A stretch of DNA of 64,000 bases from an uncultured Spirochaetaceae bacterium. Lineage in GTDB: Bacteria > Spirochaetota > Spirochaetia > Sphaerochaetales > Sphaerochaetaceae. The notes under the pieces are model-generated. The model searched no databases and was not told the DNA's origin. It saw only the letters and a list, made by a program, of their open reading frames with translations. The DNA lies in assembly GCA_900315435.1 (NCBI GenBank), contig OMYY01000001.1, positions 62,001 to 126,000 of the forward strand, written 5' to 3'. Shown here one piece after another: positions 1 through 64,000 of this stretch. Each line of letters opens with the position of its first letter. Positions within the stretch are counted from its first letter, which is position 1. Made by a program: the position numbers and the translations under genes.

Positions 1-1
1 G

Positions 2-1540
2 GACGACCACGACGGACCGCAATCCCATCATCAAAACGTCATGCTGGGGACCGACAGGGCAGACACCAACGGTGACGACCCGATCCGTCTGTATCTCAAG
101 GAAATCGGACGGGAGAACCTGTTGACGGGCGACCAGGAGGTGGAGCTTGCCAAGAAGCTTGAGCAGGGCAGCGAGATCATCAAGGCGGTCATCCGTGACA
201 GCGGCATCATGATCACCCGCTTTTCCAACATCCTGCAGACGATCAACACCAAGATCGACGACGAGGAAGGCAATTTCAGCCCGAAGGACTACAAGGAGCT
301 GATCACCAACCAGAAGCGTTACTCCCAGTATTACAAGGCACAGCTGAAAGCCCTTGGCCTTGAGAAGCCGTTGAGGAACTACGTTGCCAGCAAAGAGCAG
401 AAGAACTCTTCCGGCAAGAACATCTTCAATGACGAGGAGCTGAAGAAACAACGCAAGGTGTTGCTGGAGAAGCTGGCCAAGGTCAAGCTGGAGCAGGAAG
501 AAATCATGGCCTTCACCCAGGACTTCGTCGACGCCGAGATCAGGATCAAGCAGTGCAACGAGACCAAGCAGCGGTATGAGAACAAGTTGCAGATTTCCAG
601 CGCCAAAGACCTGAGACAGCTAGGCCGTGACCTGAATACCAGCAGCAAGTGCAGGGAAATCGAGCAGAACCTGCAGCTCTCCGCCGATGAGATCAAGGAG
701 AACATCAGCCAGTTGCAGCACACCGAGAAGCAGCTGAAGATGATCGAGTACCAGTTCGAGGAGTCCACTGACGACATCCTCGTCCATGCCGAGAAGATCA
801 AGACGGGACAGAAGATGATGAAGGAGGCGAAGGACAAGCTGACCAAGGCCAACCTGAGGCTTGTCGTATCCATCGCCAAGAAGTACACCAACAGGGGCCT
901 GCATTTCTTCGATTTGGTCCAGGAAGGAAACATCGGGTTGATCAAGGCGGTCGAGAAGTTCGATTACCGCAAGAAGTTCAAGTTCTCGACCTATGCGACC
1001 TGGTGGATCCGCCAGGCGATCACCCGCTCGATCAGCGATCAGGCCCGTACCATCAGGGTGCCCGTGCATATGATCGAGCAGATCAACAAGGTGGTGAGGG
1101 AGAGCAGGATCCTGATGCAGTACCTCGGCCGCGAGCCGACGGACGCTGAGATCGCGGAACGCCTTGGCTGGACCGAGGAGAAGGTCAAGACGGTGAAGAA
1201 CGTCGCCAGGGAGCCGATCAGCCTCGAGACGCCGGTTGGCGAGGAGGAAGATTCGCTTCTGTCGGACTTCATCGAGGACAAGGATGTGCAGGATCCTGCC
1301 AAGCAGGCGGCGTTCGCCTTGTTGAAGGATTTGCTCAAGGGCGTGCTGGAGACGCTTCCGGCCAGGGAGCAGGAGGTCATCCGCATGCGCTTCGGCCTGG
1401 ATGACGGCTACCCGCTCACCCTCGAGGAGGTCGGTCTGATTTTCGGAGTCACCCGTGAGCGAATCCGCCAGATTGAGGCGAAGGCCCTTCGCCGTCTGCG
1501 GCATCCCAAACGCAGCCGCGTGCTGAAGGACTTCGTATGA
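2..1540 (+). CDS. rpoD: RNA polymerase primary sigma factor RpoD (5' end outside window)
   Basis: Primary sigma factor that directs RNA polymerase to housekeeping promoters. Region 1.2 ([11 protein letters not shown]) is followed by a long helical insert of about 200 residues. Region 2 ([13 protein letters not shown], then [13 protein letters not shown]), region 3 and a complete helix-turn-helix region 4 ([19 protein letters not shown]) near the C-terminus follow. The first ATG is at 41, but the reading frame stays open to base 2 with an acidic, His-rich stretch. Region 1.1 is not seen, so the real start is almost certainly upstream of the window. The stop overlaps the next start by 4 bases. 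Confidence 0.97.
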
Positions 1541-1815
1541 CGAAAGAGGATTTGATTCCGGTTGTCAGGCAACTCGCGGCGAAGGCTTTGGTCAAGACCC
1601 CTTTGGGCGTCGATGACATCATCGACGCTCTTGGCGGTAGTTCGAACGCGTTGCTCCAGGATGTGGCGAAAGTCTACCGCATGCTGAAGGAATTGAAGGT
1701 AGACGTGACCGACGATGGAAGGATCCGGGCCTACGAGGAGCAGCATGCGGGAAAGGACATGGCCGGCGACCTTGTCAAGGCGGGGCTTGGGTTCCTGCAT
1801 GTACTGAAGAAGTAA
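1537..1815 (+). CDS. small protein of unknown function downstream of rpoD
   Basis: A 92-residue soluble protein whose ATG overlaps the rpoD stop in an ATGA arrangement, so it is probably translationally coupled to rpoD. It is mostly helical by eye ([14 protein letters not shown], then DIIDALGG and [13 protein letters not shown]). A short basic/polar turn follows and the tail is amphipathic. The size and helical pattern could fit a small winged-helix or DNA-binding-like fold, but no family signature was recognised. No function is assigned. It is called real because of the coupling and the continuous coding character. Confidence 0.75.
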
Positions 1816-1825
1816 GGCTTCGTCA

Positions 1826-1855
1826 TTGACACAGGAAACGCTACGGTTGTATTTT
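1826..1855 (+). promoter_or_regulatory. sigma-70 type promoter for the zinc-ribbon gene
   Basis: TTGACA at 1826-1831, an 18-base spacer and TATTTT at 1850-1855. Transcription would start near 1862, giving a leader of about 43 bases before the ATG at 1905. This separates the zinc-ribbon gene from the rpoD unit. Confidence 0.6.
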
Positions 1856-1904
1856 GATATGGCTGTACGCGTTGTGTTGATTTGTAGTGTTCCAGGAGAG
1901 AAAC

Positions 1905-2747
1905 ATGGAAGAAGAGAAGAAGACGGTGTTTGAAAAACTGAACCAGCTGCAGGATGTTCTGATGCAGAAGTTCGCTCTCGAGGATGAGATCGAGCAGCTG
2001 CCGAAAAACCTGAAGATCCAGCAGGAGCAGTTGGCCTTGGTCAACAAGGAATATACCGAGGTACTTGCCGCTTCCCAGAAGGCACAGGACGACCTGAAGA
2101 ACCTGCGCTTCGAATATGAAGACGTGGTTACCCGGAGAGAATCCTCCGAGAAGAAGATGGAGACCATCGCCACCCAGCGCGAGTTCGAGGCTCTCGAGAA
2201 GGAAATCAAGGACGCAAGCGCCAGCGAGGAGGAACTGCTCAAGCAGGTCCGTGCCAAGGAACAGGAGTCCAAGGAACTTGACGCCCAGTGCGAGGCCAAG
2301 AGTGCCGAGCTGAAGGCCCAGCAGGAGCAGGTCGACACCGAGAGCGCCAAGATCGAGAGCGTGACCAGCGAGAAGCAGGCCAGACTCGCCGACCTTGAGG
2401 CCAAGTGCAGAAGCTACATCGACGACAAGATCAACGAGGAGCTGTACGAGAAGTTCTGCACCATCGTCAAGAGCAAGCATGGCAAGGGCATCGTCCCCAT
2501 CCATGGCGTCGTCTGCCAGGGGTGCCATATCGTGCTCCCGATCCAGTTTGTCAATGACGTGCGCAGTGGCGAGAACATCGAGTTCTGCCCGTACTGTTCC
2601 CGTATCCTGTACTATGAGGAAGTCGAGGGCGCCGAGGAGCAGTTCACCTCTGTCGAGAAGGAAGACGTGGAGGACGACGAGCAGAATAGCGAGGGTAGCG
2701 GTCTTTCCGAATTCGCCGACGAGGGCGAGTTCGACGATATCGTTTGA
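1905..2747 (+). CDS. coiled-coil protein with C-terminal C4 zinc ribbon (DUF164/CdsZ-like)
   Basis: A 280-residue protein: a long charged coiled coil over about residues 1-190, then a zinc ribbon with two CxxC pairs (CQGC and CPYC) and an acidic tail. This is the architecture of the widespread DUF164 zinc-ribbon family, for which roles in RNA or ribosome biology have been proposed; the exact role is not evident here. The ATG at 1905 is chosen because AGGAGAG lies 5 bases upstream. An in-frame GTG at 1887 would place that Shine-Dalgarno inside the gene. The stop lies only 7 bases before rnpB. Confidence 0.88.
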   Translation: MEEEKKTVFEKLNQLQDVLMQKFALEDEIEQLPKNLKIQQEQLALVNKEYTEVLAASQKAQDDLKNLRFEYEDVVTRRESSEKKMETIATQREFEALEKEIKDASASEEELLKQVRAKEQESKELDAQCEAKSAELKAQQEQVDTESAKIESVTSEKQARLADLEAKCRSYIDDKINEELYEKFCTIVKSKHGKGIVPIHGVVCQGCHIVLPIQFVNDVRSGENIEFCPYCSRILYYEEVEGAEEQFTSVEKEDVEDDEQNSEGSGLSEFADEGEFDDIV

Positions 2748-2754
2748 GCTTTTT

Positions 2755-3084
2755 CCGGTAGGATAGATGATCGCAGGGGGGTCGCCCCCCTGAGGAAAGT
2801 CCGGGCTCCAGAGGACAATGGCGCCGGTTAACGGCCGGTAGCGGTAACGCTCAAGATAGCGCCACAGAAAACAAACCGCCCGCAAGGGTAAGGGTGAAAA
2901 GGTGGGGTAAGAGCCCACCGCGTGGCTGGTGACAGCCATGGCAGGGCAAGCCTCGCCAGGAGCAAGACCAAGTAGTAGTCTGGGTGGTCCGCCTATAGGC
3001 TACGGGTAGGTCGCTTGAAACCACGGGTAACCGTGGTTCTGGATAGATGATCATTGATACAGAACCCGGCTTATTGCCTACCGG
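2755..3084 (+). ncRNA. rnpB: RNase P RNA, bacterial A type
   Basis: Catalytic RNA of RNase P, which removes 5' leaders from tRNA precursors. The P1 helix is visible as CCGGTAGG (2755-2762) pairing with CCTACCGG (3077-3084). The conserved core GAGGAAAGTCCGGGCTCC lies just inside the 5' end and ACAGAACCCGGCTTA near the 3' end. The size of about 330 bases fits the family. It starts 7 bases after a stop codon, and no convincing promoter is visible immediately before it. It may therefore be cut from a longer transcript or use a promoter inside the zinc-ribbon gene. Confidence 0.96.
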
Positions 3085-3109
3085 ATTCTTTTGATAAGGA
3101 TGGAAGAAC

Positions 3110-3835
3110 GTGGGAAAACGAGTACTCCTTGGTTTCATCGCGTTCTTCCTTTTTCTTTTTCCCCTCTACGCAGCCAGCGACCTCCAGCAACTCTATGAGG
3201 CGGGAGAGTACCGCAAGGTGATTTACGAGGGAAGGTCTCTGCCGATCGACCAGGACAGGCTCCTCTGGGAATCTGCAAGCTATGAAGCGCTCGGAGAACA
3301 CAGGGCAGCCTATGAAACCGCACTGCTTGGGTTTGTCTGGGACCTGGAGGCAAGTCCCGAACGGACCCGGCTGGGCAGGCTTGCCATGATCAACGGCTTT
3401 GCCGCAGGGGATCCCCAAGGAGTGCTTGGGTTGATGGCGGAGGTGGATCTCGACCAGGAGAGTGCCGAGGCTTGTTATCAGGCGGCTCTCCAGCTGGGGA
3501 AAACCGAGACGGCAAGAAAGCTCTTCGACACCTGGTTGCGGTCGACGGTGAGCGACTATGAGTATGCGCTGATGCTGGTGGGAGGCGGGGTTTCCGTCTC
3601 TGACGTGCTGGATGCCTCGCACGGGCTGTCGCCTAAGGAAAAGCTTGCCGTCTATCAGGCGGTCGCGAGGCGCACGCTTCCGGCCGGCGACCTCTCGCTG
3701 CTCATGCAGGCTGCCGAACTGCTGGAGGGCGAGGATGTGGAGCGCAAGGGCTTGTATACGCTTCTTGCCGACTTGGCGGAACGGATGAATCAACGCGTGC
3801 TCGCACGGAGATACCGGACCCAGGCGGGAGGATAA
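3110..3835 (+). CDS. secreted helical-repeat (TPR-like) protein of unknown function
   Basis: A 241-residue protein with a clear N-terminal signal peptide (basic start, then about 15 hydrophobic residues ending LYAAS). The rest is a run of short amphipathic helices (ASYEALGEHRAAYETALLGF and later pairs) typical of TPR-like solenoids. It is probably periplasmic, acting as a protein-interaction scaffold. It starts with GTG 25 bases after the RNase P RNA helix and ends 3 bases before the radical SAM gene, so the two are likely cotranscribed. No specific family recognised. Confidence 0.8.
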   Translation: MGKRVLLGFIAFFLFLFPLYAASDLQQLYEAGEYRKVIYEGRSLPIDQDRLLWESASYEALGEHRAAYETALLGFVWDLEASPERTRLGRLAMINGFAAGDPQGVLGLMAEVDLDQESAEACYQAALQLGKTETARKLFDTWLRSTVSDYEYALMLVGGGVSVSDVLDASHGLSPKEKLAVYQAVARRTLPAGDLSLLMQAAELLEGEDVERKGLYTLLADLAERMNQRVLARRYRTQAGG

Positions 3836-3838
3836 AGG

Positions 3839-6280
3839 ATGTCTATGTATCATACGTATGAACAACTGAAACAGGATCTTCTCTTGGTGCGGAACCCGGC
3901 AAGATACTGTGGTGGGGAGTACCATCTTGGCGTGAAGCACGTGCAGGAAGGGGACCTGCATGTGGCGGTCTGCTTCCCTGACTTGTATGAAATCGGCATG
4001 AGCAACCATGCCATGCGCATCCTCTACGACCTGTTCAACCGCATGGAAGGGGTCTGCTGCGACCGCGTCTTTGCCGTCGCTCCGGATTTCGAGAAACTGC
4101 TGAGAGAAAAACAGGTTCCGCTCTATACCTTGGACGAGGGACGTCCTTTGAAGGAGCTCGACCTTTTGGCAATCAGTCTTGGCTATGAGCTCTGTGCCAC
4201 CAACATCCTGCAGGTGTTGGAGCTAGGCGGTATCCCGCTCCACACCGGGGAACGCGGGGAAGGTGACCCGATTGTCATCATGGGAGGGCCGGCTTCCACA
4301 AACCCGGCGCCCTTTGCCAGATTCATCGACTTCTCCTACATCGGTGAGGCCGAGAACGGCATGGAGGAACTGGTCGGAATCATCCGCCGGGGCAAGCAGC
4401 AGGGCAAGCCGAGGAAGGTGATTGTCGAGGAGTTGAAGAGCCTTGATTTCCTCTGGTATCCAGGCAAAAAACTGGCCTTGCGGAGGATTGACGAGCACTT
4501 TACCGACACGGAAGACAAGCTTTTCCAGTACTACGTGGTGCCTGGCTTCCAGGTCGCCCAGGATAACGGCATCGTCGAAATCATGCGCGGTTGCCCCAAC
4601 GGTTGCCGTTTCTGCCATGCGGGGCAGTACTACAAGCCGTACCGGCAGAAAAGCCAGGAGGTGATTCTTGCCCAGGTGGAGCAGAATGTCCACCAGTTCG
4701 GTTTCCGCGAGGTAACCCTTTCCTCGCTTTCTTCGGGCGACTATCCCCATATCAAGGAACTGATCCAGAATCTGAACAACCAGTATATGGCCGAGCATAT
4801 CAGCTTCAGCCTTCCCAGCCTGAAGGTCAGCACCTTCAACCTGGACGTGCTGGAGCAACTGAGCGAGGTGCGCAAGAGTGGCCTGACCTTTGCCATCGAG
4901 ACCCCGATCAAGGAATGGCAGCAGTCGGTCAACAAACTGGTCGACGTGGAGACGATCATCGACATCATCACCGTCGCCAAACAGCGGGGCTGGAAGCTGG
5001 CCAAGTTCTATTTCATGGTCGGTCTTCCTTTTGTCGACCGGGCGGTAGAGAACCAGGCGATTGTCGATTATCTTGCCAAAATCTGGGACGCGACCCATAT
5101 CCACATGCATATCAACGTCGGGACTTTCGTTCCCAAGGCGCACTCGCCCTACCAGTGGGCCGCCCAGCTGACCGAAAGCCAGTCCTACGAGCAGCTCTCC
5201 ACATTGAAGCGGATGGTGACTGCCCGCATCCCTGGCACCAAGCTGAGCTACCACGAACCGTTTACCAGCTACATCGAGGGGTTGGTCAGCAGGGGGGACG
5301 GACGGTTTGGGGACGTCATCGAGCGCGCCTACCGCAAGGGTTGCCGCTTGGACGCATGGGACGAGTATCTCGACAAGGATAGCTGGAGAGAGGCGATTGC
5401 CGAAGCAGGTTTCCCGGTGGACGAGAAGATCTGCGGGGGATTCGACGTGGACGAGTCGCTTCCCTGGGATAGTGTCTCGCTCAGAGTGGGCAAGCCCTAT
5501 CTGAAGAACGAATACCTGAAGGCGAAAGAGCGGCTCATGACGGTCCGTTGCGATCTTGACTGCCAGCACCAATGTGGTGCCTGCAGCAAGCGTTTCCCTG
5601 TCCAGGACGAGAAGAGCCAGGACATCAGGCTCCTGCCGAAGCGCGTGCTTCCTACGCTGCCGGTCAGACAGGTGGTCTTCACCTACCGCAGGGACGGAAG
5701 GGCCTTGTACATCAGCCATATCAACGCCATGAGGAACTGGGAGATGGCATTCCAGCGCAGCGGTCTTTTCATCCAGTTCACCCAAGGCTTCAACCCGAAG
5801 CCACGCATGGAGTTCGTCAACCCGCTTTCCCTGGGCTTCAAGGGAGAGGAAGAGGTGATGATGGCGGAAATCGGCGTGGTTGACGGACAGGGCGCCGAGG
5901 TGATGAGACAGAAGCTGCAGGAGTCCTTGAACGAGGGGTATACGCTGCTTGACGCCTTCATCATCCCGCCCGATACCAAGACGGGCAGGAAGGAATCGCT
6001 GGCACCTTACATGACCGGGTCGCTCTACCTGGTGGATACCTTCGGGAAGGAACCTTACGAGAGCGCGCTTGCCAAGAGCGAGTTCGCGACCAAGGCGGGT
6101 GAGGGCCGGTGGTCGGTGAAGACCCCGGGAGAAACCAACCTGGTCAAGAGCGTCTTCGGCAAAGATGTGGACAAGTTCAAGGTGGCAAGCGACATCTCCA
6201 TCACCCGTACAAAGCTTTTTGCGGGCAGCTGGGACGACGATTTCCTTTCCTTCTTCCGCAAGAAGTACCCCGACGCCTAA
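3839..6280 (+). CDS. B12-binding-domain radical SAM protein fused to a DUF2344 domain
   Basis: An 813-residue protein. An N-terminal B12-binding-like domain (about residues 20-200) is followed by a radical SAM domain with the 4Fe-4S motif CPNGCRFC near residue 252 (CxxxCxxC). From about residue 614 a DUF2344/TIGR03936 domain follows (YISHINAMRNWEMAFQRSG, then TQGFNPKPRMEFV). In many bacteria the two halves are separate neighbouring genes; here they are one polypeptide. The reaction is not firmly known to me. A GGGAGG precedes the ATG. Confidence 0.9.
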   Translation: MSMYHTYEQLKQDLLLVRNPARYCGGEYHLGVKHVQEGDLHVAVCFPDLYEIGMSNHAMRILYDLFNRMEGVCCDRVFAVAPDFEKLLREKQVPLYTLDEGRPLKELDLLAISLGYELCATNILQVLELGGIPLHTGERGEGDPIVIMGGPASTNPAPFARFIDFSYIGEAENGMEELVGIIRRGKQQGKPRKVIVEELKSLDFLWYPGKKLALRRIDEHFTDTEDKLFQYYVVPGFQVAQDNGIVEIMRGCPNGCRFCHAGQYYKPYRQKSQEVILAQVEQNVHQFGFREVTLSSLSSGDYPHIKELIQNLNNQYMAEHISFSLPSLKVSTFNLDVLEQLSEVRKSGLTFAIETPIKEWQQSVNKLVDVETIIDIITVAKQRGWKLAKFYFMVGLPFVDRAVENQAIVDYLAKIWDATHIHMHINVGTFVPKAHSPYQWAAQLTESQSYEQLSTLKRMVTARIPGTKLSYHEPFTSYIEGLVSRGDGRFGDVIERAYRKGCRLDAWDEYLDKDSWREAIAEAGFPVDEKICGGFDVDESLPWDSVSLRVGKPYLKNEYLKAKERLMTVRCDLDCQHQCGACSKRFPVQDEKSQDIRLLPKRVLPTLPVRQVVFTYRRDGRALYISHINAMRNWEMAFQRSGLFIQFTQGFNPKPRMEFVNPLSLGFKGEEEVMMAEIGVVDGQGAEVMRQKLQESLNEGYTLLDAFIIPPDTKTGRKESLAPYMTGSLYLVDTFGKEPYESALAKSEFATKAGEGRWSVKTPGETNLVKSVFGKDVDKFKVASDISITRTKLFAGSWDDDFLSFFRKKYPDA

Positions 6281-6304
6281 GCAGGCAAAGGCAGGTGGCG
6301 CGCG

Positions 6305-6342
6305 AGGACCGCTTCGTTTTGTTCGAGGCGGTCCTTGCTCTT
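6305..6342 (+). terminator. stem-loop between convergent genes
   Basis: A 12-bp stem (6305-6316 with 6324-6335, one G-U pair) and a 7-base loop, followed by TTGCTCTTC. It lies just after the radical SAM stop and just before the mazG stop. The poor U tract makes it a weak terminator on the + strand, and the stem could also serve mazG transcription. Confidence 0.5.
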
Positions 6343-7199
6343 CAGTAGGTGGACGGCTCCTTGTGGCCTGGTCGTTTCGGCTCCTTGGCCTTGACCTCGT
6401 CCCACAGGTCGTTCATCTCCTTTACGTGCTCCTTGTCCAGCGGCACCTTGCGCTCCTGGCTGAGCTTGTCGACCTTGTTGAAACGCTCCTCGAACTTGCG
6501 GTTGGCCCGGTAGAGGGCTGTGGATGGGTTGACCCCCAGGTGCCTGGCATAGTTGATGACGGCAAAGAGCAGGTCGCCGACTTCCAGCTCGACCTCGTCA
6601 GGGACGCGGTCCAAGGCGGTGTCCGCCTCGATTACCTCGTCCAGCTCCTCGCAGACCTTGTCGATCACTCCCTGTTTGTCAGGCCAGTCGAAGCCGACCT
6701 TTGCCGCTTTTTTGGAGATTTCCTTGGCACGCTCAAGCGGGGGAAGGGAATCAGGCACTTTGCTGAAGAAGTTGTCGGAGGCGGGCTTGCGTCCTTCGAC
6801 GTTCTCCTTGATCGTGTTCCACTGGTCGAGCACTTCGTCCGGCGTGGTGGCGTGGGAGGTGTTCGAGAAGACGTGGGGATGGCGGCGGACCAGTTTCTCG
6901 CAGACTCCGTTGATGGAGTCGACGATATTGAAATCGGGTTTCTCATTGTGCATCTCCAGCAGCATCATTACGTTCAACATGATGTCGCCAAGCTCTTCTT
7001 GTTCCCCGCTGGGATCCTGTTTGTCCAAGGCGTCGATATATTCGTAAGTCTCGTCCTGCACGTTGCCGGCAATCGATTTTGGGTTCTGCTGCCGGTCCCA
7101 TGGGCAACCTTCGGGACTACGGAGCATGGTGACGATATGGAACAACTCCATAAGGGCGTCGGAAAGTTGCTGTTTCCTTTCAAATGTATACGGAATCAT
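6342..7199 (-). CDS. mazG: nucleoside triphosphate pyrophosphohydrolase MazG
   Basis: Hydrolyses (d)NTPs to monophosphate and pyrophosphate, cleaning the nucleotide pool. The 285-residue length fits two tandem MazG domains. The first has CPWDRQQ, then QDETYEYIDA and QEELGDIMLNVMM, the E-ExxE-ExxD metal-binding pattern. The second repeats it as KVCEELDEVIEAD and EVELEVGDLLFAVIN. The ATG at 7199 is chosen over a start 40 codons upstream because the extra residues are not family-like and the promoter falls inside them. Confidence 0.95.
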   Translation of the reverse strand: MIPYTFERKQQLSDALMELFHIVTMLRSPEGCPWDRQQNPKSIAGNVQDETYEYIDALDKQDPSGEQEELGDIMLNVMMLLEMHNEKPDFNIVDSINGVCEKLVRRHPHVFSNTSHATTPDEVLDQWNTIKENVEGRKPASDNFFSKVPDSLPPLERAKEISKKAAKVGFDWPDKQGVIDKVCEELDEVIEADTALDRVPDEVELEVGDLLFAVINYARHLGVNPSTALYRANRKFEERFNKVDKLSQERKVPLDKEHVKEMNDLWDEVKAKEPKRPGHKEPSTY

Positions 7200-7220
7200 A
7201 ACGTAGGTATCTCCAGCTAC

Positions 7221-7249
7221 AGGATACCGAATTATGGTGTCGTGCTCAA
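7221..7249 (-). promoter_or_regulatory. mazG promoter
   Basis: On the minus strand TTGAGC (7244-7249), a 17-base spacer and TATCCT (7221-7226). The start codon is 21 bases after the -10. GGAG lies 13 bases before the ATG, close to the predicted 5' end of the mRNA. Confidence 0.6.
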
Positions 7250-7357
7250 TCGACTGCCTTCCTGAAGAAAAAACCAAAAAAGCGACGGAATCCGCGCGGA
7301 AACATCTGCCGGAGCCCAAGTCTCTATGGTATCATGCTTACAAAACTGGGGACTTGT

Positions 7358-8611
7358 ATGGAATCAGGGGTGTTGTGGTATGAGAAACTCCGGCGCGACG
7401 TCTGCTACGCTGGCCAGCCAAAAGAAATTTTTGATCAGATTTATCCGGAAATCCAGGAAAGCAATCGCCGGATCATGGCTCGCATAAGCAGCTTGGGATT
7501 CCTGATTGGTCTTGTCCTTTTCCTTTCGAGTTTCAAGGAAGGAGTCCTCGTCCCCAGCCGCATCGTCTATGCTGCAATCGTGGTAGGCAGTTTCCTGTTG
7601 AATGCCATTTGCCACAGCAGACTCAGAGCGCATCCCAACGTGATGCGCGTCACGGCGTTGTGCATGGTCTTCTTCCTGCTGATGGTGGGCATGTACATCG
7701 CTTTCGTGCCGAGCACCCTTGGCGATCGTCCCGCCATCTCGTTCATCAGCCTGATGGTCGCCATTCCATTGATGCTGACCGACACCGTATGGGTCATGAC
7801 CATCGTCCTCTTCTGTGCCTCGTCGATTTTTCTCTTTTTGTCCCATATGCTCAATTCGCCGGCCGTCTTCCTGGCGAATGTCACCAATGTCTGCGCGTTC
7901 GGCGTGCTAAGCCTGATGTTCTTCTCGGTCATGAGCAACAGCACTGCCCAGAGAATTGCCGACCATCGGCATCTGGAAGAGGAGAAGGAGAAGAACACCA
8001 AGATCCAGACCAACATGATCATGGCCCTTTCCTCCATCATCGAAGAGAACACCGAGGCCAATAACGGCATCAACGGGTTGCGGAGCGAATACTTGCTGGT
8101 CGAGATCCTGAAGTCGCTGTCGAGGCGGAAACCTTATCGGAATCTTGTCACCGACGCCTATATCGAGAACGTGAAGAAGGCCTTTCCGTTCAGAGAGATC
8201 GGCCGAGTTCGGAACATGCGGTACGGGCTTCCCTACCAGGAGCAGTTCTCCAAGGCAGATCTTTCCCGAATCAGGATCAAGTGCAAGGAAGGCGGCGCCT
8301 TGATCGAGCGGACGTTGGAGGGGCTGCAGGATGACATGATCGCCAGCATCGCCAAGAACATGATCCTCTACAGCCATGAGAACTGGGATGGTACCGGTCT
8401 TGAGGGACTGAAAGGCGAGGAGATTCCGTTGGAAAGCCGGCTCGTCAACCTGACCGAGACCTTCGACGGGTTGACCAGAAGCGGACTGTCCGAGCCCGAG
8501 GCGATCAAGCTCACCCAAAGCCGTGTCGGCATCTGGTTTGACCCGGCTTTGGTGGACGCCTTTTCCGAGGTGACGGAAGTCTACCGCAATCAGGGCAGGG
8601 TCGATTCCTGA
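7358..8611 (+). CDS. membrane protein with degenerate HD-GYP domain
   Basis: A 417-residue protein with about six hydrophobic segments in residues 45-210, then a charged linker and a C-terminal region that aligns with HD-GYP c-di-GMP phosphodiesterases. The core SHENWDGTGLEGLKGEEIPLE corresponds to HHExWDGxGYPxGLxGEEIP, and TETFDGLT to ADxFDALT. The family HD pair reads RE (FREIGRV), the GYP triad reads GLE and other metal ligands are replaced, so it is probably not a phosphodiesterase. The ATG at 7358 is preceded by GGGGAC. An ATG at 7334 overlaps a TATCAT -10 candidate (7330-7335), which could be the gene's own promoter. Confidence 0.82.
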   Translation: MESGVLWYEKLRRDVCYAGQPKEIFDQIYPEIQESNRRIMARISSLGFLIGLVLFLSSFKEGVLVPSRIVYAAIVVGSFLLNAICHSRLRAHPNVMRVTALCMVFFLLMVGMYIAFVPSTLGDRPAISFISLMVAIPLMLTDTVWVMTIVLFCASSIFLFLSHMLNSPAVFLANVTNVCAFGVLSLMFFSVMSNSTAQRIADHRHLEEEKEKNTKIQTNMIMALSSIIEENTEANNGINGLRSEYLLVEILKSLSRRKPYRNLVTDAYIENVKKAFPFREIGRVRNMRYGLPYQEQFSKADLSRIRIKCKEGGALIERTLEGLQDDMIASIAKNMILYSHENWDGTGLEGLKGEEIPLESRLVNLTETFDGLTRSGLSEPEAIKLTQSRVGIWFDPALVDAFSEVTEVYRNQGRVDS

Positions 8612-8633
8612 ACGAAACGGTGCAGTGGTTCCG

Positions 8634-8667
8634 GACGGGGGAGGCAATGGCTTCCCCTGTCTTGTCT
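8634..8667 (+). terminator. stem-loop after the HD-GYP-like gene
   Basis: A 12-bp stem with G-U pairs (8634-8645 with 8650-8661) and an AATG loop, followed by TTGTCT. It lies 22 bases after the stop. A plausible but weak intrinsic terminator. Confidence 0.5.
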
Positions 8668-8680
8668 AGGGATTATTTTG

Positions 8681-8709
8681 TTGCGGGATGTTGCAAACAG
8701 CCGTACACT
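8681..8709 (+). promoter_or_regulatory. promoter of the amidohydrolase gene
   Basis: TTGCGG at 8681-8686, a 17-base spacer and TACACT at 8704-8709. The transcript would start near 8716, leaving about 100 bases of structured leader. Confidence 0.5.
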
Positions 8710-8715
8710 GGAAGG

Positions 8716-8812
8716 GAGGTCGCAAGACCCCCCATGTGCCGGATGCCGGTTGATGACCAAACGGCCCATGGGTGTGACAAGCGCAGGACAGCCGATACCT
8801 GCCGATTGGAGG
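8716..8812 (+). promoter_or_regulatory. structured 5' leader, candidate cis-regulatory RNA
   Basis: Three stem-loops can be drawn between the predicted start site and the amidohydrolase ATG. The first is GGTC-GCAA-GACC (8718-8729). The second is a long arm of 10 pairs with one mismatch (8731-8741 with 8762-8772), enclosing a small GGT/ACC hairpin. The third is GCAGG/CCTGC (8783-8802), placed 5 bases before the GGAGG Shine-Dalgarno. I could not match it to a riboswitch class I know, including the purine aptamer. Confidence 0.4.
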
Positions 8813-8818
8813 CTTCTT

Positions 8819-10189
8819 ATGGCTATGTTGCTCAAGCATGCGCGCGCACTGTGCACCAGCATGGAGGAACCGATCCTCAAGGATGTCGACCTTCGGATTG
8901 AGGGTTCCGTCATCTCAGAAATAGGAAAGGAGTTGCGGGAAGAGGAGGGGGACACGATTCTGGATTGCCGTGGCTGCGTGGTCATGCCCGGCATGGTGAA
9001 CTGCCACCACCATTTCTATCAGACCTTGACCCGGAATCTTCCTGCGGTACAGGATGCCAAGCTCTTCGACTGGCTGGTCTACCTGTACGAAGTCTGGAAG
9101 CACATCGACAAAGAGGCGGTCACCGTCTCCAGCGAACTCGCAATCAGCGAACTGCTGAGAACAGGGTGTACTGCGACGACCGACCACCATTACCTATACC
9201 CAAGGGGGTTTGATGGCGACATCATGGCCCTGCAGTTCGATGCGGCCGACAGGCTCGGCATCCGTTTCTCTCCGACCCGAGGGTCGATGAGCAAAAGCCG
9301 GAAGGATGGAGGCCTTCCTCCTGATTCCGTCGTCCAGACGGAAGAGGAAATCCTCCGGGACAGCGAACGTTGCATCAAACAGTTCCACGACTCTAGCCCG
9401 ATGGCCATGCACAAGATTGTGCTGGCTCCCTGCTCCCCGTTCTCCGTGACCAAGGAATGCATGAAGGAGAGCGCTCTTTTGGCAAGACGGTATGGGGTTC
9501 GGCTCCACACGCATCTCTGCGAAACGGTGGATGAAGAGGATGACTGCAGGAAAGCCTATGGTTTGAGACCTTTGGAGTTGATGGAGGAGTGCGGGTTGAT
9601 CGGGCCAGATGTCTTCTACGCCCATGGCATCCACTTCAATGATGAGGAGCTGAAACACCTCGCCGAAACCCACACAGGTATCTGTCATTGTCCTGCGAGC
9701 AATATGCGGCTGGGAAGCGGTATCTGCCGGACGAGGGAGATGCTTGACCTTGGCATCAACGTCGCACTCGGGGTGGATGGTTCCGCAAGCAACGATTCCA
9801 GCGACATGCTTGGCGAGGCAAGGCTTGCCATGCTGCTGGCGAGAGTCAAATACGGTTCCACCGCGTTGACCGCTCGTGAAGCGCTGAAGATGGCGACTGT
9901 CAATGGCGCCAGGATGCTGGGCTTCGAGAAGGTAGGAGAGCTGCGGAAGGGCTGGGCTGCGGATATCGCCGTCTTCGATGTCGATGACCTGGCCTACGCT
10001 GGAGCCCAGAGTGACCCGCTTGCCGCGCTGGTCTTCTGCGGCGACAGCCATATCGCGAAATACACCATTGTCAACGGCAAGATTGTCGTGGACAACGGCC
10101 ACGTGGTGGGCATCGATGAACGAAGGCTGACCAAAAAGGCCAACGAGGTCGCAAAGAGACTCCTGGATTGCAGGGAGAGCGAGAAATAA
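8819..10189 (+). CDS. amidohydrolase, probable 8-oxoguanine deaminase / purine deaminase family
   Basis: A 456-residue metal-dependent deaminase of the amidohydrolase superfamily (ATZ/TRZ/8-oxoguanine deaminase branch). The metal-binding HxH lies in MVNCHHHFYQ near residue 62. Later ligands are in RLHTHLCET and ALGVDGSASND. The Asn-Cys-His-His-His context and the CPASNMRLGSG segment fit 8-oxoguanine deaminases; guanine deaminase or chlorohydrolase-like activity cannot be excluded. The ATG at 8819 has GGAGG 6 bases upstream. A start at 8678 would translate the structured leader and is unlikely. It stands alone between its promoter and a convergent gene. Confidence 0.85.
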   Translation: MAMLLKHARALCTSMEEPILKDVDLRIEGSVISEIGKELREEEGDTILDCRGCVVMPGMVNCHHHFYQTLTRNLPAVQDAKLFDWLVYLYEVWKHIDKEAVTVSSELAISELLRTGCTATTDHHYLYPRGFDGDIMALQFDAADRLGIRFSPTRGSMSKSRKDGGLPPDSVVQTEEEILRDSERCIKQFHDSSPMAMHKIVLAPCSPFSVTKECMKESALLARRYGVRLHTHLCETVDEEDDCRKAYGLRPLELMEECGLIGPDVFYAHGIHFNDEELKHLAETHTGICHCPASNMRLGSGICRTREMLDLGINVALGVDGSASNDSSDMLGEARLAMLLARVKYGSTALTAREALKMATVNGARMLGFEKVGELRKGWAADIAVFDVDDLAYAGAQSDPLAALVFCGDSHIAKYTIVNGKIVVDNGHVVGIDERRLTKKANEVAKRLLDCRESEK

Positions 10190-10569
10190 GGGCTTCCGAC
10201 AGGAGGCAGTCCCGTCATGAGGGCTGTCTCTTGTCGTGATGATTTTCTCCTGCAAATCCGGTTGCATTTGTGTCCACGGATGTGCCAACTTTCTCGATAC
10301 CCATCCATGTGGAAAGCACTCGCAATGGAAAGGCAGGCCAGAGAGCCGACGGCGATCGGACCGTGGGAAATCCGACCCCAAAAGCAACAGCATATGAAAA
10401 TTAGGTCACAGAAAAGTGATTCCTGGATTGAAACACTGGAAAACATGCAATTTTTTTGTTTATTTGATACAATTTGTTTATGCAAAAATAAATAATTGAT
10501 TCTAGTTAACAGAATATACATTATATACATTTTACCTAAAAACCTGGAATACCCCTCTTGCCATTCGGA
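10190..10569. other. non-coding gap between convergent genes
   Basis: 380 bases between two stop codons. The first 60 bases hold a weak stem (CAGTCC with GGGCTG near 10207-10228) that may end the amidohydrolase transcript. From about 10440 to 10550 the DNA turns strongly AT-rich, unlike the flanks. The open frame at 10217-10495 has no family-like sequence and is not called. Confidence 0.5.
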
Positions 10570-11373
10570 CTACAGGGAAATGGAACCCATATAGGTCAGC
10601 TCGGACCAGAAGATGTTGTTGAACTCAGAGTTGCTGTTGGGGCTGATGCAGAACGCCGCGAACAGGTGTATGTATGCTTTGTCGGAGATGTTTGCATAGT
10701 CCTTGTTCGTGTAGGAACTTTCGGTGGAAACATCGGTCGCGGCGACGAACGGCCGGCCATTGTACCGGTAGAGCGTCAGTTCGCTCTCGCTCGGATATCC
10801 GTTGAATTCATAATCGCTGCCACTGAATGTCAGCTTCAAGGCTCTGTTGGCAGCCACGTTGCTGTCCGTAACGGCTGTCGTTTCCAACGCGATGTGGGTG
10901 ATATTGGCATTCAGCGCGTTCTTGCCATCTTTCAATCGAATCATGTAGTACGGCGCGGAAAACGACGACTGTTTGGATTCTCCTTTTGCGCTTAACAGAT
11001 AGAGATATTGGGTTTCCGAATTGTCCGAAAAGGAAAATACCGTATTGTTGTCGGTCGAGAGCGCGATTCCCTGGTATCCATTGATCCGGTAGATGCCCGT
11101 AAACCGCGATATCGCGGCGTCGACTGCGTATTTGGAAGAGCTATTGGAAATCACATAGAAAAAAGCGATGGAAGGCCCGTCACAGTTCTCCAGCAAACCG
11201 CCCAGCGACGTGTCATCCTCATCCTCAATCAGTTTCAGGAAGCCGATATTGATCTCATCATAGGAAGAACTGGGTTCGAACGAATATTCCGGACACAGGA
11301 TGTACTGGGGCATGCCACAGCTGGATACGAAAAAGGCGGATAGAAGAACCAGCGCCAGTGTCGCTTTCCTCAT
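10570..11373 (-). CDS. lipoprotein of unknown function
   Basis: A 267-residue protein beginning with a type II signal peptide (MRKATLALVLLSAFFVSSCG; lipobox VSSC, lipidated Cys at residue 18). It should sit in the inner or outer membrane facing the periplasm. The mature part is Ser/Tyr/Asn-rich with predicted beta character and no recognised domain. The start at 11373 is chosen because GGAGG lies 7 bases upstream and because longer versions would overlap the preceding gene. It follows the TPR protein by 34 bases, so the two are probably cotranscribed. Confidence 0.85.
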   Translation of the reverse strand: MRKATLALVLLSAFFVSSCGMPQYILCPEYSFEPSSSYDEINIGFLKLIEDEDDTSLGGLLENCDGPSIAFFYVISNSSSKYAVDAAISRFTGIYRINGYQGIALSTDNNTVFSFSDNSETQYLYLLSAKGESKQSSFSAPYYMIRLKDGKNALNANITHIALETTAVTDSNVAANRALKLTFSGSDYEFNGYPSESELTLYRYNGRPFVAATDVSTESSYTNKDYANISDKAYIHLFAAFCISPNSNSEFNNIFWSELTYMGSISL

Positions 11374-11407
11374 TATCCGCCCTCCTCTGGTTTTGAGAAA
11401 ACCTTCG

Positions 11408-12100
11408 TCAATATGCAAGAATCGCAGTCTGGGCAAGCCTCGCATATTCGCTCGACGGGAACTGGTCGATCAGCTGCTGGTAAGTCGCCTTTGCCAGCTC
11501 GTTCTGGCCCTGTTTTCCCTGCAACCTTGCCTGGTTGAACAAGGCTTTCGGCGCCTCAGGAGCGTCAGTGCCGAACTCGTCCCACACACGGGTATAGTAC
11601 TCCAGTGCCTGGTCCTCGTTACCACTGTCCTCGGCTACCACTGCGGCGTTGAACAGTGACAACGGTCCGAGGTAGGTGTCTTTCTTGGCGTTGTAGATAG
11701 CCATATAGCCAGCTTCAGCGCTTTGATAGTCCTTCTCCTCAAAGGCAATCGTCGCAAGCATATACTGAGCCTTCAACGAAGGATAGCTCTTGCCTTTGGC
11801 AAGGCTGCCAAGCGTATCCTTGAGCTCCTGCATGCCGTTCTTGTAGTCGTCGCTTTGCGGATCCATGGCGACCAGTTCGCTGTAACGGGTGGTCGCTTGG
11901 TCGATCTTGTCGAATGCCTTTTCCAGGTTCTTCGAATAGACGGCGTTGAAGATCAACATGACTACCAGAACCAGCACAATCGCAAGGCCGATGACCATCA
12001 AGGCAACCTTGTTTCTACCAAGAAACCTCGTTACCTTGAACTCAACTTGCTCGGTCGCGGTCACTCCCCGCAGTTCTGTCTCATTCGTATTGCGTTTCAT
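11408..12100 (-). CDS. membrane-anchored TPR protein
   Basis: A 230-residue protein: a cytoplasmic N-terminus of about 30 residues, one transmembrane helix (KVALMVIGLAIVLVLVVMLI), then periplasmic tetratricopeptide repeats (YMLATIAFEEKDYQSAEAGY and LFNQARLQGKQGQNELAKATY are recognisable units). The topology resembles YfgM/BamD-like accessory scaffolds, but no specific assignment is made. It lies after the rpsA terminator with no clear promoter, so expression may depend on readthrough. Confidence 0.85.
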   Translation of the reverse strand: MKRNTNETELRGVTATEQVEFKVTRFLGRNKVALMVIGLAIVLVLVVMLIFNAVYSKNLEKAFDKIDQATTRYSELVAMDPQSDDYKNGMQELKDTLGSLAKGKSYPSLKAQYMLATIAFEEKDYQSAEAGYMAIYNAKKDTYLGPLSLFNAAVVAEDSGNEDQALEYYTRVWDEFGTDAPEAPKALFNQARLQGKQGQNELAKATYQQLIDQFPSSEYARLAQTAILAY

Positions 12101-12118
12101 GTCTCAAACTCCGAACGT

Positions 12119-12160
12119 GCTTCAAAGACAACACAGGCGGCCGTTTCTTGCCGCCTGTGT
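12119..12160 (-). terminator. rpsA terminator
   Basis: An 11-bp perfect stem (12131-12141 with 12150-12160) and an 8-base loop, followed on the minus strand by TGTCTTTG. It lies 14 bases after the rpsA stop. Confidence 0.75.
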
Positions 12161-12173
12161 CCTCAAAGAAACG

Positions 12174-13877
12174 TTATTTGTCTTCCTTGGTCTTCATCAG
12201 ATCGGCGAGAGTGAAACTCTCCGAGTCATCTTTGTCTTCAGAGATGTACTTGGCGATTTCGCTCTGCTCGTTCTTTCTGATCATTTCCTTGATGGAGAGG
12301 GAGAGCTTCTGGGTCGTCGGATTGCACTCCAAGACGGCAGCGGTGACCGTGTCGCCAACCTTGAACTTCTTCAGAACCTCGTCGGTGTACTCTTCATCCG
12401 GACCAACCAGATTGAACTTGCTGATCAGACCCTCAATATCGCCAGGCACCTTGACAAACACACCAAAGTCGGTGACGTTGCTGATGGTACCAGTGATGTT
12501 GCTGCCCTTCGGGAAGTCATGACGGAGCTGCAGCCACGGGTTGCCCTCAAGCTGCTTGACACTCAGTCTGATTCTTCTGTTCTCGGGCTCGACCTTGGTG
12601 ACCACGACGTCCAGAATATCGCCTTCCTTGCAGAAGGAAGCCATGTTCTTGACCTTCTTGGTCCACGAGATGTCGTCGATATGGAGGAATCCGTCGATAC
12701 CCTCTTCCAGATTGATGAAGGCGCCACTGTTGGTGACCTTCACGACCGGGCGGGAGAGCGTGGTTCCGACAGGATAGCGCTCGCCGATGGTGTCCCAAGG
12801 ATTCTCCTGCAGCTGCTTCAAGCCGAGGGATACCCTCTTCTTGTCCAGGTCGTAGCCAAGGATCTTGGCCTCGACGACATCACCGACGTTCAGGACCTCT
12901 TTCGGGTTGTTGATGTGCTTCGTCCAAGACATCTCGGAAATGTGGGCAAGGCCTTCGATGCCCGGCTCCAGCTCGATGAAGGCGCCGAAGTTGGTGATCT
13001 TGGTGACTTTCTGCTTGATGACATCACCGACGTGATATCTGGCCTCGAAGGTCGTCCAAGGATCCTCGCTCATATGCTTCAGGGAGAGGTTGATCTTCTG
13101 GGTCTCCGGGTCGATGTTGATCAGTCTGAGCTGGACAACCTGGCCCTTCTTCACGAAATCTTTTGGACGGGTAACGTGGCCCCAGCTCATATCGTTGATA
13201 TGGAGCAGACCGTCAAAACCACCCAGATCGATGAATGCTCCAAAGCTGGTGAACGACTTCACGACACCCTGGACTACGTCACCAATCTTCACGTTCGCGA
13301 AGAACTTTTCCTTATTTTCCTTGATTTTCTGGTCAAGATACTCGCGGCGGTTCACCACGCTCTTGAGCTTGGTGCCGCTGTGGAACTTGTCAATCATGAA
13401 ATAGTCGGAAACGCCGAGCAAAGACTCCGGGTTCTCGACATGCTGGACATCAGCCTTGGAAAGCGGGCAGAACCCACGGTAATCGCCACCGAGATCCACC
13501 TCGTAGCCACCCTTGATGACCTTGTCGAACTTGCCCATGACCGGGGTATGGTTATCGGCTGCGGCCTTCAATTCGTCCGTACGCTTCTTGAAGTCGGCCC
13601 TTTTCTTGGAAACGACGATAGACCCGCCCTTTCCTTCCTTGTTGATGACGACGACCTCGACCTTCTCTCCCACCTGGGGGATATCCGTGAACTCCGAAGT
13701 GGAAATTCTTCCTTCGGATTTGTAGCCAACGTCCAAAAATACCGTCTCGTTGTTTACCTGGACAACAGTACCGGTCACGAGCTGACCGTCTTCGATTTCA
13801 TCAAGAGATTTGAGATTCTCGTCCAACATCCGCTGGATTTTGGTTTTCTCTTCATCCATCTTTTCTTCTTCAGCCAC
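12174..13877 (-). CDS. rpsA: 30S ribosomal protein S1
   Basis: RNA-binding protein of the small ribosomal subunit that helps mRNA binding. The 567 residues hold six S1 (OB-fold) repeats, visible as recurring units such as GDVVQGVVKSFTSFGAFIDL, then HVGDVIKQKVTKITNFGAFIEL and later copies. It starts with GTG 6 bases after AGGAGA. It follows cmk by 24 bases, the cmk-rpsA order common in bacteria. Full-length S1 is relevant because several genes in this window seem to lack leaders. Confidence 0.96.
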   Translation of the reverse strand: MAEEEKMDEEKTKIQRMLDENLKSLDEIEDGQLVTGTVVQVNNETVFLDVGYKSEGRISTSEFTDIPQVGEKVEVVVINKEGKGGSIVVSKKRADFKKRTDELKAAADNHTPVMGKFDKVIKGGYEVDLGGDYRGFCPLSKADVQHVENPESLLGVSDYFMIDKFHSGTKLKSVVNRREYLDQKIKENKEKFFANVKIGDVVQGVVKSFTSFGAFIDLGGFDGLLHINDMSWGHVTRPKDFVKKGQVVQLRLINIDPETQKINLSLKHMSEDPWTTFEARYHVGDVIKQKVTKITNFGAFIELEPGIEGLAHISEMSWTKHINNPKEVLNVGDVVEAKILGYDLDKKRVSLGLKQLQENPWDTIGERYPVGTTLSRPVVKVTNSGAFINLEEGIDGFLHIDDISWTKKVKNMASFCKEGDILDVVVTKVEPENRRIRLSVKQLEGNPWLQLRHDFPKGSNITGTISNVTDFGVFVKVPGDIEGLISKFNLVGPDEEYTDEVLKKFKVGDTVTAAVLECNPTTQKLSLSIKEMIRKNEQSEIAKYISEDKDDSESFTLADLMKTKEDK

Positions 13878-13901
13878 TTGATTTCTCCTGATCCTTAAAT
13901 T

Positions 13902-14552
13902 CTATTTCCTATCGTTTTTACACGCAAAAATAGCAGATAACACTCTCTCACAAACCTGTTCTATAGTCAAGTACGATGTATCGATATAGAGGGCGTCCGC
14001 AGCCTGCTTCAAAGCGCCTACTTTCTTGTTCCTGTCGATCTCGTCTCTCTCCTTGATTGCCTGCAGGACCGACGCGAAACTGCCGTTTTCAGGGTGTTGT
14101 TCCAGGCGCCTTCTCGCCCGTACCTCCGGCGTGGCGTCGAAGTAGCATTTCACCTCCGCGTCCGGGAAAACCACCGTCGTGATGTCGCGTCCTTCGGCAA
14201 TCACATCCATCCCCTCGCTGACCTTTCGGAGTTGCTCGTTGACATAGGCTCTCAAAGGCGGATAGGTGCTCACCTTCGCGACCGCCCTGTCCACCTCGGG
14301 GGTATGGAGTTTGTCCTCGACATCCTGCCCGTCGATGGCGATGGCGCCATCCTTGATGGAAAGCTTGATTTTCTTCGCGTTCTCGAGCACATCCTCCAGA
14401 TCATCGGTGCTGCGTCCCCTCACCTGCTGGTTGTAGGTATATGCCCGGTAGAAGGAACCGCTGTTCAGGTAATAAAAACCACATTTCTGCGCAATCATCC
14501 TTGCGATGGTGCTCTTTCCCACTCCGGCGGGACCATCAATCGCGACTCTCAT
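13902..14552 (-). CDS. cmk: cytidylate kinase
   Basis: Phosphorylates CMP and dCMP. P-loop IDGPAGVGKSTIAR at the N-terminus, then YYLNSGSFYRAYT and the EGRDITTVVFPDA substrate-binding segment, with the lid RARRRLEQ. The 216-residue length is typical. The ATG at 14552 has AGGAGG 6 bases upstream; a GTG one codon earlier is too close to that site. It overlaps the rluB stop by 17 bases. Confidence 0.95.
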   Translation of the reverse strand: MRVAIDGPAGVGKSTIARMIAQKCGFYYLNSGSFYRAYTYNQQVRGRSTDDLEDVLENAKKIKLSIKDGAIAIDGQDVEDKLHTPEVDRAVAKVSTYPPLRAYVNEQLRKVSEGMDVIAEGRDITTVVFPDAEVKCYFDATPEVRARRRLEQHPENGSFASVLQAIKERDEIDRNKKVGALKQAADALYIDTSYLTIEQVCERVLSAIFACKNDRK

Positions 14553-15276
14553 CACTGACCTCCTTGTACAGGCTTTGGACTTCCCACTGTTCTAGGCGAC
14601 GGTACTGGCCGAGTTTCAACTCTCCCAGCTCGATCTGGCCGATGCGTATACGCTGCAACTGTTTCACTTCGTAGCCGAAGTAATCGAACAGCTTGCGGAT
14701 CTCTCGGTTCTTGCCCTCGGTGAGGACGACACGGATGACCCGGTTGAAGACCTGCGAATAGCTCTTGATCTTGTAAGGGGACCGGGAATCCTCAAGATAG
14801 ATGCCTCTGTGCATCTCCGCAAGGTCACGCTTGTCCACCGGCCTGTCGGTCTGGACGATATATTCCTTCTCGATCTCGTGCGACGGGTGCATGACCGCGT
14901 TGGCCAGCTGTCCGTCGTTGGTGAACAGGATCAGGCCGATCGAGTCTTTGTCCAGACGGCCCACATGGAACAGCAGGCTCCGGTCAGGAATGTCGATCAG
15001 GTCTCTGGCGTACAGTTTGTTGAACGGGTCGTAATTCGCGCAGACATACCCTTTTGGCTTGTTCAGCGCAAAATAATACGACTGCTCGCTCGGCTCGACA
15101 GGCTGGTCGTCCAGCATGACGGCATCATCCTTGTCCACCTTGGTCCCGAGCTCGGTCACCACACGGGTGTTCACCTTCACTCTTCCACTGGTGATCAGGG
15201 TCTCGCAACTGCGACGAGAGCCGCAACCGCTTTTGGCAAGGTACGCCTGCAGGCGCATCGGGTATTCAAGTTTCAT
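14536..15276 (-). CDS. rluB: rRNA pseudouridine synthase, RsuA/RluB family
   Basis: A 246-residue enzyme with an N-terminal S4 RNA-binding domain (MRLQAYLAKSGCGSRRSCETLI) and a catalytic domain with the active-site segment HVGRLDKDSIGLILFTNDG (catalytic Asp) and NREIRKLFDYFGYEV. RluB, RluE and RsuA are hard to separate by eye. The scpA-scpB-rluB order is classic and supports RluB (23S rRNA). The start at 15276 has GGAG 8 bases upstream and overlaps the scpB stop by 11 bases. Confidence 0.9.
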   Translation of the reverse strand: MKLEYPMRLQAYLAKSGCGSRRSCETLITSGRVKVNTRVVTELGTKVDKDDAVMLDDQPVEPSEQSYYFALNKPKGYVCANYDPFNKLYARDLIDIPDRSLLFHVGRLDKDSIGLILFTNDGQLANAVMHPSHEIEKEYIVQTDRPVDKRDLAEMHRGIYLEDSRSPYKIKSYSQVFNRVIRVVLTEGKNREIRKLFDYFGYEVKQLQRIRIGQIELGELKLGQYRRLEQWEVQSLYKEVSDESRD

Positions 15277-15901
15277 CGTTCTTCTCCTCGTTGTCGGATT
15301 CCGTGTCCGTCTCTTCCTCTTCCTTCGTGTCGGGTACCGTCTCGAAGCGTTCCTCGTCGATCTCGCTCAAGCGAGGAAGCTCGCTGATGGAAGAAAGATG
15401 GAACTCGTACAGGAACTTGCGGGTGGTGCCGTACAGGCAGGGGTGTCCGATGACATCCTTGCGTCCGACTACCTTGATATATTCTCTCTCCCGCAGGAGT
15501 TTGACAATCGTGTCGCTGGACACTCCACGGATATTGTCAATTTCCCTGCGGGTGATTGGCTGGCTGTATGCGACGATGGACAACGTTTCCAGGGCCGCCT
15601 TGCTCAGACGCCGCTCCACTTTCTTGCCGTAGCAGGTGCGGAGCTTGTCGTACAGGTCGCTGGAGGGGGTCAGCAGGAAGCCCCCCGGGTTCTCGTTGAC
15701 CGTAAGGCCATGCATGTAGAGGTTGTAGTGCTCTCCCAGCTCGCTGACTGCGGCGTCCAGTTCCTTGCCGCCCAATCCGGTCATCCGTTCCAGCTTCTCA
15801 CGGTCGACAGGCTCATTCTCCAGGAAAAGGATCACCTCGACCATGCGCGCGTCCTGGCTGAGGATCGGCCCGCTCACCTTACTGGTCTTCGTCTTCGTCA
15901 T
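15266..15901 (-). CDS. scpB: segregation and condensation protein B
   Basis: Regulatory subunit of the SMC-ScpAB complex that organises and segregates chromosomes. Tandem winged-helix domains are visible: MVEVILFLENEPVDREKL, then LSKAALETLSIVAYSQPITRREIDNIRGV, which is diagnostic. The acidic C-terminal tail is long. The ATG at 15901 is preferred because GAGGAGG lies 6 bases before it; two earlier in-frame ATGs are too near or before that site. The first bases overlap the end of scpA by 23. Confidence 0.93.
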   Translation of the reverse strand: MTKTKTSKVSGPILSQDARMVEVILFLENEPVDREKLERMTGLGGKELDAAVSELGEHYNLYMHGLTVNENPGGFLLTPSSDLYDKLRTCYGKKVERRLSKAALETLSIVAYSQPITRREIDNIRGVSSDTIVKLLREREYIKVVGRKDVIGHPCLYGTTRKFLYEFHLSSISELPRLSEIDEERFETVPDTKEEEETDTESDNEEKNDET

Positions 15902-16895
15902 CGTCATCCTCCTCGCCATCGAGGTCGATCATCTCATCCTCGCTTTCCTCATCATACTGTACTTGCCGCTGCGGCATCCCTGGCTCTTCCTCATCCTCCG
16001 GCAGGTCGTCATCATGGCTGTGGGCCTGTTCGGTCGCCGCGTGCTCGGGCCCGATCTGGGTTCCCTCAGGTTCCTCGAGGGTCATGCCGCTCTCCACCAT
16101 CTGGTCGTACTGGTCGTCGATCGCGTCAGCCATCTTCGCATCGATCTCCGGAGTCTTCTCAAGGGCCCGTATGGTAATCGTGCCATAGGGCTCGTCCTGA
16201 TGGATGGTGATCTTGTGCCAACGGCAACATTCCAGGATCGCCATGAAGGCGCAGATGATGTCCAGCTTGCTGTCCAGGTGGACGATGACCTGTTCCAGCG
16301 TGATTTCCTCATGGGTCTCAAGCAGCTCGTCCATCAGGGCGATCTTCTCGCTGATGGAGACGCTTTCATAGACGTTGAAGAGCTTGTCCGCCGAGATGTT
16401 CTTCATCAGCTTGCGGAAGGTCTCGAGGAACGTCTGCGGGGTAACCCCGTCGAAGAGCTCCTCGTCGCTGAACGGAAGGAAGAAGTCGTTCTCCTTGCGC
16501 ATGACGACGAACTCGCCGTTGTTGCCCCCGGAGAGCAACTGGGTGTATTTCTTGAACTTCTGGTATTCGATCAACTGGTCGACCAGCTCCTTGCGTGGAT
16601 CCTCGTACTCCTCGTCGAACTCCACATCCTCAGGCAGGAGCATCCTGCTCTTGATGGCCAAGAGTTGGCTGGCCATCTTGTAGAAGCTGGAGAGCACGCC
16701 GAGGTCCATGTCCTGGTGGGCGGAAAGATAGGCAAGGAACTGGTCGGTAATCTGGGCGATCGGAATGTCGTAGATATTCACTTCCGACTGCTGGATCAGG
16801 TACAGGAGCAGGTCAAGCGGTCCGTCGAACTTGATCGTCGGAGCCTGAAAAGTCTTCCCATCCTGGGTAGTGAATCGCACTTCCGTTTCGGCCAT
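15879..16895 (-). CDS. scpA: segregation and condensation protein A
   Basis: Kleisin subunit of SMC-ScpAB. The N-terminal signature FDGPLDLLLYLIQQSEVNIYDI is canonical, and a winged-helix-like C-terminal part follows. The last 80 residues are an unusually acidic tail (long Asp/Glu runs), making the protein 338 residues against about 250 in most families. It begins a transcription unit with scpB, rluB, cmk and rpsA. The start codon is 8 bases after a TATACT -10 and no Shine-Dalgarno is present, so its mRNA is probably leaderless. Confidence 0.94.
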   Translation of the reverse strand: MAETEVRFTTQDGKTFQAPTIKFDGPLDLLLYLIQQSEVNIYDIPIAQITDQFLAYLSAHQDMDLGVLSSFYKMASQLLAIKSRMLLPEDVEFDEEYEDPRKELVDQLIEYQKFKKYTQLLSGGNNGEFVVMRKENDFFLPFSDEELFDGVTPQTFLETFRKLMKNISADKLFNVYESVSISEKIALMDELLETHEEITLEQVIVHLDSKLDIICAFMAILECCRWHKITIHQDEPYGTITIRALEKTPEIDAKMADAIDDQYDQMVESGMTLEEPEGTQIGPEHAATEQAHSHDDDLPEDEEEPGMPQRQVQYDEESEDEMIDLDGEEDDDDEDEDQ

Positions 16896-16903
16896 AGGGA
16901 TAC

Positions 16904-16933
16904 AGTATAAAAGGAAACCCCGTCACTGGTCAA
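16904..16933 (-). promoter_or_regulatory. scpA promoter placed inside the recA terminator
   Basis: On the minus strand TTGACC (16928-16933), an 18-base spacer and TATACT (16904-16909), then 8 bases to the ATG. The -35 is exactly the loop of the recA terminator hairpin. Confidence 0.65.
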
Positions 16934-16943
16934 AGTGGCGGGG
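16911..16943 (-). terminator. recA terminator
   Basis: A stem of 10 positions with one mismatch (16918-16927 with 16934-16943) and a six-base loop, followed on the minus strand by TTTCCTTTT. It starts 11 bases after the recA stop. Confidence 0.8.
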
Positions 16944-16953
16944 CGCTTGCCGT

Positions 16954-18096
16954 TCAGGTCTCATCATCCATCGAGGGCAAGTCCAGCGGATCGTCCTCGA
17001 TCGGTTCGTCCGTGACACTCCCCTTCGCTTCGCCGGCTGCCGGCGGCTCCTGCTTGTCCGGACTGAACATCCTCTCGCGCAGCTGCTTGTCCAAGGCCGC
17101 GGCGACATCCGTATGTTCCTTCAGGTAGTCGACCGTCTTGTCCCGGCCTTGTCCGATCTTCTCGCCATCCAAGCTGAACCAGGATCCGCTCTTGACGATC
17201 AGACCGTACTTCATGGCGGCGTCAAGCAAGCTTGCCGTGTAGCTGATGCCTTCGTTGAACATCAGGTCCAATTCGACCTTCTTGAATGGCGGGGCCACCT
17301 TGTTTTTCACGATTTTCACGCGGATGCGGTTTCCGACCACCTCGTCCGCGCTCTTGCTGATTGTCTCGATCTTGCGCACGTCCATGCGGACCGAAGCGTA
17401 GAACTTCAGGGCGTTCCCGCCGGTGGTGGTCTCAGGGTTGCCGAACATGACGCCGATCTTCATGCGGATCTGGTTGATGAAGATGATCAGGGTATTGCTC
17501 TTGGCCAAAAGACCGGTCAGCTTCCTGAGCGCCTGGCTCATCAACCGGGCTTGCAGGCCCATGTGGCTGTCGCCCATCTCGCCATCGATTTCCGCCTGCG
17601 GGGTCAGCGCGGCGACCGAGTCGACGACGATGATGTCCATCGAGCCGGAACGGACCAGCGTCTCGGCGATGTCCAACGCCTGCTCCCCGCTATCCGGCTG
17701 GCTGATCCAGAGCTGGTCGATGTTGACGCCCAGCTTCTTGGCATAGGTCGGATCCAAGGCATGCTCGGCATCGATGAAAGCGGCGATTCCGCCGGCCTTC
17801 TGCGCCTCGGCGACAGCTTGCAGGGCAAGCGTCGTCTTGCCGCTGGATTCGGGTCCGTAGATTTCGACGATGCGGCCACGGGGATAGCCTCCGATACCCA
17901 GCGCCTCATCCAGCATCAAGGAACCGGAGGAGATGCATCCCACGTCCAGGACGCGCTCGTTGTCCCCCAGACGCATCAGCGAACCCTTTCCGAATTGCTT
18001 GTCGATCTGCGCACGCGCCGCTTCCAGAGCGTCCAGCTTGGCCTGGTTGTTGGTTTCCGTCCCTTTCGGGGCGACTGGTACAGCTTTTTTTGCCAT
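16954..18096 (-). CDS. recA: recombinase RecA
   Basis: DNA strand-exchange protein and SOS co-protease. Walker A is [13 protein letters not shown]. The block [12 protein letters not shown] and the L2-region sequence [19 protein letters not shown] are near-invariant in RecA. The 380-residue length is typical, with an acidic tail. AGAGGAG lies 5 bases before the ATG. It is the third gene of an rpe-dtd-recA unit, 10 bases after dtd. No LexA-type operator was recognised; the unit's promoter is upstream of rpe. Confidence 0.98.
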
Positions 18097-18106
18097 ATGA
18101 ACTCCT

Positions 18107-18589
18107 CTACTTCTCTACTACCGTTCTTTGAGCGGAATCGGTGCGCTCCGGTGTTTTTTCCAGCACAAAGGTCTGTGGACCGATATTGGTGTAGCTGACC
18201 AGCATATGGGCCCCGAAGGACCCATGCTGGACAGGGATGCCCTTTGCCTTCAGCAGGTCGATCGCCTTCCGGTACATCGATTCCGCCTTCCCTGGCTCCT
18301 CGCTGTAGTCATAGCTGGGACGGTTGCCCTTCCGCAAATCCGCGCACAAGGTGAACTGGCTGACCAGGAGAATCTCGCCGTGGACGTCAAGGATGGAAAG
18401 GTTGGTCTTCCCGTTGGCGTCATGGAAGATCCGTTCCTTCGCTATCTTGTCGGTAATCCAGACAAGCTCCTGCTCGGTATCCCCTTTCTGGACTCCGAAA
18501 TAGACCAGCATGCCCCGCTCGATCCTGCCGACAACGGCACCGTCGACTGTCACCTTGGCGTCGGCGACATCCTGCATGACGCACCTCAT
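18107..18589 (-). CDS. dtd: D-aminoacyl-tRNA deacylase
   Basis: Removes D-amino acids mischarged onto tRNA. The 160 residues show the family start ([17 protein letters not shown]), the core [17 protein letters not shown] and the C-terminal [11 protein letters not shown], which corresponds to the conserved NxGPxT active-site segment. The frame is open upstream through the rpe region, but the ATG at 18589, overlapping the rpe stop by 4 bases, is clearly the family start. Confidence 0.95.
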
Positions 18590-19266
18590 GAGCGGCAAGC
18601 CCCGTCTGCCAGGCGGATCATTTTGTCGACAAAAGCCAGCCGGTCGTCGGCACCGAAGAAAGCCGAGCCGCAGACCGCGACATCGCTGCCGGCCGCCGCG
18701 ATATCCGCGACAGTGCTCAGGTTCACCCCTCCGTCGACACTGATCAGATAGCCGTATTCCTCCTCCTGCCGGATATGGGCAAGCTCGCTCACCTTCTCCA
18801 ATGTATGGGGAATCAGCTTCTGGCCGCCGAAGCCAGGATTGACCGTCATGACCAGCACCAGGTCGACCATGTCGAGAATCGGCTCGATCATGCAGACCGG
18901 AGTCGAGGGTACGATGGCGACACCCGCCTTGCAACCGTTGCTGTGGATCATCTGCAAGGTGCGGTGCACATGGATGGTGCTCTCCGCCTGGATGGTGATG
19001 ATGTCGCAACCGCTCTGGGCGAACTGCTCGACGTAGCGCTCCGGCCTGTCGATCATCAAATGGGTATCGAACACAAGGGGCGAGCAAGGACGCAGGTCCT
19101 TGATGAATTTGGATCCAAAGGTGATGTTCGGGACGAAATTCCCGTCCATGACGTCCAGATGGATCCATTTCGCCGCGGTCGTTCCAATCGAACTGACCTC
19201 TTCCGCGATATGGGCGAAGTCTGCCGAGAGGATACTGGGTGAAACAATGAGTGGCGTATCTTCCAT
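18586..19266 (-). CDS. rpe: ribulose-phosphate 3-epimerase
   Basis: Interconverts ribulose 5-phosphate and xylulose 5-phosphate in the pentose phosphate pathway. Motifs: VSPSILSADFAHI, WIHLDVMDGNFVPN, VLVMTVNPGFGGQ and ISVDGGVN, all active-site signatures of the TIM-barrel family. The start at 19266 matches the family. A frame open 12 codons further upstream would run through the promoter. The ATG lies 7 bases after a TATAAC -10 with no Shine-Dalgarno, so translation is probably leaderless. First gene of rpe-dtd-recA. Confidence 0.96.
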   Translation of the reverse strand: MEDTPLIVSPSILSADFAHIAEEVSSIGTTAAKWIHLDVMDGNFVPNITFGSKFIKDLRPCSPLVFDTHLMIDRPERYVEQFAQSGCDIITIQAESTIHVHRTLQMIHSNGCKAGVAIVPSTPVCMIEPILDMVDLVLVMTVNPGFGGQKLIPHTLEKVSELAHIRQEEEYGYLISVDGGVNLSTVADIAAAGSDVAVCGSAFFGADDRLAFVDKMIRLADGACRS

Positions 19267-19273
19267 AGTTGAG

Positions 19274-19302
19274 GTTATACCAGCTACGAACCCGTTTGGC
19301 AA
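19274..19302 (-). promoter_or_regulatory. rpe promoter, leaderless arrangement
   Basis: On the minus strand TTGCCA (19297-19302), a 17-base spacer and TATAAC (19274-19279) preceded by TGG (extended -10), then 7 bases to the ATG. Confidence 0.65.
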
Positions 19303-19368
19303 CGGAATCCTTTTGAAACCAGCTATTGTTTGTATAGTAGAATTCCCAAAGATGGAATTTTTCCTTGC

Positions 19369-19397
19369 TTGCCTGTTTCCTTTTGTTGCGTTATACT
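19369..19397 (+). promoter_or_regulatory. greA promoter
   Basis: TTGCCT at 19369-19374, a 17-base spacer and TATACT at 19392-19397. The transcript would start near 19404 and carry a leader of about 118 bases before the Shine-Dalgarno-led ATG at 19522. Confidence 0.6.
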
Positions 19398-19521
19398 GAG
19401 GATGAACGAAAGAAGAAACATGCTCCGAGCGATCCTGGAGAGGATTGCCCGGTTTGTTTATTCTCTCAGAATACGCCTAATTTTACATGCATGTAAGGAA
19501 TATCATTTTTGGAGGGTTCAC

Positions 19522-22251
19522 ATGAAACTCAATCAAATCCGGGACGTCCTGTCTTCCAGTTGGGACCGCACGAAGGCCGAAGCGTTCACCCTTTCCTCGT
19601 TCCAGGAGGTGGATCAGGCGTTGGCCGGTCTGGATGAGGATGGACAGTCGGAAATCCTGCAGGAGTGCGACACCTACCTTGCGTCGAATCCGAAAAGCAT
19701 CGTCGCCATGTACGCAGCCGGATCGATCCAGCTGGTCCGCCATGGGCAGGAGGACAACCTGAACCTCCTCAACCTCGCCGAGACGTTCCTCGCCCTGGGC
19801 AAGCACGACGAGGTGCAGTTCCTTTGCGGCAAGATTCTCGCAGTAAGCGAGAACCGCCATGCCCTGCGCATCCTTGCCAAAGATTACGAGAACCTTGGCA
19901 AAGAGGAAGAGAAGTTCAAGCTGTATGAGCGGCTTGTCCGCGCCGACCATGACGAGGTGGGTATCGTCCGCGAGATTGCCGACCGCGCCAACGAGGCAGG
20001 AGACAAGGAAAAGGCAATCACCTACTACAAGGTGGCTTTTGACCGCATCCTGATCCGACAGGAAGTCAACCTGATCAGGCCGTTGTTCGACAACCTGTTC
20101 AAGCTCTGTCCGGAGCAGTTCGACTACTTTCTCAGCATCGCCGGCAAGGTCGGCGTGCTTTCCACCGCCACCGCCATCGCCCTGCTCAGGGACATGGAGG
20201 GCAACAGCAAGGGCGACGTCGACCGCAGGATCACCTGCGAGAAGAAGATCCTCGGCCTGGACCATGAGGATGCGCTTGCCCGCAACAATCTGGTTGCCAG
20301 CTACAAGAAGAAATATGCCGGACACAGCCGCTTGGACACTTGTCTGAAGGAAAGCGGCCTATCCAGGCCGGGCAACCATGACATCATCCATGCCATCGAG
20401 GACTTCGAGAAGAACATCTCCTTCGACAAAGGAACCTTCGTCTACCAAGGTTCCCGCAACCGCATCGGACGTATCCGCTCGATCAGCGTGAACGAGGTCG
20501 TCATCGATTTTCCTGGACAGAAAGACGGCGGCACCAAGATGACTCCCGCGATGGCGTTCAAGAGCCTGAAGGCTTTGCGGAAGAGCCACATCCTGGTCCT
20601 GAAGGGTTGTGTCAGCCACGAAAAGCTGGCCCAGAAGACCATGGAGCAACCCCAGTGGATGCTCGACATCCTTCTGTCCAGCTTTGATGGCAAGTGCTCC
20701 TTGAAGCAGATGAAGAAGGAGCTGGTCCCGGAAGTGCTCAGCGACAGCCAGTGGTCCGCATGGTCCAAGCAGGCCAAGGACCTCTTGATGAACGACGTCC
20801 ATTACGGCGTCTCTCCGGATGACGACTCCTTCATCCTCCGCGAGACGCCGATCAGCTACGAGGAAAAGCAGCTTTCGATCTTCAACGCCCATGACAAGTT
20901 CTACGACAAGGTCAAGGACCTGAAGAAGTTCATCGCCGACAAGGGCAATACCGACAGCGAGTTCTTTTATGAAATGGTGAAGTACTTCGGCAACATCCTT
21001 GAGAACCGGAAGGACGAGGTGGAACTGGATGACGAGATGCTCGGCTCCTACCTGCTTCTGGACGACCTTCTGAACCATCGGAAGATGACCTTCATCAAGA
21101 TTCCACCAGAGGTCTCGTTCCTGAAGCTGATCGGCAAAATCGCCAATCCGGAGAAGATTCCCGCCCTGTTCGGCAAAATCGAGGACGCGGACCTGAAGAA
21201 ATGCTTCATCGACTGGACCGTGGAGACCCAGCCCAAGGACTGGAGCGAATTGCTTTTGAAGCTCTTCCCCTACTACCTGAACACCTACATCCCCTCGATC
21301 TACACCCGCAAGAAGAAGGGGCAGCTCTTCATGTCCGTCTACCAGACGGCCGTGGACAACTACCGAGACAATGCCAACACCCTGATCTACCTGATCAAGG
21401 CGTCCTCCCCTGCCGATTGGGCGAAAGCCGGCATCACCATGGAGAAGTTGCTCTACACCAAGCTGACCCTTCTCTCTTTCCTCAACCAGAAAGTCGAGGC
21501 CAGAGTAGACGGACAGGAAGCCGGTGCCAACGCGAAGATCCTATGCGAGATGCTCTTCGGAACCAAAGGCAAGAACGCCACAGAGGGTGAGGTCTACACC
21601 GCGATCAAGGCTGGCGACGCCAATATCGCCCGGAACATCAACAGTCTGGTGCAGAGCTGCGCCGGCTTGGATGAGGGTGAGAAGATCAACGTCAAGTTCC
21701 AGATTCAGACGCAGTACCCTGACCTGGATCTGGACAACAGGAAGACCGACCTGAAGAGCGAGTCCTTTGTTCCGACCGGCTGGTTCTGCACCAGCGAGTC
21801 CCTTGCCCGGAAGAAAGCCGAGCTGGACCACATCCAGCATGTCGAGCTTCCCGATGTAGCAAAGGAAATCAGCGATGCCCGGGCCAAAGGCGACTTGCGC
21901 GAGAACAGCGAGTACCAGTACGGCAAGGACAAGCGCCACCTGTTGCAGAAGAAGGAAGCCGAGCTGAAGGCCGAGATCGACAAGGCGATTGTCGTCGACA
22001 TGTCCAAGGTCGACCCCTCCAAGAGCGGCTTCGGCACCGTTGTCGACGTGACCAACCTGAAAAGTGGAGAAAAGGCCACCTACACCATCATGGGACCGTG
22101 GGAAAGCGACCCGGAAAAGTATGTGATCAACATCCTTGCTCCACTGGGCAGCGCCTTGTGCAACCACAGCGTCGGAGACACCTTCGAGTTCCAGATGGGA
22201 GACCAGACGGTCACCTACCGCATGGATGCCATCAGGCTTGTCAAGGCCTGA
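19522..22251 (+). CDS. greA: transcript cleavage factor GreA with long N-terminal helical-repeat extension
   Basis: A 909-residue protein. About residues 755-909 are a GreA: coiled coil with the acidic tip DARAKGDLRENSEYQYGKD (the DxxE pair that rescues backtracked RNA polymerase) and a C-terminal FKBP-like domain (GSALCNHSVGDTFEF). The first 750 residues are helical repeats. TPR-like pairs run from about residue 30 to 260, followed by other alpha-helical segments. Similarly long GreA proteins occur in Borrelia and Treponema. GGAGGG sits 5 bases before the ATG at 19522. The frame is open 40 codons upstream, but those residues overlap the promoter and look non-coding. Confidence 0.94.
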   Translation: MKLNQIRDVLSSSWDRTKAEAFTLSSFQEVDQALAGLDEDGQSEILQECDTYLASNPKSIVAMYAAGSIQLVRHGQEDNLNLLNLAETFLALGKHDEVQFLCGKILAVSENRHALRILAKDYENLGKEEEKFKLYERLVRADHDEVGIVREIADRANEAGDKEKAITYYKVAFDRILIRQEVNLIRPLFDNLFKLCPEQFDYFLSIAGKVGVLSTATAIALLRDMEGNSKGDVDRRITCEKKILGLDHEDALARNNLVASYKKKYAGHSRLDTCLKESGLSRPGNHDIIHAIEDFEKNISFDKGTFVYQGSRNRIGRIRSISVNEVVIDFPGQKDGGTKMTPAMAFKSLKALRKSHILVLKGCVSHEKLAQKTMEQPQWMLDILLSSFDGKCSLKQMKKELVPEVLSDSQWSAWSKQAKDLLMNDVHYGVSPDDDSFILRETPISYEEKQLSIFNAHDKFYDKVKDLKKFIADKGNTDSEFFYEMVKYFGNILENRKDEVELDDEMLGSYLLLDDLLNHRKMTFIKIPPEVSFLKLIGKIANPEKIPALFGKIEDADLKKCFIDWTVETQPKDWSELLLKLFPYYLNTYIPSIYTRKKKGQLFMSVYQTAVDNYRDNANTLIYLIKASSPADWAKAGITMEKLLYTKLTLLSFLNQKVEARVDGQEAGANAKILCEMLFGTKGKNATEGEVYTAIKAGDANIARNINSLVQSCAGLDEGEKINVKFQIQTQYPDLDLDNRKTDLKSESFVPTGWFCTSESLARKKAELDHIQHVELPDVAKEISDARAKGDLRENSEYQYGKDKRHLLQKKEAELKAEIDKAIVVDMSKVDPSKSGFGTVVDVTNLKSGEKATYTIMGPWESDPEKYVINILAPLGSALCNHSVGDTFEFQMGDQTVTYRMDAIRLVKA

Positions 22252-22276
22252 TGGTTTCTTGCAGTCTGCGAGCGAC

Positions 22277-22312
22277 GGGAGAGCCGGGGCAAGGACCTGG
22301 CTCTCCTTTTCT
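22277..22312 (+). terminator. greA terminator
   Basis: GGAGAGCC (22278-22285) pairs with GGCTCTCC (22299-22306), followed by TTTTCT. It starts 25 bases after the greA stop. Confidence 0.85.
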
Positions 22313-22313
22313 G

Positions 22314-22562
22314 TCAGCCTCGCGCCACCGTAGCCCAAAGAGCCAGCAGGTAGAGGTCGGCCAGAAGGCCGAGCAGGCTGGTCATGAAGCCGGCATACGC
22401 GTTGTCGTCCACCTTCCAGTATTTCCCCGCAAGGAACAGGCCGTAGCAGCCAATCAGGATGCCGCTGACAACCGGCATGAAGAAATGGGGAATCAGGATG
22501 CTGAAGGTACCCATCAGGAGGGAGAGGCGTCCGTTGCGCTTCGCTTTCATCTCCGTATTCAT
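22314..22562 (-). CDS. small membrane protein of unknown function
   Basis: An 82-residue protein with a basic N-terminus and two to three hydrophobic segments (FSILIPHFFMPVVSGILIGCYGL, then a second over the last 25 residues). Its ATG overlaps the stop of the preceding membrane protein by 4 bases. Both have a similar C-terminal layout of short helices around a GxYGxxL motif, so they may be related or partner proteins. No family recognised. Confidence 0.7.
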   Translation of the reverse strand: MNTEMKAKRNGRLSLLMGTFSILIPHFFMPVVSGILIGCYGLFLAGKYWKVDDNAYAGFMTSLLGLLADLYLLALWATVARG

Positions 22563-23188
22563 GCCGAACCTCCCCTGCTCGCGAGCAACATCAGCACCGT
22601 CGTCCAGAGTCCGATGACCACGCCAAGGATATCCAAGACAAAGGCGGTCCTCGCCTTGCGGTGTCTCTTGTAGATGCCGTGGGTCAGCCAGACGCCATAG
22701 GCCCCCATCAGCATGCCGAAAATCCCCATGGTCGGCTCGAAACTGGGCAGCAGTACGGCAAGAAAGCTGAGAATCAGCAGGAAGTTCATGCGTCGTTCGC
22801 TGGAGGCGGGATTATGGATCTGGTGATGTTCCTTCTCGTAGAGCAGGTGGTTCTTGCCATCCGCGTCCAAGATGGTGACGTATTCCAGGGCAAGCAGCCG
22901 GTCCTTGCAGGCTCCCACCTGCAGGTACTCGGCGACCTTGCGCCCGATTGCGACCGCCTCCATCTGCGCGGTATTCTTCTCGTCCAGTTCAAGCGGATAC
23001 TCCCCGCTGAGCAGGATTGGTTCTCCTTCTCCCTGCTTCTGGTCCTTCGTGACTTGCGTATAGCCGTCCGCCTCGACAAGCCACCGTTCCCCTTCCCGGG
23101 AAATCCGGAGGGTAAGCAGCTTCACCGCTTGGGGTATCCCGTCGTTGACCAGCTGGTTCAACCAGGTGATGACTGTTGGTTTGCTCAT
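22559..23188 (-). CDS. membrane protein of unknown function
   Basis: A 209-residue protein: a soluble N-terminal half of about 130 residues with mixed alpha/beta character, then two or three transmembrane helices (LLILSFLAVLLPSFEPTMG, IFGMLMGAYGVWL and ILGVVIGLWTTVLMLLA). The start has GGAG 4 bases upstream and lies 15 bases after murJ, so it probably ends the large operon. No function assigned. Confidence 0.75.
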   Translation of the reverse strand: MSKPTVITWLNQLVNDGIPQAVKLLTLRISREGERWLVEADGYTQVTKDQKQGEGEPILLSGEYPLELDEKNTAQMEAVAIGRKVAEYLQVGACKDRLLALEYVTILDADGKNHLLYEKEHHQIHNPASSERRMNFLLILSFLAVLLPSFEPTMGIFGMLMGAYGVWLTHGIYKRHRKARTAFVLDILGVVIGLWTTVLMLLASRGGSA

Positions 23189-23203
23189 ATGGCTCCATGA
23201 TAC

Positions 23204-24739
23204 TCAAGATTGCTTGCTCCGGAAACGTGCCATGAAGGGAATCCTGAAGAGGATGTAGCTGGCAAGCACCAGCGCCACGCCGACCAGCCCGTACAGGCAG
23301 GTGGCCAGGAAGCTCTTCAGGGAAGAGCCTTCCTGCCAGTAGGTCAGATGCAGGTTCCAGAAGAAAAGACAATAGAGCAATACGGGAATATTGGCAGCGA
23401 CCACCTTTGCCAATGCCTTCCAGAGCCGGAGGTCATGATGGATCTGGTAGATGTCCCTCATCACCCAAAGCACGGCGGCCAGCGCGCAAAGGAAGGAAAG
23501 GCCGTTTGCCAATGGCAGGGACAGGATGCCGAGGCCGAAGTGGATGCCACAGACCGAAATGGCGATATCCAGCGCCGTCTGGAGCACCGAAAGCGCCAGC
23601 GCTGCGCGGTATCGTCCGGCACTATAGCAGAAGCGCTGGAGAAATCCATACCAGGCGACCGCCACCATTCCCAGAGAAAACACCCTGACGACAAGGGCGG
23701 TCTGCATTGACGCCTGAAGGGTGAAGGCGCCGCTCTGCAGCACCGAACTGACCGCGCTGTCGCTGAAACAATACAGCAGGATGGTCGAAGGGACGAGGAG
23801 CGTGGCAAGGTATTCCAGCCCTGTTCCCACCTGCTTGGCCAGAAGCTGCTGGTCATGGCGGGCATAGGATTGGCTCATCAGCGGGAAAAAGACCGTGCTG
23901 ATCGCGGTGAAGAAAATCCCATAGGGTGTCTGCCAGAAAATGGTGGCGTTGCTGAATGCGGTCACGCTTCCCTGTTCCAGCTGGCTGGCAAGGGAATAGG
24001 AGACTTGTTGCCCGGCTACCTGCAGCAACGAAGAGCAAAGCACCGCAAGCCAGTGTCGGATCACTGTGGGAAAGGCATCACCATGGAACCTGAGCCTCAG
24101 CCGGAGCCGGTAGCCGAGACGTCTCAGCCAGACATACCAGAAACCCAGTTGGAGGATTCCCCCCAAAGTGACGCTGTAGGCCATGCTCATGGGGCCGAGC
24201 TTCTCGTGAAATACCGAAATGCCGACAATCGTGGTGATGGAAAAGACCAGAGGGGCGAAACTCGAGGCGAAGAACTGTCCGTGGACCTGAAGCATCCCGC
24301 TGAAAATGGTCCCGAGGCTGATGGCGGTGAGGAACACCATGAAAAACGGCAGCAACCGCGCGCCAAGCGCCACCTGCTCGACGGAGAAATCGGAGAAGAA
24401 CCAGATGAGCGAGCCTCCAAAACGGATGGAAAGCAGGTCGAGAATCAGGAACAGGACCAATTGCCAGGTGAAGAGCAAGTCCATCAGCGTGGAAGCGTCA
24501 TTCTTTCTGCCCTCCCCGATTTCCCTGGAGAACTCGGGAATGAAGGAGGAGCTCATCGCCCCCTCGGCGAAGAGCTTTCGGAAGTTGTTGGGGATGTTGT
24601 AGGTGAAGTTGACCACATCACCCACCGCACCGGAACCAAAGGCCGTCGCAATCACCCGTGCCTTGACAATTCCCAGCAGCCTGCTCGCCATCGTGCAGAG
24701 CATCACCACCAGGCTGTGTTTCTCCGTTTTTGCCGCCAT
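23204..24739 (-). CDS. murJ: lipid II flippase MurJ
   Basis: A MATE-like integral membrane protein that flips lipid II across the inner membrane for peptidoglycan synthesis. The 511 residues hold about 14 hydrophobic segments. Signatures include ASRLLGIVKARVIATAFG at the N-terminus, NFRKLFAEGAMSSSFIPEFS (a hallmark of MurJ) and NATIFWQTPYGIFFTAISTVFFP. It lies 18 bases after tgt in the same direction. Confidence 0.95.
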   Translation of the reverse strand: MAAKTEKHSLVVMLCTMASRLLGIVKARVIATAFGSGAVGDVVNFTYNIPNNFRKLFAEGAMSSSFIPEFSREIGEGRKNDASTLMDLLFTWQLVLFLILDLLSIRFGGSLIWFFSDFSVEQVALGARLLPFFMVFLTAISLGTIFSGMLQVHGQFFASSFAPLVFSITTIVGISVFHEKLGPMSMAYSVTLGGILQLGFWYVWLRRLGYRLRLRLRFHGDAFPTVIRHWLAVLCSSLLQVAGQQVSYSLASQLEQGSVTAFSNATIFWQTPYGIFFTAISTVFFPLMSQSYARHDQQLLAKQVGTGLEYLATLLVPSTILLYCFSDSAVSSVLQSGAFTLQASMQTALVVRVFSLGMVAVAWYGFLQRFCYSAGRYRAALALSVLQTALDIAISVCGIHFGLGILSLPLANGLSFLCALAAVLWVMRDIYQIHHDLRLWKALAKVVAANIPVLLYCLFFWNLHLTYWQEGSSLKSFLATCLYGLVGVALVLASYILFRIPFMARFRSKQS

Positions 24740-24757
24740 CGCGAATCTTGTCCCTGC

Positions 24758-25894
24758 TCAGCGCTTCCCGCCGTTCGCGTAAAAGCGGTCCAGATAGTCC
24801 TTCTTGAACTGTGCGAAACGGTCTTCCCTGATTGCCTGCCGGACCCGCCGCATCAAGCGCTTGAAGTAGGCAAGGTTGTGCTCTGTGGCGAGCATGCCGC
24901 CGAGCATCTCGTTGCATTTGATCAGGTGGTGCATATAGCCGAGGGTGTACTCCTTGCAGCAGGTGCAGTCACACTCGGGGTCGATCGGTTCCTGAACATC
25001 GGCCCACTTGGCCTTTTTCAGGGTGACTACCCCGTCATCGGTGAAAACCGCTCCATTGCGGGCCATACGGGTCTGCAGGACGCAATCGAACATGTCGATG
25101 CCATTCTCTACCGCGTCGAGAATGAAATCCGGCGATCCGATTCCCATGACGTACCTGGGTTTGTCCGCCGTGACGAACTGGGTGGTATAGGCCAGCATCT
25201 CCCGGAAGGTTTCCGGGCTCTCCCCGACGGAAAGACCGCCGATGGCGATGCCGGGAAAGTCCATGCCGCTGATGACCTCGGCGCTCTCCTTGCGCAGGTC
25301 CTTGTAGAAGTTGCCCTGGCAGATGCCAAAGAGGTTGCCGGGAAACTGCCCGCCCAGCTGTTCCTTCCTGGCCAGGCAACGGGAAGCCCATGCGTGGGTC
25401 ACCCGCATCGCATGGACCGCATCCTTGTAGGGGATGTCGGGTTTGGTGCAGATATCCAGGCACATGGCGATATCGCTGCCGATGACACTCTGGATGTCCA
25501 CCACCTTCTCGGGGGTGAACTCATGCCATGAGCCGTCGATATGGCTCTGGAACCTGACCCCGTTCTCGCTGATCTTCCTCAGGCCACTGAGGGAGAACAC
25601 CTGGAATCCGCCTGAGTCGGTCAGGATGTTGCGGTCCCAGCCACAGAACGTGTGGAGCCCACCGTACTTCTTCAGGATCTCGGTCCCGGGTCTCAGATAC
25701 AGGTGATAGGTGTTGCCGAGAATCAGGTTGAAGCCGATCTTGCGAAGGGTGTCGTGATAGATTCCCTTGACGGTGCCGTTGGTGCCGACCGGCATGAAGA
25801 CCGGTGTCTCCACATCGCCATGGGGAAGATGCAGGACGCCAAGGCGCGCGGCACACGAGCCGTCCTGATGGAGTTTCGTATAAATGCCTTGCAT
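24758..25894 (-). CDS. tgt: queuine tRNA-ribosyltransferase
   Basis: Exchanges guanine for preQ1 at the wobble position of tRNAs in queuosine synthesis. The active-site block NILTDSGGFQVFSLSGLRK is present. Catalytic-Asp segments GGLSVGE and FDCVLQTRMARNG follow, and the zinc-binding motif CDCTCCKEYTLGYMHHL is complete. The 378-residue length is typical. queA, which acts later in the pathway, is elsewhere in the window (51282-52322). A small stem-loop GGGGCC-TTTA-GCCCC lies in the gap before the start (about 25909-25923). Confidence 0.97.
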   Translation of the reverse strand: MQGIYTKLHQDGSCAARLGVLHLPHGDVETPVFMPVGTNGTVKGIYHDTLRKIGFNLILGNTYHLYLRPGTEILKKYGGLHTFCGWDRNILTDSGGFQVFSLSGLRKISENGVRFQSHIDGSWHEFTPEKVVDIQSVIGSDIAMCLDICTKPDIPYKDAVHAMRVTHAWASRCLARKEQLGGQFPGNLFGICQGNFYKDLRKESAEVISGMDFPGIAIGGLSVGESPETFREMLAYTTQFVTADKPRYVMGIGSPDFILDAVENGIDMFDCVLQTRMARNGAVFTDDGVVTLKKAKWADVQEPIDPECDCTCCKEYTLGYMHHLIKCNEMLGGMLATEHNLAYFKRLMRRVRQAIREDRFAQFKKDYLDRFYANGGKR

Positions 25895-25973
25895 GTGCTT
25901 TCCTTACGGGGCTAAAGGCCCCAAGACTGGATTCAACAGTACCATAAAGCCGGCTGTTCGAATAGCTTCTCCC

Positions 25974-27065
25974 TCAAAGGAAACGCCGCAGCAACGATTG
26001 GGAGGCCAAGACGAAGAGCGGGGTAATCGCCATCGGCAGCAGCATGCCCGCCACGGGACCCACCACCCCTTGCCTGGCGAGGATCAGCGACATCATCTGC
26101 ACCACATAGTAGACCACCGCGAGACAAAGGGAAAGGATGATGGTGAAAAGCAGCACGTTCTTCTTGAACCGGTAGTTCATCGTGCAGGCGATGAAGAGCA
26201 TGACCAGTGGAGCCAGGCAGCCCAACATCCGTTGGCTGAAATCCACCGCATAGCTCTGCCATTGGGCGTGGTCGAGTTTCTGCATGCGCGCAAGGAACTT
26301 CCTGGCGACCGGAATGGACATGGTCTTGATGTCGGAACTGTTGTCCTTGAGCAACTGTGGCTCCAACGTGAGCCGGTCGATGGTATAGGTGTCATGGTGC
26401 TCGCGCTCCACCGCCATGGTTTCCATGTCGACCTGGATGCTATCGACATCCCGAAGCAGCCAGCTTCCATCATCCTGATACGTGGCGCTACGGGCATCCA
26501 CTCTTCCCTGCAGCTGGTGACGCGCATCCAAAAGCACCACGGCGACCCGGTCGGCCCTTCTGCGTTCGTCAGTGTAGCGGGCCGCATGGAAGACATAGCC
26601 CTGCTCCCAATCGCCCAGCGTGATTTCCTTTTTGTCCCGGGTACTGTTGACCCCGATGATTTCCGTCTGCACCTGGCTGAGGACATGCTGGGCCGGGATA
26701 TCCCACCACTCCTGGACGGCAAACTGCAGGATACAACAAAGGATACCGGCCAGCAGGACAGGAAAGACCAGCCGACGCTGGCTGTAGGTGGCGTTGTACA
26801 GGCAGATCAGCTCATTGTTTGCCGACAGCTGGCTGAAGGTATAGGCTGCCGCAAAGAGCAGCGCGGGAGCGAAGACAAGGACTATCGACGAGGGGACGTA
26901 GAGCACCGCCAGCCGAAGCAGGTCCTTCAGGGGCGTCTGGTTGCGCAGGAAGGCGTCCAGGTGCTGGAACATCTGTACCGACACCAGCATCAACGTGCAC
27001 AGCGCCGTAGTGCCTGCCGCAGTCTTCACGAGAGTGCCGAGGATGTACTGGTCCACTTTTCTCAT
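25974..27065 (-). CDS. LptF/LptG family permease (second of pair)
   Basis: A 363-residue inner-membrane protein with N-terminal transmembrane helices (KTAAGTTALCTLMLVSVQMF), a large periplasmic beta domain of about 170 residues and three C-terminal helices. It belongs to the YjgP/YjgQ family that, with LptB, extracts lipopolysaccharide. Its ATG at 27065 overlaps the upstream permease stop by 4 bases; the frame is open 20 codons further up, but those residues are not family-like. LptF and LptG cannot be told apart with confidence here. Confidence 0.88.
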   Translation of the reverse strand: MRKVDQYILGTLVKTAAGTTALCTLMLVSVQMFQHLDAFLRNQTPLKDLLRLAVLYVPSSIVLVFAPALLFAAAYTFSQLSANNELICLYNATYSQRRLVFPVLLAGILCCILQFAVQEWWDIPAQHVLSQVQTEIIGVNSTRDKKEITLGDWEQGYVFHAARYTDERRRADRVAVVLLDARHQLQGRVDARSATYQDDGSWLLRDVDSIQVDMETMAVEREHHDTYTIDRLTLEPQLLKDNSSDIKTMSIPVARKFLARMQKLDHAQWQSYAVDFSQRMLGCLAPLVMLFIACTMNYRFKKNVLLFTIILSLCLAVVYYVVQMMSLILARQGVVGPVAGMLLPMAITPLFVLASQSLLRRFL

Positions 27066-28288
27066 TTCGGCATCCTCCACAGGGCGACCAGTCCCGCAAG
27101 ACTCATGACCACGTCGGGCACCCACATCAGGAACAGCGGATTGACCGGCGTGCGGTAGATGTTGATCTGGGCGAAAAAGAGCAGGTACCAGTAGGCTACC
27201 GCGCTGAGCATTGCCACTCCAAAGCCGATCAGACGGCCGTGCCTGACATGCAGGTATGCCAATGGAAATGTCAGGAAGACCAAAAGGAAACAGGCCATGC
27301 TGAGGGCAAGCTTCTTCTGTTTCTCTGCCCGGTAGTACTGCAGGTAGAAGACAATCGGGGGATGGGAGCGGAGTTCGTCAATCTGGTCGAGAGCCTGGTT
27401 GTAGGCGGAAGGACTGTCGGCCTGACGGGCGGTATCATACAGCCTGCGCATCGTCTGGTCGTTCTTCTCCCAATCCTGCTCGAGGGCGATTCTCCGTTGG
27501 CTGATCCGATTGTTCAACTCGTGGATTGGAAGCTGGCTCGGGGTCGTGGTGGCGACCTCAGGAACCTGCTGCGAGAAATCCAGGTAGAAAATGGCGCGGT
27601 CGGCTTTTGCGAGGTTCAGCGAATCGTCGCCCGATGTACTGGCAAGCAAGGAGGCGTCATCCAGATCGAGGGCATAGATGAAGCGCAGGGGATCGACCAT
27701 GGAAACCGATGCGCTGGGGGCGCTGACCACCTGCTTTTGTCCAGCCGAGTCGAAGAGCACCAGGTCGTCGACCGAATTGCCGCTGGCGAGCCCGTTCGCC
27801 AGTACCTGGTTGCCGATTGAATTGGAGCCATAGCTGGTGATTTCCAGCGTCGGTAGCTTCCGCATCAGTTCCATGTAGAGGTGGCGGTATCGGTTATGGC
27901 TTTCGGGCAGGACGACATCTGCGGTCAGGAAGGTAATCAGGGAAACCACCAAGGAACAGGCAAGAATCGGGCGGAACACGTGCCGGAGGCTGATGCCGCT
28001 GGAGCGAAGCGCGAGGATTTCGTTGTTGGCGGAGAAATCCCCGAGGACCATGGCGCTTGCCGTCAGGCTGCTGAAGGGAAAGGTGTAGAGCAGGAACTGG
28101 GGGATCGCCAGGGTGACCAGCTTGAGGACGCTCAGGAGCGAGACGTTCTTCACCAGGATGCGCTGGGCGATCAGCAGGATCTGGTTCACGAAGAAAATGA
28201 AGAAAAAAAAGATGAAGGCGACGGCAAAATTCGCCAGATAGGAGCGTCCCACATAGGACGATACCAACGAGTAGCGGCTTCTTGCCAT
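27062..28288 (-). CDS. LptF/LptG family permease (first of pair)
   Basis: A 408-residue protein with the same layout: FAVAFIFFFFIFFVNQILLIAQ as the first helix, then PFSSLTASAMVLGDFSANNE, the conserved P...LxGxxxxxxRLxxxxE-type cytoplasmic loop of this family, a periplasmic domain and C-terminal helices (KLALSMACFLLVFLTFPLAY). The tandem arrangement is the usual lptF-lptG pair. Its presence implies a lipopolysaccharide-like or other lipid exported to the outer membrane. It lies 6 bases after dut. Confidence 0.9.
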   Translation of the reverse strand: MARSRYSLVSSYVGRSYLANFAVAFIFFFFIFFVNQILLIAQRILVKNVSLLSVLKLVTLAIPQFLLYTFPFSSLTASAMVLGDFSANNEILALRSSGISLRHVFRPILACSLVVSLITFLTADVVLPESHNRYRHLYMELMRKLPTLEITSYGSNSIGNQVLANGLASGNSVDDLVLFDSAGQKQVVSAPSASVSMVDPLRFIYALDLDDASLLASTSGDDSLNLAKADRAIFYLDFSQQVPEVATTTPSQLPIHELNNRISQRRIALEQDWEKNDQTMRRLYDTARQADSPSAYNQALDQIDELRSHPPIVFYLQYYRAEKQKKLALSMACFLLVFLTFPLAYLHVRHGRLIGFGVAMLSAVAYWYLLFFAQINIYRTPVNPLFLMWVPDVVMSLAGLVALWRMPK

Positions 28289-28294
28289 GGCTGC

Positions 28295-28729
28295 CTACAC
28301 CCCCGTCGATCCGAATCCTCCCCCACCACGCTCGGTCTCGTCAAGACTCTCACAAAGCTGGAAGGTGGGCTGTTCGTACCGGCAAAACACCATCTGGGCG
28401 ATCCGGTCGCCAGGCTTGATGATGAAGTCCTCGCTGCCGAGGTTGACCAGGATGACCTGGACCTCGCCGCGATAATCGCTGTCAATGGTTCCTGGAGCGT
28501 TCAGGACGGTGACGCCCTTCTTGATGGCAAGACCGCTGCGAGGCCGGACCTGCGCCTCGACCCCCTGCGGAAGGGCCATGGCAAGACCGGTAGGAACCAG
28601 AGCCCGCTGCATCGGCTTCAGGACCAGGTCGTGGCCGGTGCAGGCTGTAAGGTCACAGCCTGCACTGCCGACTGTCGCATAGACAGGGAGTTTCGCTCCC
28701 TGCCGTACGACTTGGAAACGTACCGTCAT
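28295..28729 (-). CDS. dut: dUTP diphosphatase
   Basis: Hydrolyses dUTP to dUMP, keeping uracil out of DNA and feeding dTMP synthesis. All five dUTPase motifs are visible in 144 residues: [36 protein letters not shown] and the C-terminal GGGGFGSTG. The ATG overlaps the pnp stop by 4 bases. Confidence 0.97.
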
Positions 28730-30837
28730 TTGTTCTTCTGTGCATCGAGCGCGTCGATGTAGGAAAGGTTCAGACGGTTCTGGCGGTCGATCTCGATCAG
28801 CTTCACGGGAATCTGGTCGCCGACATGCAGGACATCCTCCACGTGCTCCACTCTCTTGTGGGAGAGTTTGGAGATGTGGCAGAGTCCTTCCTTGCCAGGG
28901 AGGATTTCGATGAAGGCGCCGAAGTCCATGATACGCTTGACCGTACCCTGATAGATCTTGCCGACCTCGGGTTCCTCGACAATCGAGTTGACCAGTTCCT
29001 TCGCCTTCTGGGCGGAAGCGCCGTTGGGTCCGTAGATCGTCACGGTTCCATCATCGTCGATGTTGACCTCGGCTCCACTCTGCTGGGCGATTGCCTTGAT
29101 GGTCTTTCCACCGGTACCGATGACGGCGCCGATCTTCTCCTCGTCAACCTTCATGGTCAGGATCTTCGGAGCGTAGGGGCTCACTTCCTTCCTCGGCTCG
29201 GCCAGGCACTGCTTCATGATGCCAAGGATGTGGAGACGGCCGACACGGGCTTGCTCCAGCGCCTGATGCATCAGTTCCGGAGTGACGCCTGCGATCTTGA
29301 TATCCATCTGGAATGCGGTGATGCCCTTCTCGGTACCTGCGACCTTGAAGTCCATGTCTCCCATGTGGTCTTCCTCGCCGCAGATGTCGCTGAGGATCTT
29401 GTAGCGCTCATAGTGCTCGCCCTCGGTGATCAGGCCCATGGCGATGCCGGCAACCGGGGCCTCGATGGGGACGCCGGCGTCCATCAAGCTCAGACAGCCG
29501 CCACAAATGGAAGCCTGGGAGGAGGAGCCGTTGCTCTCCATGATGTCGCTGACGACACGCGTGGTGTACGGGAACTTCTCCTTGCTCGGCATGACTGCGA
29601 AAAGAGCGCGCTGGGCGAGGTGTCCATGTCCGATTTCGCGGCGGCCGGTGGTAAGTCTTCCGGTCTCGCCGACACAGAACGGCGGGAAGTTGTAGTGCAG
29701 CATGAAGTTGCTGTAGCTCTTCTCTCCGTCGATGTCGTCGAACATCTGCTCGTCGCTGGCGGTGCCGAGCGTGGTGGTGGCAAGGCTCTGGGTCTCGCCT
29801 CTGGTGAACAGGGCCGAGCCATGGGCTCTCTGCAGCACACCGACCTCGCAGGTGATCGGGCGGATCTCATCGAGCTTTCTGCCGTCGATGCGGATGTCGC
29901 GGTTCAGGATGCCATCGCGCAGCGTGTCCCTCTCCAGGTCGTCGCACATCAGTCCGACAGCCTCCAGACGTTTCGGGTCGTCCCCGATCAGCTCTGCGTA
30001 GGTTTCCTTCATCTTGGCCTTGACAGCCTCGATGGCCTCAAAGCGGGCCTGCTTGCCCTTGGTGTAGGTCGCCTCCTTGATCAGCGGCCGGGCCTCGTTC
30101 CTGATCGGCTCGAGCCAGCTGTTGTCGGTAGTATCCTCGAAAACCGGCAACTTGGCTTTTCCTGCAAGCTCCTGCAGCTTGGTCTGCAGCTCGCACAGCT
30201 CACGGATGACCGGCTCTGCGGCGTTGATCGCGTCGATCATGGTCTGCTCGCTGACCTGCTTGGCGCCACCTTCGACCATGGTGATGCCGTCATGGGTTCC
30301 GGCGACAACGATGTCCATCTTGCTGTTGTCAATCTGGCTGAAAGTCGGGTTGATCACGTACTTGCCGTCCACCAGGGCGACACGCACGGCGGCAATCGGC
30401 CCGTTGAAGGGGATGTCGCTGATGGTCACTGCGGCGCTGGCGGCGATGATGGCCACGATGTCCGGAGTATTGTTCTGGTCGGCGGAGACGACGGTCGGGA
30501 CAACCTGGATCTCACGGCCGAAGGCCTTGTCGAAGAGCGGGCGCATAGGACGGTCGATCAGACGGGAAACGAGAATCTCCTTGTCCTTGGGCTTGCCTTC
30601 CCTCTTCATGAAACCGCCAGGAATCTTGCCGGCGGCGTAATAGCGCTCGTTGTATTCCACGGAAAGCGGAACGTAATCAAGCGGCTCGGTCGGTGCAGCA
30701 CCGCAGCAGACGGTCGCGATGACGGCGCAACCGGCATACGTGGCGAACACTGCTCCATTGGCTTGCTTGGCGATACGGCCAGTCTCTAGGACGAGGTCGT
30801 TGCCGCCAATCTTCATTGATACTTTCTGTACACTCAT
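28726..30837 (-). CDS. pnp: polyribonucleotide nucleotidyltransferase (PNPase)
   Basis: Phosphorolytic 3'-5' exoribonuclease of the RNA degradosome. The 703 residues contain two RNase PH domains, the first including [20 protein letters not shown] and the second [19 protein letters not shown] domain ([18 protein letters not shown]) and an S1 domain ([18 protein letters not shown]) follow. It follows rpsO, the classic order. A long stem-loop fills the gap before it and may be the site of RNase III-based autoregulation. AGGAAAA precedes the ATG. Confidence 0.97.
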
Positions 30838-30887
30838 TTTGTTTTCCTGTTTCCTATTTCGTTCTTTCGTTCTTTTTGTTCTTTTCC

Positions 30888-30951
30888 GGCGGTCATATAA
30901 AAAGCTCCTGGCTATTGGTTGTGATAGCCGGAGCCTTCTCGTATGACCGCC
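30888..30951 (-). promoter_or_regulatory. rpsO-pnp intergenic stem-loop, likely RNase III target
   Basis: An outer stem GGCGGTCAT (30888-30896) pairs with ATGACCGCC (30943-30951) over 9 perfect pairs. An inner stem pairs 30904-30915 with 30924-30934 (GCTCC and GGCTAT arms). There is no U tract after it on the minus strand, so it is not a simple terminator. In E. coli the same position holds a hairpin cut by RNase III and used by PNPase to repress itself. Confidence 0.65.
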
Positions 30952-30976
30952 TTATTCCCATCTGTGGCGCAAAAGC

Positions 30977-31243
30977 TTATTTGCGGAGGCCAAGATCCTG
31001 CACGAGCTTGCGGTACCCTTCCAGATCGGTCCTCTGCATGTAGCCAAGCAGTCTCTTTCTCTGTCCAACCAGAGTGAGCAGGCCTCTCTTGCCGTTGGTA
31101 TCCTTCGGGTTTCTCTTGAAGTGCTCGGTAAGGTCGTTGATGCGTGCAGTCAGCAACGCAACCTGGACGGCGGTCGAACCGGTATTCTTCTCATTACCGC
31201 CGAATTTGGCGATAATCTCTTCTTTCTGTTCCTTCGTAATCAT
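30977..31243 (-). CDS. rpsO: 30S ribosomal protein S15
   Basis: Primary 16S rRNA-binding protein of the platform. The 88 residues read as canonical S15: [23 protein letters not shown], then [17 protein letters not shown]. The ATG at 31243 overlaps the ribF stop by 4 bases; a much longer upstream frame is the antisense/overlap part of ribF and is not S15. It ends the rimP-to-rpsO translation cluster and precedes pnp. Confidence 0.97.
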
Positions 31244-32061
31244 GTGCCATACCTCTGTATCAGATAGAGTTGTTCGATATCCACGGGAAAAACGTCCACC
31301 CGTTCCGCTTGCAGGACGATATCCGTTGTGGTCAACCGCGCCACGACAGGAATCCTCGTTCCATCGGCAGTCAGGGCCTGAGCAACATACGTGCCACAAG
31401 GTGGCAGAAGCTGTTCAAGTTTCTCGAGAGGATACCACAGGCATCCATCCCGGTTTTCGGGGGCAGCGCCCCTGAGGTCCAGGCTGTAGTACCTGCCGAG
31501 CATCTTCTCCACCAGGGGAAGATCGCCCGTTTTGAGTGTGTTACGGACCAAGGAGCTGCTCACCCGTTCTCCACTGTCCAACCGGACGTAGGGAGGAATC
31601 AGAAGCTTGTTCCCGGGACCGCGTCGGTTCAGGTATTCCTGCAGCTGTTCGGGACCGGCACACGAAGCCGGAGTACCGCAGCGGAAATCGACACCGACAA
31701 CTATCCCCTTCACCGTACAAATCGTACCGAGAAGGTTCAAGAACTCAACACCAGTGAGTTTACTGAAATCGGAAGAAAAGTCAATGACAACCAGGTAATC
31801 AACCCCCAATTCAGCAAGAAATTGCCGTTTCTGGACCTGACTCATCAGCAAGGGGGCTTTCTCCCCTGCCGGAACCTTCGGATTCCGGTTGAAGGTGACC
31901 ACCATGCTCTTCCATCCGTTGCGGTGGGCGTACGTGACGCAGGTGGTGATGATTTCCTGGTGTCCGCGGTGCACTCCATCGAAGACGCCGATGGAGCAGA
32001 CCATGGGTACCGCGCTCAAGGTGCCGCTTTCCACCAGGTGCTGGAAATCATCCGTTTGCAT
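31240..32061 (-). CDS. ribF: FAD synthetase family protein (RibF-like), flavokinase domain not evident
   Basis: A 273-residue protein whose N-terminal 190 residues are an FMN adenylyltransferase domain: [14 protein letters not shown] (HxGH-type nucleotide-binding motif), VVTFNRNPK and SSSLVRNTL, the ISSTxIR-like motif. In typical bifunctional RibF (about 305 residues) a riboflavin kinase domain with GxxxGFPTAN follows. Here the last 80 residues do not show that motif and the protein is shorter. It may make FAD from FMN but lack kinase activity. The start at 32061 overlaps truB by 14 bases. Confidence 0.82.
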
Positions 32062-32938
32062 GTAGTTCCTCCGGGACGTGGCAGATGATGCGCCGTTTTG
32101 CAAGGTCGACGACCCAGCGCAGATATCCACCCGCGTAGACGGCACCGTAGGAGATGGATCGCTTTCCATCGACGGGAACCAGCCGGTCGCTGCACTTGCC
32201 GTGTTCCATCATCCGTATGTCCTCGTACGCGACTTCCATTTTGCCCACGTGGGGCAGGCGAAGCAAGTACTCTCCGGTGCGGTTGAAAGCAGCGGAAAGG
32301 CCTTCCCTGTCGTCGCAACCGACCGCCTCGTCTACCGAATACGGTCCGAGGCTGATCCGACGGAGCATGGTGACCATGCCGCAGGATCCCATCGCCCCAG
32401 CCAGGTCCCTGGCTATCGAGCGGATGTAGGTGCCCTTGCTGACGGTGATGCGTGCCTTCATGGTGTGGGCATCGGCCTCGGTCACCAGAAAGTCGTGGAT
32501 GGTCACCGTGCGGTGAGGCATTTCCACGCTCTTTCCCCGGCGCATCAGCTTGCTGGCCCGCTCCCCTCCGACATGTACCGCCGAATAGAGCGGAGGTGTC
32601 TGGTCGATTTCCCCGAGGAACTGGCTCCTGATGACCTCTTCCAGCCGTGACGGGTCGATACCCTCGCCCCTCTGGACGATGGTTCCATCCGGATCGAGGG
32701 TGTCGGTCTCCACGCCAAAGCGGAAGGTGGCCTCATAGCTCTTGTCCAGTTCGGAGAACACTTGGTTCAAATGGGTCATGCTGCCTGTCAAAACGACAAG
32801 CAGGCCAGAAGCGAACTTGTCGAGAGTCCCGATGTGGCCTGCTTTCGGATCGATGCACCGTTTCGTCTCCCTCAGGGCGGCGAAACTGGTGATTCCCGGT
32901 TTCTTGTCGATCAACAGAATCGATGCGTTAGTTCCCAT
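32048..32938 (-). CDS. truB: tRNA pseudouridine(55) synthase
   Basis: Makes pseudouridine 55 in the T loop of tRNAs. LLIDKKPGITSF at the N-terminus and the catalytic block GHIGTLDKFASGLLVVLTG (nucleophilic Asp) are diagnostic; YSAVHVGGERASKLMRRG follows. 296 residues. The start at 32938 is the family start and falls 11 bases inside the end of rbfA. A longer frame upstream overlaps rbfA and is rejected. Confidence 0.95.
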   Translation of the reverse strand: MGTNASILLIDKKPGITSFAALRETKRCIDPKAGHIGTLDKFASGLLVVLTGSMTHLNQVFSELDKSYEATFRFGVETDTLDPDGTIVQRGEGIDPSRLEEVIRSQFLGEIDQTPPLYSAVHVGGERASKLMRRGKSVEMPHRTVTIHDFLVTEADAHTMKARITVSKGTYIRSIARDLAGAMGSCGMVTMLRRISLGPYSVDEAVGCDDREGLSAAFNRTGEYLLRLPHVGKMEVAYEDIRMMEHGKCSDRLVPVDGKRSISYGAVYAGGYLRWVVDLAKRRIICHVPEELHANG

Positions 32939-33284
32939 GCTTGGAGAGCGAATCGAGGAGCCGATCCATTTTCTCCCCCTCCTGGAACCCGACATCGCGC
33001 TTGAAAGTCAGCACCGGTGTGTTCTTTGTCCGCATGAAGGCTCCCAGACGCTTTTGGATGAAACCACGGGCACTCTGAAGGGCTTGGACGCATTTCTCCA
33101 CCTTCTCCTCGTCAAAGGGCGCGGAAACATAGACGGTGGCGTAGGCGTTGTCGGTCGAGAGGACCACACGCGTGACACTCGTCAACGAGGAGAGGTCATG
33201 GTGTTTGATATCCCCGTTGACGATCATCATGCTGATGCCTTCGCTGATCTTCGCTTCAAGGCGTTGCTGGCTGTACTGGCTCAC
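32928..33284 (-). CDS. rbfA: ribosome-binding factor A
   Basis: Late 30S maturation and cold-shock factor with a type II KH fold. 118 residues, with RLEAKISEGISMMIVNGDI and DNAYATVYVSAPFDEEKVEKCVQALQSARGFIQ in the expected order. It overlaps the infB stop by 4 bases and sits in the usual infB-rbfA-truB order. Confidence 0.92.
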   Translation of the reverse strand: MSQYSQQRLEAKISEGISMMIVNGDIKHHDLSSLTSVTRVVLSTDNAYATVYVSAPFDEEKVEKCVQALQSARGFIQKRLGAFMRTKNTPVLTFKRDVGFQEGEKMDRLLDSLSKHGN

Positions 33285-36127
33285 TGTCTGGCCTCCAGTT
33301 GCTTCGCTTCCTCGGCTGCCTGCGGAGTCATCGTGTCCTCAAGCTTGCGGGCGACCTCCTGGGTGCCGACGATTTCAAGCACATCTCCGACCTGGAGGTC
33401 CTGGAAGTTCTCCAGACCGATACCGCACTCGAACCCCTCGGCGACTTCTTTGGCGTCGTCCTTGAAGCGCTTCAAGCTGCTGATCTTGATGTTCTCCTTG
33501 TTGATCTGGATGTTGTCGCGGATGACGCGTACCATGGCGTCCCTCGTGACCTTACCGCTGGTGACCATACACCCGGCGATGACACCGACCTTGGGCACCC
33601 TGAAGATGTTGCGCACCTCGGCGGTACCAAGGTCGATCTCCTTGGTGACCGGGCTGAGCATGCCCTCCATGGCCGCCTTCACGTCGTCAACCACATCGTA
33701 GATGATATTGTACTTGCGGATCTCGACCTTCTCCTCGGCAGCCAGTGCCAGCGCTCTGGGCGTCGGTCTGACGTTGAAGCCGATGATCAAGGCATTCGAC
33801 GCGCTCGCCAGCGTCACATCGCTCTCGATGATGGCGCCGGCCGCGGCACGGATGACCGCCAGCCGGATTTCCGGCGTGGAGAGTTTCTCCAAAGACTGCT
33901 GGAGAGCCTCGACGGAACCCTGCAGGTCTCCCTTGATGACCAGGTTGAGGGTCTTGATATCCCCTTCCTTGATCTTCTCGCTCAGGTTGGAGAGGGTCAC
34001 CTTGTTGGTGTTCTCGGTGGCACCCAGTCTTTCCAGTTCCTGGCGCTTGGCGCTGACCATACGGGCCTGTTTCTCGTCCTCGGTGACCTGGAACGGATCG
34101 CCAGCCTTCGGAATGGAGGAAAGACCGATGATCTCGATCGGGGTAGAAGGTCCAGCCTCCTGGATTTTCTGTCCCTTGTCATCGAAGATGGCACGAGCGC
34201 GACCTGCGTAGATTCCGGCGCAGTAATAGTCTCCGACGTGGAGCGTGCCTTTCTGGATCAGGACGGTCGCCACGGTACCGCGGCCCTGCTCGATGCGGGC
34301 CTCGAGAACCCTGCCCTCGGCGCGGCAGTTCGGATTGGCCTTCAGCTCCATCATCTCCGCCTGCAGAAGGATGGTGTCAAGCAAATCGTCGATACCGAGC
34401 TTCTTCAGTGCGGAAATCTTGCAATAGAGGGTCTGGCCGCCCCACTCTTCCGGCATCAAACCGATATCGGAGAGCTGCTGCATGATCCTCTCCGGCTTGG
34501 CGTCGGGGAGATCGCACTTGTTGATGGCGACGATGATGGGTACATTTGCCGCTTTGGCGTGGTCAATGGCCTCGCGGGTCTGCGGCATGACCCCGTCATC
34601 GGCGGCGACAACCAGGACGACGATGTCGGTCACCTGGGCTCCCCGGGCACGCATCATGCTGAACGCGGCATGTCCCGGAGTATCGATGAAGACGATATCG
34701 CCCTTGTCGGGGATATTGACCTTGTAGGCACCAATGTGCTGGGTGATGCCACCATACTCGCCCTCGGCAACGTGGGAGGAACGAATGGCGTCCAGCAGTT
34801 TGGTCTTGCCGTGGTCGACATGGCCCATGACGGTGACAATCGGTGCGCGGGGAACCATATCCTCGGGATTGTCATCGTCATTCTCGATGATCGTCTCGTC
34901 ATACAACGAAACCTTGTGGACCTCGCAGCCGTACTCATTTGCGATGATTGAAGCGGTATCGTAATCGATCTGCTGGTTGATCGTCACCATCATGCCCATC
35001 TTGAAGAGCTTGCTGATGATCTCATTGGCCTTCAGGTTCATCTTCTTGGCCAGATCGGCAACGCTGATCGAGTCCATGATATCGATTTTCTTGGGCACAG
35101 CGGCAAGACGGGCGGCTTCCTGCTCCTTCTTCCGTTGAAGCTGGAATTCAATCTCCTCGTCTTCTGTACGCTTCTCGAATCCCTTCTTGCGGCGGTTGGT
35201 ACCCTTGCCGTTACGGATATCCCTCTGACCGAAGGCATCCTGCGGCCGGCCGGCTCCCTGCCCGCCACCCATCGGACGTCCCCCAACACCGGGTCTTCCG
35301 CCGAAACCGGGGCGATTGCCAAACCCGGGGCGGGGACCGAATGACGGACGATTACCTGTTCCCGGCCGGTTGCCAAAACCGGAACGGGTATTGGCGTTCT
35401 GCCCATATGGGGCGCGGTTGCCATAGCCCTGACGGTCTCCCGTCTGTCCGGCGCGCTGGCCATAGCCAGGCCTCACCTGGCCGCGGTTGTAGGTGCCATA
35501 GTTGTTTCCATACTGGTTGCGGCCGGCTCCAAAGGAACGGTTGTAGCCGTTCCCGTTCTGGCCAGGGCGATATGCCGGCCTGCCGCCGACGATACCCACC
35601 TGTCTCGGTCCGACGGAAGGAACCGTGGAACCCTGCTGGTTGTAGCCATTGTTCTGGTTCTGCCAATCATTGTGGTCTTTGATGGACTGGCCCTGTCCGG
35701 GAACCGGAGGAAGATTGGTGGGACGAATGATGGTCGGACCCGTATGCAACGGGTTGATGATCGTCGGTTGCGCCACGGGAGTCTTGACCACGGGCGTCGG
35801 AGCCTGCTGGGGTTGCCTGACGACAGGCTTCGCCGGTGCAGGCATGGCGGCAGGAGCCGGTTTCGTCACAACGGGAGCAGAGGCGGAAGCCACTGGCGCC
35901 GGTTTTGCCGGCGCAACAGGGACTTCCTGCTTTTCCTGCGGAGCAGGATTCGGCTGGCGTACCACGACCACCTTCTTCTTCTTGATGACGACCTTGCGTT
36001 TTTCCACCGGAGTCTTTTCCTCCGGCTTGGCCTCGGGTTCTGCGGCGACCTGTGGGGCGCCCGTCTTGACCACATGTTTGATCAAGATAACCTGGCTTTG
36101 TTTCTCTTCCGTCTTGTGCTCTTCCAT
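33281..36127 (-). CDS. infB: translation initiation factor IF-2
   Basis: GTPase that brings fMet-tRNA to the 30S subunit. In 948 residues: a Lys/Glu- then Pro/Ala-rich N-terminus, and a Gly/Arg/Asn/Tyr-rich segment at about residues 182-302. An IF2N helical domain follows ([20 protein letters not shown]), then the GTPase domain ([26 protein letters not shown] and INKCDLP) and the C-terminal domains. The ATG at 36127 follows AGAGGA by 4 bases; an in-frame TTG at 36151 overlapping the nusA stop is an alternative. IF-2 matters for any leaderless mRNA in this genome. Confidence 0.96.
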
Positions 36128-36147
36128 TCTTTCCTCTACTCTCTCCG

Positions 36148-37695
36148 TCAAACTTCCTCAAAAGAAAGACCGGTACCGCAGTGCGGGCATACCTTCATGT
36201 CCGGGGTAACGGGCTGTCCGCAGTTCGGACAGACGTACTCGGTCTCTTCATTCTCATCTTCCACGATATCGATGTTCTCGCTGATCACCTTCTTGATCTC
36301 GGCGATATCTTCGGCGCTCAGGTCGGTCATGGCAGCCTGGTCTTCCGGCGTCAGGCTGATGAAATCCTCGACGCTGTAGATATCATGGAACTGCAACTTC
36401 TTCAGCAGCTTCTCGTCAAGCGGCAGATCCGCAAGAGGAACCTCGTCCTCGGGAACACCGCTGTTGTCTGCGGCAGCCGGCTCGGCGGAAATCCCGGCAG
36501 CACCGGTCTGGGCTGGCTGCTGGACGTCCGTCTCGCCCTGTTCCTCTCCCCCGAAGATGCTCTCGGCTTTCTCTCGGGCAGCCTGCGAGATATCCATCTC
36601 GTCGAACTCTTCCTGGGTCTTGACCTCGATCATCCAGTCGCACAGCTTGCTGGCAAGGCGGACGTTGACACCCTGCTTGCCGATGGCGAGGGCCTGCTGG
36701 CTCTTGTCGACGATGGCGACCGCCTGGAAGACGTTCTTGTCAATCACGACGATGTCCTTCACCTCGGCCGGTGCCAAGGCGTTGCGGATGTAGTTGACCG
36801 GATTGGAGTCGTAACGGACGATGTCGATGCGTTCTCCCTCGATCTCGTCCATGATGGTCTTGATCCGGTTCCCCTGCAGACCGATGCAGGCGCCGATGGG
36901 GTCGATATTCTCATTGCGGCTGACAACGGCGACTTTGGTCCTCATGCCGGCCATGCGGACCACCTTGACGATGTCGATCTGTTGCTGCTGGATTTCAGGA
37001 ATCTGCAGCTCGAACAGCTTGCGTACAAGCTCGGAGTGGGTTCGGGAAAGGATGACATGTACCCCGTGGTCGTCTTCCTTGACAGACTCAACATAGCAGA
37101 GGATCGAGTCGTTGACGCCGTACCCATCGTAGTTCTCCCTCGGGCTCTGGTTCCGGTTGGGGAGCAGTCCTTCAATCGTGCCGATGTTGACCCAGATGTC
37201 GCCGTTGGGCATCTGACGCAGGAAATAGCCCTTGATCAACTGGCCCTCTTTATTCTTGTACTCGTTGTACTGCTTGTCATTGGTGATGCTGCGGAAGGAC
37301 TTGCGGGCATCGGTCCGGGCCTGCTGGATGCTCTGGCGCTTCAAATTCTTCGGGTTGAAAGGAATCAGCAACTCGTCCCCGATGTCGCACTGCGGATCAA
37401 GTCGTCTGGCATCCTCAAGGGAAATCTCGATGGGATCGATCACGCCGTATTGCTCGCCGTCGACGACGGTCTTCTGGACAAAGACATCGATGTTGTCATG
37501 GGCGTCATTCCAACGGACGACACAGTTCTCGTAAGGCTTGTACTGCTGCTTGTACGCGTCCTTGATGATGCTCTCGACGGTACTGAATACCAGGTCCTCA
37601 GAGATACCTTTTTCTTCCATCAATGCCTTAATGGCGCTTCCCATCGTTTCCATGGGCTCAACCGGTGCGGTCTTGGTGCTTTTTCTACCTGCCAT
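36148..37695 (-). CDS. nusA: transcription termination/antitermination factor NusA with C-terminal zinc ribbon
   Basis: RNA polymerase-binding factor controlling pausing, termination and rRNA antitermination. The 515 residues have the N-terminal RNAP-binding domain, an S1 domain (KGYFLRQMPNGDIWVNIG), KH domains (IGACIGLQGNRIKTIMDEI and AIGKQGVNVRLASKLCDW), an acidic linker and a helix-hairpin-helix-like repeat. At the end is a short zinc ribbon with CPNC and CPHC 10 residues apart, not part of standard NusA. The start at 37695 overlaps rimP by 11 bases. A frame open 54 codons upstream is overlap with rimP. Confidence 0.96.
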   Translation of the reverse strand: MAGRKSTKTAPVEPMETMGSAIKALMEEKGISEDLVFSTVESIIKDAYKQQYKPYENCVVRWNDAHDNIDVFVQKTVVDGEQYGVIDPIEISLEDARRLDPQCDIGDELLIPFNPKNLKRQSIQQARTDARKSFRSITNDKQYNEYKNKEGQLIKGYFLRQMPNGDIWVNIGTIEGLLPNRNQSPRENYDGYGVNDSILCYVESVKEDDHGVHVILSRTHSELVRKLFELQIPEIQQQQIDIVKVVRMAGMRTKVAVVSRNENIDPIGACIGLQGNRIKTIMDEIEGERIDIVRYDSNPVNYIRNALAPAEVKDIVVIDKNVFQAVAIVDKSQQALAIGKQGVNVRLASKLCDWMIEVKTQEEFDEMDISQAAREKAESIFGGEEQGETDVQQPAQTGAAGISAEPAAADNSGVPEDEVPLADLPLDEKLLKKLQFHDIYSVEDFISLTPEDQAAMTDLSAEDIAEIKKVISENIDIVEDENEETEYVCPNCGQPVTPDMKVCPHCGTGLSFEEV

Positions 37696-38188
37696 CTTTC
37701 CAATCCTCCTCGAGATACTCCAGCTTCGCTTTCTGGATCTGCGCGATGCCGAGCTCAAGATGCTCCAAGGTCTCCTTGCCCTCCCCGACACGGACTTGGT
37801 CGAGGGATAGCTTTTCGCCGTCGAATCCGGCAATTTTGCCGGTAAGCCAGGAGGCACGACCTGTATCGTACACCTTTACGGACCTCCCTGTGAACAGCTC
37901 GAACTCATGCGCGTCCTTGATGGTCCGAAGCATACCCGGGGTCTCGACGGTCAGGAAAACATCCCTGAGCGGTCCAGCCTCCTCCATCGCGACCGGATAG
38001 ATCGCATGGTATGCGGCATCGCAATCCTTGCTGGCCGCATCCCCGCCAATGCGGGTGATTGCGACTTCGAGCTCGACATTCCTACCACGGTCGGCCTGAC
38101 GGATCTCGACAATCGCCAGACCAAGCTCGCGCACCAGCGGCTCATACAGCACAAACAGCGGATCTGAAGTGATATTCGTCTTTTCCAT
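37685..38188 (-). CDS. rimP: ribosome maturation factor RimP
   Basis: A 167-residue 30S assembly factor. It has the N-terminal alpha/beta domain (YEPLVRELGLAIVEIRQ), VETPGMLRTIKDAHEFELFTG (the LxSPGxxRxL-F-RFxG region of the family) and a C-terminal Sm-like barrel (KVYDTGRASWLTGKIAGFDG). First gene of rimP-nusA-infB-rbfA-truB-ribF-rpsO-pnp. No Shine-Dalgarno is visible; a terminator-like U tract ends 16 bases before the ATG. Confidence 0.92.
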   Translation of the reverse strand: MEKTNITSDPLFVLYEPLVRELGLAIVEIRQADRGRNVELEVAITRIGGDAASKDCDAAYHAIYPVAMEEAGPLRDVFLTVETPGMLRTIKDAHEFELFTGRSVKVYDTGRASWLTGKIAGFDGEKLSLDQVRVGEGKETLEHLELGIAQIQKAKLEYLEEDWKDGR

Positions 38189-38203
38189 AATTTCGATACA
38201 CTA

Positions 38204-38234
38204 TAAAAAAAGGATCCGCTTTTCAGCGATCCTT
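38204..38234 (-). terminator. terminator-like hairpin in the rimP leader (candidate attenuator)
   Basis: On the minus strand AAGGATCGCT pairs with AGCGGATCCTT (one bulged base) around a GAAA loop, followed by seven T (38205-38211). It lies between the rimP promoter and the rimP ATG, so RNA polymerase must read through it to express the operon. Confidence 0.75.
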
Positions 38235-38246
38235 CAACCATGTGAG

Positions 38247-38276
38247 ATTCTAGAAGGCTTGCGACATCCTTGTCAA
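38247..38276 (-). promoter_or_regulatory. rimP-nusA operon promoter
   Basis: On the minus strand TTGACA (38271-38276, consensus), an 18-base spacer and TAGAAT (38247-38252). The start site would be near 38240, about 6 bases before the hairpin. Confidence 0.7.
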
Positions 38277-38411
38277 CCACATCTAATGATCCTGTAAGCA
38301 TTTTTCTCCACCACCCACGATGGTTCGGCGCGTGCAGGCAAAAGATCGGAAAGAGATGCTATACATGTGTAAACATATCGGTGCCGTCAGGCAGGGGCAC
38401 CGGAAAACAAG

Positions 38412-39752
38412 TCAGAGAAGTTTGAAGGAAACGGTCCGGCGGGTGTCGGCCAGTTCATCCGGGGCAAGGGCGCGGTTTCCGTACCAGGCCTCGCCGCTCT
38501 GGTTGTCGGTCGGATCGTTTCTCCACGGACCGGCAATCAGCGATGGGCCGGGAGCCAGCATGGTGGTGCATGGCACCCGCATCACGTCCAGGTTCCCGAA
38601 ATAAAAGCCTGAACCAAGAAGATTCCCTTTGCGCAACGCCCCTCCTCCGAACGAGCAGTCTGCATAGAAGGTTCCGTCCAAGCCTGGAACCTGGAAGGTG
38701 GCCCAGTCATGGTTGCCCACGCTATGCGGAGTAACGTACATGCCGGCCATCCAGTCGCTCCTCAGTCCGGCAATACGGGCAAGGTTGATGAAAAGTGAAG
38801 CCTGGATGCCGCAATCTCCCCTTCCGTTGGCCGCCCCGTATTCGGCAAGATTGGGAATCGTCTGGTAGCTTGGCATATAGGCGTAGGAGACATGATGGAT
38901 CACCCACTGGTAAATCAGTCTCGCCTTGCGGATCGGGTTGGTTTCGTCCCCGATGATTTCCTTGCAGAGGGCTCGCAGGTAGGGGGTCGCCACCAGATAG
39001 GGGGCTTCTTCCCGGCAGTGCTGGGGCTTCACCTCGCATTTGGACTCCAAAGCGGCCAGGTCCCGGAACTTCTGGCGGTTGGTGAAGCTGTATTCGATCC
39101 AGAACTCCTCGTCCGCCTTGGGTATGCCGCGGAAATGGGCGACCCGGCGCTTGCCACGGACCGGACTCATGCTGACCAGTTGCCCGCTCTGGGCATGGAT
39201 GTCAAGCTCCTCCATGAAGGGGCTGGCCACCGGAATGGGAAGGTCGGCTTCAAGCACCTGCCCCCTCATCCACGCGCTCTCCTTGACCTTGAGCCCGACA
39301 TGGATGGTAATCCTCGCCTCTGCGTGACCGAACCCCAGCATCTTCTTCATCACCAGATCCCTCAGTTGCAGGTCGGCCTGGCGTTCCGGAGTGTCCTTGC
39401 CCTTGTCCAAGGTGTCCAGGAAGCGCCTGTGCAGATGGACTTTCCCATCCACCAGCGCCCAAGGGACCGTTCCCTCGCAACGTAGCAGGGAAAGCGTTTC
39501 GGCATCCAGCGTGAAGCCTGCCGCCTTGGCAAGTTCCAGCGCATGCTCCTCGTCAAAGGGATAGTCCCGAAGGAAAACGGGCAGCCGGTGTGCCTCCAAA
39601 AGCAGACGCTCCCGTTGCAGACCGTCGACCTTCCCCTCCCGCAAAAGGAAATCGATCAGTTTCTGGGCTCGTGTGACGTAGCCCGCGTCACTCAACACTC
39701 GGACATCATCCCTCAGCGGGATCAGATAGGCGGTTAGATCATTGGCTCGCAT
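38412..39752 (-). CDS. transglutaminase-like domain protein
   Basis: A 446-residue protein with no signal peptide. The C-terminal half has the transglutaminase/protease-like triad: Cys in NGRGDCGIQASLF, His in GNHDWATFQVPG and Asp in FYADCSFGG. The N-terminal half is helical and unrecognised. Such domains act as cysteine proteases, peptidases or amide-forming enzymes; the substrate is unknown. It lies 29 bases after comF and probably ends the mutS-comF unit. A stem of CGGTGCC with GGCACCG lies just after the stop (about 38380-38403) without a U tract. Confidence 0.85.
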   Translation of the reverse strand: MRANDLTAYLIPLRDDVRVLSDAGYVTRAQKLIDFLLREGKVDGLQRERLLLEAHRLPVFLRDYPFDEEHALELAKAAGFTLDAETLSLLRCEGTVPWALVDGKVHLHRRFLDTLDKGKDTPERQADLQLRDLVMKKMLGFGHAEARITIHVGLKVKESAWMRGQVLEADLPIPVASPFMEELDIHAQSGQLVSMSPVRGKRRVAHFRGIPKADEEFWIEYSFTNRQKFRDLAALESKCEVKPQHCREEAPYLVATPYLRALCKEIIGDETNPIRKARLIYQWVIHHVSYAYMPSYQTIPNLAEYGAANGRGDCGIQASLFINLARIAGLRSDWMAGMYVTPHSVGNHDWATFQVPGLDGTFYADCSFGGGALRKGNLLGSGFYFGNLDVMRVPCTTMLAPGPSLIAGPWRNDPTDNQSGEAWYGNRALAPDELADTRRTVSFKLL

Positions 39753-39781
39753 GGTCTTCTACTATACCACCAGCATCTCGC

Positions 39782-40396
39782 TCATGCCAAGCAAACCGCC
39801 AGACCCGTCACCGGCACCGCGTAATGCTGTTCGAGAGAAGCAATGGCTGCGCGCATCGTACTTCCTGTGGTGATCACGTCATCCACCACCACAAGCCGTC
39901 GGAGCGAGGGCAGATTCCGGTCTTCCACCTGGAAGGCGACCTGTGCCCGTCCCCTCCGGTCCTGTTGTTTCTGCACCCCGCGCGAGGTGCGTGTCAAAAG
40001 CCTTGCCACCGGCATATGCATGTTCCGTGCCAGCAAAAGTCCTTGGTCGAAACCACGGCGTCTCAGACCCTCTCCCGAGGCGGGAACCGGCACCAGGCAG
40101 GTTCCCGCTCCTGGAGGAAGCAGCGGAATCAGCAACGAGGCGAACAACCGGGACAGGTCCCGCTGCCCACCTACCTTGTAGCGTACCATCAGCTCGCGAA
40201 GCAGCCCTTGGAGGGGCCCGTAGGCCTGGTAGTGGGTTTCACAGAACCGGCATGGATAGGCAAGGCTGAGCGTCGGGCATCCGCACACCGGACACCGCTC
40301 CCGCCACAAGGAACTGAACGCATAGCCCTCCAGCACCTTCCGGCAGGAGGGGCAGGGAAACGTTGCGCTCAGACAGGCACAGACCGGGCATTCCAT
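39782..40396 (-). CDS. ComF family phosphoribosyltransferase-like protein
   Basis: A 204-residue protein. The N-terminal third has paired cysteines (CPVC, CPSC, CPVCGCP and CRFC) likely to bind zinc. The C-terminal domain has the PRPP-binding loop RLVVVDDVITTGSTM and GFDQGLLLAR. ComF proteins are linked to natural transformation, but the family is also common in species not known to be competent. It lies 21 bases after mutS. Confidence 0.9.
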   Translation of the reverse strand: MECPVCACLSATFPCPSCRKVLEGYAFSSLWRERCPVCGCPTLSLAYPCRFCETHYQAYGPLQGLLRELMVRYKVGGQRDLSRLFASLLIPLLPPGAGTCLVPVPASGEGLRRRGFDQGLLLARNMHMPVARLLTRTSRGVQKQQDRRGRAQVAFQVEDRNLPSLRRLVVVDDVITTGSTMRAAIASLEQHYAVPVTGLAVCLA

Positions 40397-40417
40397 ACCC
40401 TATCATACCGTCTTTTC

Positions 40418-43021
40418 TCAGGATTCCTTCAGCGCCTTCTGCATCTCCCCTACCAAGGCGAGGGCCTCGATCGGGGTGCTGCGGTCGACGTCGAAGTGAT
40501 CGAGCGCGTCCCGGAGCTTGTCGTAGATGGCAAGCTCGTCCTTCTCCTCCGGCGCAGCCTCTTCGGGCGCGAAGAGGGAGGGTTGGGCATGGCTGAGCAA
40601 GTATTCGTCGTCGTGGCGTTTCTGGAAGTTCTGCGCCTCACGGATCACCCCGTAGGGGATTCCTGCAAGCTTGGCGACATTCAGCCCGTACGAGCTTTCC
40701 GCGACACCTGGAATCACCTTGCGCAGGAAGATGACTGTTCCCTTCTCCTCGACTACCTTCAGCGTCAGCTTCTGCACCTCTCCTCCGGCGATTTCCGCCA
40801 GCTCGTGGTAGTGGGTGGCAAAAAGGGTCTTGCAGCCCATGCGGGTCAGTTCCTGCATGACGGCGAAGGCGATGGCCATGCCGTCCTGGCTGCTGGTACC
40901 TCTTCCCAACTCGTCGATGATCACAAAGGAATGGCGGCTGGCAGTACGGAGAATCAGCGCGGCTTCCTGCATCTCCACCAGGAAGGTGGACTCTCCTCGA
41001 GCCAGGTTGTCGCTGGCGCCGACCCGGCAGAAGAGCCGGTCCACCGGACTCATCACCACCCGTTCGGCCGGAACGTAGCTGCCAATCTGGGCAAGCAGGA
41101 CAATGAGCGCATTTTGGCGCAGATAGGTCGATTTTCCAGCCATGTTGGGGCCGGTGATCAGGCAGAAACGTCCCTGCTGTTCCTCGATATCCAGGCCGTT
41201 GGGAACAAAACCTCCCGCCGGCAGCTGGCTCTCGACCACCGGGTGCCTGCCTCCGGCGATATGCAGCACGTCTCCTTCCACGAATTCTGGTTTCCGATAG
41301 TGGTTTTTCATCGCGCAGACGGCAAGCGAGGCCAGAACGTCGACTTCGCTGAGGAATTGTGCGATTTCCAGCAGCATCGGTCCCTGGGCTGCCGTATCTT
41401 TCAGGATCTGTTCGTAGACTTCCTTCTCCCTCGCCTCGGCGGCAAAACCGCTTTTCAGGATTTGGGTTTCCAGCTGGATCAGCTCGTCGGTGGTGTAGCG
41501 TTCGGCGTTGACCAGCGTCTGTTTCCGGTAGAAGGCCTGGGGAACCTTGTCCACCTGGCCCTTGGAGACCTCCAGATAATGGCCGATGATCTTGTTGTAG
41601 GAGAGCTTCAGCGTGGAGATGCCCGTCTCTTGCCGGATTTTGTCCAGGTACGAGTCGAGCAGTTCCTTTCCTCCGCCCTTGACCTCGCGCAGCCGGTCGA
41701 GCTCCGGATCATAACCGGCGTTGACCACCTCGCCCTCGACGAAGGGCCCCTGGGTCTCCTCGTTGATGCCCTTGGATATTTCCCGCATGACGGAAAGCAA
41801 CTGTTCGAGCGAACTCTGGGTGACGTTGGGCGAGAGCAGCTTCTGGTAATGTGTGGCGTCCTTCTCCATCAGTGAGAAAAAGCAACCAACCGTGCGTTGG
41901 ATGCCCACCAGGTCCTGGGGCAGGGAACGATGCATGGCCACCCGGCTGGACAAGCGCTGCAGGTCAAGCGCCTTGCGCAGGATTTCGCGGACATGTCCCG
42001 TCTCCTCTTGATGGGTCACATAGAAGGTGACCCACTCCTGACGGCAGAGGATATCCTCCCGATTCCTTAACGGAAAGGAAATCCACTGTTTCAGCAGTCG
42101 GGTGCCACCGCTGGTGACCGTCTGGTCGATGGAGGAAAAAAGGGTGCATCGTTCTCCCCCATCCTGGCTGTTGGCAATCAGCTCGAGGTTTCTCTGGCTT
42201 GCCTCATCCACCAACAGGAAGCGGTCGTTGTCCACCTTCCTGTAGGTGACGATCTGCCCGAGCGAGGCGCGGGCGGTGTCTTCCAGATATCCCAGCAATG
42301 CCCCACCGCTGGAAAGGGCCGCATCGTCGTTCTCGAAGCCGAAGGCCTTCAGGTTGGTCGTTCCCATGTGCGCGGTCAATTTCTGGAAAGCCTGCTTCTG
42401 GCTGAAAGACCAGGAAGGAAGTTTTGTCACCATGGCACGGAAACCATCAATCCGGTTTTGGAACTCCTCGTCGGAAAAATACTCGTCCTCGTCGACCAGG
42501 ATTTCACGTGGTTTGACCTGCTCGAGCAGGGCCAAGAGCGAGGCGAACTGCCGGTCCTTCGCCACGGTGGTCATGCAGAACTCGCCACTGGTGATATCGG
42601 CGTAACTGACCGAGAAACGGGATCCGATGGCGACAACGGAAAGGACGTAGCTGGTCTGCCTTGCGTCGAGAAAATCATCATCCACCACCGTCGCCGGCGT
42701 GACAATCTGGATCACTTCCCTCTTGGCAAGCTGTTTCGGATTCGTGGTCAGTTCCAGTTGCTCGCAGATGGCGATCTTCTTGCCTAGGTCGAGCAAGCGG
42801 CGGATATAGGACTTGGCTGCATGGAACGGAATGCCGCACATCGGCCTGCCGGCCCGATGGGTCAGTGTCAAATTCAAGAGCCGAGACACTTCCACCGCGT
42901 CGTCGTCGAACATCTCGTAGAAATCCCCGAGACGGAAAAACAGCACCTTGTCCTTGTTCTGCTCCTTGATGGCGCGGTATTGCTGCATCATCGGAGTCAC
43001 TTTCTCTTCTTGCGTTCCCAT
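40418..43021 (-). CDS. mutS: DNA mismatch repair protein MutS
   Basis: Recognises mismatches. The 867 residues start with the mismatch-contact region (KVLFFRLGDFYEMFDDDA, the conserved Phe-x-Glu wedge) and end in the ATPase domain: Walker A GPNMAGKSTYLRQNA, then the DELGRGTSSQDG signature and THYHELAE. The ATG follows AGAGGA by 6 bases. No mutL is in the window. Confidence 0.98.
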   Translation of the reverse strand: MGTQEEKVTPMMQQYRAIKEQNKDKVLFFRLGDFYEMFDDDAVEVSRLLNLTLTHRAGRPMCGIPFHAAKSYIRRLLDLGKKIAICEQLELTTNPKQLAKREVIQIVTPATVVDDDFLDARQTSYVLSVVAIGSRFSVSYADITSGEFCMTTVAKDRQFASLLALLEQVKPREILVDEDEYFSDEEFQNRIDGFRAMVTKLPSWSFSQKQAFQKLTAHMGTTNLKAFGFENDDAALSSGGALLGYLEDTARASLGQIVTYRKVDNDRFLLVDEASQRNLELIANSQDGGERCTLFSSIDQTVTSGGTRLLKQWISFPLRNREDILCRQEWVTFYVTHQEETGHVREILRKALDLQRLSSRVAMHRSLPQDLVGIQRTVGCFFSLMEKDATHYQKLLSPNVTQSSLEQLLSVMREISKGINEETQGPFVEGEVVNAGYDPELDRLREVKGGGKELLDSYLDKIRQETGISTLKLSYNKIIGHYLEVSKGQVDKVPQAFYRKQTLVNAERYTTDELIQLETQILKSGFAAEAREKEVYEQILKDTAAQGPMLLEIAQFLSEVDVLASLAVCAMKNHYRKPEFVEGDVLHIAGGRHPVVESQLPAGGFVPNGLDIEEQQGRFCLITGPNMAGKSTYLRQNALIVLLAQIGSYVPAERVVMSPVDRLFCRVGASDNLARGESTFLVEMQEAALILRTASRHSFVIIDELGRGTSSQDGMAIAFAVMQELTRMGCKTLFATHYHELAEIAGGEVQKLTLKVVEEKGTVIFLRKVIPGVAESSYGLNVAKLAGIPYGVIREAQNFQKRHDDEYLLSHAQPSLFAPEEAAPEEKDELAIYDKLRDALDHFDVDRSTPIEALALVGEMQKALKES

Positions 43022-43032
43022 GCATTCCTCTT

Positions 43033-43065
43033 ACACAAAAGAGCCCTGCTTCCGCAAGGCCCTTT
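43033..43065 (-). terminator. bamA terminator
   Basis: A stem pairing 43057-43065 with 43038-43046 (8-9 bp with one G-U) and an 11-base loop, followed on the minus strand by TTTTGTG. It ends the tamB-bamA unit 12 bases after the bamA stop. Confidence 0.65.
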
Positions 43066-43076
43066 GTGCCTGACCA

Positions 43077-45653
43077 TCAATAGATCGACTGGGTGATGGC
43101 CAAGACCAGCTTCATGCCGGAGTTCCCTCCGTTATGGAAGATGCTTCCCTTGATGAAGTGGAAGTCTCCGTCGCTCATCCACTTGGCGTTCTTGACAAGG
43201 TAGAGCCCGAGCGGGAAACCGGGAATCTTCAGCTTCAGGCCGGCACCGGCGGAGAAGTACCAGTTCAGCGAGGAGAAGCCGTCATCCCGCAGCGAGGAGA
43301 TGTTGCTCACCACGCCAGTGGCGCTGGCGTAGATTTCCCAGTTCAAGACACCCACGACAAGCGGGGCCGAGAGGGAGATCTCGTTGTTCCACAGGAAGCT
43401 CTGGTCATAGACGACGTCGAAGCCGCGTCCGATATTCATGCCATCGATATAGAGCATCTCATAACGGGTGGCGCCACGCTTGGCATCGTACCAGTCCCAT
43501 CCGTCACCACCGAGGACATCATAGGTATTGTTCCAATACTGGGGCAACATCACGCTGACGCTGCTGGTGGCGCCTAGGACAATCGAAGCATCCTTGTCGC
43601 CAAGGCTGTATTTGCCCACGGTCAGATATCCGCTGGCGGACGCCGTATCCTTCAGATAGTTGGAAAGACCGCCAAGAATACCACCGGCATAGGTGAACGT
43701 ATTGCTCAGGATGTACCCCCTTGTAGTGTTCTCGATCAAGTCTCTGCCGTCCCAGGTGACGGTGAAGGAGAGCTTGTTGGAGAACTGCCAATCCTTGTGG
43801 TAGAGGTACATCAGGTATTCGAACGGCAGGTAGAGGTCATCGTCATAGACGGCATGCTTCAGTCCGATCGAGAGGCCGCCGGAAAGGCGCAGGTTGCCGG
43901 CATCGAAGCGGAACGTATAGCCGGAACTGTAGCTCAGAGCGATGTTCCAGTAATCGTAGCTCATCAGATAGGCGCTGGATGGGTTGGCCTCCCCGCTCTG
44001 CTCGAACTCGATGTAGCTGTCGTATCCAAGCGGATACGCCTGGTCCTTATCGTCGTCGGTGTCGTGGCCGGTATAGTAAGGGCTGCCGAGGGTTTTCTGC
44101 AGGCCGTTGTTCTTGCTGGTGCGGGAGAAGCTCAGGCTGAGCGAGTTGGACCAGGGGATATAGCCGACCCAATCGTCGCTGATGGAAAGCGAGACCTCCT
44201 GGCTGTCCGGGGACAGCGTAGTGGAAATCGAGAGGTCCCTCCCGGTCCCGAACAGGTTCTTGTCCTGCCACTGCAGGAAGCCGGAAATCGGGAAGCTGTC
44301 AACCGATCCGCCAAAGGTAGCGCCAAACTGGATGGTCATCTGGTTGCCCTCGGTGATGTTGAAGACGGGAATGACGGTGTTGGGATCGTCCCCTTCCTGC
44401 AACTCCAGCTTCACATCGGTGACAATCAGAGTGTTGTAGATGTTCTGGGCGCTCTTCTGCAGCTTCTCCTTGCTGAAGACGTCGCCTTTGTGGACAGTCA
44501 GCTCCCGCAAGAAGACGTAGGGCTTGGTTTTCGTCAGGCCCAGAAGACGGATATCGCTGATGGTGGCAAGCCCCTGTTCGTCGATGTGGATCACGTAGTG
44601 GATCGTCGAGCTCTCCTTGTCCCGCTGGGCCTCCACCTGCATGTTGTTGTGCACGTAGCCATTGTTGTAATACTGGTCGCTGATTTTGCCGAGCAGGGAT
44701 TGCAGTTTCTCCTGACTGAGGATCTCGCCTTCAGGAATCGTGATCAGGTTGGAAAGCTCCTCATCGCTGTAGACGGTGTTTCCGGAAAAACTCATGCCGC
44801 CGAACTTCCACTGCTGGCCTTCGTCGATATGGTAGACCAGTCTCAGCCTGACGAACTTGTCGTTGGGATCCTCGCTGGGAATCACCTCGGTGGCCACATC
44901 GGTGACACGAGCGTCCATATATCCATTATTCCGGTAGAAGGTCTCGATATTGGTACGATCCTCGGCAACCCTGCTCTCCTCGTAATACCCGCTGATCAGG
45001 TAGTTCGCGATCCGGCTGGAAAGCTGGCGGCGCAACGTCTTGTACGGAAAGGCCAAGGCGCCGTCGAACTCCACCTCGGCGACCTTCTTCTGGCTGCCCT
45101 CGTTGATGGTGTAGGTAACGGCCGCGGTGTTTGCCGCGTCGTCCTCCACCTCGCTTTCCTCTACCGTCACCTCGTTGTAGCCATAGCCGTGATACAGGTT
45201 GATGATCGCCTGCTTGTCGTTCAGGACATTCTGCGTAGAGGCGAAGTCTCCCACATGCTGGGTGATGACGCCCCGGATACGGGCCAGCTTCATCGTCTCG
45301 TTTCCGACCACCTGGATATCGGTGATTGCGGGAAGCTCGTGGAACTCGAAGCTGAGGACCAGCTTGCCCTCTTCGTTCTTCTCGGCGTTCCCTAGGAAAT
45401 AGAGGAATGCGTTTGTGGCGTACAGGTCTGCCTGCAGCTTCTGGAAGAGCTCGTCGCTATACTCCTGATTCAGGTACTTGGACTCGATGCCCTTGATCTT
45501 GGACTCTCGCAGGTTCTGCAACCCGGTATTCACAAAACCGCTGATCGGCTGACCGTTGTACCAAGGTTCTGCATCTGTTGCGACAAGCTCGAAGGCCGAA
45601 AGGACCACCAGGACCAGCGCACAAAGGAAATGGCGGAAGCGCATATGGGACAT
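43077..45653 (-). CDS. bamA: outer membrane protein assembly factor BamA
   Basis: Omp85-family protein that inserts beta-barrel proteins into the outer membrane. 858 residues: signal peptide (FLCALVLVVLSAFELVATD), about five POTRA repeats in residues 40-430 (for instance EVEFDGALAFPYKTLRRQL and ISDIRLLGLTKTKPYVFLREL), then a C-terminal barrel of alternating aromatic and polar strands ending in a hydrophobic residue. The ATG at 45653 is chosen at 10 bases after GGAGGAG. A TTG three codons upstream is too close to that site and an ATG three codons later is possible. It follows tamB by 23 bases. Confidence 0.93.
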   Translation of the reverse strand: MSHMRFRHFLCALVLVVLSAFELVATDAEPWYNGQPISGFVNTGLQNLRESKIKGIESKYLNQEYSDELFQKLQADLYATNAFLYFLGNAEKNEEGKLVLSFEFHELPAITDIQVVGNETMKLARIRGVITQHVGDFASTQNVLNDKQAIINLYHGYGYNEVTVEESEVEDDAANTAAVTYTINEGSQKKVAEVEFDGALAFPYKTLRRQLSSRIANYLISGYYEESRVAEDRTNIETFYRNNGYMDARVTDVATEVIPSEDPNDKFVRLRLVYHIDEGQQWKFGGMSFSGNTVYSDEELSNLITIPEGEILSQEKLQSLLGKISDQYYNNGYVHNNMQVEAQRDKESSTIHYVIHIDEQGLATISDIRLLGLTKTKPYVFLRELTVHKGDVFSKEKLQKSAQNIYNTLIVTDVKLELQEGDDPNTVIPVFNITEGNQMTIQFGATFGGSVDSFPISGFLQWQDKNLFGTGRDLSISTTLSPDSQEVSLSISDDWVGYIPWSNSLSLSFSRTSKNNGLQKTLGSPYYTGHDTDDDKDQAYPLGYDSYIEFEQSGEANPSSAYLMSYDYWNIALSYSSGYTFRFDAGNLRLSGGLSIGLKHAVYDDDLYLPFEYLMYLYHKDWQFSNKLSFTVTWDGRDLIENTTRGYILSNTFTYAGGILGGLSNYLKDTASASGYLTVGKYSLGDKDASIVLGATSSVSVMLPQYWNNTYDVLGGDGWDWYDAKRGATRYEMLYIDGMNIGRGFDVVYDQSFLWNNEISLSAPLVVGVLNWEIYASATGVVSNISSLRDDGFSSLNWYFSAGAGLKLKIPGFPLGLYLVKNAKWMSDGDFHFIKGSIFHNGGNSGMKLVLAITQSIY

Positions 45654-45676
45654 TGGGAACAAACTCCTCCATGTAT

Positions 45677-48600
45677 TCAGAACAAAACGATGCGTTTTGT
45701 CACACTCAAGCCTATCGTATCCAAAAAGTCAATCAACGACAACTCGTTGGGTTGGGAGAAAACGGTAAAGGTACACAGTGGATTCTCCCACTCAAAGGAG
45801 AGCTCGAACTGCAATGACAGGTCATTGACGAGGAATGGGGAGTCATTGGGTTTGGTCGATCTTGGGTTGACCGCACTTAAATGCAACATTGCCTGCAGGA
45901 ACATGTCGTCGGCCAGATACTTGCCAATAAAGACCGAGGTGTTGTTCAGATAACGGGCGAGCGGACTGATGGTGACCGAATCGCTTCCCGGAAGCGCGTC
46001 GATCAGGAAGTTCTGCATGATCTGGCTGCGAAAACTGAAGACGTCCAGTCCCAGGTTGCTGCGGATCGTCTCCGACAGGTTGGTCATCGGGCTGGTCTGG
46101 ATCCACCCCAGGCGCTCGGCCACATCAGTCGCCATAGTGGCGACCGACGCGACACGATACAGGCTCATGCCCCCCTCTTCCGTTCCGGGCAGGATGCTGC
46201 CGCCAAGAATCGACATGATTTCCTCGGTCGATTTGGCCGGGACGCTCTCGAAGGTCGGATTCAGGTTATCCAGCGTGCTGTCGGTAAGCACCAGATAGAT
46301 GTCTACCGGATTCCCGCCGGCGTCGAACTCGCGCAGCCGGGCCCGGAGGTTGAGGAACGGCTGCACTCCTCCGCTGGGCGAGGCGCGCAGCGCCATCGAT
46401 CCCTCCGAGACGTAGAAGTCTTTCTGGAAATAGAAGATGTCGCCATTACGGAATACCAGCGTACCGTCCACGTTCGCCGTCTTGGTCGGGTTGTCGAAAC
46501 GGAAGCGGAAACGCTCGTCCTCTTTCAAGGTGAAGCTCAGCATCGGATAATCGGTATTGGGGTAGATGATCCGGTTGTTGGTGCCATTGGTCATCAGGAA
46601 GTTGACGCTGATGTTGGCGGCAGTGTACCAGTCCGGACAGCGATGCATGCCACCGATACCGATCAACACGTCGCTGACGGTCGCCTCGCCACTGGCCAAC
46701 GGCTTGGTCCCTGCGCTCTTGTTCAGACGGAACCATCCCTTCATGAATCCGGAGACCTCGACATTGGCCTCGGGGACCGGACAATAGAACTCGATGGGTT
46801 TGCCGGGAAGCCAGACCGTCACATTGAAACCAGCAAGCCCGAGTCCGTCCAGCTGCACGTTCAGCTGCGCCTGCCCTTCCACTGTCTCGCCAGTGTCGTG
46901 ACGGACGGCAAAGCACTTGGTCCGCACGGTGGTCAGTTCTGAGTTGTCGACGCTGAACAGGGCGTTCTTCACCTGGATATCGTAGTCAGGCACGTAGAAG
47001 GCCCAGATGTTGAGGGAATCGCAGGAAAGCTGACCGAAGAGGTTCGGGTCCGAAAGGTTCCCGTCGACATACAAGGTCCCTTTCAGCACTCCCTCCTGGA
47101 AGCGGCAGATGGGGGTCGCGAAAAACCGGTTGACCAGCCGCAGGTCCAGATAGGCGTCGCTGAACTTCAAGGCCATCTGGTCGACATCGGCATTTCCGAC
47201 AAGATGCCCTCCAAACCCGAAGACCGGGTTGATGCTCAGGTCGATGCTCTTGTCGTTGTCGTCGTAGTAGCCGTTGAGGATCGATCCGGATACCGTATAG
47301 CGGCCATTGAGATGGCTGAAATGGAAGTCAGCATCGTCAAAACCGTCAAGAGGACTTCCCAGGAAGACCAGGTTCCGGATGCCTAGGTCGACGGAAATCT
47401 CGTTGTCGAGGAAATGGCTCTCCAGCCGGCTCTGCAGTTGCTCGCTCTCATCGTTGGAGTCCAAGAAAGTCTGGATTTGCTCGATGGAGAAACGTCCCTC
47501 GGGAAGAACGTCCTGCACGGTTTTGGTAAAGGGTGCGAAATGGACCGCAAGATGGAAGAGCGCGGAGGATCCTCTCGTCTGCAGGGAATACAGGGAAAAG
47601 TCGCTGAGAAAGGAGCCATCCAGGACAGCCAGCCCGCCGTGCAGGTCGATGGAAAGGGATGCGTCGTCGATCCGGTTGAGGCCGACGTTGGCGTTCAGGT
47701 GGCTGATGGTCAGGAGATTCCCATCGAACCCGACGGTTCCTTGCAACCTGCTGTCGCCACCGACGATGTCCAGGGTTCCTGCCAAGCGGAATGCATCCTG
47801 CTGTCCTGAGCTACCGATCAATCGCAGGTTGCCGGTCCAGTCTCCACCTTCCGGCAGAAAACGGCCCAGGCCAAGGTTGCGGATGTCGACCATCGTCTCC
47901 ATCCTGTCCTCGTAATTGCCCACGTAGATATCTGCACCCTGCACTCCACCATCACCCATGTGGAAGGCTAGGGTGAAGGGATCGCTCAGGCCGGAACGGA
48001 TGTTCTTCAACAATGGCGTTCCCTGGTAACGGATGGCACCGGAGAACGTGGTGCGTCCATCAGCGGCGGTCAGATTGGTGAATTCGAAACGGTCTGGGGT
48101 GATGGAGCCATTGCCTTGGAAGGTGTACGTGCGGTTTCCCAGCTGGATACCAGACAGGCTGAAGTTGTCAGCCTGGAAGGACCAGTCGTCCTGGCCTGTG
48201 TATGCAATATGCAAGTCGCCGCTCATGATGGAGTGGACAAGCCGTTTCGTATCAGGAAATTGCAGGTTGTTGACCGAAAGCTGGAAGGAAAGCGGGTTCT
48301 TGATGTCGCTGACGAGCTTGACCATATCCCCGCTGCCTCCCTCCAATCTCTGGCTGCTGATGGTGTACTGCCAGGAAACGGGATACCGCATCTCCTTCAC
48401 CACGAGCGAGGCGACACTGGAGAAGACGTCTTCATGGCTTTCCAGGCTTCCGGAGAGCTGGAAGTCGGGAAACTGGTTGCTGACAGCCGTGTACTGGTAT
48501 CGGCGTGGTCCGACATGGAGCATGTTGACCCTGAGAAGCTGGTTGCCGCTTTCGGTGTTGGAAATCAGGAAGTTGCCGTTGGGAACCCAGTCACCTACCT

Positions 48601-50401
48601 CGATGTCACCCTCGAATTCCAAGCGATAGTCCTGCACGCCGATGGTGATCGAGTCGACAGCAATCAACGTGTCCTTGAAGGAGCCGCGACCAGTTGAACC
48701 GGCACGGAAGCGGAACTGGCCGAACTTCAAATCGGCCAGCGAGAGGTCATATTGGACCTGGCCCTTCTCCCCCGAGCCGCCATGCAGGTAGAAGTTGCCA
48801 CGGGCGGTGGTGTCATCGTCATAATAGGGAGTCAAGAGCGGCAGGTATCTCTGCCAAGTCTGGTCAAATGCAATCAAGGGAAGCCCGTTCAGCGCGGCAT
48901 TGACCGTAACCAGCGGTTTTCCGGTCTCAATCCGCTCGAGCAAAGCGTCCAGGTGGAACTCATTCCCGCTATTCAAGGCGAACTGCATCGTCCCCTGTTT
49001 GCGGTCAAAGTCCCAGTGAAGCCCTATCGTGCCGTCAAATGCCTGACCGAACAGGTTCGTGCTTGCCTCGGAAAGCACGCCGGTAGCGGCATATTCGCCA
49101 CCAGCGAGTCTGCCGCGCATGCTGACATGGGTGTCGACGGTATTGCTCCCCATCGTAAGGTGCAGGTTCCCTTCGACGTCCTGTTCGGTCACCGCATAGC
49201 CGCTTCCACTGGCGTTCGCCAGCACATCGGAAAGCTCGGCGGACACATTCTTACGGGTGAAGGACGTGTGTGGCGCGCCCAGCGTCACCTCGACGTCGGT
49301 AGTCTGGGTATTGACGCTTCCCTCCGCTCTCAGGCCGGTCATCTCCAACGTTCCTTCCCCTGCATCGATGCGGATGGTGGCCTCATCGTTGATGGCAAAG
49401 GCAGCATGGTAGAGCACTCCGTCATGGGAGATGGCGAGGGTGCTGGTGGGCAGTTTGGTCGATGCTATCGGACTGGAGAATTCCAGCTGGCTCAACGAGA
49501 GTTCTCCCGTCTCGAAGTCGGGAATCTCGATTTCCGTCAGCAAATTGCTCTCCAATTGCCCGAACTGGAAAGTACCGGAAAGCAAGGGACTTTGCAACTC
49601 GTACTGGGGGGTGCGGACCGACAGGTCACGCAATGACAAGGAAATGGGCAGTTTTCCGGAAGCAATCCTGCTCTCCGCGCGTAGTTCGGCAAACGAAAAG
49701 GCGACATTCCCCTTTTTCCCCGACACGGAGGGAAACCGGGTGTAGAGGAAGCCGGAGTTCTCGAAATAAAACTGTCCATTATTGCCGCGCAAGGAGAAGC
49801 CGGGTGAGGAGACGGAGGTTTCCGGAAGCGCCAGCCGCACCGACCCGAAACGGCCGCCCTTGCGGATGAGGAAATCCAGGCTGCCGTCCGCCACGTCGAC
49901 GGAAAGATCTCCCTGCACCAACCGCAGGTCGACCTGTTCGGCGCTGACACGCCAGCCGAGGCTCTTGAGCACCGGGGGCAGGTTGCTTGAGGATTCCTGT
50001 TTTTCCGATGTGTCCGATGGGTGGAACTTCTCGGGGATACGGACCGTCCCGTGGGGATGGGTGACGGTAATCGTAGGGGTTCCTACCCCGCTGGCAAGCT
50101 TGCCCATCAAGGAGAGAAACCCCTCCTGGAAGGTGATGGATTCAACCTCGATGTCCAAGAGCCCGTCATAGCTGATATCGACATTGTCGCTGTGGATCTG
50201 GAAGAAGAACTTGCGGCTGATATTGTGGAATACCACCTTGCCGTGGCTCCCCTGGGAAATGTCCGCAAAAGTCCGCTCGGAAAGGAGATGGGCGGGGTTG
50301 ATGATATGAAGATGCATGACCGCACACCAACTGAGCGCGACAAAGAAAGCCGTCACTATCGCCGCACTCACGATTTCCCGACGTGTGGTATGGTACTTCA
50401 T
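45677..50401 (-). CDS. TamB-like translocation/assembly module protein
   Basis: A 1574-residue protein: one N-terminal signal anchor (IVSAAIVTAFFVALSWC), a very long beta-rich body and a C-terminal DUF490/TamB domain (NGDIFYFQKDFYVSEGSMAL, then FLNLRARLREFDAGGNPVDIYLV and the LGLDVFSFRSQ end region). TamB and its relatives are inner-membrane-anchored periplasmic bridges, linked to lipid transport and outer-membrane assembly. The pairing with bamA replaces the usual tamA partner. The ATG at 50401 lies 8 bases after TATACT with no Shine-Dalgarno, so it is probably leaderless. Confidence 0.9.
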   Translation of the reverse strand: MKYHTTRREIVSAAIVTAFFVALSWCAVMHLHIINPAHLLSERTFADISQGSHGKVVFHNISRKFFFQIHSDNVDISYDGLLDIEVESITFQEGFLSLMGKLASGVGTPTITVTHPHGTVRIPEKFHPSDTSEKQESSSNLPPVLKSLGWRVSAEQVDLRLVQGDLSVDVADGSLDFLIRKGGRFGSVRLALPETSVSSPGFSLRGNNGQFYFENSGFLYTRFPSVSGKKGNVAFSFAELRAESRIASGKLPISLSLRDLSVRTPQYELQSPLLSGTFQFGQLESNLLTEIEIPDFETGELSLSQLEFSSPIASTKLPTSTLAISHDGVLYHAAFAINDEATIRIDAGEGTLEMTGLRAEGSVNTQTTDVEVTLGAPHTSFTRKNVSAELSDVLANASGSGYAVTEQDVEGNLHLTMGSNTVDTHVSMRGRLAGGEYAATGVLSEASTNLFGQAFDGTIGLHWDFDRKQGTMQFALNSGNEFHLDALLERIETGKPLVTVNAALNGLPLIAFDQTWQRYLPLLTPYYDDDTTARGNFYLHGGSGEKGQVQYDLSLADLKFGQFRFRAGSTGRGSFKDTLIAVDSITIGVQDYRLEFEGDIEVGDWVPNGNFLISNTESGNQLLRVNMLHVGPRRYQYTAVSNQFPDFQLSGSLESHEDVFSSVASLVVKEMRYPVSWQYTISSQRLEGGSGDMVKLVSDIKNPLSFQLSVNNLQFPDTKRLVHSIMSGDLHIAYTGQDDWSFQADNFSLSGIQLGNRTYTFQGNGSITPDRFEFTNLTAADGRTTFSGAIRYQGTPLLKNIRSGLSDPFTLAFHMGDGGVQGADIYVGNYEDRMETMVDIRNLGLGRFLPEGGDWTGNLRLIGSSGQQDAFRLAGTLDIVGGDSRLQGTVGFDGNLLTISHLNANVGLNRIDDASLSIDLHGGLAVLDGSFLSDFSLYSLQTRGSSALFHLAVHFAPFTKTVQDVLPEGRFSIEQIQTFLDSNDESEQLQSRLESHFLDNEISVDLGIRNLVFLGSPLDGFDDADFHFSHLNGRYTVSGSILNGYYDDNDKSIDLSINPVFGFGGHLVGNADVDQMALKFSDAYLDLRLVNRFFATPICRFQEGVLKGTLYVDGNLSDPNLFGQLSCDSLNIWAFYVPDYDIQVKNALFSVDNSELTTVRTKCFAVRHDTGETVEGQAQLNVQLDGLGLAGFNVTVWLPGKPIEFYCPVPEANVEVSGFMKGWFRLNKSAGTKPLASGEATVSDVLIGIGGMHRCPDWYTAANISVNFLMTNGTNNRIIYPNTDYPMLSFTLKEDERFRFRFDNPTKTANVDGTLVFRNGDIFYFQKDFYVSEGSMALRASPSGGVQPFLNLRARLREFDAGGNPVDIYLVLTDSTLDNLNPTFESVPAKSTEEIMSILGGSILPGTEEGGMSLYRVASVATMATDVAERLGWIQTSPMTNLSETIRSNLGLDVFSFRSQIMQNFLIDALPGSDSVTISPLARYLNNTSVFIGKYLADDMFLQAMLHLSAVNPRSTKPNDSPFLVNDLSLQFELSFEWENPLCTFTVFSQPNELSLIDFLDTIGLSVTKRIVLF

Positions 50402-50409
50402 TGCAAACA

Positions 50410-50438
50410 AGTATACCGCAAAGCCCGTCCTTTGCCAC
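50410..50438 (-). promoter_or_regulatory. tamB promoter, leaderless arrangement
   Basis: On the minus strand TATACT (50410-50415) lies 8 bases before the ATG. The -35 is weak: GTGGCA (50433-50438) at 17 bases, or TGGCAA at 16. Confidence 0.5.
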
Positions 50439-50450
50439 TACGAGGAGCGG

Positions 50451-50479
50451 TTTACCTAATCTTTTTTTGGTTCTATACT
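50451..50479 (+). promoter_or_regulatory. tmk promoter, leaderless arrangement
   Basis: TTTACC (50451-50456), a 17-base spacer and TATACT (50474-50479), then 6 bases to the ATG. With normal spacing the A of the start codon would be the first transcribed base. Confidence 0.65.
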
Positions 50480-50485
50480 CGCGCT

Positions 50486-51082
50486 ATGCAGGTTCTTGAT
50501 GGTTTTGTTGTCTTGGAAGGTCTGGACGGTGCGGGTACCACGACCCAGCTCCAGAAACTGGATCGGTTCCTGAACGGGAAAGGAAAAGCGCACCTGGTGC
50601 AGGCGGAGCCGACCGATGGCCCGATCGGACGTTTGATCCGCGATGTCCTCCAGCATAAACATTCGGTCCAGCCGTGGACGCTGGCGATGCTCTATGCTGC
50701 CGACCGCAACGAGCATGTGGCACGGATCGAGCAGGAAATCGCCGGCGGCAACATGGTCGTCTGCGACCGATATCTCTATTCCTCCCTCGCCTACCAGGGT
50801 GTCACCTGTCCGTGGGAGGATGTCTGGACCCTGAACCAGCACTATCCGCATCCCTCCACCATCCTCTACATTGACACTCCGGTCGAGGAATGCATGAAAA
50901 GGATCTCCCATCGCGGGGAACCTGTCGAGCTGTTCGAGCACCAGGAATTCCTGACCAAGGTCAGAGACGGATACGAGCGTGCCTTCTCCCACCTTCCGGC
51001 CGGGGTACGAATGGTCAGGCTTGACGGCGCAGCCGAACCCGAGGAGATATTCCGGAAGATTTGCCAAGTCCTTCTAGGCTGA
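50486..51082 (+). CDS. tmk: thymidylate kinase
   Basis: Phosphorylates dTMP to dTDP. 198 residues with P-loop VVLEGLDGAGTTTQLQKL, the DRY motif VVCDRYLYSSLAYQG and VLYIDTP-like strand ILYIDTPVEECMKRI. The P-loop carries Thr-Thr-Thr where most have GKS/GKT, so the usual P-loop Lys is absent. The frame is open far upstream, antisense to tamB, but family similarity starts at 50486. No Shine-Dalgarno. Confidence 0.93.
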   Translation: MQVLDGFVVLEGLDGAGTTTQLQKLDRFLNGKGKAHLVQAEPTDGPIGRLIRDVLQHKHSVQPWTLAMLYAADRNEHVARIEQEIAGGNMVVCDRYLYSSLAYQGVTCPWEDVWTLNQHYPHPSTILYIDTPVEECMKRISHRGEPVELFEHQEFLTKVRDGYERAFSHLPAGVRMVRLDGAAEPEEIFRKICQVLLG

Positions 51083-51113
51083 GCAATATTTTGCAATACT
51101 TCTTTTCTGCACG

Positions 51114-51157
51114 AACACCCGGCATGGGTACAACGAAGCACGCCGGGTTGTTTGTTT
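51114..51157 (+). terminator. tmk terminator
   Basis: AACACCCGGC (51114-51123) pairs with GCCGGGTTGTT (51142-51152), followed by TGTTT. The loop is long (18 bases). The rest of the 199-base gap to queA holds a CCGCCAC/GTGGCGG hairpin (51241-51258) that could end queA transcription. Confidence 0.65.
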
Positions 51158-51281
51158 CCTGGTTCCATGGGCCCATTGTCCGTGCGTCTTCCTGAGGAGA
51201 ACCGGCCTTTGTGGAGAATTGTGCATTTACGCACCACATACCGCCACTACTGTGGCGGCTGCGGAAAAGATGCAGAGATCA

Positions 51282-52322
51282 TCACTTGATGAACATCGCG
51301 TCTCCATAACTGAAGAAATGGTACCTCTCGTCGATGGCGTGTTGGTAGGCGCGGAAGATGTGCTCCTTCGTGCTGAAGGCGGAAACCAGGGCAAGGAGTG
51401 TCGACTCCGGCGTATGGAAGTTGGTCAACAGCTGGTCGACCACATGGTAGGTGAAGCCAGGCTTGATGAACAGGTTGGTCCGGTTCCATCCGACATCCAC
51501 CCTTCCTGTCTCCGGGTTGTAGGCAGACTCCAAGGTGCGGACGCTGGTCGTGCCGGTCGCCACCACCTTTCTTCCCTCGGCCTTCGCCTGGGCGATCAGG
51601 TCGCTGGTCTGCTGGCTCACTTCGTACCGTTCCCAATGCATCTTATGGTCCTCAAGGTTCTCGGTGCGGACCGGCAGGAAGGTGCCGGGACCGACGTGCA
51701 GGGTCACTTCAGTGATCGTGCAACCTTTGGCTTTGACCCGGGCAAGGATCTCGTCGGTGAAATGCAGGCCTGCGGTCGGAGCGGCTACGGAGCCCTCCTC
51801 CTTTGCGTAGACGGTCTGATACCGTTTCTCATCAGAAAAGTCGTCCTCACGCTTGATATACGGAGGAAGAGGTACGTGTCCCAGTTTTTCGAAGAAGGAT
51901 TCATCCAGCGGTTCGTCGAAGCACAGCGTACGGGTGTCGTCCGGGTTTTCCTCGGAAATCACCGCGTGGTAGCATGCCGAACCATCGGCGCTCTTGAACT
52001 GATAGTGCTTGCCCTTGCGCTGTTTCTTCAACTTGGTCGCCATCACCTTCCAGGTATGGTCGATATGCTCTTCCAGAAAAAGGAACTCCACAGTTCCGCC
52101 AGTCTCGCTTTCTCCATACACACGCGCCTTGCGCACCTTGGAGTTGTTGACGACAAGCAAGCTTCCCGGCTCGATAAAATCGGGAAAGTCCTCCATCATG
52201 GCGTCCTCATAGGCGCCCGTCTTCCGGTCCATGACCAGCAATCTGTCCTCGCCGCGCTGACGGGCGGGGGTCTGGGCGATCAGCTCAGGGGGAAGGTCAA
52301 AATAAAAGTCCTTGGTCAGCAT
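51282..52322 (-). CDS. queA: S-adenosylmethionine:tRNA ribosyltransferase-isomerase
   Basis: Transfers the ribosyl part of SAM to preQ1-tRNA to form epoxyqueuosine. 346 residues with FYFDLPPELIAQTPARQRGEDRLLV at the start, APTAGLHFTDEIL and TSVRTLESAYNPETG. It begins 26 bases inside the end of ruvB, so it is the last gene of the yebC-ruvCAB unit. Confidence 0.97.
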   Translation of the reverse strand: MLTKDFYFDLPPELIAQTPARQRGEDRLLVMDRKTGAYEDAMMEDFPDFIEPGSLLVVNNSKVRKARVYGESETGGTVEFLFLEEHIDHTWKVMATKLKKQRKGKHYQFKSADGSACYHAVISEENPDDTRTLCFDEPLDESFFEKLGHVPLPPYIKREDDFSDEKRYQTVYAKEEGSVAAPTAGLHFTDEILARVKAKGCTITEVTLHVGPGTFLPVRTENLEDHKMHWERYEVSQQTSDLIAQAKAEGRKVVATGTTSVRTLESAYNPETGRVDVGWNRTNLFIKPGFTYHVVDQLLTNFHTPESTLLALVSAFSTKEHIFRAYQHAIDERYHFFSYGDAMFIK

Positions 52323-53499
52323 TTGAAACGGCCCCTCCAGCGGGTCGATGAGTATCCTTCATTCCAAAAAGGGCGTAGGCCTTCGAGGTGACAACCCGTC
52401 CCTGCGGGGTTCTCTGCAGGTAGCCTTTCTGGATCAGATAGGGTTCGTAGTAGTCGGAAAGCGAACTAGGTTCCTCTCCCAGCGCGACGGCAAGCGTATC
52501 CAGACCGACCGGACCGCCTTCGTAATAGTTGATGATCGTCCTCAGGACATTCAGGTCCTGGGCGTTCAGGCCGTTGTGGTCGATGCCCATGCGTTCCAGT
52601 CCCTGGCGGACAATGTCGACGGTGACCACCCCATCCCCGAGGACCGAGGCGAAATCGCGTAGCCTGCGCAGCAGCCTGTTGGCGATTCTCGGCGTCCCCC
52701 TGCTGCAGTGGGCGAGCATGGTCAGCGCCTCGGGAACAATCGTCACGTCCAGCAGCTTGGCGCTGCGGCGGATGATGTCGGTCAGTTCCTGGTCGTTGTA
52801 GTAGTCCAGATGGAGCTGGATGCCGAAGCGGTTGGAAAGCGGGCGGGAGACTCCGCCAGCCTTGGTGGTCGCCCCGATCAGGGTGAATTTCGGGATGGGG
52901 ATGCGCATTGTCCTCGCCGCGGGTCCTTGCCCGATCATCCAGTCGATCTCGAAATCCTCCATGGCGATGTAGAGCATCTCCTCCAGCGCTGGTTTGAGGC
53001 GGTGGATCTCGTCGATGAAGAAAACCGAGTTCTCCGTGATATTGGTGAGCACGCCGGCAAGGTCCTTTGGCTTGTCCAAGGCGGGGGCGTTGGTCATCTT
53101 GATCTCGGCTCCCATCTCGTTGGCGATGATCGAGGCGAGCGTCGTCTTCCCCAGGCCTGGAGGGCCAATCAGAAACGTATGGTCCAGTGGTTCACCACGC
53201 ATTTTCGCGGCCTTGATGAAGATGGAGAGGTTCTCCTTCAGAGCGCTCTGCCCTTGGAAATCCTTCAGGTATTTGGGCCGAAGGATGTTTTCCTGCTCCT
53301 CTTCCTCATTCTGGGCGAGTTTTCCGGAAAGAAGACCGGGATCGGTCGGAGGCATTCCCCCGAAGGCATCTTCCTGATTGTCGGACGAAAGGCCGGAAAG
53401 CTCATGTTCCACCTGGTCGATGTCGTCAAACGGATTGTCCATCGTCTGCGAGATGCCGCTCTTCTTGCTGTATCCTCGTTTTCCGTATGTTGTTGCCAT
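52297..53499 (-). CDS. ruvB: Holliday junction branch migration helicase RuvB, N-terminally extended
   Basis: AAA+ motor of the RuvABC resolvasome. Walker A GPPGLGKTTLAS, Walker B FIDEIHRL, sensor region LIGATTKAGGVSRPL and a C-terminal winged helix (YYEPYLIQKGYLQRTPQGRV). At 400 residues it exceeds the usual 330-350. The first 65 residues or so are an acidic, low-complexity extension before the typical LRPKYLKDFQGQ start. The frame has no better internal ATG near the usual start, so the extension appears real. Confidence 0.95.
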   Translation of the reverse strand: MATTYGKRGYSKKSGISQTMDNPFDDIDQVEHELSGLSSDNQEDAFGGMPPTDPGLLSGKLAQNEEEEQENILRPKYLKDFQGQSALKENLSIFIKAAKMRGEPLDHTFLIGPPGLGKTTLASIIANEMGAEIKMTNAPALDKPKDLAGVLTNITENSVFFIDEIHRLKPALEEMLYIAMEDFEIDWMIGQGPAARTMRIPIPKFTLIGATTKAGGVSRPLSNRFGIQLHLDYYNDQELTDIIRRSAKLLDVTIVPEALTMLAHCSRGTPRIANRLLRRLRDFASVLGDGVVTVDIVRQGLERMGIDHNGLNAQDLNVLRTIINYYEGGPVGLDTLAVALGEEPSSLSDYYEPYLIQKGYLQRTPQGRVVTSKAYALFGMKDTHRPAGGAVSNADQGLLF

Positions 53500-53505
53500 G
53501 TTCCA

Positions 53506-54129
53506 TCACCCCAGATATTTCAACGCAAGGCGGAAGACCAACTGCTCCTGCTCGTTCATCGTCAGGGTCTCCAGCTTTTCCTTCGCTTCATTCTCTACGT
53601 GGCTGACAGCCTCGTCGGCACTCCGCCTGTCATACCCCATGGCGGCAAGGCTTTCCGCGACGGCGACAAAGCGCTTGCTCTTCTGGGAACGGGACGCGCG
53701 TTCCTCTTCCTCGTCAATGACCAGCTTGCCACGCAACTGCAGGATCATCTTCTGTGCGGTCTTGCTGCCTACGCCGGGAACGGTGGAGAGCAATTTGACG
53801 TTGCCTTCGTCCAAGGCGCGGGCAAGGTTGTCGACGGTGATGCCACTGAGAATCTTCAATGCCTGCCGGGGACCGATGCCGTTGACGTTCTGCAACTGGT
53901 TGAAGGCTTCCCGCTCCAGTTCGTCGGAGAAGCCGTAGAGCAGCATGCTGTCCTCGTGGTGGCTCAGGACGGTCAGCAGCCTGACGTTCCGCTTTTCCTC
54001 TCCCCTCAGGGCTGCAATATGTCCTTCGGTCTGCCCGCTGACAATCATCGAGTACTCGACATACCCGGCACGGAGGACCACTACGCCCTCCTTGACCGAT
54101 ACCACATCACCGATTACCGCATTGATCAT
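53506..54129 (-). CDS. ruvA: Holliday junction DNA helicase subunit RuvA
   Basis: Binds the four-way junction and loads RuvB. 207 residues: an N-terminal OB domain (MINAVIGDVVSVKEGVVVL), helix-hairpin-helix motifs (NQLQNVNGIGPRQALKIL and LLSTVPGVGSKTAQKMIL) and a C-terminal RuvB-binding domain (AAMGYDRRSADEAV). It overlaps the ruvC stop by 4 bases. Confidence 0.95.
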   Translation of the reverse strand: MINAVIGDVVSVKEGVVVLRAGYVEYSMIVSGQTEGHIAALRGEEKRNVRLLTVLSHHEDSMLLYGFSDELEREAFNQLQNVNGIGPRQALKILSGITVDNLARALDEGNVKLLSTVPGVGSKTAQKMILQLRGKLVIDEEEERASRSQKSKRFVAVAESLAAMGYDRRSADEAVSHVENEAKEKLETLTMNEQEQLVFRLALKYLG

Positions 54130-54641
54130 ACATGCATCCTTTGGCCAGCAATATTAAAGGTAGCCAGCGTGAGCCCCACTGCCAAGGCGTCAGCCGCATG
54201 GTCCGGTTTCGGAATCTCCTTCAGGCCAAGCAGAAGCCGGACCATCTGCTGTACCTGGTTCTTGTCCGCCCTTCCCGTCCCGGTGACGGTCGATTTGATC
54301 GTCATGGGGGAAAAGAGCCTGACGGGAACTTGCTGCATCGCCAGCTGGTGGCTGATGGCGCCAATGACCTTGGCTACCAGTATGGCGGATTGGCTGTTGG
54401 TGATATTCTTGTCCGCTTTAGAGCGGGTGAAGTAAATATCCTCGATACCACAATACTGGGTATGGTAATGATCCGCAACCTGTCCAATCGCGGTCGCAAT
54501 CGTATGGATGCGCATCTGCTCCGTCATGTCAGGACTGGTCGTGATGACACTATAAGAAACAGGCCGGTGGCGCAGTCCGTTTGTATCGACTACGCCCCAG
54601 CCTGTATTCGCGAGTCCTGGATCGATTCCAAGAATCAGCAT
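54126..54641 (-). CDS. ruvC: Holliday junction resolvase RuvC
   Basis: Endonuclease that cuts Holliday junctions. 171 residues with the RNase H-like acidic residues in ILGIDPGLANTGWGVV, in CGIEDIYFT and in PDHAADALAVGL. The FSPMTIKSTVTGTGRADKNQVQ block is characteristic. It begins 3 bases after yebC, the classic yebC-ruvC neighbourhood. Confidence 0.96.
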   Translation of the reverse strand: MLILGIDPGLANTGWGVVDTNGLRHRPVSYSVITTSPDMTEQMRIHTIATAIGQVADHYHTQYCGIEDIYFTRSKADKNITNSQSAILVAKVIGAISHQLAMQQVPVRLFSPMTIKSTVTGTGRADKNQVQQMVRLLLGLKEIPKPDHAADALAVGLTLATFNIAGQRMHV

Positions 54642-54644
54642 CTC

Positions 54645-55388
54645 TCAGTCTTCAGGGTCCTCGTAATCATCCGGCAAATCCAGGTTCGTGTAGACGTTCT
54701 GGACGTCATCCAGATCTTCGAGCCGGTCAACGATCTTCATGACCTTCTGGGCATGCTCCTTGTCCAGTGCAACACGGTTGTCGGAAACCATTTCGATGGA
54801 ACCGCTCTCCTGGGTGAAGCCGGCCTTTTCCATGGCATCGAGCACCTGCTGGAAGTTGCTCGGGCTGGTGGTGACCTCGATCACGCCGTCGTTGGTGACG
54901 ACATCGTCGGCACCGGCCTCCAAGGCCGCTTCCATGATCTGGTCCTCGGTGTATTTGGTGGAGTCGTAGTCGATGATGCCTTTGGTGGTGAACATGTAGG
55001 AGACGCTGCCGGTCGCTCCAAGGGAGCCGCCATTCTTGGTCAAGGTGGAGCGGACATCGCTCGCAGTGCGGTTCTTGTTATCGGTAAGGCACTGGATGAT
55101 GATGGCGACCCCGCCAGGAGCGTAGCCTTCATACTGCAACTCCTCGAACACGGTGTTGCCAAGCTCGCCGGAACCCTTCTTGATGGCTCTCTCGATGTTG
55201 TCCTTCGGCATGTTCTCAAGACGGGCCTTCAGGATAGCGGTGCGCAGGGCTGCATTGCTTTCAGGATCGCTTCCGTTCTTCGCAGCAACGGAAATCTCTT
55301 TAATCAGCTTAGTGAATTTCTGACCGCGCTTCGCGTCAGCAATTCCTTTCTTGTGTTTGATGGTAGACCACTTGCTATGGCCGGACAT
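54645..55388 (-). CDS. YebC/PmpR family protein
   Basis: A 247-residue protein with the strongly conserved start GHSKWSTIKHKKGIADAKRG and the central EGYAPGGVAIIIQCLTDNKNRT. The family has been described as transcriptional regulators in some bacteria and, more recently, as translation factors helping at proline-rich stretches (TACO1-like). Which applies here cannot be read from sequence. AGAGG precedes the ATG. First gene of yebC-ruvC-ruvA-ruvB-queA. Confidence 0.95.
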   Translation of the reverse strand: MSGHSKWSTIKHKKGIADAKRGQKFTKLIKEISVAAKNGSDPESNAALRTAILKARLENMPKDNIERAIKKGSGELGNTVFEELQYEGYAPGGVAIIIQCLTDNKNRTASDVRSTLTKNGGSLGATGSVSYMFTTKGIIDYDSTKYTEDQIMEAALEAGADDVVTNDGVIEVTTSPSNFQQVLDAMEKAGFTQESGSIEMVSDNRVALDKEHAQKVMKIVDRLEDLDDVQNVYTNLDLPDDYEDPED

Positions 55389-55426
55389 GTAGAGACCTCT
55401 TTCGAAAAAAGAATTTTAACTTGGTT

Positions 55427-55456
55427 ACTGTACTATACGAGCAGACAGATGGTCAA
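55427..55456 (-). promoter_or_regulatory. promoter of the yebC-ruvCAB-queA unit
   Basis: On the minus strand TTGACC (55451-55456), an 18-base spacer and TACAGT (55427-55432). It sits between the hemW stop and yebC, giving a leader of about 32 bases with an AGAGG site. Confidence 0.45.
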
Positions 55457-55462
55457 GGATGC

Positions 55463-56599
55463 CTACAAGGCCTCCGCCAGACAAAGGAGCACCCGGTCGA
55501 GCACCATCATCCCCTTCTCCGTCAGCGCGAAACGGCGTGGGTCGTCGACGAGGAGTCCCCTGCCGATCTTGCCTACCTGTTTGGCGAACAGATTGTCGAA
55601 AGAGCAGCCAAATCGGGACAGGAAGCGCGCTTTGTCGATTCCCCATTTCGTCCGCAGGCCGGTAAGCAGATACTCTTCACACTCTTCCTGGCGGGTCAGA
55701 TGCTCGCTGGTGTATCCGCTTCCCACTGGCCCTTCGGCATATTGGCGCAGATCTTGACTGTTCTCCGTTGCATCCATTCCTCCATCGATCCTGGGTTCCC
55801 GTCCAGCCGCATGGCTTCCGAGTCCCACATAGGGGTCAAGGTGCCAGTAGTGCAGGTTGTGGATGCAGTACGCTCCGTCCTTGGCGAAATTGCTCACCTC
55901 GTAGTGCTCGTAGCGGTTCTTCTCCAGGTATTCCCACAGCGTGTACAGACAGTCCGCCTGCTCGTCCTCGCCCGGCATCCGGATCTGTCCTTTTCTCACC
56001 CTGCGCTCCAGGGCGGTACCCGGCTCAAGGGCCAGGCAGTAAAGGGAAAGATGGTCGGGGTTGCTCAGTGAGAGCAGCCGGCCGACATCTTCCACAGAGT
56101 CGGCAATGGTTTGGCCGGGGACACAGGCAATCAGGTCGAAATTGACGGCAATGTGGTACTTCTTCTGGAAATACCCGAGGCGTGCGACTCCCTCAAGGGT
56201 CTGGTTCCGGGTACTGGCCCTTCCGAGGGTCCGCAAGGTCTTCTCGTCCAGGCTCTGCACTCCCATGCTGACCCTGCTTACCAACCCATCGCCGAACAGC
56301 GGCTCGTATGCGTCGGTCAGGGACTCGGGATTCATCTCTATCGTCGTCTCCCTGCTTTCGCCTGCATCTTCGAGCATCGAGACGAGCGCCTCCGGAGGAA
56401 GGGAGCACGGATTGCCACCCCCGAGGAAGATTGTGTCGAAACTGCCGTACTTCGCCCTTGCATGCCGGATTTCCTTCCGCATCCGCTCCACATATGCCGG
56501 CCATAGTCCCTTCCAGTGGGTCTTCGGCTCGCTGTAGAAGGCACAATAGGCGCAGCTTGCGGTGCAGAAAGGAAGATGCAGGTAGAGGGACGGAACCAT
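55463..56599 (-). CDS. hemW: HemW-like radical SAM protein
   Basis: A 378-residue radical SAM protein with the 4Fe-4S motif HLPFCTASCAYCAF (CxxxCxxC), IFLGGGNPCSLP, EMNPESLT and RVSMGVQSLDEKTLRTLGR. These mark the HemN/HemW group. HemW proteins are usually heme chaperones rather than coproporphyrinogen oxidases, and the short N-terminus fits HemW. It starts one base after the lepB stop, so it is likely coupled to lepB. Confidence 0.9.
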   Translation of the reverse strand: MVPSLYLHLPFCTASCAYCAFYSEPKTHWKGLWPAYVERMRKEIRHARAKYGSFDTIFLGGGNPCSLPPEALVSMLEDAGESRETTIEMNPESLTDAYEPLFGDGLVSRVSMGVQSLDEKTLRTLGRASTRNQTLEGVARLGYFQKKYHIAVNFDLIACVPGQTIADSVEDVGRLLSLSNPDHLSLYCLALEPGTALERRVRKGQIRMPGEDEQADCLYTLWEYLEKNRYEHYEVSNFAKDGAYCIHNLHYWHLDPYVGLGSHAAGREPRIDGGMDATENSQDLRQYAEGPVGSGYTSEHLTRQEECEEYLLTGLRTKWGIDKARFLSRFGCSFDNLFAKQVGKIGRGLLVDDPRRFALTEKGMMVLDRVLLCLAEAL

Positions 56600-56600
56600 C

Positions 56601-57611
56601 TTACTTGTTGGCGAGATAGGAAATGCGATGAAGAGGCCAGAAGCGGAAAAGCACCCTGCCGTTCACGTTCTTCTGCCAGACGGGACCGAAATAACGGCCG
56701 TCCCTGCTGTCATCGCGGTTGTCGCCAAGGGGCAGCACCTGGTCCCTGCCGACGTAGATGCCGTTGGCATATTTGGCATAGGCGCTACGGGCCTCGCTGT
56801 CGGCGGGATTCAGGAGGGCCATGGCCCTGGTCCGGGATTCCTCGAACTGATAGAAGTCGTCCGGGTAGTCCTTTCCCGCCATTGTCGACTGGTAAGCGTT
56901 CTTGATGTACTGGGGAGCCAGGTTGATATCCAGGCCGCTGTCACGATATCCGGCCAAAGTCCCCCATGCCTTGATGCCTGGGTATGCCGCGGAGTCAACC
57001 GAGCGATGCGGCGCAGTGGACAGTCCGGCGTCAGCACGGAATGCTTCTTCTGCCTCGTAGGTGGAGGACCCGGCCTTGCGGATGCTCACGTTTCCCTCGT
57101 CGAAACGAACCACTTCTCCCGGAAAGCCGACCGCACGCTTGACGAGCAGGCGCTCGGCAGGGGATCCGTCCTCGTTGCGGTCGATGTTCACCAAGGTGAA
57201 GGTTCCACTATAGATGAACTGGGACAAGACGTTGAAGACAACCCCCTTGTTGGGGTATTCCGGGTTGTAGAAGGTGATGATGTTGTCGCGGTGGACCTTG
57301 CGGTTGTCGGTGAATATTTTCTTTCCTGCCGAGTACAGTTCGGTTCCATAACTGTTTTTCCCGACAAAGACCCGGTCTCCGATTTCCAGCGTATGGACCA
57401 TGGAGGGGGACGGAATGACAAACAGCTGGAACAGATACTGGTTGATCAGGATGACGACGATGATGGCGAAAAGCAAGGCGTCAATCCAGCCCCAGAGCTC
57501 GCCGAGGAACGTCCTGGGCTTCCTGTTGTCGGCCTCCCATTGCTTGACCGCCTTGCGGTGAGTCAGGAAGGCTTCCGTGCGCCTCTCTATGAAAGAAAGG
57601 AAATGTTCCAT
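56601..57611 (-). CDS. lepB: signal peptidase I
   Basis: Cleaves signal peptides at the outer face of the inner membrane. 336 residues: one transmembrane helix (IDALLFAIIVVILINQYLF), the catalytic Ser in FVIPSPSMVHTLEIGD, the catalytic Lys in LLVKRAVGFPGE and the C-terminal box LPLGDNRDDSRDGRYFG. A region of about 90 residues between the last two boxes is larger than in many Gram-positive enzymes. The ATG at 57611 lies 7 bases after TAGCTT, with no Shine-Dalgarno, so it is probably leaderless. A frame open 12 codons upstream is inside the promoter. Confidence 0.94.
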   Translation of the reverse strand: MEHFLSFIERRTEAFLTHRKAVKQWEADNRKPRTFLGELWGWIDALLFAIIVVILINQYLFQLFVIPSPSMVHTLEIGDRVFVGKNSYGTELYSAGKKIFTDNRKVHRDNIITFYNPEYPNKGVVFNVLSQFIYSGTFTLVNIDRNEDGSPAERLLVKRAVGFPGEVVRFDEGNVSIRKAGSSTYEAEEAFRADAGLSTAPHRSVDSAAYPGIKAWGTLAGYRDSGLDINLAPQYIKNAYQSTMAGKDYPDDFYQFEESRTRAMALLNPADSEARSAYAKYANGIYVGRDQVLPLGDNRDDSRDGRYFGPVWQKNVNGRVLFRFWPLHRISYLANK

Positions 57612-57618
57612 ACCGACC

Positions 57619-57647
57619 AAGCTACCACAACAGCGCGCAGTTGACAA
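57619..57647 (-). promoter_or_regulatory. lepB promoter, leaderless arrangement
   Basis: On the minus strand TTGTCA (57642-57647), a 17-base spacer and TAGCTT (57619-57624) preceded by TGG, then 7 bases to the ATG. Its -35 overlaps the -35 of the divergent gene. Confidence 0.6.
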
Positions 57648-57669
57648 GTTACAACACAGAAAGTACCTT
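57641..57669 (+). promoter_or_regulatory. promoter of the FGE-fold membrane protein
   Basis: TTGACA (57641-57646, consensus), a 17-base spacer and TACCTT (57664-57669), then 10 bases to the ATG at 57680. The leader would be only 3-4 bases. Confidence 0.55.
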
Positions 57670-57679
57670 GAATGGGAAT

Positions 57680-59056
57680 ATGAAAAAGCACCGTGAACTT
57701 CCAGAGGTGGAGCCTGTGCGTCTCAAACCGGTATTTGGGATTCGTCCAGGTGTCTATCTTCTTGTTTTGTATACAATAATCATAGTTTTGTGCATCTTTC
57801 TTGTCTGCTTCCTTCCCGGAATCGTCAAAGGGGGCCGGTTCGTCCATTTCTCCCTTCCTGTCAGCGATGCGGGGCTGGAGATTGATGGCGTCTATCAAGG
57901 CGCCGCCGATTACCAGTACTTTGTTCCCAGCGGGACGCATACTGTCAAAGTCTCCAAAGCGGACCAGACACTTTCCGAACAAAGGATCTCGGTTGACCAT
58001 CCCCTTTTCCTGACCTGGCTGATCCATTACCATCAGGACGCATCCATTGCCCTTGGCAAGGTAAGCGACCAAGCCAAGCAGGCGGTCCTCAGGTTCGACT
58101 TGCAGGAAATCGCCCGGTACAGCACGGTCAAGGACTACGACCTGGTTACCGTCTACCCTCCCCTGTATGCCAATCTTGTCAGGGACATGCAGGCGCTGGG
58201 AATCGACGACAGCGACGCGCTTGATCTCGCCGCCCAGTTTATCGGCTCCAAGGAGATGTTGGACGAGGCGGGTTCCCTGCATGTCTCTTCCCCGCTCTTC
58301 CAGGCAGCGCTTGATGCGGCAAGAGCCGGGGACGGACAGGTTGGGCTTCGTGCCAGCAATATCGATATCACCGGCAAGAGAACCTCGCTCGACGCAGGCC
58401 TGTTCACCCAGGCCGGTATCTCCTACCCGGATGCCACCTTCGTCATGGGCGACCGGTCGACCGACAAGAGCAGTGCCGGCATCCAGGTGACCACCGGACC
58501 ATTCACCATCGCCACGACGCCGGTGACCCAGTACCAATGGGCGCTTTTCATGCAGGCGCATCCGGAATGGTCAAAGAGCGCGGTGCATGATGACGCCTAC
58601 CTTGCCGGCGAGGATCCCTCTGTCCTTGTTCCCACAAGCACGGCGGTGACAGGGGTGAGCGCCAAAGCGGCCGACGCCTTCTGCGCCTGGCTTTCCGAGG
58701 AAACCGGCAAACTGGTATTTCTTCCCAGCGAAGCGCAGTGGTCCCTCGCAGCCATGGCAAGCAGGAGCCGTGCCAGCCAGAAGAGTCTGGAATATGTGGA
58801 TGATGGCAGCGATACCGCTACCGGCATGTTGGGAACCATCTGGCAGATAACCTCCACTCCCTACATTCCCCTTGCCAGACTGACCGATTACGCGAAGGTC
58901 CAGGCCTTAGCGGAACGTTACCAGGTTTCCAACGACAGGGTGGTCAAGGGTGGATTGATGGCGGGCAAACAGAGCAGCCGCAATACGGTGGGCGCCATTC
59001 GCGTGGATGATGCGAGCGAGCTGGTCGGGTTCCGCATCGCTTGGATGGATAACTAA
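57680..59056 (+). CDS. membrane-anchored PEGA-like / FGE-fold (SUMF1) protein
   Basis: A 458-residue protein: a short cytoplasmic N-terminus, one transmembrane helix (YLLVLYTIIIVLCIFLVCFL), then a PEGA-like beta domain (LEIDGVYQGAADYQYFVPSG, THTVKVSK) and a C-terminal formylglycine-generating-enzyme fold (FVMGDRS, FTIATTPVTQYQWALFMQ, FLPSEAQWSLAA and GFRIAW). The Cys pair that makes FGE catalytic is absent; the only Cys in this fold is in AFCAWLS. It is therefore probably a structural or binding version. smpB starts at the base after its stop. Confidence 0.85.
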   Translation: MKKHRELPEVEPVRLKPVFGIRPGVYLLVLYTIIIVLCIFLVCFLPGIVKGGRFVHFSLPVSDAGLEIDGVYQGAADYQYFVPSGTHTVKVSKADQTLSEQRISVDHPLFLTWLIHYHQDASIALGKVSDQAKQAVLRFDLQEIARYSTVKDYDLVTVYPPLYANLVRDMQALGIDDSDALDLAAQFIGSKEMLDEAGSLHVSSPLFQAALDAARAGDGQVGLRASNIDITGKRTSLDAGLFTQAGISYPDATFVMGDRSTDKSSAGIQVTTGPFTIATTPVTQYQWALFMQAHPEWSKSAVHDDAYLAGEDPSVLVPTSTAVTGVSAKAADAFCAWLSEETGKLVFLPSEAQWSLAAMASRSRASQKSLEYVDDGSDTATGMLGTIWQITSTPYIPLARLTDYAKVQALAERYQVSNDRVVKGGLMAGKQSSRNTVGAIRVDDASELVGFRIAWMDN

Positions 59057-59533
59057 ATGGGTAAGATCGACAAGACAGCGTTCAAGCTGATACAGAAGAA
59101 CAAGAAGGCTTTCTTCAACTACGAGATCATCGAGGACCTGGAATGCGGCATCTCCCTGGCCGGCACCGAGGTCAAGTCAATCCGACAGGGAAAAGTCTCC
59201 TTCGGTGACAGCTATATCACGGTGGATGACAAGGGGCTGCTGCTGGTCGGCCTGACGATCCAGCCCTACACCTTCGGCAACCTGTACAACCATGATCCGA
59301 AGCGCAACCGCAGACTGCTTGCCCACAAGATGGAAATCAAGCATCTGAGACGCAAGGTCGATGAACGGGGTTTCACTTTGGTTCCGACCGAGATCTATCT
59401 GCGCGGCAACCTGGTCAAGCTGAAGGTCGCCCTCTGCCGTGGCAAGAACGTGCACGACAAGAAGGAGACGATCAAGGAGCGGGACCAGAACCGCGCCATG
59501 CGTCGCGAACTGAAGGAACTGCAATATCGCTAG
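59057..59533 (+). CDS. smpB: SsrA-binding protein SmpB
   Basis: Partner of tmRNA in ribosome rescue. 158 residues with FFNYEIIEDLECGISLAGTEVKSIRQGKVSF, PYTFGNLYNHDPKRNRRLL and KRDQN-type tail KETIKERDQNRAMRREL. The ATG directly follows the previous stop (TAAATG), so the genes are coupled. No tmRNA gene was found in the window. Confidence 0.97.
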   Translation: MGKIDKTAFKLIQKNKKAFFNYEIIEDLECGISLAGTEVKSIRQGKVSFGDSYITVDDKGLLLVGLTIQPYTFGNLYNHDPKRNRRLLAHKMEIKHLRRKVDERGFTLVPTEIYLRGNLVKLKVALCRGKNVHDKKETIKERDQNRAMRRELKELQYR

Positions 59534-59542
59534 AGGAAATGG

Positions 59543-59570
59543 CCCCTCCACGACGGCGGAGGGGGTTCCC
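59543..59570 (+). terminator. stem-loop between smpB and the convergent acyl-CoA ligase
   Basis: CCCCTCC (59543-59549) pairs with GGAGGGG (59558-59564) around an 8-base loop. Neither side has a strong U tract, so it may act weakly in both directions. Confidence 0.5.
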
Positions 59571-59589
59571 GTAGGGACGTGACGCCGAC

Positions 59590-61344
59590 TCAGTCGGCGA
59601 ACAGTTCCTTGATCTCGAAGCGCTTCACCTTTGCCGTGGTGGTCAACGGCAAAGGCTTGTAGGTTACGGTCACGCGGGTGATTTTCTGGTAGGAATGGAG
59701 TTCCTTGTTCACATCTTCCACCAGCGCTTCCATCCGCTTCTGTATCAGACCCTGATAATCGTCCGGGTGTTCCTTCTGCATCTTTTCGGTGTATTTCGGC
59801 TCTGGGTAGATGACCGCCCTGACTCCTTCGGTCTTCAGCGCCTTGTCGACCGTGTAGCCGATGATGGCGATGATGCCGATCTCGTCAAAGAGCTGGAACT
59901 TGTCCTCGATTTCCTCGGGAAACACGTTTTTGCCACCTTCGGTGACGATGATCGAGCGCTCGCGTCCGGTAATCGTGAAGAAGTTGTTGGCGTCCAGATG
60001 CCCGACGTCACCCGTATTCAGCCAGCCGTCTTCGGTAAGGACCTCCTTGGTTGCCTCGGGGTTCTTGTAGTAGCCCTGCATGACGTTCGGTCCCTTGATG
60101 TACATGACGCCATTGCCGTTTTCGTCTGGATTGACAATCTTGATCTCCTCTTGGGGAAAGATGGTTCCGACAGCGTCATACTTGTAGTGCCACGGCGGGT
60201 TCAGGTTGGTGATCGGGCTGGCCTCGGTCAGGCCGTATCCTTCCACGAAGTCGATGCCCATCTGGTTCCAGAGGCGGTAGGTGCTTTCCGGCAACGGCCC
60301 CGCACCGCAGATGCAGATGCGGTTGGTGTCCATGGACACCTGGGCGAGGATGCCCTTGAACAGGTGCTTGCCGATATTGATTCCTGTCAGTTTCTTGAAT
60401 GCGCCAGAGAAGGTCATCAACCCGCGTACGACAGCGTAGACGACGATTCCCTTCTTCCGAATGCCCTCCATCAACGCCTTGATCATTTTGTTGTAGAGCA
60501 TTGGCACGGCGAGCAGCATGGTCACCTTCCCTTCCTTCAGTTCCTTCAGCATCTGGGTGACGGCAAGACGCTTGCCGAAGACCGCCGACGCACCAACGGA
60601 AAGAGTCTCCATCAGCACGGCTGTCATGGTGTAGGCATGGTGGATGGGAAGGATGACGTAGAACACGTCGCTTTCGTACAGTGGCATGTAGTAGGTCACA
60701 AGGAAGGTGTCGCTGGTGATGTTGCGATGGCTGAGCATGACCCCTTTGGGCGTACCGGTGGTGCCGCTCGTGAAAAGGATTGCGGCAGTGTCGTATTCGT
60801 TCGCATGATAGCGGGGCACATCCTCTTCCTCCACCAGGTCAAAGAGGTAGGTGTAATCAGGGTCACCCTGTTCCAAGGAGAATTTGCCCTTCAGGCCGAC
60901 AGAGCCATCGGCATCGATATTCCGTATCCGGTCCCTGTCGATGAACAGATAGGTCGCTTCAGCGAATTTGAGCAGCCGCTCCATGTCGTTGTCATGCAGT
61001 CCGAAATCCAAGGGGACGACAATCGCCCCACTTTTCAGGATTGCCAGGTAGGCAATCGCCCATTGGGGACTGTTTTTCCCGCTGACAGCAATCTTGTCAC
61101 CTTTCCGGATGCCGCATCGTTTCACCAGATAATTGCTGACCTTGCGGACTTTTTCCTGTACCTCCGCATACGTATAGTGTTCCCGCTCTGGAAAAATCGA
61201 GGTGAAACAGGCGTTGCCAGGAAATCTTTTGCATGAGAGCTCGAACATTTCCACAACTGTGGGCCACTCTCCTGAGAAAGCTTTTCCGCGATACTCGTCA
61301 AGGGGCGCCAACGGGTTTCCCTTGATAAAAGGATATGCAGGCAT
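59590..61344 (-). CDS. AMP-dependent acyl-CoA synthetase (long-chain fatty acid-CoA ligase-like)
   Basis: A 584-residue adenylate-forming enzyme. The AMP-binding signature LFTSGTTGTPKGVMLSHRN, the A5-like GYGLTEASP, the A8-like GWLNTGDVGHLDANNFFTITGR and a C-terminal PLTTTAKVKRFEI (catalytic Lys) are all present. It activates a carboxylic acid, probably a fatty acid, to its CoA thioester; chain length cannot be read. AGAGGA precedes the ATG. A perfect TCCGACT-AAA-AGTCGGA palindrome lies 26 bases upstream of the start and may be an operator. Confidence 0.92.
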   Translation of the reverse strand: MPAYPFIKGNPLAPLDEYRGKAFSGEWPTVVEMFELSCKRFPGNACFTSIFPEREHYTYAEVQEKVRKVSNYLVKRCGIRKGDKIAVSGKNSPQWAIAYLAILKSGAIVVPLDFGLHDNDMERLLKFAEATYLFIDRDRIRNIDADGSVGLKGKFSLEQGDPDYTYLFDLVEEEDVPRYHANEYDTAAILFTSGTTGTPKGVMLSHRNITSDTFLVTYYMPLYESDVFYVILPIHHAYTMTAVLMETLSVGASAVFGKRLAVTQMLKELKEGKVTMLLAVPMLYNKMIKALMEGIRKKGIVVYAVVRGLMTFSGAFKKLTGINIGKHLFKGILAQVSMDTNRICICGAGPLPESTYRLWNQMGIDFVEGYGLTEASPITNLNPPWHYKYDAVGTIFPQEEIKIVNPDENGNGVMYIKGPNVMQGYYKNPEATKEVLTEDGWLNTGDVGHLDANNFFTITGRERSIIVTEGGKNVFPEEIEDKFQLFDEIGIIAIIGYTVDKALKTEGVRAVIYPEPKYTEKMQKEHPDDYQGLIQKRMEALVEDVNKELHSYQKITRVTVTYKPLPLTTTAKVKRFEIKELFAD

Positions 61345-61369
61345 TGGGTTCCTCTCCCTTTTCTTGCAA

Positions 61370-61386
61370 TCCGACTAAAAGTCGGA
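61370..61386. repeat. perfect palindrome upstream of the acyl-CoA ligase
   Basis: TCCGACT-AAA-AGTCGGA, 7-bp arms with a 3-base centre, 26 bases upstream of the acyl-CoA ligase start and on its transcript side. The size and position suit a dimeric repressor operator or a small leader hairpin. Confidence 0.6.
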
Positions 61387-61797
61387 CATGTGTTACAAAA
61401 ATTGGTTTATGACACTTATACAAGTAATGTCAATAAGTATTATGATTTTATTTATTTACTTTATATATAAGATGATATATTTTATTTTAAATAAAAAATT
61501 ATTTTTTACATTTATACATAAGAATAAATCTTAATCAACTAAACAGAAATCAAATTTTTTGTATAAATAATAATACAAATGCATAGAAATCTAGTGCATA
61601 AATTTTTCAAATAATCAAACTATGAGTTCGTTATAAAAATTGAAATGATTATATATTTCTATAAAATTAGAGAAATTATAAATCAAACAATCAAGAAAAT
61701 AGTATTGCAATTTTCATGCATATAAATTTCAAAAAATTCATATGCATTTATAATGCTATTTATTTGCATATCAATATAGTGCACAAATATTTTTTAG

Positions 61798-61818
61798 ACT
61801 TACTTTATACAAGTAAGT
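61798..61818. repeat. inverted repeat in the AT-rich block
   Basis: ACTTACTT-TATAC-AAGTAAGT, 8-bp perfect arms around 5 bases. Its centre-right half contains the 12-base sequence TTATACAAGTAA, which is repeated at 61416-61427, 389 bases away beside the acyl-CoA ligase gene. Confidence 0.65.
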
Positions 61819-61903
61819 ACTTGCAAATACTGCAAAAACAAGTTATTATCTTTATATAAATAAAAATAAATAGCATTTTTCGTACAATTTCTCATCTAGT
61901 TGT

Positions 61904-61930
61904 TTGCACTGATTGCACAAACAATTGCAC
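61904..61930 (+). repeat. three tandem TTGCAC repeats
   Basis: TTGCAC at 61904-61909, 61913-61918 and 61925-61930, spaced 9 and 12 bases, just upstream of the recombinase gene. They are part of the wider TGCA cluster and may be operator or recombinase arm sites. Confidence 0.55.
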
Positions 61931-61965
61931 ATAGAGAACAAGAATCTTCTGAAGAGGTGTCGGGC

Positions 61966-63198
61966 ATGGCGCAAGCATCGTTCACATTATGCAGGGTCCC
62001 CCATGGGGAGCGCATGTATTGGTACGCCCTGTTCAGGGATCCGAAGACCGGCAAACGTACCAACAAGAAGAGCGTGGAAGTATTGAAGAAACGGCTCGGA
62101 GACTACTCCCCCGCACCGGTCACCAGGCGAAGCGAGGCAGAGGCAATCTGCGTGCAGGCGCTTGAGCAGGATATGGTCTTTCGGAAGAAGGACGCTTTGC
62201 GTTCCACGAAAGAACTAGGAGCCTATCTTTCCCACTTCTTCGATTGGGAAACGAGTCCCTACATCCAAAGAAGATTGCTGCTTGACCCGCAAGGCATCTC
62301 GAAAGACTACATGCACACCAGAAAGAATCTCGTCGATACGCATGTAGTGCCGCTTCTGGAGAAAGGCGCGCTTTTGAGCGATGTCTCCTTGAGGCAGCTT
62401 GAGGATTTGCAATTCAGGCTGGTGAAAGAGACTAGCCTTTCCAAAGGGACGGTCAATATGGCGATGCAGGCGGTGGTGATGGCGCTGAAGGAAGCACAGC
62501 GGCGTGGAGACATTCCCGCCACCACCATGCTGGCCATCGCCCCAATCAAGGCGCAACCCCGGGTACGTGGCATCATGACGGATGAAGAGACCTCTTCCTA
62601 CCTTGCATACGCGAAGAACCAAGACAATCCACGCCTCTATCTGTCCGCAGCGCTTGCGTTGTTCACCGGTATGCGCAGCGGCGAGCTACGGGCGTTGACC
62701 ACCGGACAAATCAAACCGGGATTGATCGTGGTCGACCGTGCCTACGCCGACCAGCAAGGAACGAAGTGCCCGAAGGGAAAGAAAACCCGTGTCGTGCCTT
62801 GTCCGCAGTTCCTCTGTGACCAGTTGCTTGCGTTTGCCCACACGAATCCGTATCGATGCAAAGAAACACTTGTGTTCTGGAGCCAGAAGAGCGGAGGACA
62901 TGTATCCTCGCACTATTTCTGCCAGATTTTCCATTCCTGCCTTGCAGGGAGTGGTATCCTCACGTCAGAAGAAATCGAACGCCGGTACATCACCTTTCAC
63001 TCGTTCCGGCACATGGCAAACACCCTGCTTCGTGGCTCAGTGGACGAGTATGTCCTCCGCCTGACCATCGGCCACTCCAGCGAGCAACTCTCCGATATCT
63101 ACACCCACCTGTCCGAAAAGGCTTTCAACAGCGTCCAGGCGGCACAGCGGGCAAATATCCTGCCGTTGCTCCAGAAGGCAGGTCAAGATGGCGCATGA
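61966..63198 (+). CDS. tyrosine recombinase / phage-type integrase
   Basis: A 410-residue site-specific recombinase. An N-terminal arm-binding-like region and a SAM-like core-binding domain precede the catalytic domain. The Arg is in LFTGMRSGELRAL, the second block HSFRHMANTLL, then TIGHSSEQLSDIYTHLSEKAF with the His and the Tyr nucleophile, so it looks active. AGAGG lies about 8 bases before the ATG at 61966; the frame is open 22 codons upstream into the TTGCAC repeats. No excisionase, cargo or attachment repeat was recognised. Its base composition matches the host, unlike the block before it. Confidence 0.92.
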   Translation: MAQASFTLCRVPHGERMYWYALFRDPKTGKRTNKKSVEVLKKRLGDYSPAPVTRRSEAEAICVQALEQDMVFRKKDALRSTKELGAYLSHFFDWETSPYIQRRLLLDPQGISKDYMHTRKNLVDTHVVPLLEKGALLSDVSLRQLEDLQFRLVKETSLSKGTVNMAMQAVVMALKEAQRRGDIPATTMLAIAPIKAQPRVRGIMTDEETSSYLAYAKNQDNPRLYLSAALALFTGMRSGELRALTTGQIKPGLIVVDRAYADQQGTKCPKGKKTRVVPCPQFLCDQLLAFAHTNPYRCKETLVFWSQKSGGHVSSHYFCQIFHSCLAGSGILTSEEIERRYITFHSFRHMANTLLRGSVDEYVLRLTIGHSSEQLSDIYTHLSEKAFNSVQAAQRANILPLLQKAGQDGA

Positions 63199-63222
63199 CG
63201 CAGGCATACGGCCTGCATGGAA

Positions 63223-64000
63223 TCACTGAACGGATTTCCCCGGTTTTTGCTCCACTGGTTTCTTGCAGAGGTCTTTCACCACTTCTCCTGCGATGATCAA
63301 GCCCGCGACGGAGGGAACGAAGGCGACGCTTCCCGGGATGTCACGTCGATCGGTGCACTTGTGGGTGGAACCTGGAGGACAGACACAGTGGTAACGGCAA
63401 CTGACTGCCATATCCTCGATAGGCCTGGTGGGCGGCTCGGTGGAATAGAGGACCTTCAAGTGCTTGACTTGCCGCTTGCGTAGCTCGCGCCGCATCACCC
63501 TTGCCAGCGGGCAGACGCTGGTCTTGTAAATGTCGGCAATCCGGAACTGGGTGGGATCGAGCTTGTCCCCAGCCCCCATGCAACTGATGATCGGGACGCC
63601 GCAGCGCTGGGCCTCCATGATGATCTGAAGCTTCGCGGTGACGGTATCGACCGCGTCAACCACATAGTCGTACTCGCTGAAATCAAACTCGCCGGCGTTC
63701 TGGGGAAGGTAGAAACATTTGCGGATCTCCACATTGGCATGCGGGTTGATGTCCAGAATCCTCTGTGCCATCACTTCCGCCTTGTACTTGCCCACCGTGG
63801 AGACCAATGCGACCACCTGGCGGTTGATGTTGGTCAGGCAGACTTTGTCGTCGTCAACCAGCACGAAGGAACCGACACCGGTCCGTGCCAACGCGTCGGC
63901 ACAGTAGCCGCCGACTCCCCCGATGCCGAAGATGGCGACCTTCGACTGATGCAGCTTCTCCATATTCTCGGCGCCAAGCAGCAGTTGGCTGCGTGAAAAC
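63223..64000 (-). CDS. tcdA: tRNA threonylcarbamoyladenosine dehydratase TcdA (5' end outside window)
   Basis: An E1-like ATP-dependent enzyme that cyclises t6A to ct6A in tRNA. The nucleotide-binding motif VAIFGIGGVGGYCADALARTG, DDDKVCLTNINRQ and the PSVAGLIIAGEVVKDL end are typical of TcdA. An ATG is present at 63963, but the frame continues to the window edge reading FSRSQLLLGAEN, which is the normal TcdA N-terminus. The true start is therefore beyond base 64000. It converges with the recombinase, whose stop is 24 bases away across a GCAGGC/GCCTGC stem. Confidence 0.95.
   Translation of the reverse strand, partial: FSRSQLLLGAENMEKLHQSKVAIFGIGGVGGYCADALARTGVGSFVLVDDDKVCLTNINRQVVALVSTVGKYKAEVMAQRILDINPHANVEIRKCFYLPQNAGEFDFSEYDYVVDAVDTVTAKLQIIMEAQRCGVPIISCMGAGDKLDPTQFRIADIYKTSVCPLARVMRRELRKRQVKHLKVLYSTEPPTRPIEDMAVSCRYHCVCPPGSTHKCTDRRDIPGSVAFVPSVAGLIIAGEVVKDLCKKPVEQKPGKSVQ

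Follow-up and report, generated by a model that had tools for sequence, protein, structure and literature searches.

Conservation across spirochaetes strongly supports the presence of a promoter-proximal attenuator in the leader of the rimP-nusA-infB operon, and we think it probable that this element is a transcription attenuator whose readthrough is set by NusA, which would cap the operon. Judged from its distribution in sequences, the combination of promoter and hairpin is no chance occurrence, since it is unique in the window (the whole 64-kb stretch of DNA that we analyzed) and stands before nearly every Spirochaetia rimP. The features are listed in Table 1.

Table 1. Predicted elements of the rimP leader and genes of the operon in the window
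Feature	Positions	Strand	Basis
Sigma-70-type promoter, TTGACA-N18-TAGAAT	38247..38276	-	Score of 11/12; hexamers invariant in sister genome
Predicted 5' leader of rimP mRNA, ~53 nt, without Shine-Dalgarno	38189..38241	-	Sequence reading
Terminator-type hairpin, AAGGATCGCT-GAAA-AGCGGATCCTT, one 3'-side bulge	38210..38234	-	Fold, family covariation, covariance model
Seven-T tract, then purine-T (AT) at 38204-38203	38205..38211	-	Direct reading; leader comparison
rimP, first operon gene	37685..38188	-	Pfam RimP_N, 24.8 bits (cut-off 22.7)
nusA (open reading frame)	36148..37857	-	Pfam NusA_N, NusA KH_5, C-terminal zinc ribbon
infB (IF-2), third operon gene	33281..36151	-	Pfam IF-2, GTP_EFTU, IF2_N

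On the minus strand, the -35 box (38276-38271) and the -10 box (38252-38247) are read directly with a spacer of 18, and the promoter that they form scores highest of 11 promoter-like sites in the 15 kb scanned. The initial annotation had described this promoter followed by a hairpin with seven T residues, and direct reading bears this out, with the refinement that, in the fold, a single base bulges from the 3' arm of the stem (AAGGATC...GATCCTT), whose final T overlaps the T run. Transcription probably starts near A38241 or G38239, as deduced from the position of the -10 box; with the start so placed, the leader comes to ~53 nt (~52 bases in the initial annotation), and the terminated leader RNA is predicted to be ~36 nt, from 38241 to about 38206. 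The rimP ATG does lie 16 nt past the T run, as had been claimed, and no GGAG- or AGGA-type Shine-Dalgarno is found between the two.

The leader has a folding energy of -14.6 kcal/mol (z = -2.8; 1 of 200 shuffles was equally good), and the hairpin alone, followed by an intact T7, reaches -13.5 kcal/mol. On both strands of the window, no other hairpin and T run has, in the 45 nt before it, a promoter with a score over 8/12. In the window genus, the hairpin is predicted to begin after ~7 nt of RNA, and a separate antiterminator is absent (across the class, this absence was judged by eye only). Since ~7 nt leave no room for a separate antiterminator, a riboswitch aptamer or a leader peptide, control would have to act via the polymerase and its factors.

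By Pfam, the genes that follow the leader are rimP, nusA and infB. Homologues of rimP were found in 54 of the 61 genomes searched, with nusA directly after rimP in the loci examined, and the genome is that of a spirochaete, its nearest named relatives being metagenome-assembled genomes labelled Spirochaetales bacterium and Sphaerochaeta. In the window, the C-terminal SH3 family of RimP scores just below its Pfam cut-off, the NusA protein probably starts near 37656, based on alignment, and a 223-nt gap separates rimP from an upstream transglutaminase-like gene on the same strand. NusA ends in a zinc ribbon (CPNCG...CPHCG), encoded at ~36150-36240 in the 3' end of nusA; profile coverage suggests that the class and the rimP-poor family f36 have this ribbon and that most other classes of the phylum lack it. 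Elsewhere in the window, positions 2755-3088 correspond to bacterial RNase P RNA class A (RF00010, 300 bits).

The promoter and the hairpin are nearly invariant in a sister genome, whose RimP is 91% identical to that of the window. Identity is 12/12 for the -35 and -10 boxes and 29/30 for the hairpin and T run (41/42 together), with values of 13/18 for the promoter spacer and 119/179 for the upstream DNA, and the sole change in the hairpin is at the bulged base. We also note that the 23 bases abutting the -35 box (38299-38277) are identical in the sister genome, with DNA farther upstream 66% identical; this block is a possible operator or UP element, and it is not evident in a more distant congener (L003). 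Two other readings of this region were tried and rejected: a leader peptide encoded by an upstream frame that runs through the leader (ATG at 38301, with a Shine-Dalgarno), since the sister genome does not keep that ATG, and a programmed frameshift at the T run that would lead into rimP, since the homologues of RimP start no earlier than the ATG at 38188.

The initial annotation had proposed a comparison of the leader across relatives, and we carried this out within the family, the class and the phylum. We observed the architecture of promoter, hairpin and T tract at 50/50 loci inspected, of which 30 came from the search for relatives (mostly the same family) and 20 were further loci of the class. 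At all 50, a hairpin and T tract lie close upstream of rimP, nearly always preceded by an equivalent TTGAC...TAnnnT promoter; a few of these promoters, including those at L022, L028 and L034, were assigned by eye. In a held-out sample of the phylum, scored by the single criterion of a promoter of at least 8/12, a hairpin and T5, 39 of 60 loci passed, compared to 24 of 600 dinucleotide shuffles (4%). Within the class Spirochaetia, 20 of 21 held-out loci passed, the sole exception being L091 in a 1.1-Mb Spirochaetia genome (G107), where the hairpin is missing upstream of rimP; beyond the class, visual inspection still shows a hairpin with a T tract at several of the loci that failed (L108-L110 among them). 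Similarly, 65 of the 66 named Spirochaetia loci with sufficient upstream DNA passed, a set that partially overlaps the 50 loci inspected.

The stem is maintained as a paired structure. The seven stem pairs are 92.9% paired in 46 aligned leaders, and changes on both sides of a pair, that is, compensatory changes, occur in 45 cells, compared to 13.2 ± 4.9 in shuffled alignments; slid controls, which favor the structure somewhat because it was defined from the same sequences, gave no more than 10. A covariance model finds the rimP leader of the window as its best match genome-wide, with 29.9 bits, the runner-up in the window reaching 14.2; since the model was trained on rows that included the window sequence, this score speaks for specificity to rimP more than for independent recognition. 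Among the held-out loci, the same model recovers the leader in many genomes outside the training set.

Finer features of the leader are also shared, based on 146 distinct leaders. The distance from the -10 box to the hairpin is narrowly spread, with its mode at 26 nt and most values at 22-33 nt; in the window genus it is 8-12 nt (8-11 nt by the fold of our script). The T run is T5-T10 in 146/146 leaders, in a search that itself demanded T5. A purine directly follows the T run in 142/146 leaders, compared to 53/100 control terminators drawn from the same loci, and a T comes next in 112/146, compared to 24/100 (Fisher P < 1e-15, as a guide only because the sequences are related). Of the near-set leaders, 22/31 have a bulge on the 3' side, compared to 22/115 of the others, and the CG pairs at the top of the stem are conserved in sequence past what pairing needs. 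In B. subtilis, distal interruptions of the U tract and weak hairpins are the marks of NusA- and NusG-dependent terminators (PMC8060035), and on this view the bulge and the purine-T that follows the U tract might both make termination depend on such factors.

If the element works as we think probable, RNA polymerase would start near 38241 and the hairpin would form within about 30 nt, followed by the U tract, at which some polymerases would terminate and release the short RNA, with the remaining polymerases going on to transcribe rimP-nusA-infB. When bound to the polymerase, NusA would promote hairpin-dependent pausing and termination, such that high NusA would result in less readthrough and hence in negative feedback on nusA. 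We infer actual termination at this leader and its dependence on NusA from E. coli, B. subtilis and Streptococcus agalactiae, and sensing of NusA by the leader is the best hypothesis by analogy with the first two. We also considered that, in the window genus, the choice between stopping and going might be made before sigma, which competes with NusA for the polymerase, has left it, such that the attenuator would read the hand-over from sigma to NusA rather than the level of NusA in mid-elongation, with the conserved purine-T as part of the signal. The hairpin begins ~7 nt after the start and would form almost upon emergence of the RNA, so the choice may fall while sigma is bound; nevertheless, we regard the hand-over reading as a long shot.

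The sequence conserved beyond the demands of pairing, at the CG pairs of the stem top and in the purine-T, would also fit a real attenuator with a regulator other than NusA, be it RimP, NusG, a cold-shock protein, nucleotide supply or transcription-translation status, in which case conservation of the stem would reflect another binding partner. NusG, for instance, also stimulates termination at suboptimal B. subtilis terminators (PMC8060035). However, NusA autoregulation is established for the rimP-nusA-infB operon in two other phyla (PMC6511841, PMC12288461), and we consider a different regulator unlikely. Since the genomes examined have rimP and nusA side by side, no natural split separates these hypotheses; a search for genomes with the two genes apart, which would tell RimP from NusA as the regulator, gave none that was usable, and in the rimP-poor family f36, the covariance-model match that was checked (G153) sits downstream of nusA, not upstream.

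The leader might also terminate without NusA, as its hairpin is strong and its T7 uninterrupted, and a strong near-consensus promoter on a housekeeping operon would be compatible with a constitutive partial terminator that passes a fixed fraction of polymerases and trims promoter strength without regulation. A weaker promoter should have the same effect at lower cost, however, and conservation of both strong promoter and terminator across the class would favor a regulated step, which makes an unregulated terminator quite improbable in our judgment. We give even less credence, indeed very little, to a hairpin that acts as a 5' stabilizer of the mRNA, as a translation-control element or as a terminator for upstream transcripts. 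The hairpin is the 5'-most structure of the mRNA and rimP lacks a Shine-Dalgarno here, but a stabilizer does not need the T tract that is present in all 146 leaders (T5 being required by the search), and in relatives, a GGAG Shine-Dalgarno falls after the T run, outside the hairpin. In nearly all genomes, moreover, a promoter lies between the upstream gene and the hairpin, and we rejected the hairpin as terminator of the transglutaminase-like gene because of this conserved promoter in between.

The rimP-leader is the most ubiquitous predicted attenuator, with NusA as the best candidate regulator (Naville and Gautheret 2010, PMC2965389); the main text of that paper makes no mention of spirochaetes. 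The spirochaete element resembles the rimP-leader (PMC2965389; Rfam RF01770) in its terminator hairpin and U tract directly upstream of rimP-nusA-infB, in the absence of a visible antiterminator, in a G-rich 5' arm and a C-rich 3' arm, in a variable distance to the rimP start and in a rimP-specific stem sequence. It differs in that the published GGGc...gCCC core is mostly replaced: the core is found in 6/146 leaders, 82/146 have RRYCG...CGRYY instead, and the stem in the window lacks it, which counts against reading the element as an attenuator of the known kind. RF01770 has no match at E ≤ 10 in this region of the window and scores over its cut-off in 0/61 genomes. In the literature searched, we found no reports of a spirochaete rimP-leader and no RNA data on one, and neither rimP nor infB is named in the main text of the paper on RNA-end mapping in Borrelia (PMC10319736).

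The initial annotation had called this leader a minimal version of the known feedback loop. Indeed, the short distance from start to hairpin is unusual and fits the window genus, but an equally short case has already been published: in S. agalactiae, RNA-seq of the 5' UTR of gbs0413-gbs0418 (rimP-nusA-infB) revealed a short RNA that ends 31 nt past the start, and NusA feedback was suggested (PMC4448216). There too, an intrinsic terminator lies very near the start (PMC4448216), although in another phylum and with termination observed rather than predicted. In B. subtilis, entry of transcription into the operon is controlled through intrinsic termination in the 5' leader, which NusA stimulates (reviewed in PMC12288461); that leader is ~180 nt (PMC2965389), compared to ~53 nt here, and its dependence on NusA has been shown, whereas here such dependence is predicted. 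The E. coli metY-rimP-nusA-infB operon likewise has terminators upstream of rimP, two in number, and is under NusA feedback, itself a deduction (PMC6511841), but where the spirochaete leader has one promoter and one hairpin, it also has several promoters, the tRNA gene metY and RNase III sites. With a natural attenuator this short (~36 nt of RNA), the spirochaete leader is suited to testing the action of NusA on terminators, and it would open NusA feedback to testing in a phylum whose termination factors have hardly been studied. We conclude that it is well supported that the spirochaete leader belongs to the known rimP-leader kind, as an unsurprising new branch with its own sequence signature, which carries the rimP-nusA attenuator into nearly all Spirochaetia and into part of the remaining phylum sample under a signature that Rfam misses.
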